Source of the DNA: Bacteroidetes bacterium HGW-Bacteroidetes-3
GTDB taxonomy: Bacteria; Bacteroidota; Bacteroidia; Flavobacteriales; Flavobacteriaceae
Direction: 5' to 3'
Length of the DNA: 46,166 nt
NCBI GenBank assembly: GCA_002842505.1
Contig: PHDE01000008.1
Location: forward strand, 1-46,166
Positions within the stretch are counted from its first letter, which is position 1, and each line of letters opens with the position of its first letter. Below, piece after piece: positions 1 to 46,166 of this stretch. Below the pieces are notes generated by a model. It was not told the DNA's origin. It saw only the letters and a program-made list of their open reading frames with translations, and ran no database searches. A program made the translations under genes and the position numbers.

Positions 1-117
1 CAAAGAAAAAAAGTAGCAAAAAAAGAAATTTCAACACCATCATTATTTTATTTAAATAACTATTTTGTTTACTTTGCTAATCTAAAGGGAGCCGAAGTGA
101 AAAATCGTAAATCGTAA
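1..117 (+). CDS. Possible 3' end of an unidentified gene (partial)
   Basis: The first frame is open from the window edge for 38 codons and stops with TAA at 115-117, six bases before the end of the convergent lipB gene. The visible C-terminal residues are Lys-rich, then aromatic (around YLNNYFVYFANL), and end in KNRKS. The last codons run through the intergenic repeat motif AAATCGTAAATCGT, which weakens the coding case because such repeats are normally non-coding here. The other two forward frames have stops. I do not recognise a family. It may be chance in AT-rich DNA. Confidence 0.25.
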   Translation, partial: QRKKVAKKEISTPSLFYLNNYFVYFANLKGAEVKNRKS

Positions 118-122
118 TTCCA

Positions 123-821
123 TTATTTTTCTATAAATTCAGCTTCAAACAAGGTGGAGAAATGTTTTAAAATTTTTGCTTTCACTTCTTCCATAGGAAT
201 TTTTTCATTTAGTTCTGCTTCCATAGAAGTTACGGCTTTTCCCTTAATTCCGCAGGGAATAATATTGTCGAAATAACCCAAATTGGTGTTTACGTTCAGC
301 GCAAAACCGTGCATGGTCACCCAACGGCTGGTTCGCACGCCCAAAGCGCAAATTTTGCGCGCAAACGGCGTTCCTTCGCCAAGCCAAACGCCCGTTTCGC
401 CTTCGCTTCGTCCGGCTTTTATGCCGTATTCATCCAATGTTAAAATGATAACTTCTTCTAAAAACCGCAGGTATTTGTGAATATCAGTAAAAAAATTGTC
501 CAAATCCAAAATCGGATAACCCACTATTTGTCCGGGTCCGTGATAAGTAATATCGCCGCCGCGATTAATTTTGTAAAATGTGGCGTCTTTTTGGGTAAGT
601 TGGGTTTCGTTCAGCAATAAATTGTTCATATCGCCGCTTTTACCCAAAGTGTACACGTGCGGATGTTCCACAAACATAAAATAATTGGGCGTTTTATAGT
701 CAGTATTGTTTTTTCGGTTCTCGATTTTAAGATTAATGGTTTCCTGAAAAAGCACTTCCTGTTCATCCCAAGTTTCTTTGTAATCTTTTAATCCTAAATC
801 AATTAACTTAATTTTTTTCAT
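123..821 (-). CDS. lipB: Octanoyltransferase LipB
   Basis: LipB transfers octanoate from octanoyl-ACP to lipoyl domains of 2-oxoacid dehydrogenases and the glycine cleavage H protein, the first step of lipoate assembly in the cytoplasm. The 232-residue protein has the usual family length. It shows the signature RGGDITYHGPGQ, the KICALGVR segment carrying the conserved catalytic Lys, HGFALNV, and the PCGI motif with the acyl-carrying Cys. The start is an ATG followed by KKIKLIDLG. It lies downstream of, and on the same strand as, the small yqaE gene. The leader between them contains one copy of a 56-bp element that recurs near 32.9 kb. The identification is secure. Confidence 0.96.
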   Translation of the reverse strand: MKKIKLIDLGLKDYKETWDEQEVLFQETINLKIENRKNNTDYKTPNYFMFVEHPHVYTLGKSGDMNNLLLNETQLTQKDATFYKINRGGDITYHGPGQIVGYPILDLDNFFTDIHKYLRFLEEVIILTLDEYGIKAGRSEGETGVWLGEGTPFARKICALGVRTSRWVTMHGFALNVNTNLGYFDNIIPCGIKGKAVTSMEAELNEKIPMEEVKAKILKHFSTLFEAEFIEK

Positions 822-854
822 CTGTTTCTTATTTATTTTTTATTGGTACAGATG

Positions 855-910
855 CAGTTCGCCATTAATCATTCCTTTGTGTATCAAAATTTGTAATGGC
901 TCGTTTCATC
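855..910 (-). repeat. Dispersed leader element, copy A
   Basis: Read on the minus strand this 56-bp stretch starts GATGAAACGAGC, continues through ACAAATTTTGA and ends ATGATTAATGGCGAACTG. It matches 32913-32967 on the plus strand at 51 of 55 aligned positions, with one extra base. It begins inside the yqaE stop codon and ends 33 bases before the lipB start, so it would be transcribed if the two genes share a message. It contains a short frame starting MINGE (10 codons). Confidence 0.7.
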
Positions 911-1064
911 TATTGGGATTGTTATTAATAATTAAAGCTGCAATAACTCCCGGAATCCAGCCTAAACAAGTTAAAATAAAAACGATGATAAATGAGCCGC
1001 AACCTTTATCGATAACGGCTAAAGGCGGAAAAATAATGCAGAAAATTACCCTAAAAATGCCCAT
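906..1064 (-). CDS. yqaE: YqaE/Pmp3 family small membrane protein
   Basis: A 52-codon gene on the minus strand. The product starts MGIFRVIFCIIFPPLAVIDKG and continues through the diagnostic LTCLGWIPGVIAALII segment, ending NNNPNR. This is the classic YqaE/Pmp3 proteolipid fold: two transmembrane helices joined by a short polar loop with a GCG motif. Pmp3 proteins sit in the cytoplasmic membrane and have been linked to ion homeostasis and membrane potential in yeast and plants; the bacterial role is not settled. Length and spacing match the family closely. The stop codon overlaps the start of a dispersed leader element, and lipB follows 84 bases downstream on the same strand. Confidence 0.9.
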   Translation of the reverse strand: MGIFRVIFCIIFPPLAVIDKGCGSFIIVFILTCLGWIPGVIAALIINNNPNR

Positions 1065-1143
1065 TTTTTTTATTTCCCCAAAGGTCTAAAAAATAAATGT
1101 AGTTTACAAGGTTTTAAATTGGCGGTAAATTATGGCAAAAGAA

Positions 1144-1164
1144 AAAGTGCCTAAAGTTTGGAGT
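1144..1164 (+). repeat. Inverted repeat, left arm
   Basis: The 21 bases beginning AAAGTGCCTAAAG are perfectly complementary to 1458-1478. The arms enclose 293 bp without a credible gene, and the AGTGCCTAAA unit itself recurs 16 bp further on within this arm's flank. Confidence 0.75.
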
Positions 1165-1457
1165 GCCTAAAATGTCTAAAGTTAAATGAATATGATTGAT
1201 TTGTTTTGATAGTGTATGTACCAATTATTTTATGGGACGAAAAGTACCATATTTTTTATATTTGTCCTTTTTTTTGTATTTTTGGTACACGTTATTAATA
1301 CCGATTATGTGTTCAATATAGTTCAATAAATTGTACTATTTTCACACTATATCGGCATTTACCAGGGCTGTTTTGGACTAAATTATCAATCAATTTGGTA
1401 TAAAATATGAGACAAGCCAATTTTACTTCGAAAAAGCTGATTTTTTAACTTTAAGTA
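1165..1457. other. Non-coding interval bounded by inverted repeats
   Basis: No credible reading frame is seen. Two perfect -7 boxes of the flavobacterial type lie on the plus strand: TATATTTG at 1257-1264 and TATTTTTG at 1277-1284. They are bracketed by TGTACCAA near 1216 and TTGGTACA near 1282, which are mutually complementary. Downstream, CCGATTATGTG near 1302 and CACTATATCGG near 1345 could form an imperfect stem. A small RNA or a mobile-element remnant are both possible; neither is shown. Confidence 0.4.
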
Positions 1458-1478
1458 CTCCAAACTTTAGGCACTTTA
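1458..1478 (-). repeat. Inverted repeat, right arm
   Basis: Exact reverse complement of 1144-1164 over 21 bases. It lies 48 bp upstream of gldA, just outside its predicted promoter. Confidence 0.75.
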
Positions 1479-1501
1479 AGTACTGCTTTATAAATTAAAT
1501 G

Positions 1502-1509
1502 TATTTTTG
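1502..1509 (+). promoter_or_regulatory. -7 box of the gldA promoter
   Basis: TATTTTTG fits the Bacteroidota sigma consensus TAnnTTTG. Transcription would start near 1514, leaving a leader of about a dozen bases before the gldA ATG. No clear -33 TTG is seen. Confidence 0.5.
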
Positions 1510-1525
1510 TTAAAATTCCCTTGAA

Positions 1526-2419
1526 ATGTCTATTGAAGTAAAAAATATATCCAAATTATACGGAGAACAAAAAGCGCTGAACAACGTGAGTTTTTCCATA
1601 GAAAAAGGAGAAATTGTAGGTTTTTTAGGTCCGAATGGCGCCGGGAAATCTACGATGATGAAAATTATTTGCGGTTATATCAATGCTTCCCAAGGCGAAG
1701 TTTTCGTTAATAATTTTGATATTTCCACTCATAAAATTGATGCTCAAAAAAACATTGGATATTTGCCCGAAAACAATCCGCTTTATTTGGAAATGTATGT
1801 GCGTGAATATTTGCATTTCAACGCGTCCATTTATAAAATTGCAAAAGAAGAAGTTGAGAAAATAATTGTAAAAGTGGGTTTATCGCCTGAAGCACATAAA
1901 AAGATAAATCAGCTTTCAAAGGGTTATCGCCAGCGCGTTGGCATTGCAGCCGCTTTGTTGCACAATCCGGAAGTGTTGATTTTGGATGAACCAACTACGG
2001 GTTTGGATCCAAACCAATTGGCGGAAATAAGAAGCTTGATTAAAGAAGTGGGAAAAGACAAAACGGTACTTTTTTCAACCCATATTTTGCAGGAAGTTGA
2101 AGCTGTATGCGACCGGGTAATTTTAATTCACCACGGTGAAATTATTGCCGATAAAAAGTTAAAAGAATTCACGGAAAATAAAGAACAGGTTATTGAAGTT
2201 GAATTCGATTTTAAAATTGAAAAACAGTTTTTGGATAATATTCCGCATTTAAAATCGGCCAATAATGTGCACGATACCATTTGGGAATTGACATTTGACA
2301 CCTCAAAAGATATGCGCCCGGCCGTTTTTGATTTTGCGCACGACAACGGATTAAAAACCTTGAATTTAACCGCCAAAAACAAAAATTTGGAAAAGTTGTT
2401 TAGGGAGTTGACGGCTTAA
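1526..2419 (+). CDS. gldA: Gliding motility ABC transporter ATPase GldA
   Basis: This 297-residue protein is an ABC ATPase. It has the Walker A motif GPNGAGKST at about residues 35-43, the signature LSKGYRQRVG, the Walker B stretch VLILDEPTTGLDP and the switch-histidine motif STHILQEVE. The N-terminus (MSIEVKNISKLYGEQKALN) and overall length match GldA of flavobacteria. GldA works with the membrane proteins GldF and GldG, encoded elsewhere in these genomes, in a complex connected with gliding. The last 90 residues are a GldA-type C-terminal extension. Without its partners nearby a generic ABC-2 exporter ATPase remains possible. The gene is followed by one copy of the 51-bp duplication that brackets the restriction-modification module. 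Confidence 0.82.
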   Translation: MSIEVKNISKLYGEQKALNNVSFSIEKGEIVGFLGPNGAGKSTMMKIICGYINASQGEVFVNNFDISTHKIDAQKNIGYLPENNPLYLEMYVREYLHFNASIYKIAKEEVEKIIVKVGLSPEAHKKINQLSKGYRQRVGIAAALLHNPEVLILDEPTTGLDPNQLAEIRSLIKEVGKDKTVLFSTHILQEVEAVCDRVILIHHGEIIADKKLKEFTENKEQVIEVEFDFKIEKQFLDNIPHLKSANNVHDTIWELTFDTSKDMRPAVFDFAHDNGLKTLNLTAKNKNLEKLFRELTA

Positions 2420-2437
2420 TTCCAATTTTCAGCAAAA

Positions 2438-2488
2438 AGTTTACAGTTTTCAGTGGCGGTTTTCAGAAAAATCAATTCAGTTTGAAAT
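2438..2488. repeat. 51-bp direct repeat, left copy
   Basis: Matches 4687-4737 at 49 of 51 positions in the same orientation. The final 17 bases reproduce the last codons and stop of dnaE (F-K-L-N-stop on the minus strand), with a synonymous TTC for TTT difference. This copy therefore carries a displaced dnaE tail although the gene ends 2.2 kb away. Confidence 0.92.
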
Positions 2489-2568
2489 CTCATTTTTTTT
2501 AAAACTTCGATTAATTATTATTCTTTTTCTTTTTCTGTTTATTCATTAGTTTATTTCATTTTTTCTTT

Positions 2569-2576
2569 TAAATTTG
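2569..2576 (+). promoter_or_regulatory. -7 box of the methyltransferase promoter
   Basis: TAAATTTG fits TAnnTTTG and lies 31 bases before the methyltransferase ATG at 2608. The bases TTTGTAACCATTGT overlapping its end recur exactly at 14587-14600, after another -7 box. Confidence 0.45.
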
Positions 2577-2607
2577 TAACCATTGTGTAAGGTTAAACAA
2601 TTTGGGT

Positions 2608-3846
2608 ATGAATGAATATATGACGCTTTCGGAAACTTCCGAGTATATTGGTAAAAGCAAAGAAACTTTGCGACGCTGGGATAAAGAAGGTAAACTTTCT
2701 GCTGTTCGTGAACCGATGAGCAATTATAGAGTATATAGAAAATCTGATGTTGACACCTTATTTGCTGGCTTTTTGGATACTGAAATGAAAGAAACCGTTT
2801 CAAATTTTGTTGAACCACATAATGATTACACAGTTTTAGAATTGTTCGCTGGTGCTGGCGGTTTAGCGATTGGAATGGAAAAAGCTGGTTTAAAATGCGT
2901 TGCGTTAAATGAAATTGATAAATGGGCTTGTCAAACTTTGCGAAATAATCGTCCAAATTGGAATGTATTGGAAGGAGATATAAAATCTTTTGATTTCTCC
3001 GAATATCATAATAAAGTTGATGTTGTAACAGGCGGATTCCCTTGTCAAGCATTTAGTTATGCCGGAAAAAAACTTGGTTTAGCAGATGCTCGCGGAACTT
3101 TGTTTTATGAATTTGCAAGAGCTGTAAAAGAGGTAAATCCTCCGATTTGTATTGGTGAAAATGTTCGTGGGCTGTTAAGCCACGAAAACGGAAAAACTTT
3201 ACAAGGAATGATTTCAATTTTAGATGAAATTGGTTACAATGTTGTTCCTGTTCAAGTTTTAAAAGCAATAAATTTCAATGTGCCGCAAAAACGAGAACGA
3301 TTAATTGTTGTTGGAATTAGAAAAGATATTGATTTGCAATATGAATATCCAAGACCATATAAAAAAATCTATAATTTAATAGATGCGCTAAAAAAAGGTG
3401 ATTTATATGATTGCAATGTTCCAAAATCGATTGGTTCAAAATATCCCCAAAGTAAAATTGATGTTTTGAATTTAGTTCCTCAGAAAGGCTATTGGAGAGA
3501 TTTACCATTAGATATTCAAAAAGAATTTATGGGCGGAAGCTTTCATCTTGGCGGCGGAAAAACTGGAATTGCAAGAAGAATAGGTTGGGATGAACCCTGT
3601 TTAACTTTGACTTGCAGTCCGGCACAAAAGCAAACAGAAAGATGTCATCCTGAAGAAACTAGACCATTTACTGTTAGAGAATATGCACGAATTCAAACTT
3701 TTCCTGATGTTTGGAAATTTGAAGGTTCTGTTGCGCAACAATATAAGCAAATTGGAAATGCAGTTCCTGTAAACCTAGGAAAAGAAATTGGTTATTCGAT
3801 TGTTAAATTTTTAAATACTTATTACAACTTGTCGAAACCTAAATAA
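2608..3846 (+). CDS. DNA (cytosine-5) methyltransferase with N-terminal HTH
   Basis: This is the modification enzyme of a type II restriction-modification system; it transfers methyl from S-adenosylmethionine to cytosine C5. The 412-residue protein begins with a MerR/excisionase-like helix-turn-helix (about residues 1-55, with LSETSEYIGKSKETLRRWDKEG). The C5 motifs follow in order: ELFAGAGG (I), GGFPCQAFSYAGK with the catalytic Cys (IV), GENVRGL (VI), QKRERLIVVG (VIII) and QIGNAVPVNLGKEI (X). The ATG at 2608 is preferred over a TTG two codons earlier. N-terminal HTH domains in such enzymes (M.EcoRII and M.SsoII are known cases) can repress their own operon; this is inferred here. Its last 25 bases overlap the 3' end of the convergent nuclease gene. 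By family resemblance the target may be GGNCC. Confidence 0.93.
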   Translation: MNEYMTLSETSEYIGKSKETLRRWDKEGKLSAVREPMSNYRVYRKSDVDTLFAGFLDTEMKETVSNFVEPHNDYTVLELFAGAGGLAIGMEKAGLKCVALNEIDKWACQTLRNNRPNWNVLEGDIKSFDFSEYHNKVDVVTGGFPCQAFSYAGKKLGLADARGTLFYEFARAVKEVNPPICIGENVRGLLSHENGKTLQGMISILDEIGYNVVPVQVLKAINFNVPQKRERLIVVGIRKDIDLQYEYPRPYKKIYNLIDALKKGDLYDCNVPKSIGSKYPQSKIDVLNLVPQKGYWRDLPLDIQKEFMGGSFHLGGGKTGIARRIGWDEPCLTLTCSPAQKQTERCHPEETRPFTVREYARIQTFPDVWKFEGSVAQQYKQIGNAVPVNLGKEIGYSIVKFLNTYYNLSKPK

Positions 3847-4610
3847 TAACTATAATTTTCAAAAGTAATTTGGTCTAAAATGGTTCTTTTTGAAGTTTTA
3901 GTTTCTGATTTTATTTCGTCCAATGCAGAATTTTCTTTAACAGTATCACTTTTTTCAGTTGAACTTAAATAGTCGTTGATTGCTGTTGGTAATACTTTAT
4001 ATAATTGAAAAAGCGCATTTTCTTTTCCTGAAAGTAAAGCATAAAATTGGTCTCCTGAAATTTTATAAACACGGCTATGACTATATTCTTTTCCGTTTAT
4101 ATCTCCTTTCCATAATTCACAGAAACTTCCTTTTGCAAGAATTTGAACCCAATAACATTTGGCTTTTTTGTAGTCATCAGCATAATCTCTTAATTTCTGA
4201 AATAAACTTTCTGCCGAACTGCTGTTCATCGTATTGTGCTTGTTTTTGATGTCAGCAAACAAACTGTCATCGTTCGCTTTTATGTCAAAACCACTTAAAT
4301 TCCCAATTTGAAAACCATTAATTCCGCCTAAAATTTGCTCGTGAAAAGTTCCTATGGAGTTGTTTATTGATTTGTCAATTTGGCGCAATATTTCGGCTTG
4401 AATTAAATTTTCTTGATTAATATCGTTGAATTGTGCGTCAAAAGTCAATTTTAGGGTATCAACTTTGTTGCTGTAAAAGTTTTTTTTCGTGATATTGTTC
4501 TTGGCTTTTAAATATGCTTTGTGAAGATTTTCAATGCAGTTTAATAAATGTTCATCCGAAATAAAGTCAACATATTTATTTTTCATCCAATTTTGGTCGT
4601 TATAATTCAA
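3822..4610 (-). CDS. Type II restriction endonuclease, Eco47II/Sau96I-like
   Basis: This 262-residue protein is encoded convergently with the C5 methyltransferase and is its cognate nuclease by position. The central part resembles the Eco47II family, whose members cut GGNCC: GTFHEQILGGINGF, then GFDIKANDDSLFADIKNKHN and NTMNSSSAESLFQKL. A PD-(D/E)xK-type core can be read as the Asp of GFDIK or NDD followed by ADIK. Assignment to this family rests on recalled motif resemblance, so the specificity is tentative. The start at 4608-4610 is TTG; an ATG lies eight codons in. The last 25 bases overlap the methyltransferase C-terminal codons, so both C-termini are written on opposite strands of one segment. 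Confidence 0.78.
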   Translation of the reverse strand: MNYNDQNWMKNKYVDFISDEHLLNCIENLHKAYLKAKNNITKKNFYSNKVDTLKLTFDAQFNDINQENLIQAEILRQIDKSINNSIGTFHEQILGGINGFQIGNLSGFDIKANDDSLFADIKNKHNTMNSSSAESLFQKLRDYADDYKKAKCYWVQILAKGSFCELWKGDINGKEYSHSRVYKISGDQFYALLSGKENALFQLYKVLPTAINDYLSSTEKSDTVKENSALDEIKSETKTSKRTILDQITFENYSYYLGFDKL

Positions 4611-4686
4611 TGCCTAAATTAACACTTTTTATTGAATTTTTTTCGATGTTTGTATTCAGCATTTTATTTGAATAGTTTCCATCAAT

Positions 4687-4737
4687 AGTTTACAGTTTTC
4701 AGTGGCAGTTTTCAGAAAAATCAATTCAGTTTAAAAT
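4687..4737. repeat. 51-bp direct repeat, right copy
   Basis: The native copy of the duplication: its last 17 bases are the real 3' end of dnaE. With 2438-2488 it brackets a 2.2-kb interval that contains only the methyltransferase and nuclease genes. Confidence 0.92.
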
Positions 4738-7700
4738 GGATTTCTTCATTTTTCAGCAATTTTAAAAAATCATTGTCTACGTTCACTTTTACCGACCTGC
4801 TGTGTAAATTTAGGCTTGTGTTTTCCGGCAAATCATAAACGATAAAATCTACCGGAACAGTGCCTTCGTTTTCTTTCAGAATTTTATGGATTTCTTTAAT
4901 CCTGTTCTCGGTTAAATTATTAATGTCTAGGCTAATGGTTATTTTTTTAGTTTGTTTTTCCAGCACATCCTGCAAAATTTGAATGTCGGTAAAATTCACT
5001 CTGGGCTCACCCAATTTACCGTCTTTATTTCTCCATCCCGCAGTGACAGAAACCCTGATTTGGCGAAAAGCGTCTTCAAACAAATAAGGCTTAAACTTTA
5101 AATAATCGTCTTTAAAAATTCTAAACTCGTGGCTGTCACTATAATCTACTACCACAAAAGAGCCCCATTCATTCCCGTTTTGGGAAGTTTTGTGTTGCAC
5201 ATCGGTTAAAATTCCCGAAAAAGTCATTGTGGAGCCTACATATTTATTGAGATCCTCTTTAAAAACAGCAACAGAAGCATTGCAGAAATAGTCAATTTCA
5301 TTTCTAAACTCATCCAATGGATGACCGGAAATATAAATGCCTACCATTTCTTTTTCTCGGGATAATTTATACATCATTCCCCATTTTTCAGCAGAAGGAA
5401 TTTCAGGTTCCGGAAATTGAATTTCAGAAGCTTCCCCAAAAAGTGAAACTTGGGCAGAATTTTTATTTTCCTGGAATTTGCTTCCGTAACGAATAACGCG
5501 TTCGATAAAAGAAACGCCCTTTTCGTCGGGTTGGTAATATTGTGCGCGGTGCACATTTGTGAAAGAATCAAATCCGCCCGCCATCGCCAATCCGTCGAAA
5601 GCTTTTTTGGTCGCTGCACGCAAATCTATGCGTTTGGTTAAATCGAAAATAGAGGAATAATTGCCGTTTTTTTTGCGTTCCTCAACAATGGCGGCAACGG
5701 CTGATGCGCCAACGCCTTTTATGGCACCCATTCCAAAACGAATGGCACCTTCTTTATTTACGGCAAATTTGTAAAATGATTCATTAATGTCTGGCCCCAA
5801 AACTTTGATGCCCGCTCTTTTGCATTCTTCCATAAAAAAGGAAATTTGCTTAATGTCGCTCATATTATTCGACAAAACCGCAGCCATAAATTCCGCAGGA
5901 TAATTGGCTTTTAAATAAGCGGTTTGGAAAGCGATATAGGCGTAACAAGTGGAGTGCGACTTGTTAAAAGCATATTCGGCAAAAGCTTCCCAATCTTTCC
6001 ATATTTTTTCCAAAACGGGTTCGGGGTGGTTGTTTGCTTTTCCGCCTTTTATAAATTGAGGTTTCAATTTTACCAACAATTCCAAAATCTTTTTCCCCAT
6101 CGCTTTACGCAACATATCTGCTTCACCTCTTGTAAAACCAGCTATTTTTTGGGAAAGCAACATCACCTGTTCCTGGTAAACGGTAACGCCGTAAGTTTCC
6201 TTTAAAATTTCCTCCATCACCGGCAAGTCATATTCAATGGCTTCTTCCCCGTGTTTACGCATAATAAACAAAGGAATGTATTCCATCGGGCCTGGACGGT
6301 ACAAGGCGTTCATCGCAATTAAATCGGCAAATTGGGTTGGTTTCAATGCTTTTAAATGCTTTTGCATTCCAAAAGATTCATATTGAAATATTCCTACCGT
6401 TTCTCCGCGCTGAAAAAGTTCATAAGTTTTGGGATCGTCCAACGGAAAATCATCAGGAACCAACTCAATGCCGTGTTTTCCTTTGATAATTTTTAGGGTG
6501 TCTTTAATTAAAGACAAGGTTTTCAATCCTAAAAAGTCCATTTTTAGCAAGCCGGCGCTTTCAACCACATTATTGTCGAATTGCGTCACATACATATCGG
6601 TATCTTTCGCCGTGGCAACCGGAATTAAATTGGTGATATTTTCTGGCGTAATGATGACGCCGCAAGCGTGGGTTCCTGTATTTCTCAAGGAGCCTTCCAA
6701 AGCGCGTGCCTGATTGATGGTTTGCGCCGCTAAGTCGTCGCCGGCAGCGATTCTTCTAAGTTCATTTACGTTGTCTAATTCTTCGCTCCTTAGACCTTTA
6801 ATGATTGCTTTGCTTTTTTCGTCTTCGCCAAAAATATTTTTTAGCTTTACCAGCGGAATCAATTTTGCGATTCTGTCGGCATCAAACAAAGGCAAATCGA
6901 GCACGCGCGCCGTATCTCTTATGGAAGATTTTGCCGCCATCGTTCCGTAAGTGATAATTTGCGCCACTTGGCTTGCGCCGTATTTATTGATTACGAAATC
7001 GATGACTTTTTGTCGGCCTTCGTCATCAAAATCAATATCGATATCGGGCAATGAAACCCGATCCGGATTTAAGAAACGTTCAAAAAGTAAATCGTATTTT
7101 ATGGGGTCAATATTGGTGATCCACAAACAATAAGCCACTACGGAACCCGCCGCCGAACCCCGTCCGGGACCAACAGAGACACCCATTTTACGCGCTTCCA
7201 AAATAAAATCCCAAACAATTAAAAAGTAGCCGGGATAACCTGTTTTTTTTATAACCGACAATTCAAAATCGAGCCGTTCAATGAGGTCATCCGCCAATAT
7301 TTCGCCATATCTTTTTTTGGCGCCTTCATAAGTCAAATGTCGCAAATAGGCGTTTTCACCTCTTACGCCACCGTCTATTGCGTCTTCCGGATTTACAAAT
7401 TCCTGCGGAATGGCAAATTTTGGAAGCAGCACGTTGCGCGCCAAGGTATAAATTTCAATTTTATCAACAATTTCCTGAATATTGGTGATGGCTTCGGGCA
7501 AATCGGCGAACAAACTTTTCATTTGTTCCTGACTTTTGAAATAATATTCGTTATTTGGCAAACCGTACCTAAAACCCCTGCCTTTTCCTATGGGTGTGGC
7601 TATTTTTTCGCCATCTTTTACGCACAATAAAATGTCGTGCGCCGTTGATTCTTCTTGTTTTGTGTAGTAAGTATTGTTTGAAGCGATTAATTTTACTTGG

Positions 7701-9097
7701 TGTTTTTTTGAAAATTCAACCAGCACTTCGTTCACGTGATTTTCATTTTCCTGATCGTGGCGCATCACTTCCAAATAAAAATCGTCCCCAAATTGTTCCT
7801 GCCACCAAAGCAGCGCTTCTTCCGCCTGTTTTTCGCCAACATTTAAAATCTTGCTCGGTATTTCCCCAAACAAATTTCCCGAAAGCACCATCAAACCTTC
7901 TTTGTATTGTTCAATAATATTTTTATCGATTCGGGGAATGTAATAAAATCCATCGGTATTGGAAATCGACGACATTTTGGCGAGATTGTGATAGCCAGTT
8001 TTGTTTTTTGCCAAAATAACAATGTGGTAGCCGTTGTCTTTTTGCGATTTGTCCGCGTGATTTTCGCACACATAAAACTCACAGCCTAAAATGGGTTTTA
8101 GGGGAAGTTTTGCTTCCTGTCCTTCCGCTAAATTTTTATTGAAATTTTCAACAGACTTGTTATAATCCAGCGTTTCTTTTATGAAGTAAAAAGCGCCCAT
8201 CATATTTCCGGTGTCGGTTAAGGCAACCGCCGGCATTTTATCTTTTATGGCAGATTGAATGAGGTTGCTTACACTGGAAGTTGACTGTAATATGGAAAAT
8301 TGTGAATGGCAATGCAAATGCGCAAAATTGGCATTTTCAAGGACTTTAGAAGTGCCTTTAACCTGCGTTATTTCTTCAGAATTTTCTTCTGATTTTGTTT
8401 TTAATTTCTTGCTTTCTTTTTTTAGGTCGATGTGTTTTAGGCCAATAACATCAATAATAGCTGGATTTTTAGCTTCAAACGTTTCAAAATAATCCGAAGA
8501 AACATTGAGTTCTTCTTTTGTAAAAACTCGTTTTCTGATCAATTCCAAAAAACAGCGCGTGGTGGCTTCCACATCGGCGGTTGCGTTGTGCGCTTCACCA
8601 AAAGGCGCATTAAATAAATATTGGTGCAGTTCGGTTAAGGTTGGATATTTGAATTTTCCGCCACGTCCGCCTTTTATCTGACATAAATTTGCCGTAATTT
8701 CAGTACAAGTGTCCAAAACCGGCAAATCATTTAAATTAGTCGCCAATTCCATTCTGTGAAATTCACAACCCATAATATTTAGGTCGAATTTTACATTTTG
8801 TCCAACAACAAAGGTAGATTTCGCAAGCACTTCATTAAAAAGTCGCAAAACAGTTTCTAAATCTTCGCCTTTTTCTTCCGCCAACTGGGTTGAAATTCCG
8901 TGAACTTGTTCAACATCATACGGAATATTATAACCTTCCGGTTTGATCAGAAAATCTTTTTGTTCAATTAATTCTCCATACTTGTCGTGCAGTTGCCACG
9001 CAATTTGAACACACCTTGGCCAGTTGTCAATGTCGGTAAATGGGGCATTCCAATTTTTAGGTAAACCGGTGGTTTCTGTATCAAAAATTAAAAACAT
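4721..9097 (-). CDS. dnaE: DNA polymerase III alpha subunit with fused N-terminal exonuclease
   Basis: The replicative polymerase catalytic subunit, 1458 residues. The first 200 or so residues are a DnaQ-type 3'-5' proofreading exonuclease: DTETT (ExoI), NVKFDLNIM (ExoII) and HNATADVEAT (ExoIII). A PHP domain follows from about residue 255 (FAHLHCHSQFS, later ALTDTGNMMGAF). Then comes the C-family polymerase core with GPGRGSAAGS and the catalytic PDIDIDFDDEGRQ, helix-hairpin-helix and YISGHPLDEF segments, and a C-terminal OB fold (MTFSGILTDV). The exonuclease-polymerase fusion is typical of Bacteroidota. In the PHP domain the second motif reads TDTGNM where active PHP domains usually have TDHGN. 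The gene is intact; its last codons lie in the 51-bp duplication. Confidence 0.97.
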   Translation of the reverse strand: MFLIFDTETTGLPKNWNAPFTDIDNWPRCVQIAWQLHDKYGELIEQKDFLIKPEGYNIPYDVEQVHGISTQLAEEKGEDLETVLRLFNEVLAKSTFVVGQNVKFDLNIMGCEFHRMELATNLNDLPVLDTCTEITANLCQIKGGRGGKFKYPTLTELHQYLFNAPFGEAHNATADVEATTRCFLELIRKRVFTKEELNVSSDYFETFEAKNPAIIDVIGLKHIDLKKESKKLKTKSEENSEEITQVKGTSKVLENANFAHLHCHSQFSILQSTSSVSNLIQSAIKDKMPAVALTDTGNMMGAFYFIKETLDYNKSVENFNKNLAEGQEAKLPLKPILGCEFYVCENHADKSQKDNGYHIVILAKNKTGYHNLAKMSSISNTDGFYYIPRIDKNIIEQYKEGLMVLSGNLFGEIPSKILNVGEKQAEEALLWWQEQFGDDFYLEVMRHDQENENHVNEVLVEFSKKHQVKLIASNNTYYTKQEESTAHDILLCVKDGEKIATPIGKGRGFRYGLPNNEYYFKSQEQMKSLFADLPEAITNIQEIVDKIEIYTLARNVLLPKFAIPQEFVNPEDAIDGGVRGENAYLRHLTYEGAKKRYGEILADDLIERLDFELSVIKKTGYPGYFLIVWDFILEARKMGVSVGPGRGSAAGSVVAYCLWITNIDPIKYDLLFERFLNPDRVSLPDIDIDFDDEGRQKVIDFVINKYGASQVAQIITYGTMAAKSSIRDTARVLDLPLFDADRIAKLIPLVKLKNIFGEDEKSKAIIKGLRSEELDNVNELRRIAAGDDLAAQTINQARALEGSLRNTGTHACGVIITPENITNLIPVATAKDTDMYVTQFDNNVVESAGLLKMDFLGLKTLSLIKDTLKIIKGKHGIELVPDDFPLDDPKTYELFQRGETVGIFQYESFGMQKHLKALKPTQFADLIAMNALYRPGPMEYIPLFIMRKHGEEAIEYDLPVMEEILKETYGVTVYQEQVMLLSQKIAGFTRGEADMLRKAMGKKILELLVKLKPQFIKGGKANNHPEPVLEKIWKDWEAFAEYAFNKSHSTCYAYIAFQTAYLKANYPAEFMAAVLSNNMSDIKQISFFMEECKRAGIKVLGPDINESFYKFAVNKEGAIRFGMGAIKGVGASAVAAIVEERKKNGNYSSIFDLTKRIDLRAATKKAFDGLAMAGGFDSFTNVHRAQYYQPDEKGVSFIERVIRYGSKFQENKNSAQVSLFGEASEIQFPEPEIPSAEKWGMMYKLSREKEMVGIYISGHPLDEFRNEIDYFCNASVAVFKEDLNKYVGSTMTFSGILTDVQHKTSQNGNEWGSFVVVDYSDSHEFRIFKDDYLKFKPYLFEDAFRQIRVSVTAGWRNKDGKLGEPRVNFTDIQILQDVLEKQTKKITISLDINNLTENRIKEIHKILKENEGTVPVDFIVYDLPENTSLNLHSRSVKVNVDNDFLKLLKNEEIHFKLN

Positions 9098-9492
9098 TTG
9101 GCTGAATTTTTTGCTTATAAATGAGTTTTTAAAAGTAACAATTTAATAAATTTTACACTTCCATACTTGCATTTTTTTATTAACAATCCTAAATTTTTCT
9201 TAAATGTTTAACGGAAACATAGAAAGCCAAATGACTTCCTACAGAAACCCATAAAATAGTGCAGAAAACATAAAAGTTAGCCAATATTTGGATTGAAAGA
9301 AAGCCAAATGCCAATCCAAATTACTATTTTTGGTCACAAATTTACCTATGAAAGTGCTTTTGATATTGGTGTTTTTGGGATTTAAAAGATTGGAGTAAAA
9401 TATGCTGAAAATGCGCGTATTATTTGAAATTATCTTATTATATTTGCAACCCTAATTAATAACCAAGGTTTCGTACCTTAAAATTTAAAAAT
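9098..9492. other. Intergenic region between dnaE and rpsP
   Basis: A divergent promoter region of about 395 bp with no credible gene. It holds a possible hairpin (TTGGATTG near 9290 with CAATCCAA near 9313) and a short duplicated AGAAAGCCAAATG near 9220 and 9298. The rpsP -7 box is near the right end. Confidence 0.5.
9439..9446 (+). promoter_or_regulatory. -7 box of the rpsP promoter
   Basis: TATATTTG is a perfect TAnnTTTG box 46 bases before the rpsP ATG. A TTTG lies upstream but with a shorter gap than the usual -33/-7 spacing. Confidence 0.5.
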
Positions 9493-10077
9493 ATGCCAGT
9501 AAAAATTAGATTACAAAGACACGGTAAAAAAGGAAAACCATTTTATTGGATTGTGGCTGCAGATGTGCGCTCAACAAGAGACGGTAAGTATTTAGAAAAA
9601 ATTGGAACTTACAATCCAAACACAAATCCAGCAACGATCGACTTAGATGTTAATGGCGCTGTAAAATGGTTGCAAAACGGAGCGCAACCAACAGACACTG
9701 CAAAAGCAATTTTATCATATAAAGGCGCTTTGCTAAAAAACCATTTAGCAGGCGGTATTAAAAAAGGAGCTTTAACAGAAGAACAAGCTGAAGCAAAATT
9801 TCAAGCTTGGGTTGATGAAAAAGCAGGAAAAATTGACGCTAAAAAACAAGGCTTGGCAAAAGCGGAAACTGATGCCATCGCCAAAGCTTTTGAAGCTGAA
9901 GTAAAAGTAAATGAAGAGCGTAAAGCTGCTGCAAACGAAGCTGTAAATGCTGCTGTTAAAGCAGAAGCTGATAAAAAAGATGCTGAAAAAGCCGCTAAAG
10001 AAGTAGTGGTTAAAGAAGCTCCTGAAACCATTGATGACGCACAAGCTGCAGCTTCAGAAGAAGGAAAAAACGAGTAA
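9493..10077 (+). CDS. rpsP: 30S ribosomal protein S16 with long C-terminal tail
   Basis: S16 binds 16S rRNA and is needed for 30S assembly. Residues 1-80 are the conserved core (MPVKIRLQRHGKKGKPFYWIV, then SAR-like RSTRDGKYLEKIGTYNPNT). The protein is 194 residues, more than twice the E. coli length, because of an Ala/Lys/Glu-rich, probably helical or disordered tail from about residue 90. Such extensions are usual in Bacteroidota. rimM follows after 15 bases, the classic rpsP-rimM pairing. Confidence 0.97.
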   Translation: MPVKIRLQRHGKKGKPFYWIVAADVRSTRDGKYLEKIGTYNPNTNPATIDLDVNGAVKWLQNGAQPTDTAKAILSYKGALLKNHLAGGIKKGALTEEQAEAKFQAWVDEKAGKIDAKKQGLAKAETDAIAKAFEAEVKVNEERKAAANEAVNAAVKAEADKKDAEKAAKEVVVKEAPETIDDAQAAASEEGKNE

Positions 10078-10092
10078 TTAATTTTAGCGATA

Positions 10093-10623
10093 ATGCGTAA
10101 AGAAGATTGTTTTTATTTAGGCAAAATCGTTAGAAAACACAGTTTTAAAGGGGAAGTTGTTATCAAATTGGATACAGACGAACCGGAACTATATGAAGAT
10201 TTGGAATCGGTTTTTGTTGCTTTGGGCAATGACCTGGTTCCATTTTTTATTGTAGAAAGCATTTTGCAAAAAGGAAATCAGCTGCGTGTGCGATTTGAAG
10301 ATGTGGAAAGCGAAGCCGATGCCGATGCCATTTTAGGTTCGGAATTGTATTTGCCTATGGAGTTTTTGCCAAAACTGACAGGGAATAAGTTCTATTTTCA
10401 CGAGGTTATCAATTTTGATATTGAAGATGTCAATTACGGCTATGTTGGCGTTATCACCGGCATTAACGATTCAACTGCCCAACCATTGTTTGAAGTGAAC
10501 AGCAACGGAACGGAAGTTTTTATCCCAATGATTGACCATTTTATCAAAAAAGTGGACAGAGAACATAAAAAAATTACCGTTGAAACTCCAAAAGGTTTGA
10601 TTGAAATGTATTTGGGGAATTAA
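10093..10623 (+). CDS. rimM: Ribosome maturation factor RimM
   Basis: RimM assists late maturation of the 30S head and binds S19. The 176-residue protein has the N-terminal RimM barrel (LGKIVRKHSFKGEVVIKLDTDEPE) followed by a PRC-barrel-like C-terminal half (EVINFDIEDVNYGYVGVITGI and EVFIPMIDHFIKKVD). Family length is normal. It follows rpsP by 15 bases, and a serine tRNA begins eight bases after its stop, so the three are probably co-transcribed up to the terminator at 10729. Confidence 0.96.
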   Translation: MRKEDCFYLGKIVRKHSFKGEVVIKLDTDEPELYEDLESVFVALGNDLVPFFIVESILQKGNQLRVRFEDVESEADADAILGSELYLPMEFLPKLTGNKFYFHEVINFDIEDVNYGYVGVITGINDSTAQPLFEVNSNGTEVFIPMIDHFIKKVDREHKKITVETPKGLIEMYLGN

Positions 10624-10630
10624 CAAATTT

Positions 10631-10715
10631 AGAGAGGTGGCCGAGTGGACGATGGCGCACGCTTGGAAAGCGTGTATACGGCAACGTATCGAGGGTTCGA
10701 ATCCCTTCCTCTCTG
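10631..10715 (+). tRNA. tRNA-Ser (GGA anticodon)
   Basis: An 85-base tRNA. The acceptor arms AGAGAGG (10631-10637) and CCTCTCT (10708-10714) pair perfectly, with discriminator G at 10715. The anticodon stem CACGC/GCGTG encloses loop TTGGAAA with anticodon GGA at 10665-10667. A long variable arm (around TATACGGCAACGTATC) marks it as type II, and the T arm reads GAGGGTTCGAATCCC. The 3' CCA is not encoded. GGA reads UCC and UCU codons. Confidence 0.97.
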
Positions 10716-10728
10716 CTTTTTTTAAAAC

Positions 10729-10766
10729 CTAACTATTGAAAATCAATTAGTTAGATTTTTTTTATT
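10729..10766 (+). terminator. Rho-independent terminator after tRNA-Ser
   Basis: CTAACTA (10729-10735) pairs with TAGTTAG (10748-10754), extendable by TTGA/TCAA, and is followed by a run of Ts. It would end the rpsP-rimM-tRNA transcript. Confidence 0.8.
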
Positions 10767-10811
10767 TCATATTTAGCCCACACTTAGCCCTCGAAAATAA
10801 AAATTACTTTA

Positions 10812-10940
10812 TTAAAAATTATCTACAATTTTATAAAGTCCTTTTGATGCTTTTTTAGCACTTAAATTCCATTTTTGAGATAACGGTAAATTTTCGCAAA
10901 ATACATCAACATTGGGCTTTGCATAGCCTTTTTTAATCAT
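10812..10940 (-). pseudogene. Short frame, possible gene remnant beside the tRNA
   Basis: A 42-codon minus-strand frame starts MIKKGYAKPNVDVFC and ends ASKGLYKIVDNF. It is open a few codons further upstream (SSLNEI) to a TGA. The pattern of a GYAKP segment followed by a Trp and a terminal GLYK faintly recalls the end of staphylococcal-nuclease-like domains, but this is weak. The position directly behind a tRNA suits the debris of a past integration. I see no integrase. Confidence 0.3.
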
Positions 10941-11062
10941 TATTTCGTTTAATGAACTTCAGTCACTTAGCCATAATCGAATAAATTTTTAATTCTCAAC
11001 AAATCACCGCAGATTTTTCACAGGATAAAAAAACGAATGTCCATCCGTGCCGATTTAGGTCA

Positions 11063-11150
11063 TTTATACCGAAAAGAGCCTTTTATACCGTAATGATTGT
11101 TTATAACTGAAACAATCACTTTTACCGGAATGAAGGTTTTTTACCGAAAT
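11063..11150 (+). repeat. Degenerate 19-bp tandem repeats upstream of fic
   Basis: Five related units of the form TTTaTACCGaaa have their ACC cores at 11068, 11087, about 11106 (degenerate), 11124 and 11143, giving spacings of 19, 19, 18 and 19 bp. The middle unit overlaps a dyad, GATTGTTT (11095-11102) with AAACAATC (11110-11117). Confidence 0.6.
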
Positions 11151-11212
11151 AGTTTTTTATAGGATCAGTGATTCCAATATAAAATAAAGATGAAGTATTG
11201 AATGTAGTGAAA

Positions 11213-11347
11213 AACCCGTTTTTCCAATTTCTGACCTAAATGAACCTAAAAAGCCATTTAAAAACCCAATATGACAAATCTAAAACCCGTTTTTCCACAA
11301 AACATTAAATTAAAACCTATAATTCCAAATAATAACCTATTTTTCCA
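11213..11347 (+). promoter_or_regulatory. Phased operator-like array upstream of fic
   Basis: Four clear copies of AACCyrTwwTTCCA start at 11213, 11284, 11314 and 11334. Two weaker ones start at 11243 and 11263. Spacings are 30, 20, 21, 30 and 20, all near multiples of 10 bp, so the sites lie on one face of the helix. The last copy ends two bases before the -7 box, in the place of the -33 element. This looks like a cooperative regulator-binding array; the protein is unknown. Confidence 0.55.
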
Positions 11348-11348
11348 C

Positions 11349-11356
11349 TATATTTG
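11349..11356 (+). promoter_or_regulatory. -7 box of the fic promoter
   Basis: TATATTTG fits TAnnTTTG. Transcription from about 11361 leaves a leader of about 20 bases before the ATG at 11381 and excludes the TTG at 11354, which lies inside the box. No -33 TTG is present; the repeat array occupies that place. Confidence 0.6.
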
Positions 11357-11380
11357 AAAAACTATTTTTCATCAAGGTTT

Positions 11381-12919
11381 ATGGATAATACACATTTTTC
11401 ACTTAAAATAACAGTTTTTAACGGAGTGCAAGCGCCGGAAAAAGGCTCAATTGCAGGATACGGAGCACTTATTGAAGGCTTAAAATTAGAGATGCCTTTT
11501 CCGGAGCAATTGGCGCTAATAAGTGAAAAAAGGCGGAGTTATACTACAGCGAAATGGAAAGTGTTTTCATCAAAAAACACAATTGAAGACACCTTATACA
11601 AGCACCTTGTTTTTGCATTAAAATATGAAGGCGTCAACCTGTTGTTCTTTAAAAAATTTGCTGAAAAGCTGCCTGAAATAGAGATTGTCAAAATACTTCA
11701 ACTGGAGCCAACAGGGCAATATAGCCGTAAAATCTGGTTTTTATATGAATGGCTGATGCAAAAGCAACTAAATATTGACGATTTAACCATTAAAAACTTT
11801 GTGCCGCTGCTCGATGAAAATTTACAGTTTTCCGTTAAAGGCATCCGCTCAACGCGACATCGCATTATAAACAATCTCCCGGGAACCAGAGATTTTTGTC
11901 CGCTTATAACTAAAACGGAAAAACTGGAAGCGTATCTTGAAGCCAATTTATCCGATAAAAAAAATAGTTTCTTAAATACCATCCACAAAGACATATTACA
12001 AAGAGCTTCTTCCTTTTTGATTTTGAAGGATTCCAAAGCATCATTTACCATTGAGGGTGAAAATCCAGGAAATAACAGGGCAATGAGATGGGCAAAAGCC
12101 ATTGGCCAGGCCGGACAAAAACCATTAAGCAAAAGCGAATTGATCCGCTTGCAACAAGTTGTAATTGAAAATACCCGTTTTCTGGAAATGGGATTTCGCA
12201 AAAAAGGCGGATTTGTAGGGGAACATGACAGAATTACCGGAGAACCCATCCCCGACCATATTTCTTCAAAAGGACAAAATGTTGAGCAATTGATGGATGG
12301 TTTAATAGCCACCAACGATTTATTGCAAGATGAAAGCTATGATGCTGTTTTAGCAGCGGCCGTAATCGCTTTTGGCTTTGTGTTTATCCACCCTTTTGTA
12401 GATGGAAATGGCCGATTGCATCGCTATATTATCCATCATATTTTGGCAAAAAAAGGATTTACGCAGCAAGGCGTTATTTTCCCGATTTCTGCTTCAATTC
12501 TGGATAAAATTGAAACCTACAGGGAAGTTTTGGAAAGCTACTCACTTCCATTGTTGGATTTTATTGAATGGAAGGAAACCGAAGACCACAATGTGGAAGT
12601 TTTTAACAAAACCATTGATTTTTATCGCTATTTTGACGCCACAAAACAAGCTGAGTTTATGTACGAATGTGTGGAAGATACCATTTTGAGAGTCATTCCA
12701 GAAGAGGTGAAATACCTTCAGCGTTATGATATTTTCAAACGTTACTTGGACAATAATTTTGAAATGCCGGATAAATTAGTGGCTACGCTGCTTCGTTTTT
12801 TAGAACAAAATAATGGTGTTTTATCATTGAGGGCAAGGACAAAAGAATTTGCAGCATTAAACGACAATGAGATTAGAAATATAGAAGAAAAATATAAAGA
12901 AATTTTCGCGGCACCCTAA
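11381..12919 (+). CDS. Fic-domain protein (probable AMP transferase)
   Basis: Fic enzymes usually transfer AMP from ATP to hydroxyl side chains of target proteins. The 512-residue protein carries the catalytic HPFVDGNGRLHR, an intact HPFx(D/E)GNGRxxR motif. Upstream of it SFTIEGE fits the inhibitory-helix motif (S/T)xxxE(G/N), so the enzyme is probably self-inhibited, with the helix N-terminal to the Fic core (class II). A C-terminal winged-helix-like segment (LVATLLRFLEQNNGVLSLRART) may bind DNA or partners. The ATG at 11381 is chosen because an upstream in-frame TTG lies in the promoter. No separate antitoxin gene is next to it, consistent with built-in inhibition. A strong terminator follows. 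Targets cannot be inferred. Confidence 0.93.
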   Translation: MDNTHFSLKITVFNGVQAPEKGSIAGYGALIEGLKLEMPFPEQLALISEKRRSYTTAKWKVFSSKNTIEDTLYKHLVFALKYEGVNLLFFKKFAEKLPEIEIVKILQLEPTGQYSRKIWFLYEWLMQKQLNIDDLTIKNFVPLLDENLQFSVKGIRSTRHRIINNLPGTRDFCPLITKTEKLEAYLEANLSDKKNSFLNTIHKDILQRASSFLILKDSKASFTIEGENPGNNRAMRWAKAIGQAGQKPLSKSELIRLQQVVIENTRFLEMGFRKKGGFVGEHDRITGEPIPDHISSKGQNVEQLMDGLIATNDLLQDESYDAVLAAAVIAFGFVFIHPFVDGNGRLHRYIIHHILAKKGFTQQGVIFPISASILDKIETYREVLESYSLPLLDFIEWKETEDHNVEVFNKTIDFYRYFDATKQAEFMYECVEDTILRVIPEEVKYLQRYDIFKRYLDNNFEMPDKLVATLLRFLEQNNGVLSLRARTKEFAALNDNEIRNIEEKYKEIFAAP

Positions 12920-12967
12920 AATTTTTGGAACATTCATATCTCTGCGATTACAATAACAAAATTGAAC

Positions 12968-13003
12968 AAAACCCTATAAACGCTATATTTATAGGGTTTT
13001 TTA
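12968..13003 (+). terminator. Terminator after fic
   Basis: AAACCCTATAAA (12969-12980) pairs perfectly with TTTATAGGGTTT (12988-12999) over 12 bp with a 7-base loop, followed by Ts. The A-run on the other side makes it potentially bidirectional. Confidence 0.85.
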
Positions 13004-13138
13004 ATTTCTGTAAATACCATATAAAACCATTAAAAACCAAATAAAAGGGAGCTAATTAAGGGTCACTTAAAAAAAACGGCAACCTTTAAAAAGCGAATTA
13101 ATAAACTTAAATTAGAAGTTTCATAGCGTTTACTTTAT

Positions 13139-13146
13139 TATTTTTG
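13139..13146 (+). promoter_or_regulatory. -7 box of the MFS transporter promoter
   Basis: TATTTTTG fits TAnnTTTG and lies 18 bases before the ATG at 13165. An in-frame TTG at 13144 lies inside the box and is unlikely to be the start. Confidence 0.5.
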
Positions 13147-13164
13147 CAGAAGATTTATTTTAAA

Positions 13165-14304
13165 ATGCCATTAAAAGCAAAACAACGCGCTGCCTTAAGT
13201 ACCTATTTCTTTTTATCGGGATTATGTTTTGCTACTTGGGCTTCTCGAATCCCAACAATAAAAGATTTTTTCGATTTTAATGAAGCGCAATTAGGTACCG
13301 TATTATTGTCAATGCCTATTAGCTCACTTATTGGATTGCCAATTTCAGGTTGGCTTGTTTCAAAATTTGACAGTCGTTTGCCTTTGATTGTGGCGATGCT
13401 GTTTTTAACTCTGGCACTAACGTTTATCGGTTTTGCCGATACCCCCTTTTTACTGGTGGCTGCGCTTAGTCTGTATTCTTTTAGTTCGCGTATTTTATAT
13501 ATTTCAATGAATACCCAATCCATTACCATTCAAAAAAAATATACAAAAAAAATTGTTGGTTCTTTTCATGGTCTTTGGAGTACGGGTGGATTATTAGGGG
13601 TTGTTTTGTCAACCATTATGGTAAAATACAATGTGCCTTTATGGATACATTTAGCAACAATAGCCATATTTATAGCCATCATTTCTTTATTGATCTTCTC
13701 TTATACACTTAAGAATGATAAATCAACTTTTGGCAATAAGTTAATTTTCGGAAAACCGGATCCTTTTGTTTTCTATTTAGGATTACTGGTCTTTTTTGCT
13801 GCAATTTGTGAAGGGGGAATGTTCGACTGGAGCGGTGTTTATTTCAAAGAAGTAATAAATGAACCTATTTTTACCTATGGCTATTTATTATTTATGGCGG
13901 CTATGGCTTTTTCTAGGTTTTATTCAGATAGATTAATGGAAGCAATCGGATTGGAAAAAACATATATTTTTAGTTCTGTATTAATTGCTGTTGGCGTTTT
14001 AATGGCAATAACATTCCCTTATTTCTATCCGGCATTGATTGGCTTTTGCTTGGTTGGTCTTGGAACGGCCGCTATTTTCCCAATGACGTTCATGCTTGCG
14101 GGAACCTCAAAAAAATATTCGCCGGGAATGGCAATTTCAATTATATCAACCTACGCCACGGTTGGGATGCTTATCGGCCCGCCTTTAGTGGGTTATGTGG
14201 CTCATGCATTTGGCCTTAAAAACGCCTTTTATATTTTTGTGGTTGCAGGTTTGCTATTTATTCCTTTATCACAATTTTTCTTTAAACTTCAAAAAAAATA
14301 TTAA
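13165..14304 (+). CDS. Major facilitator superfamily transporter, YbjJ-like
   Basis: A 379-residue polytopic membrane protein with about twelve hydrophobic segments. The opening (LSTYFFLSGLCFATWASRIP), the FHGLWSTGGLLG motif in the middle of the first half and EGGMFDWSGVYFKE at the start of the second half resemble the YbjJ group of MFS carriers, whose substrates are poorly defined. The ATG at 13165 is used rather than a TTG seven codons earlier that lies in the promoter box. It is a single-gene unit between the fic terminator and a long intergenic region. Confidence 0.85.
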   Translation: MPLKAKQRAALSTYFFLSGLCFATWASRIPTIKDFFDFNEAQLGTVLLSMPISSLIGLPISGWLVSKFDSRLPLIVAMLFLTLALTFIGFADTPFLLVAALSLYSFSSRILYISMNTQSITIQKKYTKKIVGSFHGLWSTGGLLGVVLSTIMVKYNVPLWIHLATIAIFIAIISLLIFSYTLKNDKSTFGNKLIFGKPDPFVFYLGLLVFFAAICEGGMFDWSGVYFKEVINEPIFTYGYLLFMAAMAFSRFYSDRLMEAIGLEKTYIFSSVLIAVGVLMAITFPYFYPALIGFCLVGLGTAAIFPMTFMLAGTSKKYSPGMAISIISTYATVGMLIGPPLVGYVAHAFGLKNAFYIFVVAGLLFIPLSQFFFKLQKKY

Positions 14305-14580
14305 AGTACAGAATGCTCAATTTTTTTGAAACCGCATTAAAATTGAATTTAAAATATGAAAAGGATCAATCATTGAAAAATGCCAATTTCAATGGATGAA
14401 TTGGCATTAATAAGACATCATTTCGACTAATTTGTAAGGTTAATGTAAAAAAACAACTGCGCAAATTACATCCATAATTCCCAAAAATACCAAATCGTAC
14501 AGACGATATTGTGCTAAATATCAAAAATGATTACATTTTAGATTAAATAAAAAGGGCCAATTCAGTGTCAGTAAAAAAAA
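14305..14580. other. Intergenic region downstream of the MFS gene
   Basis: No credible gene. It contains a perfect 8-bp stem, TGCCAATT (14381-14388) with AATTGGCA (14399-14406) and a 10-base loop; its T-run lies on the minus-strand side, so it is not an obvious terminator for the MFS gene. Confidence 0.45.
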
Positions 14581-14582
14581 TG

Positions 14583-14590
14583 TATCTTTG
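14583..14590 (+). promoter_or_regulatory. -7 box before a short frame and dispersed repeat
   Basis: TATCTTTG fits TAnnTTTG. It is followed by AAGGGAAG and an ATG at 14620 that opens a 75-codon frame, but the second half of that frame is the dispersed repeat at 14728, so a real protein is doubtful. The box may drive a non-coding transcript. Confidence 0.35.
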
Positions 14591-14727
14591 TAACCATTGT
14601 AAAATAAGGGAAGTATGGAATGGTTTTAGTTCCTTTCTTCTGCAATAAAAATTGGTTACAAAAGTTAAAAGTATTTAGAATTTTTTGGTTTAATCCAAAT
14701 AAGGACAGCAATTTATATATAGTTGTT

Positions 14728-14846
14728 TTGGGCCTGCCCGGCATTTCGGTGGGCGTTACCCTGCGGGTCGGGCTTTTCGTTACAATCTTTTTTAAGCTAA
14801 AAAAGCTTCAAAAAAGGATTTTCACTTCAATCCCTAACGCAGATTG
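14728..14846 (+). repeat. Dispersed GC-rich intergenic repeat
   Basis: A sudden GC-rich stretch (GGGCCTGCCCGGCATTTCGG, then ACCCTGCGGGTCGGGC) followed by TTTTTTAAGCTAAAAAAGCTT and ending CAATCCCTAACGCAG. I recognise this from other flavobacterial genomes as an often-repeated intergenic element, usually annotated as spurious small proteins whose translation ends TSIPNAD. It can form hairpins (CCCTGCGGG and AAGC/GCTT). That recollection needs a database check. Confidence 0.55.
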
Positions 14847-15055
14847 ATTTACGATTTTGAGAATGGCCTCATCAAATGTTACCAAAACAAAATTGCTCTT
14901 TGCGTATTTTCCTTGTGAAACTTTGAGCTGCTTTGTGAAACTTTGTGTAACAACAATACCACCTCAACCAAATTATATGAAATGATATTGGCATCAATTT
15001 TAAGAAAAGACTGAAGTCGGAAAGTTCGAAGGCAAATCGTTCAATTCAACATTCC

Positions 15056-15090
15056 TAAATCGTAAATCGTAAATCATAAATCGTAAATAA
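15056..15090 (+). repeat. Heptanucleotide repeat tract, TAAATCG
   Basis: Five consecutive 7-mers of consensus TAAATCG end eight bases before the histidine kinase ATG. Two copies of the same heptamer in another phase lie at 102-115 beside lipB. Confidence 0.8.
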
Positions 15091-15097
15091 AAAAACA

Positions 15098-16477
15098 ATG
15101 ATAGATATTGATGTAAAAACCTTGTTCCTTTTCTCCGCGGCAACAAATATATTTATCATTTCCCTATTTGCCACTTACATTAAGTTATATAAGGTAAAAA
15201 GTCCGTTAATTAACATTTTTATGCTAGCGCGAGTGATTGGCATTATTTTTTTAACAATGCTTTCATTGCGAAGCGGACTGCCAAAACCCATAGGGATTAT
15301 TGCAAATACCACCATTGTTTTATTTGTTATTTTTTATGAAATCTATTGCATTTCAATTATAGAACGTAAATTTGATTCAAAACATTTTAAAAAATTTCTT
15401 CTAATTCCATTATTTCTTTCCGTTTTTTTAAGTTTTTTTAGCACGTCTTCCGTAAGCAATCGAATGACTGCCGTGTCGTTAAGCGCCGCAATAATCTACG
15501 CGTTTATCGCCTACACACTTTTTACCGAAAAAGGGAAAACTAAAATACAAAAAGTGAGTGCTTACCTAATCACTTTAATTTCTTTAGTGCTTTTAATGCG
15601 GTCATTAGGGGCATTTTTAGACGTTGGCGCTGCGATGACCTCAACAAAATATATGCTGGTAATACCGCTCGGTTTTTTCTTGATTTTGAACTTTATAATT
15701 CCATTGCTGTTGCTTTTTATCTTAAAGGAAGTTGACAATAAAATTATAGAAAATGACAATATAAAACTTAGGGATTTAAATAAAAGCAAGGACAAGTTTT
15801 TCTCCATTATTGCGCACGATTTAAGAGGTCCTTTTGGCGGTTTGCAACAAATTGGTGAGCTTCTTTGGTTGAATAAAAATAAAATTAGTGAGGAAAAAAG
15901 AGAGAAATTGACCAAGGCACTTTATCAAAACAGTAAAGATACATTTGCCTTATTGGACAATTTATTGAAATGGGCCAGCGCCAACGCCGGATTGATAAGT
16001 TATGCACCTTCCAAAATAAATCTTCATAAAATTGTGCAAAATAATATAAGCCTTTTTAACGCTCAAATCCGATTGAAGAATTTGAAGTTGGCTTGTAATT
16101 TTGAAAGTGATCTTTTTGTTTATGCTGATTTTGATATGACAGATACTGTCATCAGAAATCTCATTTCAAACGCCATAAAATTTACCCCGAATGGCGGTGA
16201 AATTGAAATTGTTTTGGATAATATTGATAAAACCAACAATAGTTGTACCATCGCTATTATGGATAACGGAATTGGCATAAATAAAGATGCTCAATTAAAA
16301 GTATTTGAAATAGACGCTACCGTCTCAACTTTAGGAACCAACAATGAAAATGGAACTGGTTTGGGTTTGAAACTTTGCAAAGAATTTTTAACCATAAATA
16401 AAGGAACTATTTGGATTGAAAGTAATGAAAATAAGGGAACAAGCGTTTTTATTTCGTTGCCAATAGAAAATAAATAA
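15098..16477 (+). CDS. Membrane-bound sensor histidine kinase, orphan
   Basis: A 459-residue two-component sensor. Residues 1-212 contain about seven hydrophobic helices without an obvious extracellular domain, so the sensing may be within the membrane. A linker leads to the HisKA H-box FFSIIAHDLRGPFGG with the phosphoacceptor His at about residue 240. The HATPase domain has the N-box NLISNAIKFTPNGG, the G1 box DNGIGI and the G2 box GTGLGLKLC. No response regulator is adjacent, so its partner is elsewhere. The upstream DNA is a heptamer repeat tract running almost to the start codon. The gene converges on the ABC ATPase gene, with four bases between them. Confidence 0.92.
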   Translation: MIDIDVKTLFLFSAATNIFIISLFATYIKLYKVKSPLINIFMLARVIGIIFLTMLSLRSGLPKPIGIIANTTIVLFVIFYEIYCISIIERKFDSKHFKKFLLIPLFLSVFLSFFSTSSVSNRMTAVSLSAAIIYAFIAYTLFTEKGKTKIQKVSAYLITLISLVLLMRSLGAFLDVGAAMTSTKYMLVIPLGFFLILNFIIPLLLLFILKEVDNKIIENDNIKLRDLNKSKDKFFSIIAHDLRGPFGGLQQIGELLWLNKNKISEEKREKLTKALYQNSKDTFALLDNLLKWASANAGLISYAPSKINLHKIVQNNISLFNAQIRLKNLKLACNFESDLFVYADFDMTDTVIRNLISNAIKFTPNGGEIEIVLDNIDKTNNSCTIAIMDNGIGINKDAQLKVFEIDATVSTLGTNNENGTGLGLKLCKEFLTINKGTIWIESNENKGTSVFISLPIENK

Positions 16478-16481
16478 ACAG

Positions 16482-17438
16482 CTATTTGGTTTCGTCGATT
16501 GCTAATTTCAAAAATATTTGTTGATTGATTTCCAACACCGAATGGTGTTCAAAAAACAACGTTGTTTTGTTTAAAATTGCTTCAATTAAATAATGATTTC
16601 CTTTGAAATAGGAAGCGACAACTGTTGCTTTTATGCCATCTTTTTCTGTCAGTTTCATTTGATTAGGATACAATAATACCGATTTTTTTGAGGTGTCATT
16701 TGCATCAATTTCGCTTACTGGGATTTTATTGATTTCATCAAAAAAAGAAGCAATATAGGCGCTTTTTGGATTTGTGTATAACTTTTCGGGCGTGTTGTTT
16801 GCAATTAATTTTCCGTCTCTGATCACTAATATTTTATCGGCAAAAGAAAGCGCGTCGGTAGTGTCGTGGGTCGCTACAATGCACAAAATGTTTTTCAATT
16901 TTAAATACCTGAAAAGATCTCTGCGCAGTTTGTTTTTCCTAAAATTGTCTATGTGGCTAAAGGGCTCATCGAGCAACAAAACTTCGGGTTCTTTAGCCAT
17001 CACTTTGGCAATGGCGACCCGCTGTTTTTGTCCGCCGCTCAGGTTTTTGACTTTTGTTTGGGAAAACTCAGCCATATCAACCACTTTCAGCAATTCTTTG
17101 ATGCGTTTTTGCTTGTTTTTATCTTGGCTTGAAATGTATTTTCCAATATTTTCTTCAACAGTTGTGTATGGCATTAAATCGAAATCCTGCGGCAAATATT
17201 TCATAAAATCCTCGCCGGGAATTAACCTAAAATTTGGCCCCAACAACTTTTGGTCATTCCAATAAATAGTTCCTTTTTCAATATGGAGCAGACCGTAAAT
17301 AATTTCCAAAAGTGTGCTTTTTCCGGAGCCGCTTTCTCCAATAATGGCAACATAATCGCCTTTATTGGCCTTGAAACCAATATTTTTTATAACTTCTTTT
17401 GAAGTGTATCCAAATGATATGTTTGCAACTTTTAACAT
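16482..17438 (-). CDS. ABC transporter ATP-binding protein with C-terminal extension
   Basis: A 318-residue ABC ATPase with Walker A GESGSGKST (about residues 34-42), signature LSGGQKQR, Walker B VLLLDEPFSHID and switch motif ATHDTTDAL. After about residue 230 a beta-rich tail (LLYPNQMKLTEKDGIKATVVASYFKGNHYLIEA) resembles the TOBE domain of importer ATPases of the PotA/FbpC type. No permease or binding protein is nearby. It is the last gene of the RimK operon, four bases after the AstE-like gene. Its specificity is unknown; the operon suggests handling of an amino-acid conjugate or peptide, but that is inference. Confidence 0.88.
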   Translation of the reverse strand: MLKVANISFGYTSKEVIKNIGFKANKGDYVAIIGESGSGKSTLLEIIYGLLHIEKGTIYWNDQKLLGPNFRLIPGEDFMKYLPQDFDLMPYTTVEENIGKYISSQDKNKQKRIKELLKVVDMAEFSQTKVKNLSGGQKQRVAIAKVMAKEPEVLLLDEPFSHIDNFRKNKLRRDLFRYLKLKNILCIVATHDTTDALSFADKILVIRDGKLIANNTPEKLYTNPKSAYIASFFDEINKIPVSEIDANDTSKKSVLLYPNQMKLTEKDGIKATVVASYFKGNHYLIEAILNKTTLFFEHHSVLEINQQIFLKLAIDETK

Positions 17439-17442
17439 CTAA

Positions 17443-18411
17443 TTATTCAAATCCGATATGCAAAAGCGCATCGCCCTGGTTTACCACGGGAGAATGGTTT
17501 GAGTTTAAAATATATCCTTCTTGGTTGTTTTTAAAAGCGCTTTCAAATGCGCCGAAAGGATCTGAAATACTTCCCAATTTAACGCCTTTTTCCACTTTTT
17601 GGCCAGCACTTATATACGACCTGTACATTCCGGAATGTTTGGCTCTTATCCATTTTGAATTCTTAATGATAATTGGCGGATTTTCAGCAGTATGTTTTGA
17701 AATTTTTGTTGAAAAATCACGTAAACCCAAATGATGCATCACGTTAATGGCACCTTGAATTCCGACTTTTGTGACTGCTTTATCTAAGAAAAGAGATTTT
17801 CCCCCTTCAAAAAGCAACACTTTTTTACCCAAATCAGCCATTGATTTTCTGAAGGTGCGTTCCTTGCTTTTACTGTAAACAATAAAAGGAGAACCAAAAA
17901 CTTGGGCCAATTTTAAACTTTCTTCATCTATTCTGTCAACTCGCACCTGTGAATAATTAAACCGTTGGGCGCCACCGGTATGGTAATCAATGCAAAAATC
18001 GACTTTAGGAATTACTTTGGTCATCAAATGATCTGCAAATCTGCTCGCCAGAGAGCCTGTATTAGACCCGGGAAATGCACGATTTAAATCGCGTCCGTCA
18101 GGAAATTCCCTTTTTTGGTTTAAAAAGCCAAAAACATTTAAAAGCGGAATACAAATAACAGTGCCTTTTTCGGGTTTGTTTAAGCCTCCGGCAATAATTT
18201 GACGCACAATTTCAACACCGTTTGTTTCATCGCCATGAATGCCGCCAATTAATAACAAACAAGGGCCGTCAACTTTTCCCCTTGAAATAATGATGGGAAC
18301 TTCAATTTTTGAACGCGTGTGCAAACGAGCAATGTCCATATTAATTTGAACCGTTTCGCCCAAGCCAATTTTTTGGTGAAGAATTTTAAATTCACTATGC
18401 ATGGCGCTCAA
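17443..18411 (-). CDS. Succinylglutamate desuccinylase/aspartoacylase family zinc deacylase
   Basis: A 322-residue member of the AstE/AspA branch of M14-type zinc hydrolases, which remove acyl groups from N-acylated amino acids. Visible motifs are the zinc ligands [10 protein letters not shown] (HxxE), the substrate-binding [10 protein letters not shown], the third zinc ligand in DYHTGG, and the LLFEGG region with the likely catalytic Glu. The C-terminal part is a beta barrel with a biotinyl-like look ([20 protein letters not shown]). Its start overlaps the end of rimK by 17 bases. Pairing with RimK and a PF05618-type protease is a recurring triad, so the substrate may be a RimK product rather than succinylglutamate. 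Confidence 0.9.
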
Positions 18412-19267
18412 TATAATGAATTATTTTTCCGGCGATATCAACGCCCGTAGCGCCTTCAATACCTTCCAGTCCTGGAGAAGAATTTACTTCCAAAATAAGT
18501 GGGCCTCTAGCCGATTGCAAAATATCCACTCCGGCAATTCCCAGACCCATGATTCGGGCAGCTTTTAAAGCGGCATTTTCTTCATCAATAGATAATTTTA
18601 TGATTTCCGCGGTTCCGCCTCTGTGAAGGTTTGAGCGAAATTCCCCTTCTTTTCCCTGTCTTTTCATAGCGCCGACAACTACGCCGTCCACCACAAATAC
18701 GCGAATGTCCGCTCCTTTTGCCTCTTTAATGAATTCCTGAGCGATTACCCTCGCTTGAAGTCCGTTAAAAGCTTCCAACACCGATTCTGCTGCATTGTCG
18801 TTTTCAGCTAAAACTACGCCTAGTCCCTGCGTCCCTTCCAATAATTTTATCACCAACGGCGTTCCGCCAACATCTTTGATAATGTCTTTTACATTTTTTG
18901 AGTAGTTGGTAAATACTGTTTTGGGCAAACCCAAACCGGCTCTTGACAATACTTGTAAACTTCGCAATTTATCTCTTGAACGCATTAAAGCCTGAGATTC
19001 AATGGCGGTAAAAACTTTCATCATTTCAAATTGACGCACCACTGCCGTTCCGAAAAAGGTGACAGAAGCGCCAATTCTTGGAATTACCGCATCGATATCC
19101 AACAATAATTCGTGTTTATATCTTATGGCGGGTTTCTTTTTTTCGATTATGATATCACATTTTGAATGGTCAACAACCATCATTTCATGATTTCGTGCCT
19201 TACCGGCTTCAACAAGTCGTTTTGTTGAATATAAATTGGGATTTCTTGATAAAACAACAATTTTCAT
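18395..19267 (-). CDS. rimK: RimK-type ATP-grasp glutamate ligase
   Basis: RimK forms amide bonds between an acyl-phosphate and an amino acid. The E. coli enzyme adds glutamates to ribosomal protein S6, and relatives make other amino-acid conjugates. The 290-residue protein begins [18 protein letters not shown] as in RimK; an in-frame ATG three codons upstream (19276) is the alternative start. ATP-grasp features include [39 protein letters not shown], the RSNLHRGG loop and the metal-binding [15 protein letters not shown]. The gene sits between the retropepsin-like protease gene and the AstE-like gene, with which it overlaps by 17 bases. Confidence 0.93.
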
Positions 19268-19280
19268 ACTTTGCATTTTC

Positions 19281-19724
19281 TTAATTTTTGATCACTATGT
19301 TTTTATATGACAGATTTTTTTTTGCAGTGTCTACCATAAATTTCTTTGACAGAAACTTTCTTCCCAACAAAACGGGATATTTCATGGAACCTCTTTCTGT
19401 TAAGGAAAGTTCAATGAAATGAATTTCATTAAAAATAAGTATTTCCGTTTTAATCAGGTACCGATTTTCGGTAATTCCGTTAGAACTCTTAATAATTTTT
19501 TGGGTGAAATTAGGGAACGTAAAATATTTTTCGTGGTATTTTTCGTGTTTGGGATCCAAAAACTGGCATTTCAATATATTGTTTTCCTCTTGAATGCTAT
19601 GACAGTGAAAGCTGGATGTATTGGCGCCGGTATCGACTTTAATATCGATATTAAACAGCTCAAGTTTAGGGAAATCAACAATGTCTGTTCTGCCGATAAG
19701 TGTTTTTATGTTACTTTTTTTCAA
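19281..19724 (-). CDS. Retropepsin-like (PF05618-type) protease, RimB-like
   Basis: A 147-residue protein with the aspartic-protease-like flap [14 protein letters not shown] near the N-terminus and the partner motif [20 protein letters not shown] near the end. This is the pattern of the PF05618 family, often called ATP-dependent zinc protease and known as RimB in pseudomonads, which acts with RimK. It is the first gene of the four-gene leftward operon; rimK follows after 4 to 13 bases depending on its start. The catalytic Asp of DTGA is present, so a retropepsin-like peptidase is more likely than a zinc enzyme. Confidence 0.85.
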
Positions 19725-19828
19725 AAGAAATAGGAAGGGCTAATGTTAGAAAAAAATTTGAACCTTATTTTATTTTTGGCAAAGTTAAACTATTATTGGT
19801 TATTAAAAATATTTTGATTTTTTAAACT

Positions 19829-19866
19829 AAAAAAGGAAGTGACTTAAAATTTCACTTCCTTTTTTT
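19829..19866 (-). terminator. Terminator after recA
   Basis: AAAAAAGGAAGTGA (19829-19842) is complementary to TTCACTTCCTTTTTT starting at 19851, with an 8-base loop. It ends the recA transcript before the RimB operon promoter region and is symmetrical enough to work both ways. Confidence 0.85.
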
Positions 19867-19897
19867 ACCTGTTATTATTCAGAAAATAATTTCTTTA

Positions 19898-20914
19898 TTA
19901 TTCTTTCCTATTCATCGTGTTAATGACTTCTTTGATTTTTGTTTCAATCTCGTCGGACAATTCCGGATTGTCTTTTATCAGTAATTTAACTGCGTCACGA
20001 CCTTGGCCTAATTTGGTTTCTCCGTAGCTAAACCAAGAGCCGCTTTTTTTCACAATGCCCAATTCTACGCCCAAATCCAATATTTCTCCATCTTTAGAAA
20101 TACCTTCACCGTACATAATATCAAATTCAGCCGTTCTAAAAGGCGGAGCCACTTTATTTTTCACCACTTTAACTTTAGTGGCGTTACCTATCACTTTTTC
20201 ACCATCTTTAATTTGTGTTTTTCTTCTGATGTCTAAACGAATAGACGCATAAAATTTAAGTGCGTTACCTCCGGTTGTTGTTTCTGGATTGCCAAACATC
20301 ACGCCAATTTTTTCACGCAATTGGTTGATAAATATAACGGTACAGTTTGTTTTGTGAATGGTTCCTGTTAATTTACGAAGCGCTTGTGACATTAATCTCG
20401 CATGTAATCCCATTTTAGAATCACCCATTTCGCCTTCAATTTCACTTTTTGGCGTTAATGCGGCCACAGAGTCAATCACCACAATGTCAATGGCTCCCGA
20501 GCTTATTAAATTATCGGCAATTTCCAAAGCTTGTTCCCCATAATCTGGTTGGGAAATAATTAAATTATCAATATCAACCTTTAAATTTTGAGCATAAAAA
20601 CGGTCAAAAGCATGTTCTGCATCAATAAATGCGGCAATTCCGCCCGCTTTTTGAGCCTCTGCAATGGCGTGCAATGCCAAGGTTGTTTTACCTGATGATT
20701 CTGGTCCGTAAATTTCAATGACTCTTCCGCGCGGATAGCCACCAACGCCCAATGCTATGTCTAAGCCCAAAGAACCTGTAGAAATGGCATCAATATCACT
20801 TATGGCAACATCGCCCATTTTCATCACGGTTCCTTTTCCGTAGGTTTTGTCTAATTTATCAAGCGCTAATTGCAGTGCTTTTAATTTCGCCACTTTTTCT
20901 TTGTCGTCTGCCAT
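19898..20914 (-). CDS. recA: Recombinase RecA
   Basis: RecA forms filaments on single-stranded DNA for homologous recombination and induction of DNA-damage responses. The 338-residue protein has Walker [10 protein letters not shown], Walker [13 protein letters not shown], the L1 loop region [21 protein letters not shown] (split here by family knowledge) and [30 protein letters not shown]. Length and motifs are normal and it ends in a short charged tail. It is a single-gene unit with its own terminator and is divergent from the DinB-like gene. Confidence 0.99.
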
Positions 20915-21010
20915 AATTCTAATAAAATGAGTTAAAAATTTGATGCTAAAATATAAAAAACTATTGAGTATATTTAGCGTTTACAAATAATTCTATTAAC
21001 TGTTTTCAGT

Positions 21011-21526
21011 ATGAAAAATATTTCCCTATTATTACTTGTTATTATAATGATTTCCAGTAAATTAAATGCACAAAATAATGCCATATCCGCTTTTTTGCTG
21101 AAGTGGGAAAACTCTAAAAATTACTTATTGGAAATAGCGGAAGCCATGCCTGCGGAAAGTTTTAATTTTAAACCTACTGAACGAGAAATGAGTTTTGAAG
21201 CACAATTGCTTCATATTAGGGAAAATATGGTTTGGTTAAGTGAATCGTACCTGGCCGGAAGCGATTTTGTGAAATCTGAAAAGATAAATCCTGTCGGCAA
21301 AAAGGAAATTATTAGTGAATTAAATATTGCTTTCGACAAGGTTTCCGAAATTGTAAAAAAGATTTCTTCGGATGATTTATCAACCGATGTTCCCTTTTTT
21401 GCCGGGCCAAAAAGCAAGTTGCAAATCCTGAATTTATTGCAGGATCACGTTACGCACCACCGCGGACAATTGGTAGTTTATCTAAATTTAAATAATGTTG
21501 ACCCACCAAAATATATTGGCTGGTAG
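21011..21526 (+). CDS. Exported DinB/YfiT-like four-helix protein
   Basis: A 171-residue protein with an N-terminal signal peptide (MKNISLLLLVIIMISSKLNAQ, cleavage likely after the NA). The mature part is a DinB-type four-helix bundle with the metal-site histidines spread as LLHIRENM and DHVTHHRGQLVVYLN. Families of this type include thiol-dependent transferases, but most exported Bacteroidota members have no known function. It reads away from recA and converges with nudK, six bases apart. Confidence 0.82.
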   Translation: MKNISLLLLVIIMISSKLNAQNNAISAFLLKWENSKNYLLEIAEAMPAESFNFKPTEREMSFEAQLLHIRENMVWLSESYLAGSDFVKSEKINPVGKKEIISELNIAFDKVSEIVKKISSDDLSTDVPFFAGPKSKLQILNLLQDHVTHHRGQLVVYLNLNNVDPPKYIGW

Positions 21527-21532
21527 TTTATT

Positions 21533-22114
21533 TTAAAGCAATTGGTTTATTTTGGCGTATTGCAACAGCACAACCGTTTTGGCATCGTTTATTTCCCCTT
21601 TTGAAACCATGGTTAACGCGGTGTCAAAATTAATTTCCAGTACTTCAATTTCTTCATGTTCCGATTCTAAACCGCCGCCGTCGCTAATTTTCATTTTATC
21701 GCTGTATTCAGCAACAAAATAATGTATTTTTTCGGTGACTGCGCCCGGTGTTGAGTACAATACAAATACTTTCTTTGGATTGGTTATTTTAAAACCTGTT
21801 TCCTCTTCCGCTTCTTTTATGATGCAGGCTTCAGGATGGTCTTCGTCCAACAAACCGGCGCAAACTTCAATCATCATTCCGCTGGTATTTCCATTTAAAT
21901 AGCTTGGCATTCTAAATTGTTTGGTGAGAATTACCGTTTTTTTGGTTGGGTTGTACAATAAAATCGCCGCGCCGTCGCCACGGTCGTAACATTCCCTGCT
22001 TTGGGTTTGCCAATCGCCGTTTTTTGTTTGAAATTCAAAATCGACTTTATCGAGTTTGTAATGCGCTTTTGACAAATTTTTAATGGCGATGATTTTAACT
22101 TTCGGATTGTTCAT
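21533..22114 (-). CDS. nudK: NUDIX hydrolase, NudK-like
   Basis: A 193-residue NUDIX protein. The box region reads EVCAGLLDEDHPEACIIKEAEEETGF, with the catalytic KEAEEETG helix intact. Flanking features CYDRGDGAAILLYN, LTKQFRMPSY and YSTPGAVTEKIHYFVAEY are typical of NudK, which hydrolyses GDP-mannose to mannose-1-phosphate and GMP. The length fits. ADP-ribose pyrophosphatase activity is the main alternative for this subgroup. It is a lone gene with 173 bp upstream before the cytochrome operon. Confidence 0.87.
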   Translation of the reverse strand: MNNPKVKIIAIKNLSKAHYKLDKVDFEFQTKNGDWQTQSRECYDRGDGAAILLYNPTKKTVILTKQFRMPSYLNGNTSGMMIEVCAGLLDEDHPEACIIKEAEEETGFKITNPKKVFVLYSTPGAVTEKIHYFVAEYSDKMKISDGGGLESEHEEIEVLEINFDTALTMVSKGEINDAKTVVLLQYAKINQLL

Positions 22115-22287
22115 TTATTTTTTAAAATTTAAGATGAAAAATTCCCAAAACCAAAAACATAATTGATATGTTTTCAATTCATTTTTATTTTTCTAATAAC
22201 TGCTAGCTGCCAACAGAATTTGTTACCGTGTGAAACGCTAGTTTATAAATAATTGTCGGTTTCAAAATGTTATGTCTTTAGTGCTTT

Positions 22288-22866
22288 TTATTTTTCAGGA
22301 TCCGACCCGCTTATTATTCTTGAAATAAGACCTTTTTGATCTGAAAATTCAGCTATTAATACACCTGCTAAATGAATCACGATAAAAGGTATTAGGTAGT
22401 AAAGTGAAAGTATGTGTATCTCTTCCATTGATTTTTTTAAATTTTTTGGCCCAAATTCTATAATAAGTCCGGTAATTAAAGATACAATGACAAACCCATA
22501 AAAAAAGATATAAGTCCATTTTTGAATTTTTTCTTTAGTGGATAAATTATTATCCAATGGATTTTGAAACTTCATAATCCCAGATAAAGGAATAGAGAAA
22601 CGAATTGCAAATAACCCAGTCAATATATAACCAAGATAAATATGCCAATTCCACATGGGTTGTCTTATTCGTTTTGCCAAAACAATGAGCTGATCTTGAG
22701 ATAGAGTTTGATTGGTACCATTAAGATAATTTTGTATAATAGCTGCAACATTGTTTTTATTCATCCAAGTTAATCTTAAAAAGATAGTAACCAATAATAA
22801 CAGAAATGAAATGGCAATTGCCCAATGGATTATTCGATAGGCTTTAGAATACGTATTATTTTTCAT
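22288..22866 (-). CDS. Cytochrome b561-like membrane protein
   Basis: A 192-residue protein with four hydrophobic helices and histidines placed for two haems: RIIHWAIAI in helix 1, WNWHIYLGYILTG in helix 2, EIHILSLYYLIPFIVIHLAG in helix 4. This is the layout of di-haem cytochrome b561/Ni-Fe hydrogenase b-type domains that pass electrons across the membrane. It is the last gene of a three-gene leftward unit with elaA and a cation efflux protein. Its redox partner is not evident. Confidence 0.82.
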   Translation of the reverse strand: MKNNTYSKAYRIIHWAIAISFLLLLVTIFLRLTWMNKNNVAAIIQNYLNGTNQTLSQDQLIVLAKRIRQPMWNWHIYLGYILTGLFAIRFSIPLSGIMKFQNPLDNNLSTKEKIQKWTYIFFYGFVIVSLITGLIIEFGPKNLKKSMEEIHILSLYYLIPFIVIHLAGVLIAEFSDQKGLISRIISGSDPEK

Positions 22867-22877
22867 AATTTTTGTTT

Positions 22878-23324
22878 TTAAATGTGACTTAACATGGCAA
22901 TATGCGGAATGTCATCTTCCAAATAACCCTCACCAACCTGAATAAACCCATGAGATTCATAAAACTTTTTTAAATACAATTGTGCCGATATTTTTATGGA
23001 AGTTTCGTTAAAATACTTTTTGACAGCTTCAATAGAATGTTGAAATATCACATGGCCATAACCAAATTTTCGTTCATTTTTGGCAACTACCACGCGGCCA
23101 ATACTTGCTTTCTCAAAATAATCTCCAGGTTTAAAAATTCGGCAATAAGCCACAATTTTATCGTTTTTAAATCCGATTATATGCAACGCTTTTTTATCTT
23201 TTCCGTCTATATCCTGATACGGGCAATTTTGTTCCACCACAAAAACTTCCGCACGCAATTGTAAAATATCATAGAGTTCTTCAGTGGACAATTCAGCAAA
23301 TGATTTTGTGAAAATTTTAAGCAT
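22878..23324 (-). CDS. elaA: GNAT acetyltransferase ElaA
   Basis: A 148-residue GNAT protein of the ElaA group: ILQLRAEVFVVEQNCPYQDIDGKD near the N-terminus is diagnostic, followed by IGRVVVAKNERKFGYGHVI (acetyl-CoA pyrophosphate loop, shifted from the usual RGxGxG/A) and FYESHGFIQVGEGYLEDDIPHIAM. The substrate is unknown. Its ATG directly follows the stop of the cation efflux gene with no gap, implying translational coupling. Confidence 0.9.
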   Translation of the reverse strand: MLKIFTKSFAELSTEELYDILQLRAEVFVVEQNCPYQDIDGKDKKALHIIGFKNDKIVAYCRIFKPGDYFEKASIGRVVVAKNERKFGYGHVIFQHSIEAVKKYFNETSIKISAQLYLKKFYESHGFIQVGEGYLEDDIPHIAMLSHI

Positions 23325-24233
23325 TTAATCTTGGATTATAATTTCTTTTAGGTCGTTTCTCTGATATTCCGGCTGCAAATTACAGTGATGAATTTGAAAT
23401 TTTTCAAACAATAATATTTCAACTTCCTCACAAACAAAATCAAATTGAGATAAATTAATATCTTCCTTAAATTCCAGATGCGCTTCAAAATGACATTCGT
23501 GATCGTTCAATTGCCAAATATGGATATGATGGATGTTTTCAATTCCTTCAACCTTCAAAACTTCGTCCACAATTTCATTAATTTTTATGTGTGACGGCGC
23601 AAAAAGCATTAATATTTTTAGGGAATCCTTAAAAATATTCCAGCTCATAAAAATTAAATAGACCGATATTATTAAAGTTAATAAGGCATCAATCCAATAA
23701 ATCTGATAATATTTCATCAGCAATCCGCCAATTAAAACCGCAACAGACGTTAGCATATCGGACAATAAATGAAGGTAGGCGCTTTTCATGTTCATATTGT
23801 GTTTTGCGTCATTTTTTAACAACAAAACACTCAACCCGTTTGCGGCAATCCCTAAAATTGCCAACCAAATTACCAAGCCACTTTTTATTTCCTGAACTTC
23901 CGAAAAACGTTTAATGGCTTCAATTCCCAAAAAAACGCCAATCACAATTAATGAGGCCGCATTGAAAAAAGCGGCAATCATTTCCGCTCTTTTATAGCCA
24001 AAAGTATATTCTAAAGTTTGCTTTTTTTTATGGGTAAGCAAGTTTGCGCCGTAACTGATGATTAAAGAAACAACGTCGGAAAAGTTGTGGACAGCATCAG
24101 AAATTAACGCCAAACTTCCTGAAATAATGCCACCAATAATTTGCGCAACAGTAATTACAATATTTAATATGATAGAAAAAAGTAAATTTTTTCCTGTTAA
24201 AGTTGGGTGTTCGTGGCTATGGTTTTGACCCAT
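23325..24233 (-). CDS. Cation diffusion facilitator family transporter
   Basis: A 302-residue CDF antiporter exporting divalent metals, usually Zn(II), in exchange for protons. It has six transmembrane helices, the metal-site pairs HNFSD in helix 2 and HLLSDML in helix 5, an N-terminal His motif (NHSHEHP) and a cytoplasmic C-terminal domain containing HHIHIWQLNDHECHFEAHLEF. It resembles the CzcD/ZitB group. It heads the unit with elaA and the cytochrome b561-like gene. Confidence 0.93.
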   Translation of the reverse strand: MGQNHSHEHPTLTGKNLLFSIILNIVITVAQIIGGIISGSLALISDAVHNFSDVVSLIISYGANLLTHKKKQTLEYTFGYKRAEMIAAFFNAASLIVIGVFLGIEAIKRFSEVQEIKSGLVIWLAILGIAANGLSVLLLKNDAKHNMNMKSAYLHLLSDMLTSVAVLIGGLLMKYYQIYWIDALLTLIISVYLIFMSWNIFKDSLKILMLFAPSHIKINEIVDEVLKVEGIENIHHIHIWQLNDHECHFEAHLEFKEDINLSQFDFVCEEVEILLFEKFQIHHCNLQPEYQRNDLKEIIIQD

Positions 24234-24261
24234 TTTGAATTACGATTTTTATCCTATCCCC

Positions 24262-24292
24262 AGCCTCCCGTAATAAAACGGGACAGGCTTTT
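24262..24292. other. Hairpin-forming intergenic repeat
   Basis: AGCCT-CCCGT pairs with ACGGG-(AC)-AGGCT around a 6-base loop, followed by TTTT on the plus strand. There is no plus-strand gene upstream. This GC-rich unit with the adjoining CCCAAGGAAAGGGAG looks like a dispersed flavobacterial intergenic repeat; it may also slow leftward transcripts from rpiB. Confidence 0.45.
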
Positions 24293-24365
24293 CCCAAGGA
24301 AAGGGAGTTTGTTTTGAAATTAGAGCAAAATAATTCCTATCTTTAATCTCCACTTTATTATTTAA

Positions 24366-24442
24366 AACTTAAAACTTAAAACTTAAAACTTAAAACTTTC
24401 AGCTTTCACCTTTGAGCTTTGAGCTTTTAACTTTAAGCTTTC
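24366..24442 (+). repeat. Heptanucleotide repeat tract, 11 units
   Basis: An unbroken run of eleven 7-mers: AACTTAA four times, then AACTTTC, AGCTTTC, ACCTTTG, AGCTTTG, AGCTTTT, AACTTTA and AGCTTTC. The consensus is A(A/G)CTTTN. It ends two bases from the 3' end of rpiB. Confidence 0.85.
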
Positions 24443-24444
24443 AA

Positions 24445-24873
24445 TTAACAAGGGATTTTATCAATTCTTGTTTGATGGCGTCCGCCTTCAAATTTGATTG
24501 TTAAAAATATTTCCACAAAACCCAAAGCTTGTTGCAGGGAAACAAAACGTGCCGGGATGCTTAAAATATTGGCGTTGTTGTGTTGTCTCGCAAGCATCAC
24601 CAATTCATTGTTCCAACAAAGTGCAGCCCTAATTCCCCGGTGTTTATTAGCTGCCATTTGAGCGCCGTTTCCGCTTCCGCAAAGCGTTATTCCAAAATCA
24701 GCTTCACCACTTTCCACAGCGTTTGCAACGGGGTGAATGGTGTCAGGATAATCCATGCTCTCTTCTGAATCGGTTCCAAAATTTAACACTTTGTGTCCTT
24801 CTTTTTCCAGTAATTTTACAATTTCAAATTTGTATTCGGTTCCTGCGTGGTCATTTCCTATTGCAATGGTCAT
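24445..24873 (-). CDS. rpiB: Ribose 5-phosphate isomerase B
   Basis: RpiB interconverts ribose 5-phosphate and ribulose 5-phosphate in the pentose phosphate pathway. The 142-residue protein shows IGNDHAGTEYK at the N-terminus, TDSEESMDYPD, and the active-site CGSGNGAQMAANKHRGIRAALC with the catalytic Cys. Length is typical. It is a single gene with a good -7 box upstream, and a heptamer repeat tract abuts its 3' end. Confidence 0.95.
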   Translation of the reverse strand: MTIAIGNDHAGTEYKFEIVKLLEKEGHKVLNFGTDSEESMDYPDTIHPVANAVESGEADFGITLCGSGNGAQMAANKHRGIRAALCWNNELVMLARQHNNANILSIPARFVSLQQALGFVEIFLTIKFEGGRHQTRIDKIPC

Positions 24874-25398
24874 AAGTTGCTTTTTAATGCATTAATAGGT
24901 TACAAAAATACAAATTCATAGTTATTAACCTTCAAAAATTAAATTGTTAATAGCATTTTTTAATTTATTGATTCACAACTGCTTTATCAAAAAATGAAAT
25001 TGTGAACAACTTAGCGTTTAAAAATGAAAACTATATTTTGAAATATGAAGTAAATATTGTAATGCTAAAATTGCTAATTGCTGTGCAACTTTTTTTATCT
25101 TTTTTTAAATTTAGTTTTGAACAATTTTTAAGTCCATTATAAACATTTTGAAATGAAAAACTTATTAAATAATTGAAAAATTATTTGATTTCAAATATTG
25201 TTTATAACCTATTTAATTTTATTGATTTTTAACAGATTAAAATTTAATAAACTGTTTATATCTTTTGATAAATGACCTATAAAAATTAAAATACATAATT
25301 TTATTGTACTTATGAACACACTATCATAACCAACAATAGTTTTTAAATTTTTAAAAAAAGTTTTTTATTATAATATACTGTGTTGATAACATTAAAAA
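24874..25398. other. AT-rich intergenic region
   Basis: About 525 bp of very AT-rich DNA between rpiB and a small membrane-protein gene. Apart from the rpiB promoter at its left edge I see no gene, strong hairpin or organised repeat. Confidence 0.5.
24903..24910 (-). promoter_or_regulatory. -7 box of the rpiB promoter
   Basis: On the minus strand TATTTTTG lies 30 bases before the rpiB ATG. A TTTTTG with its TTG about 22 bases further upstream could serve as the -33 element. Confidence 0.5.
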
Positions 25399-25557
25399 TT
25401 AAACTTTAATAGTCAATTTTATAATGTTTGGCGATATTGAAATTACTTCAATAGTTTCTTTCGAAGAAAAATAAGTATTGATGCTTTTTATGGAAAAATA
25501 GATTCCTAAAAGAAGTACCATCAAAAAAAAGAGACTAATTTTATATAACCTTTTCAT
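25399..25557 (-). CDS. Small single-helix membrane protein, 52 residues
   Basis: An ATG-started 52-codon frame: MKRLYKIS, a hydrophobic helix (LFFLMVLLLGIYFSI), then a polar stretch KSINTYFSSKETIEVI and an end at KLTIKV. The Lys/Arg-rich N-terminus before one helix suggests N-in topology in the inner membrane. It is in the same orientation as rpiB and dagK. I recognise no family. In AT-rich DNA a hydrophobic chance frame is possible, but the well-formed topology favours a real gene. Confidence 0.5.
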   Translation of the reverse strand: MKRLYKISLFFLMVLLLGIYFSIKSINTYFSSKETIEVISISPNIIKLTIKV

Positions 25558-25613
25558 AATTATCGTTTTATCTTTATAATAGACGAACGATTTTACCGGA
25601 TATTACATTTTTC

Positions 25614-26552
25614 TTAAGATATTTTTAACAATTCGTTTTTAGGCACAATAAAATGCAATGCTTTAGGTAAAATTTCAGCTTCAAAACTTCCTGATCCCAC
25701 CAATTCGCCATCTGCTTGAATATATGTTTTTTGGGTGTCCAAAACAGTTATTTTTAATTGGGAGGTTTTATAATTTTTAACCAATTTATGATTCGTTATT
25801 TTACCATTAAATAATCCGCCTATATTTGCCAAAAGTGTTATTAAAGTTATTTTATTGATATGGGTAATATCAAAAAGTCCGTCGGTGGAATTTGCATTTT
25901 GGGTCAGTTGCATGCCGCCACCGGAATATTTGCAAATCCCAATTAAAAGCATCAAGGTTTTTTCTTCTATTTTAGTTTGATTAAAAGCAATTTCTAAAGT
26001 ACTTTTTTTATAACTGGTTAGGCTTGCCAAAGCTCCTGTTAAATAAGCTAAAAAACCTAAATTTTTGTAGTGGTGAACCTTATTTACTACGTAACCGTCA
26101 AAACCAATTCCGGCTAAATTGTTAAAATAAACTATGGAATTAGTTTTATAAATATGTAATTTTCCAATGTCTTGTTTTACGGTAAATTCTGCTTTTATGG
26201 TTTCAATCGCTTTTTTATGATTTTTTGATATTTGGTATGTTTTTACCCAATCGTTTCCGGTTCCAATAGGAATTATTCCAATTTTTATTGCTGAAATATT
26301 TTTCGGATTTAAACTTAAAATTCCGTTCACCATATTGTGCAGTGTTCCGTCTCCGCCAACGCAAATAAATTTTGTGAATCCTTTATGAATAGCTTCTTTT
26401 ATCAAAGCTTCAGAATGATTTTTGTGTTGGGTAAAACTAAAATCGAAGTCAAATTCTTGGCTTATCAATTCATGATGAATAGGAATCCATTTTTTCTTTG
26501 CTGCGCCATTTCCAGAAGTCGGATTTATAATAACAAACCATTTTGCAGTCAT
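25614..26552 (-). CDS. Diacylglycerol/lipid kinase family protein
   Basis: A 312-residue kinase of the DagK/YegS/sphingosine-kinase fold, which phosphorylates lipid hydroxyls with ATP. Key motifs are IINPTSGNGAAKK at the N-terminus, the nucleotide-binding VGGDGTLHNMVNG, IPIGTGNDWVKT and the later NSTDGLFDITHI. Family length is typical. It lies divergent to rnr. The exact lipid acceptor cannot be read from sequence. Confidence 0.92.
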   Translation of the reverse strand: MTAKWFVIINPTSGNGAAKKKWIPIHHELISQEFDFDFSFTQHKNHSEALIKEAIHKGFTKFICVGGDGTLHNMVNGILSLNPKNISAIKIGIIPIGTGNDWVKTYQISKNHKKAIETIKAEFTVKQDIGKLHIYKTNSIVYFNNLAGIGFDGYVVNKVHHYKNLGFLAYLTGALASLTSYKKSTLEIAFNQTKIEEKTLMLLIGICKYSGGGMQLTQNANSTDGLFDITHINKITLITLLANIGGLFNGKITNHKLVKNYKTSQLKITVLDTQKTYIQADGELVGSGSFEAEILPKALHFIVPKNELLKIS

Positions 26553-26634
26553 AGTAATCGTATAATTTAAAGTTTGAAAAATACAAATTGTTGTTAATAT
26601 AATTTTGAAATAATCAGTTTAGGGTAAAAAATCG

Positions 26635-26642
26635 TACTTTTG
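26635..26642 (+). promoter_or_regulatory. -7 box of the rnr promoter
   Basis: TACTTTTG fits TAnnTTTG, 25 bases before the rnr ATG. Confidence 0.45.
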
Positions 26643-26667
26643 AAGGAAATAAAAGTGAAATAAACAA

Positions 26668-28878
26668 ATGTCGAAAAGAAAAGAATTCCACAAAAAGAAA
26701 GGAAATGGGGTTAAAGATCTTACCCAAAAAATAACAAAAATTTTAAATCAATCTCCAAGTCAAGGTTTTAACTACCGACAAATTTGCGCAAAATTGCAAA
26801 TTACGGATGCCAACGGAAGAAGCCAAATTATTAAGAATTTAGAAGAATTAAAAGCGCAAAAAAAGATTGAGGAAACCGAACCCGGCAAATATAAAATTGC
26901 CGCGCTTTCAAAATATTACACAGGTACTATTGATGCCACAACAAATGGAAACGGTTATTTTATTTGTGATGAATTTGACCATGATATTTATATTCCTGCA
27001 CGAAATTTAAACCGTGCTTTACACAAAGATGTGGTTAAAATTTATTTGTACCATCGTCAAAAAAATAGCAGGGAAGAAGGTGATGTTGTAGAAATTATTA
27101 CACGCGCAAAAACCGAATTTGTTGGCGTATTGCAGCTGAGCAATAATTTTGGATTTGTGGTGCCTGATGATTCAAAAATGTATGCCGATATTTTTGTTCC
27201 GAAAAACAAGCTTAAAAATGCCGAACACGGAGATAAAGTTTTGGTAAAAATGGTAGATTGGCCCGAAAATTCGAAAAATCCTTTTGGGGAAATTTTGGTT
27301 GTTTTAGGAAAACCCGGCGACCACGATACAGAAATTCATTCCATACTTTTAGAATACGGCTTGCCATACAAGTTTGACGAAAAAGTGGAGAATGATGCTG
27401 CAAAACTTATAGTGGAAATTACAAAAGATGAGATTGCCAAGCGCAGGGATATGCGAAAAGACCTTACTTTTACCATAGATCCAAAAGACGCAAAAGATTT
27501 TGACGATGCATTGTCGTTTGAAATATTGGAAAACGGCAATTACGAAATTGGAATCCATATTGCCGATGTTTCCCATTATTTGCAAGAAAATACTTTTTTG
27601 GACGATGAGGCCTACAATAGGGCAACATCTGTTTATTTAGTGGACAGGGTTGTACCAATGCTTCCGGAAGTATTGTCGAATGGCGTTTGTTCGTTGCGTC
27701 CAAATGAAGAAAAATTGACTTTTTCGGCCGTTTTTGAAATTAATGAAAAAGCGCATGTCATTCATGAATGGTTTGGAAGAACAGTCACTTATTCCGATCA
27801 ACGTTTTGCTTATGAAGAAGCACAGGAAATTATTGAATCAAAAAGCAATTCAATTCCACAAAAAATTTCCATAACAGGCGAAGCATATAATGTTGAACCC
27901 GAAATTGTATCCGCAGTGTTAAAAATGGATAAATTGGCTAAAATTCTTCGGAAAAAAAGATTGCAACAAGGTGCGATAACATTTGACAGGGCCGAAGTAA
28001 AATTTATTTTGGATGAAAAATCAGAGCCTATCGGCGTTTATTTTAAAGAAGCCAAAGACGCCAATAAATTAATTGAAGAATTTATGTTGTTGGCGAACAG
28101 AAAAGTTGCCGAATTTGTGGGCAGAAGTAAAGGATTGCCAACTAAAAACACCTTCATTTATCGCGTACACGATGAACCAAATGTGGATAAATTAGCGGCG
28201 CTTCAAACCATTGTAAGCAAGTTTGGCTATTCTAATAAAATTGATATGTCAAGCAAAGAATCCACCGCAGCGTCATTAAATAAATTATTGAGCGACGTGA
28301 GCGGAAAAAACGAAGCAAATATGATTGAAACGTTGGCGGTAAGAACCATGAGCAAGGCAGTTTATACGACTGATAATATTGGACATTATGGATTGGCTTT
28401 CGATTATTACAGCCATTTTACCTCACCAATAAGACGATATCCAGATGTGATGACACACCGTTTATTGCAACACTATCTTTCTGGCGGCAAATCTCCGAAA
28501 GCGGAAGGTTATGAAGAAAAATGCAAACATTCTTCGGAAAGAGAACAATTGGCCACAAGTGCAGAGCGTGATTCAATCAAGTATATGCAGGTTAAATATA
28601 TGGAAAAACATATGGACCAAGAATTTAAAGGGGTGATTTCCGGCGTTACGGAATGGGGAATTTATGTTGAAATTATTGAAAACGGCTGTGAAGGAATGTG
28701 CAGAATTCGCGAAATTACCGATGATTTTTACATTTTTGACGAAAAACAATATGCTTTGGTGGGCCAATCTTCTAACAATCTTTACCAATTGGGCGACCAA
28801 GTTTTAATTAAAGTAAAACACACCGATTTAGAGCGAAAACATTTGGATTTTACGTTATTGGAAAAGATTAATAAATAA
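26668..28878 (+). CDS. rnr: Ribonuclease R
   Basis: A 3'-5' exoribonuclease of the RNB family that degrades structured RNA and takes part in mRNA turnover and rRNA quality control. The 736 residues include an N-terminal helix-turn-helix segment (about 15-75), two cold-shock domains, the RNB catalytic core with TIDPKDAKDFDDALSFE (the Asp cluster) and YSHFTSPIRRYPDVMTHRLLQHYL, and a C-terminal S1 domain (FKGVISGVTEWGIYVEIIENGCEGMCRI). Start at ATG followed by a Lys-rich tail MSKRKEFHKKKGN. It is intact and divergent from the lipid kinase gene. Confidence 0.97.
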   Translation: MSKRKEFHKKKGNGVKDLTQKITKILNQSPSQGFNYRQICAKLQITDANGRSQIIKNLEELKAQKKIEETEPGKYKIAALSKYYTGTIDATTNGNGYFICDEFDHDIYIPARNLNRALHKDVVKIYLYHRQKNSREEGDVVEIITRAKTEFVGVLQLSNNFGFVVPDDSKMYADIFVPKNKLKNAEHGDKVLVKMVDWPENSKNPFGEILVVLGKPGDHDTEIHSILLEYGLPYKFDEKVENDAAKLIVEITKDEIAKRRDMRKDLTFTIDPKDAKDFDDALSFEILENGNYEIGIHIADVSHYLQENTFLDDEAYNRATSVYLVDRVVPMLPEVLSNGVCSLRPNEEKLTFSAVFEINEKAHVIHEWFGRTVTYSDQRFAYEEAQEIIESKSNSIPQKISITGEAYNVEPEIVSAVLKMDKLAKILRKKRLQQGAITFDRAEVKFILDEKSEPIGVYFKEAKDANKLIEEFMLLANRKVAEFVGRSKGLPTKNTFIYRVHDEPNVDKLAALQTIVSKFGYSNKIDMSSKESTAASLNKLLSDVSGKNEANMIETLAVRTMSKAVYTTDNIGHYGLAFDYYSHFTSPIRRYPDVMTHRLLQHYLSGGKSPKAEGYEEKCKHSSEREQLATSAERDSIKYMQVKYMEKHMDQEFKGVISGVTEWGIYVEIIENGCEGMCRIREITDDFYIFDEKQYALVGQSSNNLYQLGDQVLIKVKHTDLERKHLDFTLLEKINK

Positions 28879-28939
28879 TTAACAAAATAGGTACAATTTT
28901 TGTTTTCAAGTGTAGTTATTAACAAAAATGATATTAAAA

Positions 28940-29614
28940 ATGAAAAAACTTACTTTATTGCTTATTTTATCTTGTTCAATACTTTTTGCGCAAGAACCAA
29001 TCACCACAAAATTAGGAGATTTTAAAACCTTGAAAGTATTCAATGGCTTAACGGTTGAATTGCAAAAATCTTCCAGTTCAAAAATTGAAATTTCTGGCTC
29101 ACAAGCAAGCGATGTTTCTGTTAAAAATTCAAACGGCACCCTAAAAATCACTTTAAAATTCCCTAAAAATTTTTCTGCCGAAAATATAAATATTGTGCTT
29201 TATTATGATAATGACATTGCCGTTTTAGACGCCAATGAAGGTGCCACAATATTTTCTGATGAAGGCATAAAACAACAGCATTTGGAAGCAAAAACACAGG
29301 AAGGCGCAAAAATTAAATTGGACATAGACACAAAATACCTGACCGTAAAAAGTGTTTCCGGCGGCATTATTAAACTTACCGGAATTGCTGATAACCAAAA
29401 TATTGAAGCTACTACAGGGGGTATTTATGACGCTTATGGCGTTAAAAGCAAACAAGCAACGGTTACTGCGGCGTCAGGCGCAAATGTAGAAGTTACAGTT
29501 TCTGAAATGTTGGATGCAAAAGTTCGTTTTGGCGGCAATATTTTTTACAAGGGAACCCCTGAAGTATTAAAAACCAATAAAATAATAGGCGGTAGCATTA
29601 AAGATAAAAATTAA
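28940..29614 (+). CDS. Exported GIN-domain (DUF2807) protein
   Basis: A 224-residue protein with a signal peptide (MKKLTLLLILSCSILFAQ). The mature protein is a right-handed beta-helix-like head GIN domain: FKTLKVFNGLTVELQKS, then a series of short strands with repeated Gly/Thr/Ala turns (ANEGATIFSDEGI, AKTQEGAKIKL, SVSGGIIKLTG, ATTGGIYDAYG). Such proteins are common, surface-associated or periplasmic, and of unknown function in Bacteroidota. An upstream in-frame ATG at 28928 would add four residues; MKK is the more usual start. Confidence 0.88.
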   Translation: MKKLTLLLILSCSILFAQEPITTKLGDFKTLKVFNGLTVELQKSSSSKIEISGSQASDVSVKNSNGTLKITLKFPKNFSAENINIVLYYDNDIAVLDANEGATIFSDEGIKQQHLEAKTQEGAKIKLDIDTKYLTVKSVSGGIIKLTGIADNQNIEATTGGIYDAYGVKSKQATVTAASGANVEVTVSEMLDAKVRFGGNIFYKGTPEVLKTNKIIGGSIKDKN

Positions 29615-29635
29615 ATTTAGTTTTGAATTAATTAC

Positions 29636-29643
29636 TATCTTTG
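29636..29643 (+). promoter_or_regulatory. -7 box of the tatA promoter
   Basis: TATCTTTG fits TAnnTTTG, 22 bases before the tatA ATG. Confidence 0.5.
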
Positions 29644-29664
29644 TATCGCTAAAATTTTTAAATT

Positions 29665-29859
29665 ATGAACGCATTATATATTTTTTTAGGGATGGTTGGC
29701 CCTTGGCAATGGATTATTATTGGCTTGGCTATTTTATTATTGTTTGGAGGGAAAAAATTGCCCGAGTTGATGAAAGGTCTTGGCGGTGGTGTAAAAGAAT
29801 TTAAAAAAGCGATTAAAGACGATAATGACGAGGATAAAAAGGAAGAAGAAAAAAAATAA
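29665..29859 (+). CDS. tatA: Sec-independent translocase subunit TatA/E
   Basis: A 64-residue twin-arginine translocation pore subunit: short N-terminal helix (GPWQWIIIGLAILLLFGG), the FGGKKLPELMKGLGGG hinge, an amphipathic helix (VKEFKKAIKDD) and an acidic/basic tail. TatA oligomers admit folded proteins with twin-arginine signals across the inner membrane. tatC is not in the window. A bidirectional terminator follows directly. Confidence 0.95.
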   Translation: MNALYIFLGMVGPWQWIIIGLAILLLFGGKKLPELMKGLGGGVKEFKKAIKDDNDEDKKEEEKK

Positions 29860-29880
29860 ATTTATACCTTGATAAAACAA

Positions 29881-29908
29881 AAAAACCTGTGCAAGCACAG
29901 GTTTTTTT
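29881..29908. terminator. Bidirectional terminator between tatA and the SPFH gene
   Basis: AAAAACCTGTG pairs with CACAGGTTTTT around a CAAG loop, with an A-run on one side and a T-run on the other. It serves both the rightward tatA and the leftward SPFH transcripts. Confidence 0.9.
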
Positions 29909-29921
29909 ATGCTTTATAAAT

Positions 29922-30845
29922 TTATTTTTTTGATTTTTTAGAATCAACATCATTAGAAGATTCATTTATTTTATTGGCGGCAACCATACCGGCAACCATG
30001 TCAGTTAACATAGAACTGGCAGCACTTGGATTGTTAGGCAATAAAATTAAATTGGATTTAGAGTCAGATCCAATGCTTTGTAACGTGTCATAATGTTGCG
30101 TTACTATGATTAAAGCGGATGCTTCTTGGCTGTTGATTCCAGCTTTATTTAAAACATCAACACTTTCCACTAAACCGCGCGCAATCTCTCTGCGTTGATC
30201 CGCAATACCTCTTCCTTGCAATCGTTTGCTTTCAGCCTCGGCTTTTGCTCTCTCCACAATTAAAATACGTTGCGCATCACCTTCGTGTTGAGCCGCAATT
30301 TTTTCGCGTTCTGCAGCATTAATTCTATTCATGGCGATTTTCACATTTTCATCAGGGTCAATATCTGTTACCAAGGCTTTTATGATATCATATCCATAAT
30401 CAAGCATCGCCTCTTTTAAATCACGTTGAATAGCAAGCGCAATTTCTTCCTTTTTTTCAAATACATCATCTAAAATCATTTTAGGGACTTCCGCACGCAC
30501 CACATCAAATATAAAGGCAGTAATTTGTTCGTGTGGATTTTGAAGTTTATAAAAGGCATCGTACACGTGGCCGGATCTTATTAAAAATTGTACCGAAATT
30601 TTTAGGTGTACAAAAACATCATCTTTGGTTTTTGTTTCAACAATGACGTCTAATTGTTGAACACGCAAATTTACGCGTCCCGCAACTTTATCTATCAAGG
30701 GTATTTTAAGTTGTAAACCTGGGTTTTTTGTACTTTGAAATTTACCAAAGCGTTCAATAATGGCAATTGTTTGTTGTTTTACGGTAAATAAACCAGTGCC
30801 AACAACTACAACAAGAATAAAAATAGCAATATACGTTCCAATCAT
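29922..30845 (-). CDS. SPFH/band 7 (stomatin-like) membrane protein
   Basis: A 307-residue protein with one N-terminal membrane helix (about residues 3-21), then the SPFH domain (FTVKQQTIAIIERFGKFQS, LRVQQLDVIVETKTKDDVFV, VVRAEVPKMILDDVFEKKEEI), a coiled coil rich in Ala/Glu/Arg (AAEREKIAAQHEGDAQRI, AKAEAESKRLQG) and a Ser/Lys-rich tail. Such proteins build oligomeric scaffolds in membrane microdomains and affect proteases or membrane fluidity. No NfeD partner is present. It follows gltX by 55 bases and may share its message. Confidence 0.92.
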   Translation of the reverse strand: MIGTYIAIFILVVVVGTGLFTVKQQTIAIIERFGKFQSTKNPGLQLKIPLIDKVAGRVNLRVQQLDVIVETKTKDDVFVHLKISVQFLIRSGHVYDAFYKLQNPHEQITAFIFDVVRAEVPKMILDDVFEKKEEIALAIQRDLKEAMLDYGYDIIKALVTDIDPDENVKIAMNRINAAEREKIAAQHEGDAQRILIVERAKAEAESKRLQGRGIADQRREIARGLVESVDVLNKAGINSQEASALIIVTQHYDTLQSIGSDSKSNLILLPNNPSAASSMLTDMVAGMVAANKINESSNDVDSKKSKK

Positions 30846-30900
30846 TTTTTTTAATTTAAAGGATTAATGAATGTTTAAAGATACAAAAAGCAGTTTTATT

Positions 30901-32430
30901 TTATAGCGTATTAATTGCCTTATTTATTCTTCGAATTGTTTCTTGTTTGCCAATCATTTCGGCAATATCAAATAAGTGCGGACCTTTTAATTCCCCAACC
31001 AGACTTAGTCTAAATGGTTGCATCACTTTTCCAAAACCAATTTCTTTGTCAGAAATCCATTCTTTAATGGTGTTTTCAAAATTATGGGAAGTAAAATCTT
31101 TCACAGTTTCAATAACGCCAATCAATTCTTGCATCAATTCGGCCGTATCTTCTTTCCATTGTTTTTTAACCGCTTTTTCATCATAGACAGTTGGAGCCAC
31201 AAAAAAGAAGCTGCTCAATTCCCAAAAATCTTTAACGAATGTTGCTCGTTCTTTAATTAAAGAAACCACTTTTGTCACATATTGCAAATCTTTTTCAATG
31301 CCTTTCTCAGTAAGAATTGGTGTATAAAGTGCCGCCAATGCTGAATTAGATTTCAACAACATATATTGCTGATTGAACCAGTTTGTTTTTTCTGGACTAA
31401 ATTTTGCGCCGCTTTTGCTTACGCGTTCTATGGTAAATGCTTCACAAAGTGCTGACAAAGTAAAAATTTCTTGTTCCGTTCCGGGGTTCCAACCTAAAAG
31501 TGCCAGCATATTTATAAAAGCATCAGCAAAATAGCCGTCTTCTCTATATCCGCGAGAAATTTCTCCTGTTTCTTCATTTTTGTAAGCCAAAGGAAATACC
31601 GGAAATCCTAGTTTGTCGCCATCTCGTTTGCTTAATTTTCCTTTTCCTACAGGTTTTAAAATAAGCGGCAAATGCGCAAATTCAGGCGCTTTCCAGCCAA
31701 AAGCTTCATACAATGCAATATGAAGTGGCAATGAAGGCAGCCATTCTTCGCCACGAATTACGTGGGTAATTTCCATCAAATGGTCGTCCACAATATTTGC
31801 CAAATGATAGGTTGGCATTCCGTCGCTTTTAAACAAAATTTTATCGTCCAAAATGTCTTTTCTGAAGGAAACATCGCCGCGAATCATATCCACAGTTTCA
31901 ATAGTGGCTTCGGTTTGTTCAATTATTGGTTTGTGCATTTTAAAACGCACAACATATTTATCGCCATTAGCCAATCTTTTTGCAACATCATCTTTTGACA
32001 AGGAAATTGAATTGGTCAGTTTTGACCTGTTGTGCCAGTTATAAATGAAGGTTTTTCCTTTTTCTTCGTGGTCAATTCTGTGAAAATCAAGTTCTTCATT
32101 GGAATCGAATGCATAATAGGCTTTTCCCTTTTCAATCAACGTTTCTGCGTATTGTTTGTAAATTTCCTTGCGTTCGGATTGGCGATAAGGACCAAATTTT
32201 TCATTTTTTCCCGGGCCTTCATCAAAAGGAATATTGCACCAGTTTAAGGCGTCAATAATATATTGTTCCGCATTCGCCACATAACGTGCTTGGTCTGTAT
32301 CTTCAATGCGCAAAATAAAAGTTCCGTTATGTTTTTTGGCAAATAAATAGTTAAAAAGTGCGGTTCTTACACCGCCAATATGTAGAGGTCCCGTTGGGCT
32401 GGGAGCAAATCGAACACGAACATTGGTCAT
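30901..32430 (-). CDS. gltX: Glutamate-tRNA ligase
   Basis: Class I aminoacyl-tRNA synthetase charging tRNA-Glu. The 509-residue protein has the HIGH-type motif APSPTGPLHIGGVRTAL, the LRIEDTDQARY segment, WCNIPFDEGPG and the KMSKS counterpart KLSKRDGDKLGFPVFP, followed by an all-helical anticodon-binding domain. Length and motifs fit bacterial GluRS rather than GlnRS. The start is supported by a -7 box just upstream. Confidence 0.97.
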   Translation of the reverse strand: MTNVRVRFAPSPTGPLHIGGVRTALFNYLFAKKHNGTFILRIEDTDQARYVANAEQYIIDALNWCNIPFDEGPGKNEKFGPYRQSERKEIYKQYAETLIEKGKAYYAFDSNEELDFHRIDHEEKGKTFIYNWHNRSKLTNSISLSKDDVAKRLANGDKYVVRFKMHKPIIEQTEATIETVDMIRGDVSFRKDILDDKILFKSDGMPTYHLANIVDDHLMEITHVIRGEEWLPSLPLHIALYEAFGWKAPEFAHLPLILKPVGKGKLSKRDGDKLGFPVFPLAYKNEETGEISRGYREDGYFADAFINMLALLGWNPGTEQEIFTLSALCEAFTIERVSKSGAKFSPEKTNWFNQQYMLLKSNSALAALYTPILTEKGIEKDLQYVTKVVSLIKERATFVKDFWELSSFFFVAPTVYDEKAVKKQWKEDTAELMQELIGVIETVKDFTSHNFENTIKEWISDKEIGFGKVMQPFRLSLVGELKGPHLFDIAEMIGKQETIRRINKAINTL

Positions 32431-32451
32431 TTTATCTTATGTTTTAAGATG

Positions 32452-32459
32452 CAAAGATA
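32452..32459 (-). promoter_or_regulatory. -7 box of the gltX promoter
   Basis: On the minus strand TATCTTTG lies 22 bases before the gltX ATG. Confidence 0.5.
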
Positions 32460-32491
32460 AATTTTCAACATGAATATGCGTATTTATTAAC

Positions 32492-32518
32492 AAAAAAAGG
32501 TTGCTCGAAAGCAACCTT
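32492..32518 (-). terminator. Terminator, leftward
   Basis: AAGGTTGCT (32497-32505) pairs with AGCAACCTT (32510-32518) around a CGAA loop. The T-run is on the minus strand after the stem, so it ends a leftward transcript. The small gene at 32610-32768 is the only candidate upstream of it. Confidence 0.8.
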
Positions 32519-32609
32519 AAAATCAGCCCAAAAACGATTTTTTTATTATACTTAACATTAACCAATGCTAAATGAGCAACGTGTGGGAATTAATAGACAA
32601 TAATTTTTA

Positions 32610-32768
32610 CTATTTTATTTTGATATTTTTTTCCATGATTCTTTGTGATTCCGACCCAGAAATTACTTTATTCAGAAGGAATATGTTTAGGCAGAAGATC
32701 ATAAATACAATGAAGCCAACAATAAATAATTTTTGGTTTTTTTGATTCATATTTTTAAGGAAACGCAT
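32610..32768 (-). CDS. Small single-helix membrane protein, 52 residues
   Basis: An ATG-started 52-codon frame: MRFLKNMNQKNQK, one hydrophobic helix (LFIVGFIVFMIFCLNIFLL), then a polar tail (NKVISGSESQRIMEKNIKIK). It has the same length and general plan as the small gene at 25399-25557, although the sequences are not obviously alike. A leftward terminator lies about 90 bases downstream, which supports a real transcription unit. An internal ATG at codon 7 is an alternative start. No family recognised. Confidence 0.55.
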   Translation of the reverse strand: MRFLKNMNQKNQKLFIVGFIVFMIFCLNIFLLNKVISGSESQRIMEKNIKIK

Positions 32769-32817
32769 TTTGTTCAAAATTTACTTCAAAAGTAATTTAA
32801 ATAAGAGGTGTGAGAGC

Positions 32818-32854
32818 GGGGCAATACCCTTAAATTTTTAGGGGGTATTTCCCC
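32818..32854 (+). promoter_or_regulatory. Long GC-rich dyad upstream of the sensory operon
   Basis: GGGGCAATACCC (32818-32829) and GGGTATTTCCCC (32843-32854) are complementary at 11 of 12 positions around a 13-base AT-rich centre. The arms contain TACCC half-sites resembling NarL-family heptamers. The dyad lies about 24 bases upstream of a -7-like box, a suitable place for an activator. The T-run after it would also allow a terminator function, but no rightward gene precedes it. Confidence 0.55.
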
Positions 32855-32877
32855 TTTTTTATAAAAAAGGAAAAGAT

Positions 32878-32885
32878 TATCTTTA
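32878..32885 (+). promoter_or_regulatory. Probable -7 box of the sensory operon
   Basis: TATCTTTA matches TAnnTTTG except for the last base, which would suit an activator-dependent promoter. The transcript would start near 32891 and have a leader of about 120 bases containing the duplicated element and a hairpin. Confidence 0.4.
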
Positions 32886-32912
32886 GCGATATTTTACTTA
32901 AAATTTTAGCTT

Positions 32913-32967
32913 GATGAAACGAGCATAACAAATTTTGAAACACAAAGCAATGATTAATGGCGAACAG
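32913..32967 (+). repeat. Dispersed leader element, copy B
   Basis: Matches 855-910 (minus strand) at 51 of 55 positions. It ends 44 bases before the ATG of the first gene of the sensory operon, compared with 33 bases before lipB for copy A. Its short frame starts MINGEQ and runs 16 codons (32951-33001), ending 10 bases before the next ATG. Confidence 0.7.
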
Positions 32968-32983
32968 TCCCGAATTTTCGGGA
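32968..32983 (+). other. Leader hairpin
   Basis: TCCCGAATTTTCGGGA is a perfect 16-base palindrome in the leader of the sensory operon, immediately after the duplicated element. It could be an RNA hairpin or a protein site. Confidence 0.6.
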
Positions 32984-33011
32984 TTACCGCTAAAAAATAA
33001 AATTTAAACAG

Positions 33012-33407
33012 ATGAAAAAAATAACGCCTGATGAAGCAAAAGAGCTGAATCAAAATTTTATAAAAACTCGCACAAAAGCAATAGATGTGGCTATCGGTAA
33101 AAAAGACGCCATCTCAACCTGGTTTTCTTTAGATGATTTAAAAGAATACATTGCTTATGTTGAAAGCGAAGGAAAATCAAAAGGAATAACAGTAAACGGA
33201 ATAAGAGTTTATTTTGGGGCGTATGCAAAAAATACCAATAACCCCAACAAAAGTAATTTATCAACCGTGTTTTTTGTTCCGACCGAATCTAATAAAAATC
33301 CTTTAGGAAATGTAGAATTGGTAGCTTCCAGTTCAGATATTACCAAAATTGATGCGTTAAATGAAGGTCAAACAGGCTATCCGCCATCGGCCACTTATCC
33401 ACAATAA
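33012..33407 (+). CDS. Conserved-looking soluble protein of unknown function
   Basis: A 131-residue protein, apparently cytoplasmic, with no signal peptide or membrane helix. It has a helical N-terminal third (TPDEAKELNQNFIKTRTKAID), then WFSLDDLKEYIAYVESEGKSKG, a beta segment GIRVYFGAYAKN, a strand STVFFVPTE and a Pro/Thr-rich tail ending PPSATYPQ. I recall similar small proteins in flavobacteria with the WFSL...YIAY and GIRxYFGAY pattern, but no function. It is the first gene of a tight operon; the next begins five bases after its stop. A role as ligand, regulator or effector of the kinase-regulator pair is only inference. Confidence 0.75.
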   Translation: MKKITPDEAKELNQNFIKTRTKAIDVAIGKKDAISTWFSLDDLKEYIAYVESEGKSKGITVNGIRVYFGAYAKNTNNPNKSNLSTVFFVPTESNKNPLGNVELVASSSDITKIDALNEGQTGYPPSATYPQ

Positions 33408-33412
33408 TAGCG

Positions 33413-34048
33413 ATGCTTCAAAAATATTTTTTTATATGTAATTACCTTCTGTTAATAGCTTTAGGTATTTATCATTATAAAAAAATTATAGACAGCCCTC
33501 CCTTAAAAATGTTTTTGTTTTTTTTAGTGTATTCATTTTTCACTGAGGTTGCAGGAATGTGTTGTGCCTTTTATTTTAAAGTCAACACCGCTTTTATTTA
33601 CAATAGTTGGAATATTGTAAGTTACCTGTTTTACACTTACTTTTTTTTAAGTAAAATAAGCTCCCAAAATAAAAGAAGATTAATCAAAATTTTTACCATA
33701 ATATTTATAATTTTATTTTTAATAAATGCTTTATTTTTTCAAAAATATATGAATCAAATATTTATCAGTAATATTATTTTGGGAAAAATTTTAATGATTG
33801 TTACCGTTATGTTATACTATACCGAATTGTTAAAAAGCGATTTGATTTTAAATATTAAGGAATCATTGTTTTTCTGGATCAGTTTAGGGATATTCATCTA
33901 TTCAATTGGCTTTATTCCTGTTTTTGTCATTGCCGAATATATTTCCTATCAAGGCGCTTTTCGTTATATAACGTTTGGGTTAAATATCCTCATGAGTTTA
34001 TGTTTTATTACAGGTTTTTTAATCAGTAAAAAACAATATAACATGTAG
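33413..34048 (+). CDS. Polytopic membrane protein of unknown function
   Basis: A 211-residue protein made almost wholly of hydrophobic helices, about seven by eye (starting YFFICNYLLLIALGIY, with others near residues 32-55, 65-80, 88-108, 118-137, 148-172 and 183-203). There is no signal peptide and no recognised motif. It sits between the soluble unknown and the histidine kinase, with gaps of five and three bases. As the kinase itself has a single N-terminal helix and no sensor domain, this protein is a natural candidate for the sensing component; that is inference. Confidence 0.8.
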   Translation: MLQKYFFICNYLLLIALGIYHYKKIIDSPPLKMFLFFLVYSFFTEVAGMCCAFYFKVNTAFIYNSWNIVSYLFYTYFFLSKISSQNKRRLIKIFTIIFIILFLINALFFQKYMNQIFISNIILGKILMIVTVMLYYTELLKSDLILNIKESLFFWISLGIFIYSIGFIPVFVIAEYISYQGAFRYITFGLNILMSLCFITGFLISKKQYNM

Positions 34049-34051
34049 CTT

Positions 34052-34828
34052 ATGGATCAAACCGAAATTCAAATACTAATTTTTGTCACCACTATTGTTG
34101 TTTTAATTTTGGCAATTAGCTTGATTCTTTTCTTTTTTTATTTTCAACAGAAAAAAACGGCCTATTTAATTGAACAACGTGAAACCAAAATCCGTTTTGA
34201 AGAAGAAATTACCAAATCAAAATTAGAAATCCAGGAACAGGCGCTACAAAATATCAGTTGGGAAATTCACGACAATGTTGGCCAGCTTTTATCTGTGGCA
34301 AAAATGCAATTGAATATATTACAAACAGGATTGACGGAGAAACAGCAAGAAAAAGTTTTTGAAATAGGCGAAATAGTGGGTAAAAGCCTTCAAGAACTTC
34401 GCGGATTGGCAAGATCATTAAATCCGGAAACGATAAAGAATAAAGGTTTAATTGAATCTGTTACGCATGAAATTATGCGGTTTAACCGTCTAAATTTTGT
34501 AAAAGCCACATTAAGCGTTTCAGCCGATTCCTATAATTTAAGCAATGAAAAGGAAATTATTTTATTTAGAATTCTGCAGGAAGCTTTTAACAATACCCTA
34601 AAACATTCCAAGGCGAAAAATTTAAAGGTTGAATTGAATTATGGAACATCTCATTTGGAAATTATTGCGGAAGATGACGGCGTTGGGTTTGACGTGAATG
34701 ATAAAGCAAACCGCGACGGAATAGGTTTGACGAATATGGAAAGCCGCACAAAATTAATTGGGGCTGCATTTGAGATAAAATCTAATGAAAATGCCGGAAC
34801 TAAACTGTATATTAGTTGTCCAAAATAA
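34052..34828 (+). CDS. NarX/DegS-type sensor histidine kinase
   Basis: A 258-residue kinase with one N-terminal membrane helix (about 8-30), a coiled coil (RETKIRFEEEITKSKLEIQEQ) and a HisKA_3 dimerisation domain with SWEIHDNVGQLLS, phosphoacceptor His at about residue 73. The HATPase domain carries EAFNNTLKHS (N-box), EDDGVGFD and DGIGLTNMESR. It lacks a periplasmic sensing domain, unlike NarX. Its cognate regulator follows after six bases and is of the matching NarL type. Confidence 0.94.
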   Translation: MDQTEIQILIFVTTIVVLILAISLILFFFYFQQKKTAYLIEQRETKIRFEEEITKSKLEIQEQALQNISWEIHDNVGQLLSVAKMQLNILQTGLTEKQQEKVFEIGEIVGKSLQELRGLARSLNPETIKNKGLIESVTHEIMRFNRLNFVKATLSVSADSYNLSNEKEIILFRILQEAFNNTLKHSKAKNLKVELNYGTSHLEIIAEDDGVGFDVNDKANRDGIGLTNMESRTKLIGAAFEIKSNENAGTKLYISCPK

Positions 34829-34834
34829 AATCGA

Positions 34835-35479
34835 ATGAATAAAATTGACATCATTATTGTTGATGACCATCTGTTGTTTTCTGAAGCGCTTAACGGTTTA
34901 ATTTCCGAACTCGAACAATTTAATGTACTTGCTGTTTTGGCTAACGGAAACGAGCTTGTCAATTATTTTTCCAATGAAAATAGACAGCCCGACATTGTTT
35001 TAATGGATATTCAAATGCCAATAATGAACGGTGTAGAAGCAACAAATTGGTTAAAAAATAATCGGCCCGAAATAAAAGTGTTGGCACTTTCCATGGAATG
35101 TGAGGAAGACACAATTTTAAAAATGCTTCGTGCTGGCGCCCGAGGTTATTTGCTTAAAGATATTCATCCTTCAATGCTCGAACACGCATTAAAAGAAGTT
35201 CATAAAACTGGTTATTTTTATACTGAAAACGTTGCAAATACCCTGTTAAATTCTGTCAATAAAAAAGAAAAACCAAGGGAAATTTTTCTTAAAGAACGAG
35301 AATTAGAATTTTTGAAACTGGCGTGTACTGAGATGCCGTATCGACAAATTGCCGACACCATGTTTTTAAGCCCTAAAACCGTCGACAATTATAGAGAATC
35401 TTTATTTGAAAAATTGAATGTGAAATCACGGATCGGACTTGTATTATACGCGATTAAAGAAAAAATTGTGATACTATAA
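34835..35479 (+). CDS. NarL/LuxR-type response regulator
   Basis: A 214-residue two-domain regulator. The receiver has the acidic pair VDD at residues 9-11, the phosphoacceptor in IVLMDIQMPIMNG (about Asp58), and the conserved Lys in GYLLKDI. The C-terminal LuxR/GerE HTH reads FLKLACTEMPYRQIADTMFL with SPKTVDNYRESLFEKL as the recognition part. It closes the four-gene operon. It may bind the dyad at 32818-32854 in its own promoter, as NarL-type proteins often do. Confidence 0.95.
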   Translation: MNKIDIIIVDDHLLFSEALNGLISELEQFNVLAVLANGNELVNYFSNENRQPDIVLMDIQMPIMNGVEATNWLKNNRPEIKVLALSMECEEDTILKMLRAGARGYLLKDIHPSMLEHALKEVHKTGYFYTENVANTLLNSVNKKEKPREIFLKERELEFLKLACTEMPYRQIADTMFLSPKTVDNYRESLFEKLNVKSRIGLVLYAIKEKIVIL

Positions 35480-35527
35480 TCTTATTTTAATTATTTTTAG
35501 GCTATTATTGGGTTTAAGAATAAAATA

Positions 35528-38500
35528 TTGGACGATTTTAATCGCATACGGGAAAAACTTCAACAGTTTATTAAAAAATTTTATTTTAATGAATTGATAA
35601 AAGGACTCTTATTGTTTATGGCAATAGGTGTGCTTTACTTCATTTTCACACTTTTTGTTGAATATTTTTTATGGCTTAAACCCTTTGCGCGCACTTTATT
35701 GTTTTGGCTTTTTGTTATTGTTGAAGTTGCTTTGTTTGTTGGCTACATTATTTTTCCAACCATTAAAATATTCGGTTTAAAAAGAGGGTTAAATGAAGTT
35801 GATGCTTCCAAAATTATTGGAAACCATTTTCCCGAAGTTAAGGATAAGTTACTCAACATGTTGCAGTTAAAAAACAGTGATCAAAATTCTGAACTTATTG
35901 AAGCAAGCATTGAACAAAAATCAAAAGAATTACAGCCAATTCCTTTTAAACACGCTGTTGATTTTACCAAGAACAAGAAATATTTGAAATTCGCCATCAT
36001 TCCATTCTTTATTTGGCTGCTGGTTTTTATAACCGGAAACATTTCAGTTTTCACCGACAGTTTTTCAAGGGTTGTACATTATAACAAGGTTTATTTGCCG
36101 CCAACGCCGTTTTATTTTACTGTTTTAAACGATTCTTTATCGGTTGTGGAAGGACAGCCATTTATCCTTCTGGTTGAAACCATTGGAAATACCGTTCCTG
36201 AAAATGTTAAAATTAATTTTTTAAATGAAAGTTATTATTTGGAAAATACCGGAATGGGAAAATTTCAATATTCTTTTTCAAAAATAAAAAAATCATTTAA
36301 TTTTTATTTTGAAGCCAATGGGTTTAATTCTGAAATTTATCAGCTAAACAATATTGAAACTCCCGTTATTAACAATTTGAAAATGGTTTTGCAATACCCT
36401 GTTTATACGAGAAAACAAAATGAAGTAGTGCAAAATACAGGAAATGCGAATGTGCCGCAGGGCACAAAAATTACGTGGCAAATTGAAACCAAAAAAACAA
36501 ACAATGTGCAGTTTATAAGTGAAAATGCTGTCGAAAAATTTGCGCAAAATACCAGTGATTATTTTAGTTATTCAAAACAAATATTTAGCGCTGTCAATTA
36601 TAAAATCACCACTTCCAACCAGCAATTAAACGATTATGAGGCGCTTAATTTTGTTATTCAGGTAATTCCCGATGCACATCCGCAAATAATTGTGAATTCT
36701 GACATTGATTCCATTAGTTTGGGCCCAGTTCAGTTTGTCGGACAAATAAGTGACGATTATGGTGTGAACAAACTTCAAATGGTTTATTACGACAAAAAAA
36801 GTCCAAAAGTACTTAAAACGCATTTAATTTCGGTGGAAAAATCCGTTATTTCCGACTTCTATTATGTTTTTCCTGAAGGAATTTCTTTGGAAGAAGGCGT
36901 TGACTATGAGTTGTATTTCGAAGTATTTGACAACGATGCCGTAAACGGAAGCAAAAGCTCAAAAAGCAAAATATTTTCTTATTATAAGAAAACGGAAAGT
37001 GAAATTAACAAGCAGCTGTTGGAAGAACAAAAGGAAACTATAGGCGCGCTTTCTAAGCTAGTTGAAAAATCTAAACAAGGAAATAACGGTTTAGAAAAAC
37101 TTAAAAATGAAATTCAGAAAAAGGCGGAAATTGATTGGAGTGACACAAAAAAATTAGAGGAGTTGCTGAAACGTCAAACCCAATATGAAGAAATGATTCA
37201 AAAGCAAACAAACCAACTTCAAAATAATTTGAAAGAACAAGCCGATCAGAAATCGACAAAAGAGACCAAAGAAGAATTGCTGAAACGCATTGAAGAAACC
37301 AATAAGTTGGCGCAACAGGAAAAAATGCTGGAACAGTTGAAAGAACTTTCTAAAAAACTGGACAAAGAAGATTTGACGGAGAAGTTGAAGGAAATGGCCA
37401 AAAAGAACCAGCGCAATGAACAAAGTTTGGAACGTATTTTAGAACTCACCAAACGTTTTTATGTGGAACAAAAGGCAAATCAAATTCGGGAGAATCTTGA
37501 AAATTTAGGTAAAAAAGAGGAGGAGCTTTCCAATGAAAATCCGGAAAATAACACTGTGGAAAAGCAGCAAGAAATCAACAAAGAATTTGACGTCATTAAA
37601 AAGGAATCTAAGGATTTGCAAAAGGAAAACCAGGATTTAAAGCGCCCGATGAAACTTCCCGAAAATAGGGAAGAAATGAACGACATTAATAATGAACTAA
37701 ACAAATCTTTAAATCAGCTTAATGAAAAAAAATCTGAAGATGCAAAAAAAAGCCAAAAGTCCGCCGCCAAAAAAATGAAGGAACTGGGCAAAAGTATGGA
37801 GCAGGCGATGATGAAAATGGAAGGGGAATCCATCGATGAAAATATTGACGATCTTCGAAAAATTGTCGACAATCTGATTGTTTTTTCTTTTGAACAGGAA
37901 GATTTGCTGAACCGTTTTTCAGTTGCTGACATTCGGCATCCTGAATATCCAAACAATTTAAAGCAGCAGCAAGTGTTAAAGGAATACTTTAACCATATCG
38001 ATGACAGTCTGTATGTGTTGGCTTTGCGCGTTGTTCAAATGAGCACGATGATTCAAAAGGAAGTTTCTGATGTGCATTATAATTTAGAGGAAGCTTTGTC
38101 AAATTTTACCGATGACAAGGCGGAAATCGGTATTTCAAATCAGCAATTTGTGATTACTTCAACAAACAACCTTGCCAATTCATTAAGCGATTTGTTGGAA
38201 AGTATGATGAATGCTTCCCCAAGCTTTGGCCAGGGAAAAGGAAAAGGTAATTCACCACAATTTGGTTTGCCCGATATAATTAAAAAGCAAGGAGCGCTTA
38301 ATGAACAAATGAAAGATGGCGTTGAAAAAGGCGAGAAGGAAGGTAAAATGCCAGGGGAGAATGGCGACTCAATGAACGATGAGTTGTATGAAATTTACAA
38401 ACAACAGGAACAACTTAAGAGTTTGCTAAAGGACATTTTGGGCAATAATCCAAATAATGGCCAAGGTTCGGGTGATGCTGTAAAAAAAATGGAAGAACTA

Positions 38501-38785
38501 CAAAGGGAATTGTTAGAGAAAGGTTTTACCAAAGATGTGACGCAAAAAATACTGCAATTGAATTATGAGTTACTGAAATTGCAAAAGGCAAAACTGGAAC
38601 AAGGAGAAGACAATATTAGGAAATCCGAAACGCCAAAAACAATTTTTGAGAAACGAAATATTGAAGCGATTAAGGTTGAAAATCCGTATTTTAAAACCAA
38701 TGAAATATTAAACCGACAATCATTACCTTTGCAAACCATTTACAAGAAGAAAGTGCAGGAGTATTTTAAAACAGAACAACAATAG
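35528..38785 (+). CDS. Large DUF4175-type membrane protein
   Basis: A 1085-residue protein with two N-terminal membrane helices (about residues 22-45 and 55-78) and a third near 152-172. A beta-rich region follows to about 480. A long Glu/Lys/Gln-rich coiled coil runs to about 770, and a polar C-terminal part has a GQGKGKGNSPQFG linker. The plan matches DUF4175 proteins found beside ybeY and mnmG in Bacteroidota; the function is unknown. The start is TTG at 35528, as no ATG occurs before residue 31 and MDDFNRIREKL is the expected N-terminus. ybeY begins eight bases after its stop. Confidence 0.82.
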   Translation: MDDFNRIREKLQQFIKKFYFNELIKGLLLFMAIGVLYFIFTLFVEYFLWLKPFARTLLFWLFVIVEVALFVGYIIFPTIKIFGLKRGLNEVDASKIIGNHFPEVKDKLLNMLQLKNSDQNSELIEASIEQKSKELQPIPFKHAVDFTKNKKYLKFAIIPFFIWLLVFITGNISVFTDSFSRVVHYNKVYLPPTPFYFTVLNDSLSVVEGQPFILLVETIGNTVPENVKINFLNESYYLENTGMGKFQYSFSKIKKSFNFYFEANGFNSEIYQLNNIETPVINNLKMVLQYPVYTRKQNEVVQNTGNANVPQGTKITWQIETKKTNNVQFISENAVEKFAQNTSDYFSYSKQIFSAVNYKITTSNQQLNDYEALNFVIQVIPDAHPQIIVNSDIDSISLGPVQFVGQISDDYGVNKLQMVYYDKKSPKVLKTHLISVEKSVISDFYYVFPEGISLEEGVDYELYFEVFDNDAVNGSKSSKSKIFSYYKKTESEINKQLLEEQKETIGALSKLVEKSKQGNNGLEKLKNEIQKKAEIDWSDTKKLEELLKRQTQYEEMIQKQTNQLQNNLKEQADQKSTKETKEELLKRIEETNKLAQQEKMLEQLKELSKKLDKEDLTEKLKEMAKKNQRNEQSLERILELTKRFYVEQKANQIRENLENLGKKEEELSNENPENNTVEKQQEINKEFDVIKKESKDLQKENQDLKRPMKLPENREEMNDINNELNKSLNQLNEKKSEDAKKSQKSAAKKMKELGKSMEQAMMKMEGESIDENIDDLRKIVDNLIVFSFEQEDLLNRFSVADIRHPEYPNNLKQQQVLKEYFNHIDDSLYVLALRVVQMSTMIQKEVSDVHYNLEEALSNFTDDKAEIGISNQQFVITSTNNLANSLSDLLESMMNASPSFGQGKGKGNSPQFGLPDIIKKQGALNEQMKDGVEKGEKEGKMPGENGDSMNDELYEIYKQQEQLKSLLKDILGNNPNNGQGSGDAVKKMEELQRELLEKGFTKDVTQKILQLNYELLKLQKAKLEQGEDNIRKSETPKTIFEKRNIEAIKVENPYFKTNEILNRQSLPLQTIYKKKVQEYFKTEQQ

Positions 38786-38792
38786 GTTAACG

Positions 38793-39209
38793 ATGATTGA
38801 ATTCAATTACGAAACGGATTTCAAAGTAGAGAATGAACTAATTATCCAGAAATGGATTTCAGCTTGTATAGAATCTTATGGTTTTAATGAAGGCGAACTC
38901 AATTATATTTTTTGCGACGATGATTATTTGCTCAAATTGAATGTCGAATTTTTGGAGCACGATACGCTAACCGACATTATCAGTTTTGATTATACAATGG
39001 GAAAATTAATTAGCGGCGATATCTTTATTTCTGTGGAACGCGTGCGCGAAAACGCGCAAATATTCAGCCAAACTATTGATAATGAGATTCATAGAGTGAT
39101 GATTCACGGCGTTTTGCACTATATGGGATTCAAGGATAAAACGTTGAAAGACAAAGAGATAATGAGGTTTGAAGAGGATAAGTGTTTAACGTTTCTTCGT
39201 GCCTATTAA
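38793..39209 (+). CDS. ybeY: rRNA maturation RNase YbeY
   Basis: A 138-residue metal-dependent endoribonuclease involved in 16S rRNA 3' maturation and ribosome quality control. It shows the family layout with EHDTLTDIISFDY and ISGDIFISVERVREN and the active-site segment MIHGVLHYMGFKDKT. The first two histidines of the usual HGxLHLxGYDH motif are kept, but the third position is in a KDK sequence, so the third metal ligand is probably Asp. I believe this variant is common in Bacteroidota. It overlaps neither neighbour, and the DUF4175 gene lies seven bases upstream. Confidence 0.93.
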   Translation: MIEFNYETDFKVENELIIQKWISACIESYGFNEGELNYIFCDDDYLLKLNVEFLEHDTLTDIISFDYTMGKLISGDIFISVERVRENAQIFSQTIDNEIHRVMIHGVLHYMGFKDKTLKDKEIMRFEEDKCLTFLRAY

Positions 39210-39313
39210 ATCTACGAGAATATAGAAGGAAAAGACAATGCGATTAATTATTAATTTCTATCACAATAGTCTTTTATCTTTATTCTATATTTTTTCGTCT
39301 TGTAAATAATAAA

Positions 39314-39329
39314 CGTTCCACGTGGAACA
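39314..39329. other. parS-like site 1
   Basis: CGTTCCACGTGGAACA matches the ParB-binding consensus TGTTCCACGTGGAACA at 15 of 16 positions. It lies 12 bases before the mnmG start codon. Confidence 0.65.
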
Positions 39330-39341
39330 CAATTTTAAATT

Positions 39342-41213
39342 ATGTTTAGTACAGTATATGATGTTATTGTAGTTGGAGGTGGGCACGCAGGTAGCGAAGC
39401 AGCGGCCGCGAGCGCCAATATGGGCGCACACACGCTTTTGATTACGATGAGTTTACAAAATATTGCTCAAATGAGTTGCAATCCTGCAATGGGCGGAATT
39501 GCGAAAGGACAAATAGTTCGCGAGATTGACGCTTTGGGCGGTTACAGCGGCGTGGTTACCGACAAAACCGCCATTCAATTTAAAATGTTGAACAAATCTA
39601 AAGGTCCGGCAATGTGGAGTCCGCGCGCCCAAAGTGACCGGATGCGTTTTGCGGAATGTTGGAGGCTGATGTTGGAGCAAACTCCTAATTTAGATTTTTA
39701 TCAGGATTCTGTTAACGGATTGTTATTTGAAGGAGATAAAATTGCGGGTGTAAAAACTTCGCTCGGCATTGAGATAAAAGCAAAATCGGTTATTATTACC
39801 GCCGGAACTTTTTTGAACGGATTGATTCATATTGGCGACAAATCTTTTGGAGGCGGAAGGGCAGGTGAAAAAGCTTCAACCGGAATTACGGAGGATTTGG
39901 TAAAAGTTGGTTTTGAATCTGGAAGAATGAAAACAGGAACGCCGCCGAGAGTTGACGGCCGTTCATTGGATTATTCCAAAATGATTGAACAACCCGGAGA
40001 TGAAAATCCTGAGAAATTTTCTTATTTGGCAACCAGTAAAGCGTTGGAAACGCAGCGCTCTTGTTATATGACTTACACTTCTTTGGAAGTGCACGATATT
40101 TTGCGTGAAGGATTCGACAGATCGCCAATGTTTAATGGTCGAATTAAAAGTATCGGCCCGAGATATTGTCCTTCCATAGAAGATAAAATAGATCGTTTCG
40201 CCACCAAAACGCGTCACCAAATTTTTGTGGAGCCGGAAGGTTGGAATACGGTTGAAGTTTATGTAAACGGATTTTCGACTTCTTTGCCGGAGGATATTCA
40301 AGACAAAGCTTTGCGAAAAGTTGCCGGTTTTGAGAATGTGAAATTTTTTAGATTTGGTTACGCAATTGAATACGATTATTTTCCGCCTACACAGTTAAAA
40401 CATTCTTTGGAAACAAAAAGAATTGAAAATCTATATTTCGCCGGACAAATAAACGGCACAACAGGCTACGAAGAGGCAGCTGCGCAAGGTTTGATGGCGG
40501 GCATAAACGCCGCGTTAAAAACCCAAGGCAAAGAGCCATTTGTATTGAAACGGGATGAAGCTTATATTGGTGTTTTAATAGATGATTTGATCACAAAAGG
40601 AACCGAAGAACCTTACAGAATGTTTACTTCCCGTGCCGAATACAGAACCTTGTTGCGCCAAGACAATGCCGATTTAAGGTTGACGCCGATGGCTTATCAA
40701 TTGGGGATGGTTTCAAAAGAACGAATGGACAGGGTAGAGGAAAAGCAAAATAAAACCGATTTGTTCGTGAAATTTTTGTTGGAAACCAGCGTGCTTCCCG
40801 AAGAAATAAATCCGATTTTGGAAGCCAATGAGTCTGCAAAAATAGACCAGTCTATGAAGATGTTTAAGATAGCCGCAAGGCCGCAATTGAACTTTACAGA
40901 TCTTAGGAAATTGGCCAAAGTGGAAGTGTTTGTCATTGAAAATAATATCGATCGCGAGATTGAAGAGCAAACGGAAATCCACGTAAAATATGCTGGCTAT
41001 ATCGACAAAGAAAGGAACCAGGCCGATAAAGTGAATCGATTGGAAAACGTTTCAGTGCCTTCAAATTTCGATTATTCAAAAGTAAAATCCCTGTCCATTG
41101 AAGCGCGCCAGAAACTAACTAAAATACAACCCACAACCATTTCACAAGCAAGTAGAATCAGTGGTGTTTCGCCAAGCGATATTGCTGTTTTATTGGTTTA
41201 TATGGGTCGATAA
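39342..41213 (+). CDS. mnmG: tRNA uridine-5-carboxymethylaminomethyl modification enzyme MnmG
   Basis: MnmG (GidA) is the FAD-dependent partner of MnmE that modifies U34 of tRNAs reading purine-ending codons. The 623-residue protein has the Rossmann motif VGGGHAGSEAAAASANMG, SCNPAMGGIAKGQIVREIDALGG, RMKTGTPPRVDGRSLDYS, GPRYCPSIEDKIDRF, and the C-terminal GIDPAEL-type helical domain ending SRISGVSPSDIAVLLVYMGR. Length is normal. It is flanked on both sides by parS-like 16-mers and followed by a methyltransferase gene. Confidence 0.98.
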   Translation: MFSTVYDVIVVGGGHAGSEAAAASANMGAHTLLITMSLQNIAQMSCNPAMGGIAKGQIVREIDALGGYSGVVTDKTAIQFKMLNKSKGPAMWSPRAQSDRMRFAECWRLMLEQTPNLDFYQDSVNGLLFEGDKIAGVKTSLGIEIKAKSVIITAGTFLNGLIHIGDKSFGGGRAGEKASTGITEDLVKVGFESGRMKTGTPPRVDGRSLDYSKMIEQPGDENPEKFSYLATSKALETQRSCYMTYTSLEVHDILREGFDRSPMFNGRIKSIGPRYCPSIEDKIDRFATKTRHQIFVEPEGWNTVEVYVNGFSTSLPEDIQDKALRKVAGFENVKFFRFGYAIEYDYFPPTQLKHSLETKRIENLYFAGQINGTTGYEEAAAQGLMAGINAALKTQGKEPFVLKRDEAYIGVLIDDLITKGTEEPYRMFTSRAEYRTLLRQDNADLRLTPMAYQLGMVSKERMDRVEEKQNKTDLFVKFLLETSVLPEEINPILEANESAKIDQSMKMFKIAARPQLNFTDLRKLAKVEVFVIENNIDREIEEQTEIHVKYAGYIDKERNQADKVNRLENVSVPSNFDYSKVKSLSIEARQKLTKIQPTTISQASRISGVSPSDIAVLLVYMGR

Positions 41214-41220
41214 TTTTTGA

Positions 41221-41236
41221 TGTTCCACGTGGAACC
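41221..41236. other. parS-like site 2
   Basis: TGTTCCACGTGGAACC matches TGTTCCACGTGGAACA at 15 of 16 positions. It begins eight bases after the mnmG stop, 1.9 kb from site 1. The single mismatch is at the opposite end of the palindrome from that of site 1. Confidence 0.65.
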
Positions 41237-41277
41237 CATAAATTAAATTCGATTAAATATTTCAAATTATCAAAAAA

Positions 41278-42147
41278 ATGATTTCCAAAACAACGCATTA
41301 TTTAACTTGTAAAGATTATACCGTATCGAACAAAAATTTTGATTTGGTGTATCATAACGATTTGGATATGCTTGAAACTTTTCCTCAGCCAAAGACCAAA
41401 GAATTGTATGGCTATTACGAAAGTGACGATTATATTTCACATACCGATTCAAAAGAAACTGTTGTTGACAAACTGTATCAAATTGTAAAAAAACTTGCGT
41501 TAGCCAACAAATTAAAACTGATCAATTCTTTCAAAACTGCCGATAAAAATTTATTGGACGTTGGTTGCGGAACTGGAGATTTTTTGCTGGTTTGTAAAAA
41601 TAACGGATGGAAAGTAACGGGAGTGGAACCGAATGCCAAGGCAAAAATTAGTGCAGAAAATAAATTAAAGGGAGCGTTCGTTTCAGAAATTTATTCAGAA
41701 ATAATTCAGTTAAATAATGAAAAGCAATTTGATGTAATCACATTATGGCACGTGTTGGAACACGTTCCGAATTTGGATGAATATATTTCAACCTTGAAAA
41801 AACTGTTAAAACCAAACGGCATTTTAATTGTTGCGGTTCCAAATTTCAAAAGTTTTGATGCGAATTATTATAAACAGTTTTGGGCGGCTTTTGATGTTCC
41901 GAGACATTTGTGGCATTTTTCAAAAAAATCGATTCAATTATTGTTTGCAAAACAAGAAATGAACATCTTAAAAATTTTGCCAATGTGGTTTGATTCTTTT
42001 TACGTTTCCTTATTAAGTGAAAAATATAAACATGGAAAAAGTAATTTTTTAAAGGCTTTTTACATTGGTTTCTTGTCAAACTTAAAAGCAAGTAGAACAA
42101 AAGAGTATTCTTCTTTAATTTACCTCCTTAAAAAAGGTCAATATTAA
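41278..42147 (+). CDS. Class I SAM-dependent methyltransferase
   Basis: A 289-residue protein. The Rossmann methyltransferase core contains NLLDVGCGTGDFLLVCKNNG (motif I), VTGVEPNAKAK (motif II), FDVITLWHVLEHVPNLDEY (motif IV) and LKPNGILIVAVPNF (motif VI). The N-terminal part (YYESDDYISHTDSKETVVD) and C-terminal part (WAAFDVPRHLWHFSKKSIQ) fit the UbiG-like methyltransferases often seen after mnmG in flavobacteria. The substrate is unknown. It lies downstream of parS-like site 2. Confidence 0.9.
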   Translation: MISKTTHYLTCKDYTVSNKNFDLVYHNDLDMLETFPQPKTKELYGYYESDDYISHTDSKETVVDKLYQIVKKLALANKLKLINSFKTADKNLLDVGCGTGDFLLVCKNNGWKVTGVEPNAKAKISAENKLKGAFVSEIYSEIIQLNNEKQFDVITLWHVLEHVPNLDEYISTLKKLLKPNGILIVAVPNFKSFDANYYKQFWAAFDVPRHLWHFSKKSIQLLFAKQEMNILKILPMWFDSFYVSLLSEKYKHGKSNFLKAFYIGFLSNLKASRTKEYSSLIYLLKKGQY

Positions 42148-42370
42148 TTTTAAAGCGATTTAAGCCCTGTTTTCGCTCTTAAAAGACTTGTGGCATTTAT
42201 TTTTTGTGAAGCAGCTTATATTCAGCGATAATGGGTTCGTTTTTTATCGAAAATTACTATGATTAATAACCTATCAATAAATAAATTCAATAGTATAAAT
42301 TATTTTACCAAACCTTGTTTTTTGTTTATATATTCGCACAAAATTTAAACAACAATTCAAAACCTTAAAA

Positions 42371-42877
42371 ATGAAAAAAATACTGATCATCGCTTTTGCT
42401 TTTGCATTGGCATCTTGTAACCAAACAAAAATAGCCTATATTGATGTTGAAGTTTTAATGAAAGATTATACGGCAACAAAAGATTTAGAAGTAAAATTAA
42501 AAGCAAAGCAAGAAGTTTTTGCAAAAGAATTAGACAGTCTTCAAGGACCTTTTCAATTAAAGGTTCAGGAATATTATAAATTGGCTCCAAAAATGACGCC
42601 CCAAAAAAGAGCGGAAGCAGAAGGCGCATTGCAACAAGAACAACAATTTTTGCAGGCGAGACAACAACAGGCTTCTCAAGAACTTCAAAAAGAAAATTTA
42701 GAAAACAGCGAAGCTTTAACTAAAAAAGTGGATAGTTTTGTGGCTGATTACGCAAAAGCTAAGGGTTATCAATTAATTATTGGTACTTCAGGAAAAGGAA
42801 CCGTCATGTACGGTGACGAAAAAATGAATGTAACCGCCGATATTTTAGAGGTTTTAAATAAAGATTATTCAAAATAA
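42371..42877 (+). CDS. OmpH/Skp-family periplasmic lipoprotein
   Basis: A 168-residue protein with a lipoprotein signal: MKKILIIAFAFALASC, lipobox LASC with Cys16. The mature part matches OmpH/Skp chaperones, with the opening strand IAYIDVEVLMKDYTATKDLE, a long Gln/Glu/Lys helical hairpin (AEGALQQEQQFLQARQQQA) and the closing AKGYQLIIGTSGKGTVMYGDE. Skp holds unfolded outer-membrane proteins in the periplasm; the lipid anchor distinguishes this version. A strong bidirectional terminator follows. Confidence 0.9.
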   Translation: MKKILIIAFAFALASCNQTKIAYIDVEVLMKDYTATKDLEVKLKAKQEVFAKELDSLQGPFQLKVQEYYKLAPKMTPQKRAEAEGALQQEQQFLQARQQQASQELQKENLENSEALTKKVDSFVADYAKAKGYQLIIGTSGKGTVMYGDEKMNVTADILEVLNKDYSK

Positions 42878-42896
42878 TATATTTTAAAAACTGCTT

Positions 42897-42938
42897 AAAA
42901 AAATCGCCCAAGAAATATTTCTTAGGCGATTTTTTTTG
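42897..42938. terminator. Bidirectional terminator
   Basis: AAAAATCGCC-(c)-AAGAAA pairs with TTTCTT-(a)-GGCGATTTTT around a short loop, with A- and T-runs on the two sides. It lies between the rightward OmpH gene and the leftward chimeric frame. Confidence 0.9.
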
Positions 42939-42985
42939 ACTTAATGTTAGAAAATCGTTTCCTGTTTTAAAAACAGATTTTCAAA

Positions 42986-44191
42986 TTAAAGCTCAACTTT
43001 TGTATAAATTACATTTCTTTCTTTTAAATAATTCAGAAAATAATTGAAACATTTTTCGTGCTTACCCACCATTTCTGGAGGGAAAACCCCTTTTTCAGAA
43101 AATAAGCCGTCTAAAAACAAGTTGGCTGCGGCCGTGGCGGTATAACCAGTGGTTCTTGCCATGGAAGAACTATTTGTTTTTGGGCAAAATTCATCGTGTA
43201 AATTGTAAACAATTGTTTTTGTTTCACCTATTTTATTGGTGCCTTTCAAGGTAATTCGCATCACCGTAATTTCTTCTTCAGTATCGCCCAATTTCCATTC
43301 GTTAAACAATATTTTTGAAGAGAACTCAAGAGGAGAAATTGAAATTCCGTTGAGCACAATGTGTTCCTCATTGAAAAAGCCGCTCTTTTTCAACACATTG
43401 ATATACTCAATATGGCCAGGATAACGCAGGGTTTTTTCTTTCATATTTGGGATATGCGGCATCGTGTAAATAATGGAACGCAATCCGTCGGAATTAAAAG
43501 ATTCCAAGGTTCCAACACCCTTAAAATCGACAAATTCAACATCTGATAAGGCGTCTTTTACAACAATATTTCCATTTTCTACGTAACGGGCCGGACGCGT
43601 ATATTCCTCAATAACATCAACAGGAGAAAAAGGTGCTTTATAATTAAAAGGCCATTTTTTAATTTTTGGCAAATTTCGTAATACAATAGGATCAGTAATT
43701 TTGTAATAATGTTGTATAAATTGCGCATCCATTGGAGCGGTGGCAATAACTTTATCTACTTTACTTATAAATACTCGTTCAATAAACCGAATGGCAATTT
43801 GAAGATATTTTCTGTTCCTAAGTCCTGCTAGAAAAGGATAAAGTTCGCGGCAATCGTAATATATTTTTTTCTTCTTAAATTTTGCAAAAAATGTTACCAA
43901 AGGTAAAGTATAAACATCGCTGGCAACATAATAATCACAATTGGTTTTTCTTAGCTGAGTAAAAAGTATTTTAATAAAATTTAAATAGTATTTTATATGA
44001 GAATTGGTTTTATCCAATTTAAAAACAGCAATGTTTCCATCTTTTCCTGTAAAATTTTCCGAAGTCCAGTCGAAAGATATTACCCTAACTTCAAATCCTT
44101 CTTTAGTCAACGAGTCAACAAGATTTGTTACTCTGGTGTCGTTGAAAGCATTGCCAAGGAAAGCAATACAGACCGATTTTTTAAAATTCAT
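42986..44191 (-). CDS. Chimeric frame: glycosyltransferase N-half joined to saccharopine dehydrogenase C-half
   Basis: A 401-codon frame without internal stops. Residues 1 to about 178 are the acceptor-side half of a GT-B glycosyltransferase of the GT4 type (FLGNAFNDTRVTNLVDSLTKEGF, YVASDVYTLPLV, KIYYDCRELYPFLAG, KVIATAPMDAQF, PIVLRNLP). From about residue 180 it becomes the C-terminal half of a saccharopine/lysine dehydrogenase (PFNYKAPFSPVDVIEEYTRP, GVGTLESFNSDGLRSIIYT, PNMKEKTLRYPGHIEYI). The dehydrogenase lacks its NAD(P)-binding Rossmann domain and the glycosyltransferase lacks its sugar-nucleotide half, so neither activity is expected. The switch lies at about 43651 in an A-rich stretch (AAAAATTAAAAAATGG on the coding strand). 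It may be an in-frame deletion fusion, or a false join in assembly. Confidence 0.85.
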   Translation of the reverse strand: MNFKKSVCIAFLGNAFNDTRVTNLVDSLTKEGFEVRVISFDWTSENFTGKDGNIAVFKLDKTNSHIKYYLNFIKILFTQLRKTNCDYYVASDVYTLPLVTFFAKFKKKKIYYDCRELYPFLAGLRNRKYLQIAIRFIERVFISKVDKVIATAPMDAQFIQHYYKITDPIVLRNLPKIKKWPFNYKAPFSPVDVIEEYTRPARYVENGNIVVKDALSDVEFVDFKGVGTLESFNSDGLRSIIYTMPHIPNMKEKTLRYPGHIEYINVLKKSGFFNEEHIVLNGISISPLEFSSKILFNEWKLGDTEEEITVMRITLKGTNKIGETKTIVYNLHDEFCPKTNSSSMARTTGYTATAAANLFLDGLFSEKGVFPPEMVGKHEKCFNYFLNYLKERNVIYTKVEL

Positions 44192-44227
44192 CTACTCCTC
44201 ATTATTCTAAAATGCTAAGTCTTACAA

Positions 44228-45187
44228 TCACAGTTGGATCGATAAGGTATTTCTCATTACAGTTTTGGCATCAAATTTTTCTTTGAATTCAATCAAACTC
44301 ATACTTGGGGTCATAGGATTTTCCGCCGAAGTATCCTGAGAAACCCCTATATCTACATAACTGTAGCCATTTTCAGTGGAGTATTTAACAACCTCGTACA
44401 TAACCCTTTGAATTGGTTTCAGGTATTCAAATTCATAAAGAAGCATATTGTAAAAACATAATGAACAAGTATTGTTCAAAAAAAACATCAGTGATCCGCC
44501 AATAGGAATATCTTTATAATAAACCATAAACAATTTCAAGTTCTCCGGCATCAATTCTTTTAGCCTTAGCAAATCGCGGTAATTATGTGTTGGTGTAACA
44601 TTGTGACGCGCTTTATTTTTAATAAGTATTGGATAAAACTCATCATAACGTTCATTGATTTCAACTCTGATATCTGAGTTTTTTAATGAACCACGCACAT
44701 TGCGCCTAATTGTAGGGGAAAACTTCTGAAGTATATCCGCATCCTTATCAAGTTTAATAGCACTGGATATATAATGAAGACTATAATTAAAACCAAGCCA
44801 GAGCATAGCAAAATCAAGATTTTGATTTGGTTTATTCTCATAAACAACCGGCGGCGCTGTTAACTCAATTTCTTTTATTCCGTTCGATCGCGCGTAGTCG
44901 AGTAAAGTGGAAACAATTTCAAGGGCTACTACAAATTTAACATCCTTGGTTACAATTGATCCGTAACTTGCTCCTATGGGAGATTCGAATTTATTGCCTA
45001 TTAACTTTCCCGGTAATACGGCAATAATATTATTTTTCTCCAAAAAAATAAGGTGGTTAAAAGAAAATTTGCCTGGTACGTGGTAATCAAAAAATTTTTG
45101 TTGATGGAACATCGTACCATTGTTGGATTCAAGCACGAACTTATCCCATTTTTCTTTCCATTCGTTTGTGTACTTAATTATTTCCAT
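44228..45187 (-). CDS. FemAB-like GNAT acyltransferase
   Basis: A 319-residue protein of the FemAB/peptidoglycan-bridge-like acyltransferase group: GTMFHQQKFFDYH near the start, PIGASYGSIVTKD, KFSPTIRRNVRGSLKNSDIRVE in the middle, IPIGGSLMFFLNNTCSLCFYNML and YVDIGVSQDT towards the end. These double-GNAT proteins often modify amino sugars or attach amino acids and are frequent in polysaccharide loci. That agrees with the glycosyltransferase half encoded 36 bases downstream on the same strand. The substrate is unknown. Confidence 0.8.
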   Translation of the reverse strand: MEIIKYTNEWKEKWDKFVLESNNGTMFHQQKFFDYHVPGKFSFNHLIFLEKNNIIAVLPGKLIGNKFESPIGASYGSIVTKDVKFVVALEIVSTLLDYARSNGIKEIELTAPPVVYENKPNQNLDFAMLWLGFNYSLHYISSAIKLDKDADILQKFSPTIRRNVRGSLKNSDIRVEINERYDEFYPILIKNKARHNVTPTHNYRDLLRLKELMPENLKLFMVYYKDIPIGGSLMFFLNNTCSLCFYNMLLYEFEYLKPIQRVMYEVVKYSTENGYSYVDIGVSQDTSAENPMTPSMSLIEFKEKFDAKTVMRNTLSIQL

Positions 45188-45371
45188 AATTCATCAGCAT
45201 TAATAATTAAAAATTTTTAATTAGTTAAAATAGTTATTTACTATTAATTACAATAATAGATTATTCATTTAGTAAGAAAGAATTTATAGTTCACTTGAGT
45301 ATCTGTGAAAAAGAAAGGTCTGTTAGGACGAATAAATCATTATATAACATAAAGGTTAATTATGAATCTTA

Positions 45372-45402
45372 AGTAATCCGCAAGTTGGATTCACGGATTA
45401 CT
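45372..45402 (-). terminator. Hairpin at the 3' end of the barrel gene
   Basis: AGTAATCCG (45372-45380) and CGGATTACT (45394-45402) form a perfect 9-bp stem that includes the stop codon. No T-run follows on the minus strand, so a terminator role is uncertain. Confidence 0.45.
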
Positions 45403-46166
45403 GAAATGTATACATCACGGAAATAGTATGAGCGCTCCCTAAATTATAAGTGAAATTGGAGAAGGCATAATCAAAATTAAAAAGATTCCAGTTAATCCCG
45501 AACCCTGCAGTTAGGTCTTTAGCTTCGTAACCGGTAATGTAACCAGCTCTAATAGAAATTAAATTATTGTATAAAAACTCTGCACCGACATGTATATGCG
45601 AATTATCAACCGCTGTATATTTTTGGAATCCCGAAAGTAAGAGCAACTCTGAATTTATAGTTTTCAAGTTAAAGGAGTAAGAAGCTCCTATTCTAAAATC
45701 AACCGGTAGTTTAGTAACTTTATTTCGCAATTCGTTAACGGATCCAAGATTTCGTAAAGATGCGCCGAGATTTAAATTTTTAATTACATTCGAATATCGC
45801 AATCCTATATCGAAACCATATCCGCCAGATTCGTCACTAAATAAATTTTCATACAGGTATTTAACAGTTATACCAGTCGAAATATTTTCGTTTAACTCAA
45901 AACCTGTACTAATTCCGGTAAAAAAATAATTTGCGTTAAAAGTGCCTTCACCCTGCCATGGGCCGGAATGAATTTCAATATCATTTATTGAAGTTGTATT
46001 AACTGTAATAGCAAAAGGAAGCCCGAACATTCTGAAGGAAGCCCCCATTATCTCACTGTTCATGTCCTGAATATATGAATTGTGCCCAATTATTATTTGA
46101 GTATTGTTAAGGTCGTTAACAACGGCGGGATTATAGTTTACAGCCGAAACATCATTTATGCCCACA
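45398..46166 (-). CDS. PorV/PorQ-type outer-membrane beta-barrel protein (5' end outside window)
   Basis: The 3' 256 codons of a larger gene; the frame is open to the window edge and the true start lies beyond it. Near the visible start DVSAVNYNPAVV fits the family's conserved NPA motif. The rest is alternating strands and turns of a FadL-like barrel (GISTGFELNENISTGITVKYLYE, GYGFDIGLRYS, LNLGASLRNLG, IHVGAEFLYNNLISIRAGYITGYEAKDLTAGFGINW) ending in an aromatic C-terminus, VMYTFQ, as outer-membrane proteins do. PorV/PorQ-like proteins serve type IX secretion or other outer-membrane roles; which one cannot be told. The stop codon lies in a dyad at 45372-45402. Confidence 0.82.
   Translation of the reverse strand, partial: VGINDVSAVNYNPAVVNDLNNTQIIIGHNSYIQDMNSEIMGASFRMFGLPFAITVNTTSINDIEIHSGPWQGEGTFNANYFFTGISTGFELNENISTGITVKYLYENLFSDESGGYGFDIGLRYSNVIKNLNLGASLRNLGSVNELRNKVTKLPVDFRIGASYSFNLKTINSELLLLSGFQKYTAVDNSHIHVGAEFLYNNLISIRAGYITGYEAKDLTAGFGINWNLFNFDYAFSNFTYNLGSAHTISVMYTFQ

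Follow-up and report, generated by a model that had tools for sequence, protein, structure and literature searches.

Long target duplications are the chief evidence that bare restriction-modification (R-M) gene pairs are mobile. Some R-M systems are described as inserting with long target duplications, variable in length and of around 100 bp (PMC3874152), the same insertion pattern with long target duplications is described for H. pylori (PMC3031569, PMC1643837), and R-M insertion with a long target duplication is attributed to Nobusato 2000 and Furuta 2010. In H. pylori and E. coli, TnPZ and R-M elements linked to IS also combine R-M or methylase genes with target repeats; these elements have recombinase or IS genes and duplications of 4 to 10 bp (PMC2731543, PMC3031569), and the locus analyzed here has neither. 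This locus consists of R-M genes without a recombinase gene, with long direct target repeats at both ends, and we filed it under known R-M insertion with long target duplication because the published descriptions match it (PMC3874152, PMC3031569, PMC1643837). It differs from the described cases in that the host belongs to the Bacteroidota, the repeats measure 51 bp and, in a second case, 112 bp, and the duplicated piece ends in the 3' tail of a gene. Moreover, several species share the slot, and the repeat appears to be of more recent date than the module's arrival.

The window, by which we mean the whole stretch of DNA analyzed (46,166 nucleotides), comprises positions 1 to 46,166 of contig PHDE01000008.1 in assembly GCA_002842505.1 of Bacteroidetes bacterium HGW-Bacteroidetes-3. 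This genome (G000, 270 contigs) is placed among Lutibacter, and its nearest named loci by dnaE are mostly from Lutibacter sp. MAGs. The features around the inserted unit are collected in Table 1.

Table 1. Features of the gldA-dnaE region in the window
Feature	Position	Strand	Basis or remark
gldA, left neighbor	1526..2419	+	TIGR03522 GldA 452.7 bits, cut-off 402.6; 3' end toward module
Repeat, left copy	2438..2488	+	last 17 bases are a dnaE-tail copy, dnaE frame absent; 49/51 vs right copy
Inserted unit	2489..4686	.	bounded by the two repeat copies
Operator-like inverted repeat TAACCA-N20-TGGTTA	2577..2608	+	at MTase start; window right arm is TGGGTA
m5C methyltransferase (MTase)	2608..3846	+	PF00145 E 2.1e-83
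MTase N-terminal MerR/HTH_17-like domain	within 2608..3846	+	PF13411 E 4.2e-7; PF12728 E 4e-6
Eco47II-family restriction endonuclease (REase)	3822..4610	-	PF09553 E 2.3e-84
Repeat, right copy	4687..4737	+	4721-4737 are the final 17 bases of dnaE
dnaE, right neighbor	4721..9097	-	NF004226 and TIGR00594 above cut-off; 3' end toward module; ends HFKLN-stop

The REase is convergent with the MTase, and their 3' ends overlap. Given that a PF09553 REase lies beside an m5C MTase, we assigned the pair to the Eco47II family of type II R-M systems. It shares both gene families with that system, as well as the convergent arrangement found in 24 loci, and nothing notable sets it apart in this comparison. 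Eco47II has the specificity GGNCC. GGNCC is not avoided in the window (34 sites observed, 32.8 expected), a count that is uninformative on specificity. The MTase probably starts at ATG 2608 (the listed ORF opens at TTG 2602), and the REase may start at ATG 4586, where the protein would begin MKNKY, matching the start of the L172 ORF. The TAACC arm of the operator-like inverted repeat is present in 25 of 25 loci (the window and 24 others), and the full TAACCA-N20-TGGTTA is present in 24 of them, the exception being the window. Together with the helix-turn-helix domain of the MTase, this inverted repeat suggests self-regulation, which would be useful on entry to a new host. By blastn against loci of other genera, leaving aside L170 and L153 where matches were split or partial, the stretch of the window that resembles them runs from about 2474-2569 to about 4549-4656. 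Outside the unit, an exonuclease domain at the N-terminus of the window dnaE (4721-9097; PF00929, residues 3-182) precedes the PHP domain, and a 28-base inverted repeat lies upstream of gldA (1144-1171 and 1450-1477, 93% complementary).

A preliminary description of this DNA had reported a direct repeat identical at 49 of 51 positions, a right copy that contains the last 17 bases of dnaE, a left copy that repeats these codons with a synonymous difference where there is no dnaE frame, only methyltransferase and nuclease genes between the copies, and no transposase. Recomparison of 2438-2488 with 4687-4737 and the extent of dnaE (4721-9097) bear out each of these observations: the left copy's 17-base tail has one difference from the right copy, which would be synonymous, and the unit holds the two R-M genes alone, apart from short mechanical ORFs that overlap them. 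Neither the ORF list nor the profile search revealed a transposase, integrase, or other recombinase gene in the unit, or an IS flanking it. Extended to 2435-2488 and 4684-4737, the repeat is identical at 51 of 54 positions, in exact runs of 2, 20, 25, and 4 bases. The left and right flanks align with a score of 45, which none of 200 dinucleotide shuffles attains, and under another scoring with 50.5, attained by none of 1000. The 28-base core occurs at only two places in G000, with three or fewer mismatches allowed. A 301-base query finds just the two copies at E <= 0.001 (40 of 129 first-look candidates scored), and the extra matches of a 62-base query at E <= 10 are weak and partial (24 of 35 candidates scored); across the genome, where further copies had been thought worth looking for, no unrelated copy of the 51-mer exists in full. 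The shuffles and the uniqueness of the core rule out a chance repeat. Because the copies carry mismatches, an exact-k-mer assembly artifact is unlikely as well.

We compared the gldA-dnaE slot in the window with that in ten relatives whose gldA is at least 87.5% identical (11 genomes in total). An MTase occupies the slot in five genomes, a Fic gene and an REase scrap occupy it in one, and it is empty in the remaining five. The MTase-bearing slots are those of the window, L084 (genome G005), L087 (G021), L088 (G001), and L097 (G023), so the slot is not peculiar to this genome; a fifth relative, L085 (G004), retains a scrap of the REase. The REase of G005 contains one in-frame TAG. The gldA-dnaE interval is a small turnover slot: in L097 the Eco47II REase is reduced to a 79-bp scrap (87%), and beside the Eco47II MTase lie a TdeIII-type REase (PF09520) and a second m5C MTase, and in L085 a Fic gene (PF02661) accompanies a 41-bp REase scrap (80%, E 3.9e-5). 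In the empty slots, which account for 5 of the 10 relatives, gldA and dnaE are convergent, there is one dnaE tail, and the distance from the end of gldA to the end of dnaE is 21 bp in L086, 36 bp in L089, 35 bp in L090, 96 bp in L091, and 21 bp in L092. Two farther relatives, L095 and L100, are also empty (22 and 16 bp), and six others (L093, L094, L096, L098, L099, and L101) have 2.97 to 3.18 kb of other sequence between gldA and dnaE. In L098, this interval (6982-9973) contains three ORFs of 366, 368, and 260 aa.

These empty slots support the preliminary claim that the module was inserted between gldA and dnaE, and no module-less relative with two copies of the repeat was seen. The empty junction had been expected to carry a single copy of the 51-mer. 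Of this sequence, all five empty close relatives (5 of 5) have just the dnaE tail, in one copy; the remaining 34 bp, the half outside dnaE, appear in none of the five spacers. No occupied slot other than the window's has the 34-bp half on both sides; a version of it flanks the module in G021, though just on the left (84% over 50), and it is absent from the right flanks of G001, G021, G023, and G004.

Apparent traces of the dnaE tail are present left of the module in other species. We aligned the left flanks of G001, G021, and G023 by MAFFT without the window row and compared the fit of the majority dnaE tail of the empty sites with that of random 17-mers. The tail fits the three flanks jointly at one alignment column, a fit equaled at any column by 115 of 20000 random 17-mers and at the shared column by 0 of 92298; in a five-way alignment, this column is where the window's left tail copy falls. 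With the window's own tail as the query, the corresponding counts were 2729 of 20000 and 64 of 92298. Taken singly, the relics are non-significant (equaled by 1142 to 2414 of 4000 random 17-mers), and there is no such relic in the left flank of G005. When left flanks were compared with their own right flanks, the other Lutibacter slots gave no match beyond chance (110 to 432 of 1000 shuffles). The left flank of G023 aligns with the entire empty spacer of L091, and the alignment extends to the dnaE tail (score 43.5; 300 shuffles gave at most 30). Among 30 comparisons of right flanks with empty spacers, G023-L090 was equaled by 0 of 300 shuffles and G004-L091 by 1 of 300, and most were non-significant. 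On these alignments there is a moderate case, short of proof, that the sequences left of the module in G001, G021, and G023 are the decayed remains of an old target duplication; the alignment is open to eye bias, which we counted against our best explanation. The putative dnaE-tail relics in three relatives suggest that a target duplication predates the window lineage, so that the near-perfect repeat of the window (49/51) may be a renewal rather than the scar of the first insertion. The two window copies differ at 2 of 51 positions, and the left copies of the window and G021 differ at 10 of 51 (p 0.028).

The modules themselves have a history within the slot. The five Lutibacter-slot MTases form one clade relative to 11 modules from other loci with 99% support in the MTase nucleotide tree, and the slot clade has 100% support for the four modules with both genes, 97% for REase nucleotides, and 75% for REase protein (modules L224-L231 and L235 were left out of these trees). 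The MTase and dnaE data each reject the topology of the other (AU p 0.0035 for the dnaE topology on the MTase data); the window's position in the dnaE tree, close to the base of the inner group, is weakly supported (45). At fourfold sites, the window and L088 are identical at 111 of 148 positions in the MTase and 277 of 479 in dnaE (p 1.5e-4, uncorrected, 10 pairs tested). The MTase of G023 is nearer to all four other slot MTases than its dnaE would predict (p 0.0014 to 0.015). These excesses, combined with the conflict between the MTase and dnaE trees, indicate that the module passed between species within the slot. The REase shows no excess similarity between the window and L088 (63.3% of 60 sites), which we also counted against our best explanation.

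That explanation, which we favor with moderate confidence, is a joint account of ancestral insertion with tail duplication, later loss, replacement, and exchange, and renewal of the repeat in the window lineage. An ancestor of this Lutibacter group would have acquired an Eco47II-type R-M pair between gldA and dnaE, in an event that duplicated a target with the last bases of dnaE and left dnaE intact on the right and a useless tail copy on the left. The repeat, the empty and occupied slots, the scraps, and the tree conflict are observed; a single ancestral insertion, the tail relics, and the renewal with its route are deduced from them. Insertion in the end of a gene is presumably tolerated only if the gene stays whole, so there would be selection for duplications that include the stop codon. 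Afterwards, this slot would have seen the unit lost, scrapped, replaced, and exchanged among species; if the two copies recombined, the module would be deleted and the slot emptied. Later recombination between the repeat copies in the window lineage could have re-made their near-identity over 51 bp, by gene conversion or by loss of the module and its return through the tail homology.

A second case comes from another genus. We searched for direct repeats at the flanks of 24 loci with a convergent MTase-REase pair (15 + 9). L153, L232, L233, L234, L236, L237, and L238 were left out for want of a convergent MTase, and L097 was left out of the first 15-locus set because its REase is a scrap. Near-perfect long flanking repeats occur at 2 of the 24 loci: the window (49/51) and L172 (110/112), the latter from G247 of genus g211 in the same family. 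The 112-bp direct repeat of L172 (about 3229-3340 and 5449-5560) surrounds a homologous R-M pair and contains the last 34 codons and the stop codon of a gene for a 60-aa Cys-rich protein, which is intact on the REase side. In G414, also of genus g211, the module adjoins the same gene as in G247, without the left copy. Four of five trees join the L172 and L174 modules (G247 and G414) as sisters: those built from nucleotides of the MTase (78) and of the REase (95), from REase protein (94), and from the joint data (98). The tree of MTase proteins does not; shared descent of the slot is therefore likely, not certain. The same gene is 76% identical between G247 and G414 over 104 bp, and the two copies within G247 are alike at 110 of 112 positions, so this repeat too looks younger than the module's stay, provided that the slot is shared by descent. 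No empty site was found for G247, the two genomes compared from its genus both being occupied, and the left neighbor gene of its module was not seen at any other locus compared. This independent case supports the preliminary proposal that the module is an insertion, but the relics suggest that the 49/51 repeat itself may have been renewed. Two other candidates were set aside: a 26-bp match at L227 (score 17, 0 of 100 shuffles), which we did not take as a flanking repeat, its distance from the genes being 427 and 376 bp, and a diverged repeat of ~140 bp around the pair at L230 (G886), with a third copy elsewhere (contig C11, 80%), which was not counted as a target duplication. The L230 repeat is perhaps a cassette-like or dispersed element.

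The REase is patchily distributed. It was detected in 7 of 38 genus genomes including the window's own, with the copies of G019 and G016 lying outside the slot, and in 16 of 397 family genomes including the window's own, from 13 of 237 genera. Beyond the family, it was found in 13 of 395 order-sample genomes and, by Pfam profile, in 6 of 395 phylum-sample genomes and 0 of 14 controls. Among 72,556 plasmid records there were 10 REase matches, every one at <60% identity, and among 50,697 phage records there were none; these plasmid and phage records thus yielded no vector.

Among the alternatives to the joint account, a fresh insertion is the most serious, although we consider it unlikely. In this scenario, the empty slot of the window's ancestor had the spacer GTTTACAG...AGAAAAA beside the dnaE tail, the module duplicated 51 bp of target on arrival, and the relatives' modules are other, older arrivals. 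One event would then account for the two halves of the repeat together. Judged by dnaE fourfold sites, the relatives closest to the window (L092, 66.5%) have empty slots, the window and L088 are closer in the MTase than in the chromosome, and the G021 left flank would represent a related spacer. The 12-mer to the left of the left copy, TTTTCAGCAAAA, also matches the right end of the module at 11 of 12 positions in G001, 10 of 12 in G021, and 10 of 12 in G004, as expected if short homology guides the ends. This 12-mer was picked after the data were seen, however; it matches the window's own right flank at 9 of 12 positions, and 26 of 46154 window 12-mers reach 10. Short homology may have guided both module ends, or an older duplication may have exceeded 51 bp, with 51 bp later homogenized. 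Against a fresh insertion, none of the empty sites examined has the 51-mer, the slot modules form one clade, and a precise mechanism would be needed for the module ends and the position of the cut in the dnaE tail to coincide across several species.

It is quite improbable that homologous exchange through gldA and dnaE moved occupied and empty alleles between species and that slippage or illegitimate recombination, unrelated to insertion, produced the repeat afterwards. Trees of lipB+gldA and of dnaE do conflict across the slot (L085+L090 with support of 100 in the former, L087+L090 with 100 and L085+L088 with 80 in the latter), which indicates that the flanks recombine between species. Exchange of this kind nevertheless leaves unexplained why the 3' end of a gene is duplicated at the module's edge, both here and in G247 (112 bp). 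Least probable is that a dispersed intergenic repeat flanks the module by coincidence: the 34-bp half does resemble a loose dispersed intergenic CAGTTTTCAG-type motif (82-92% over 20-28 bases on G000 contigs C50, C73, and C170), and the G886 pair has its diverged repeat with a copy on another contig, but the two-site core and the extension of the 51-mer into dnaE coding sequence rule this out for the 51-mer and leave it as a partial truth for the 34-bp half. On contig C52 of G015 (about 8947-9410), matches to the left-copy query (84-100%) form an array, a tandem form of the CAGTTTTCAG-type motif.

Under the joint account, the locus is possibly a new twist on a known pattern, in which the repeat is renewed long after entry. 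A single slot in about a dozen close species is found empty, occupied, scrapped, replaced, and repeat-bearing, with a parallel case in another genus, and this series of states lets one ask whether a repeat marks the time of insertion or owes its state to later renewal by recombination. A bolder extension, which we put forward tentatively and regard as doubtful, is that gene-tail repeats serve as recombinase-free attachment sites: recombination between the tail copies would let the R-M pair leave and re-enter one slot, with the repeat renewed at each re-entry, both here and in g211. If this is true, a near-perfect long target duplication would date the last return of an R-M pair, not its first arrival.
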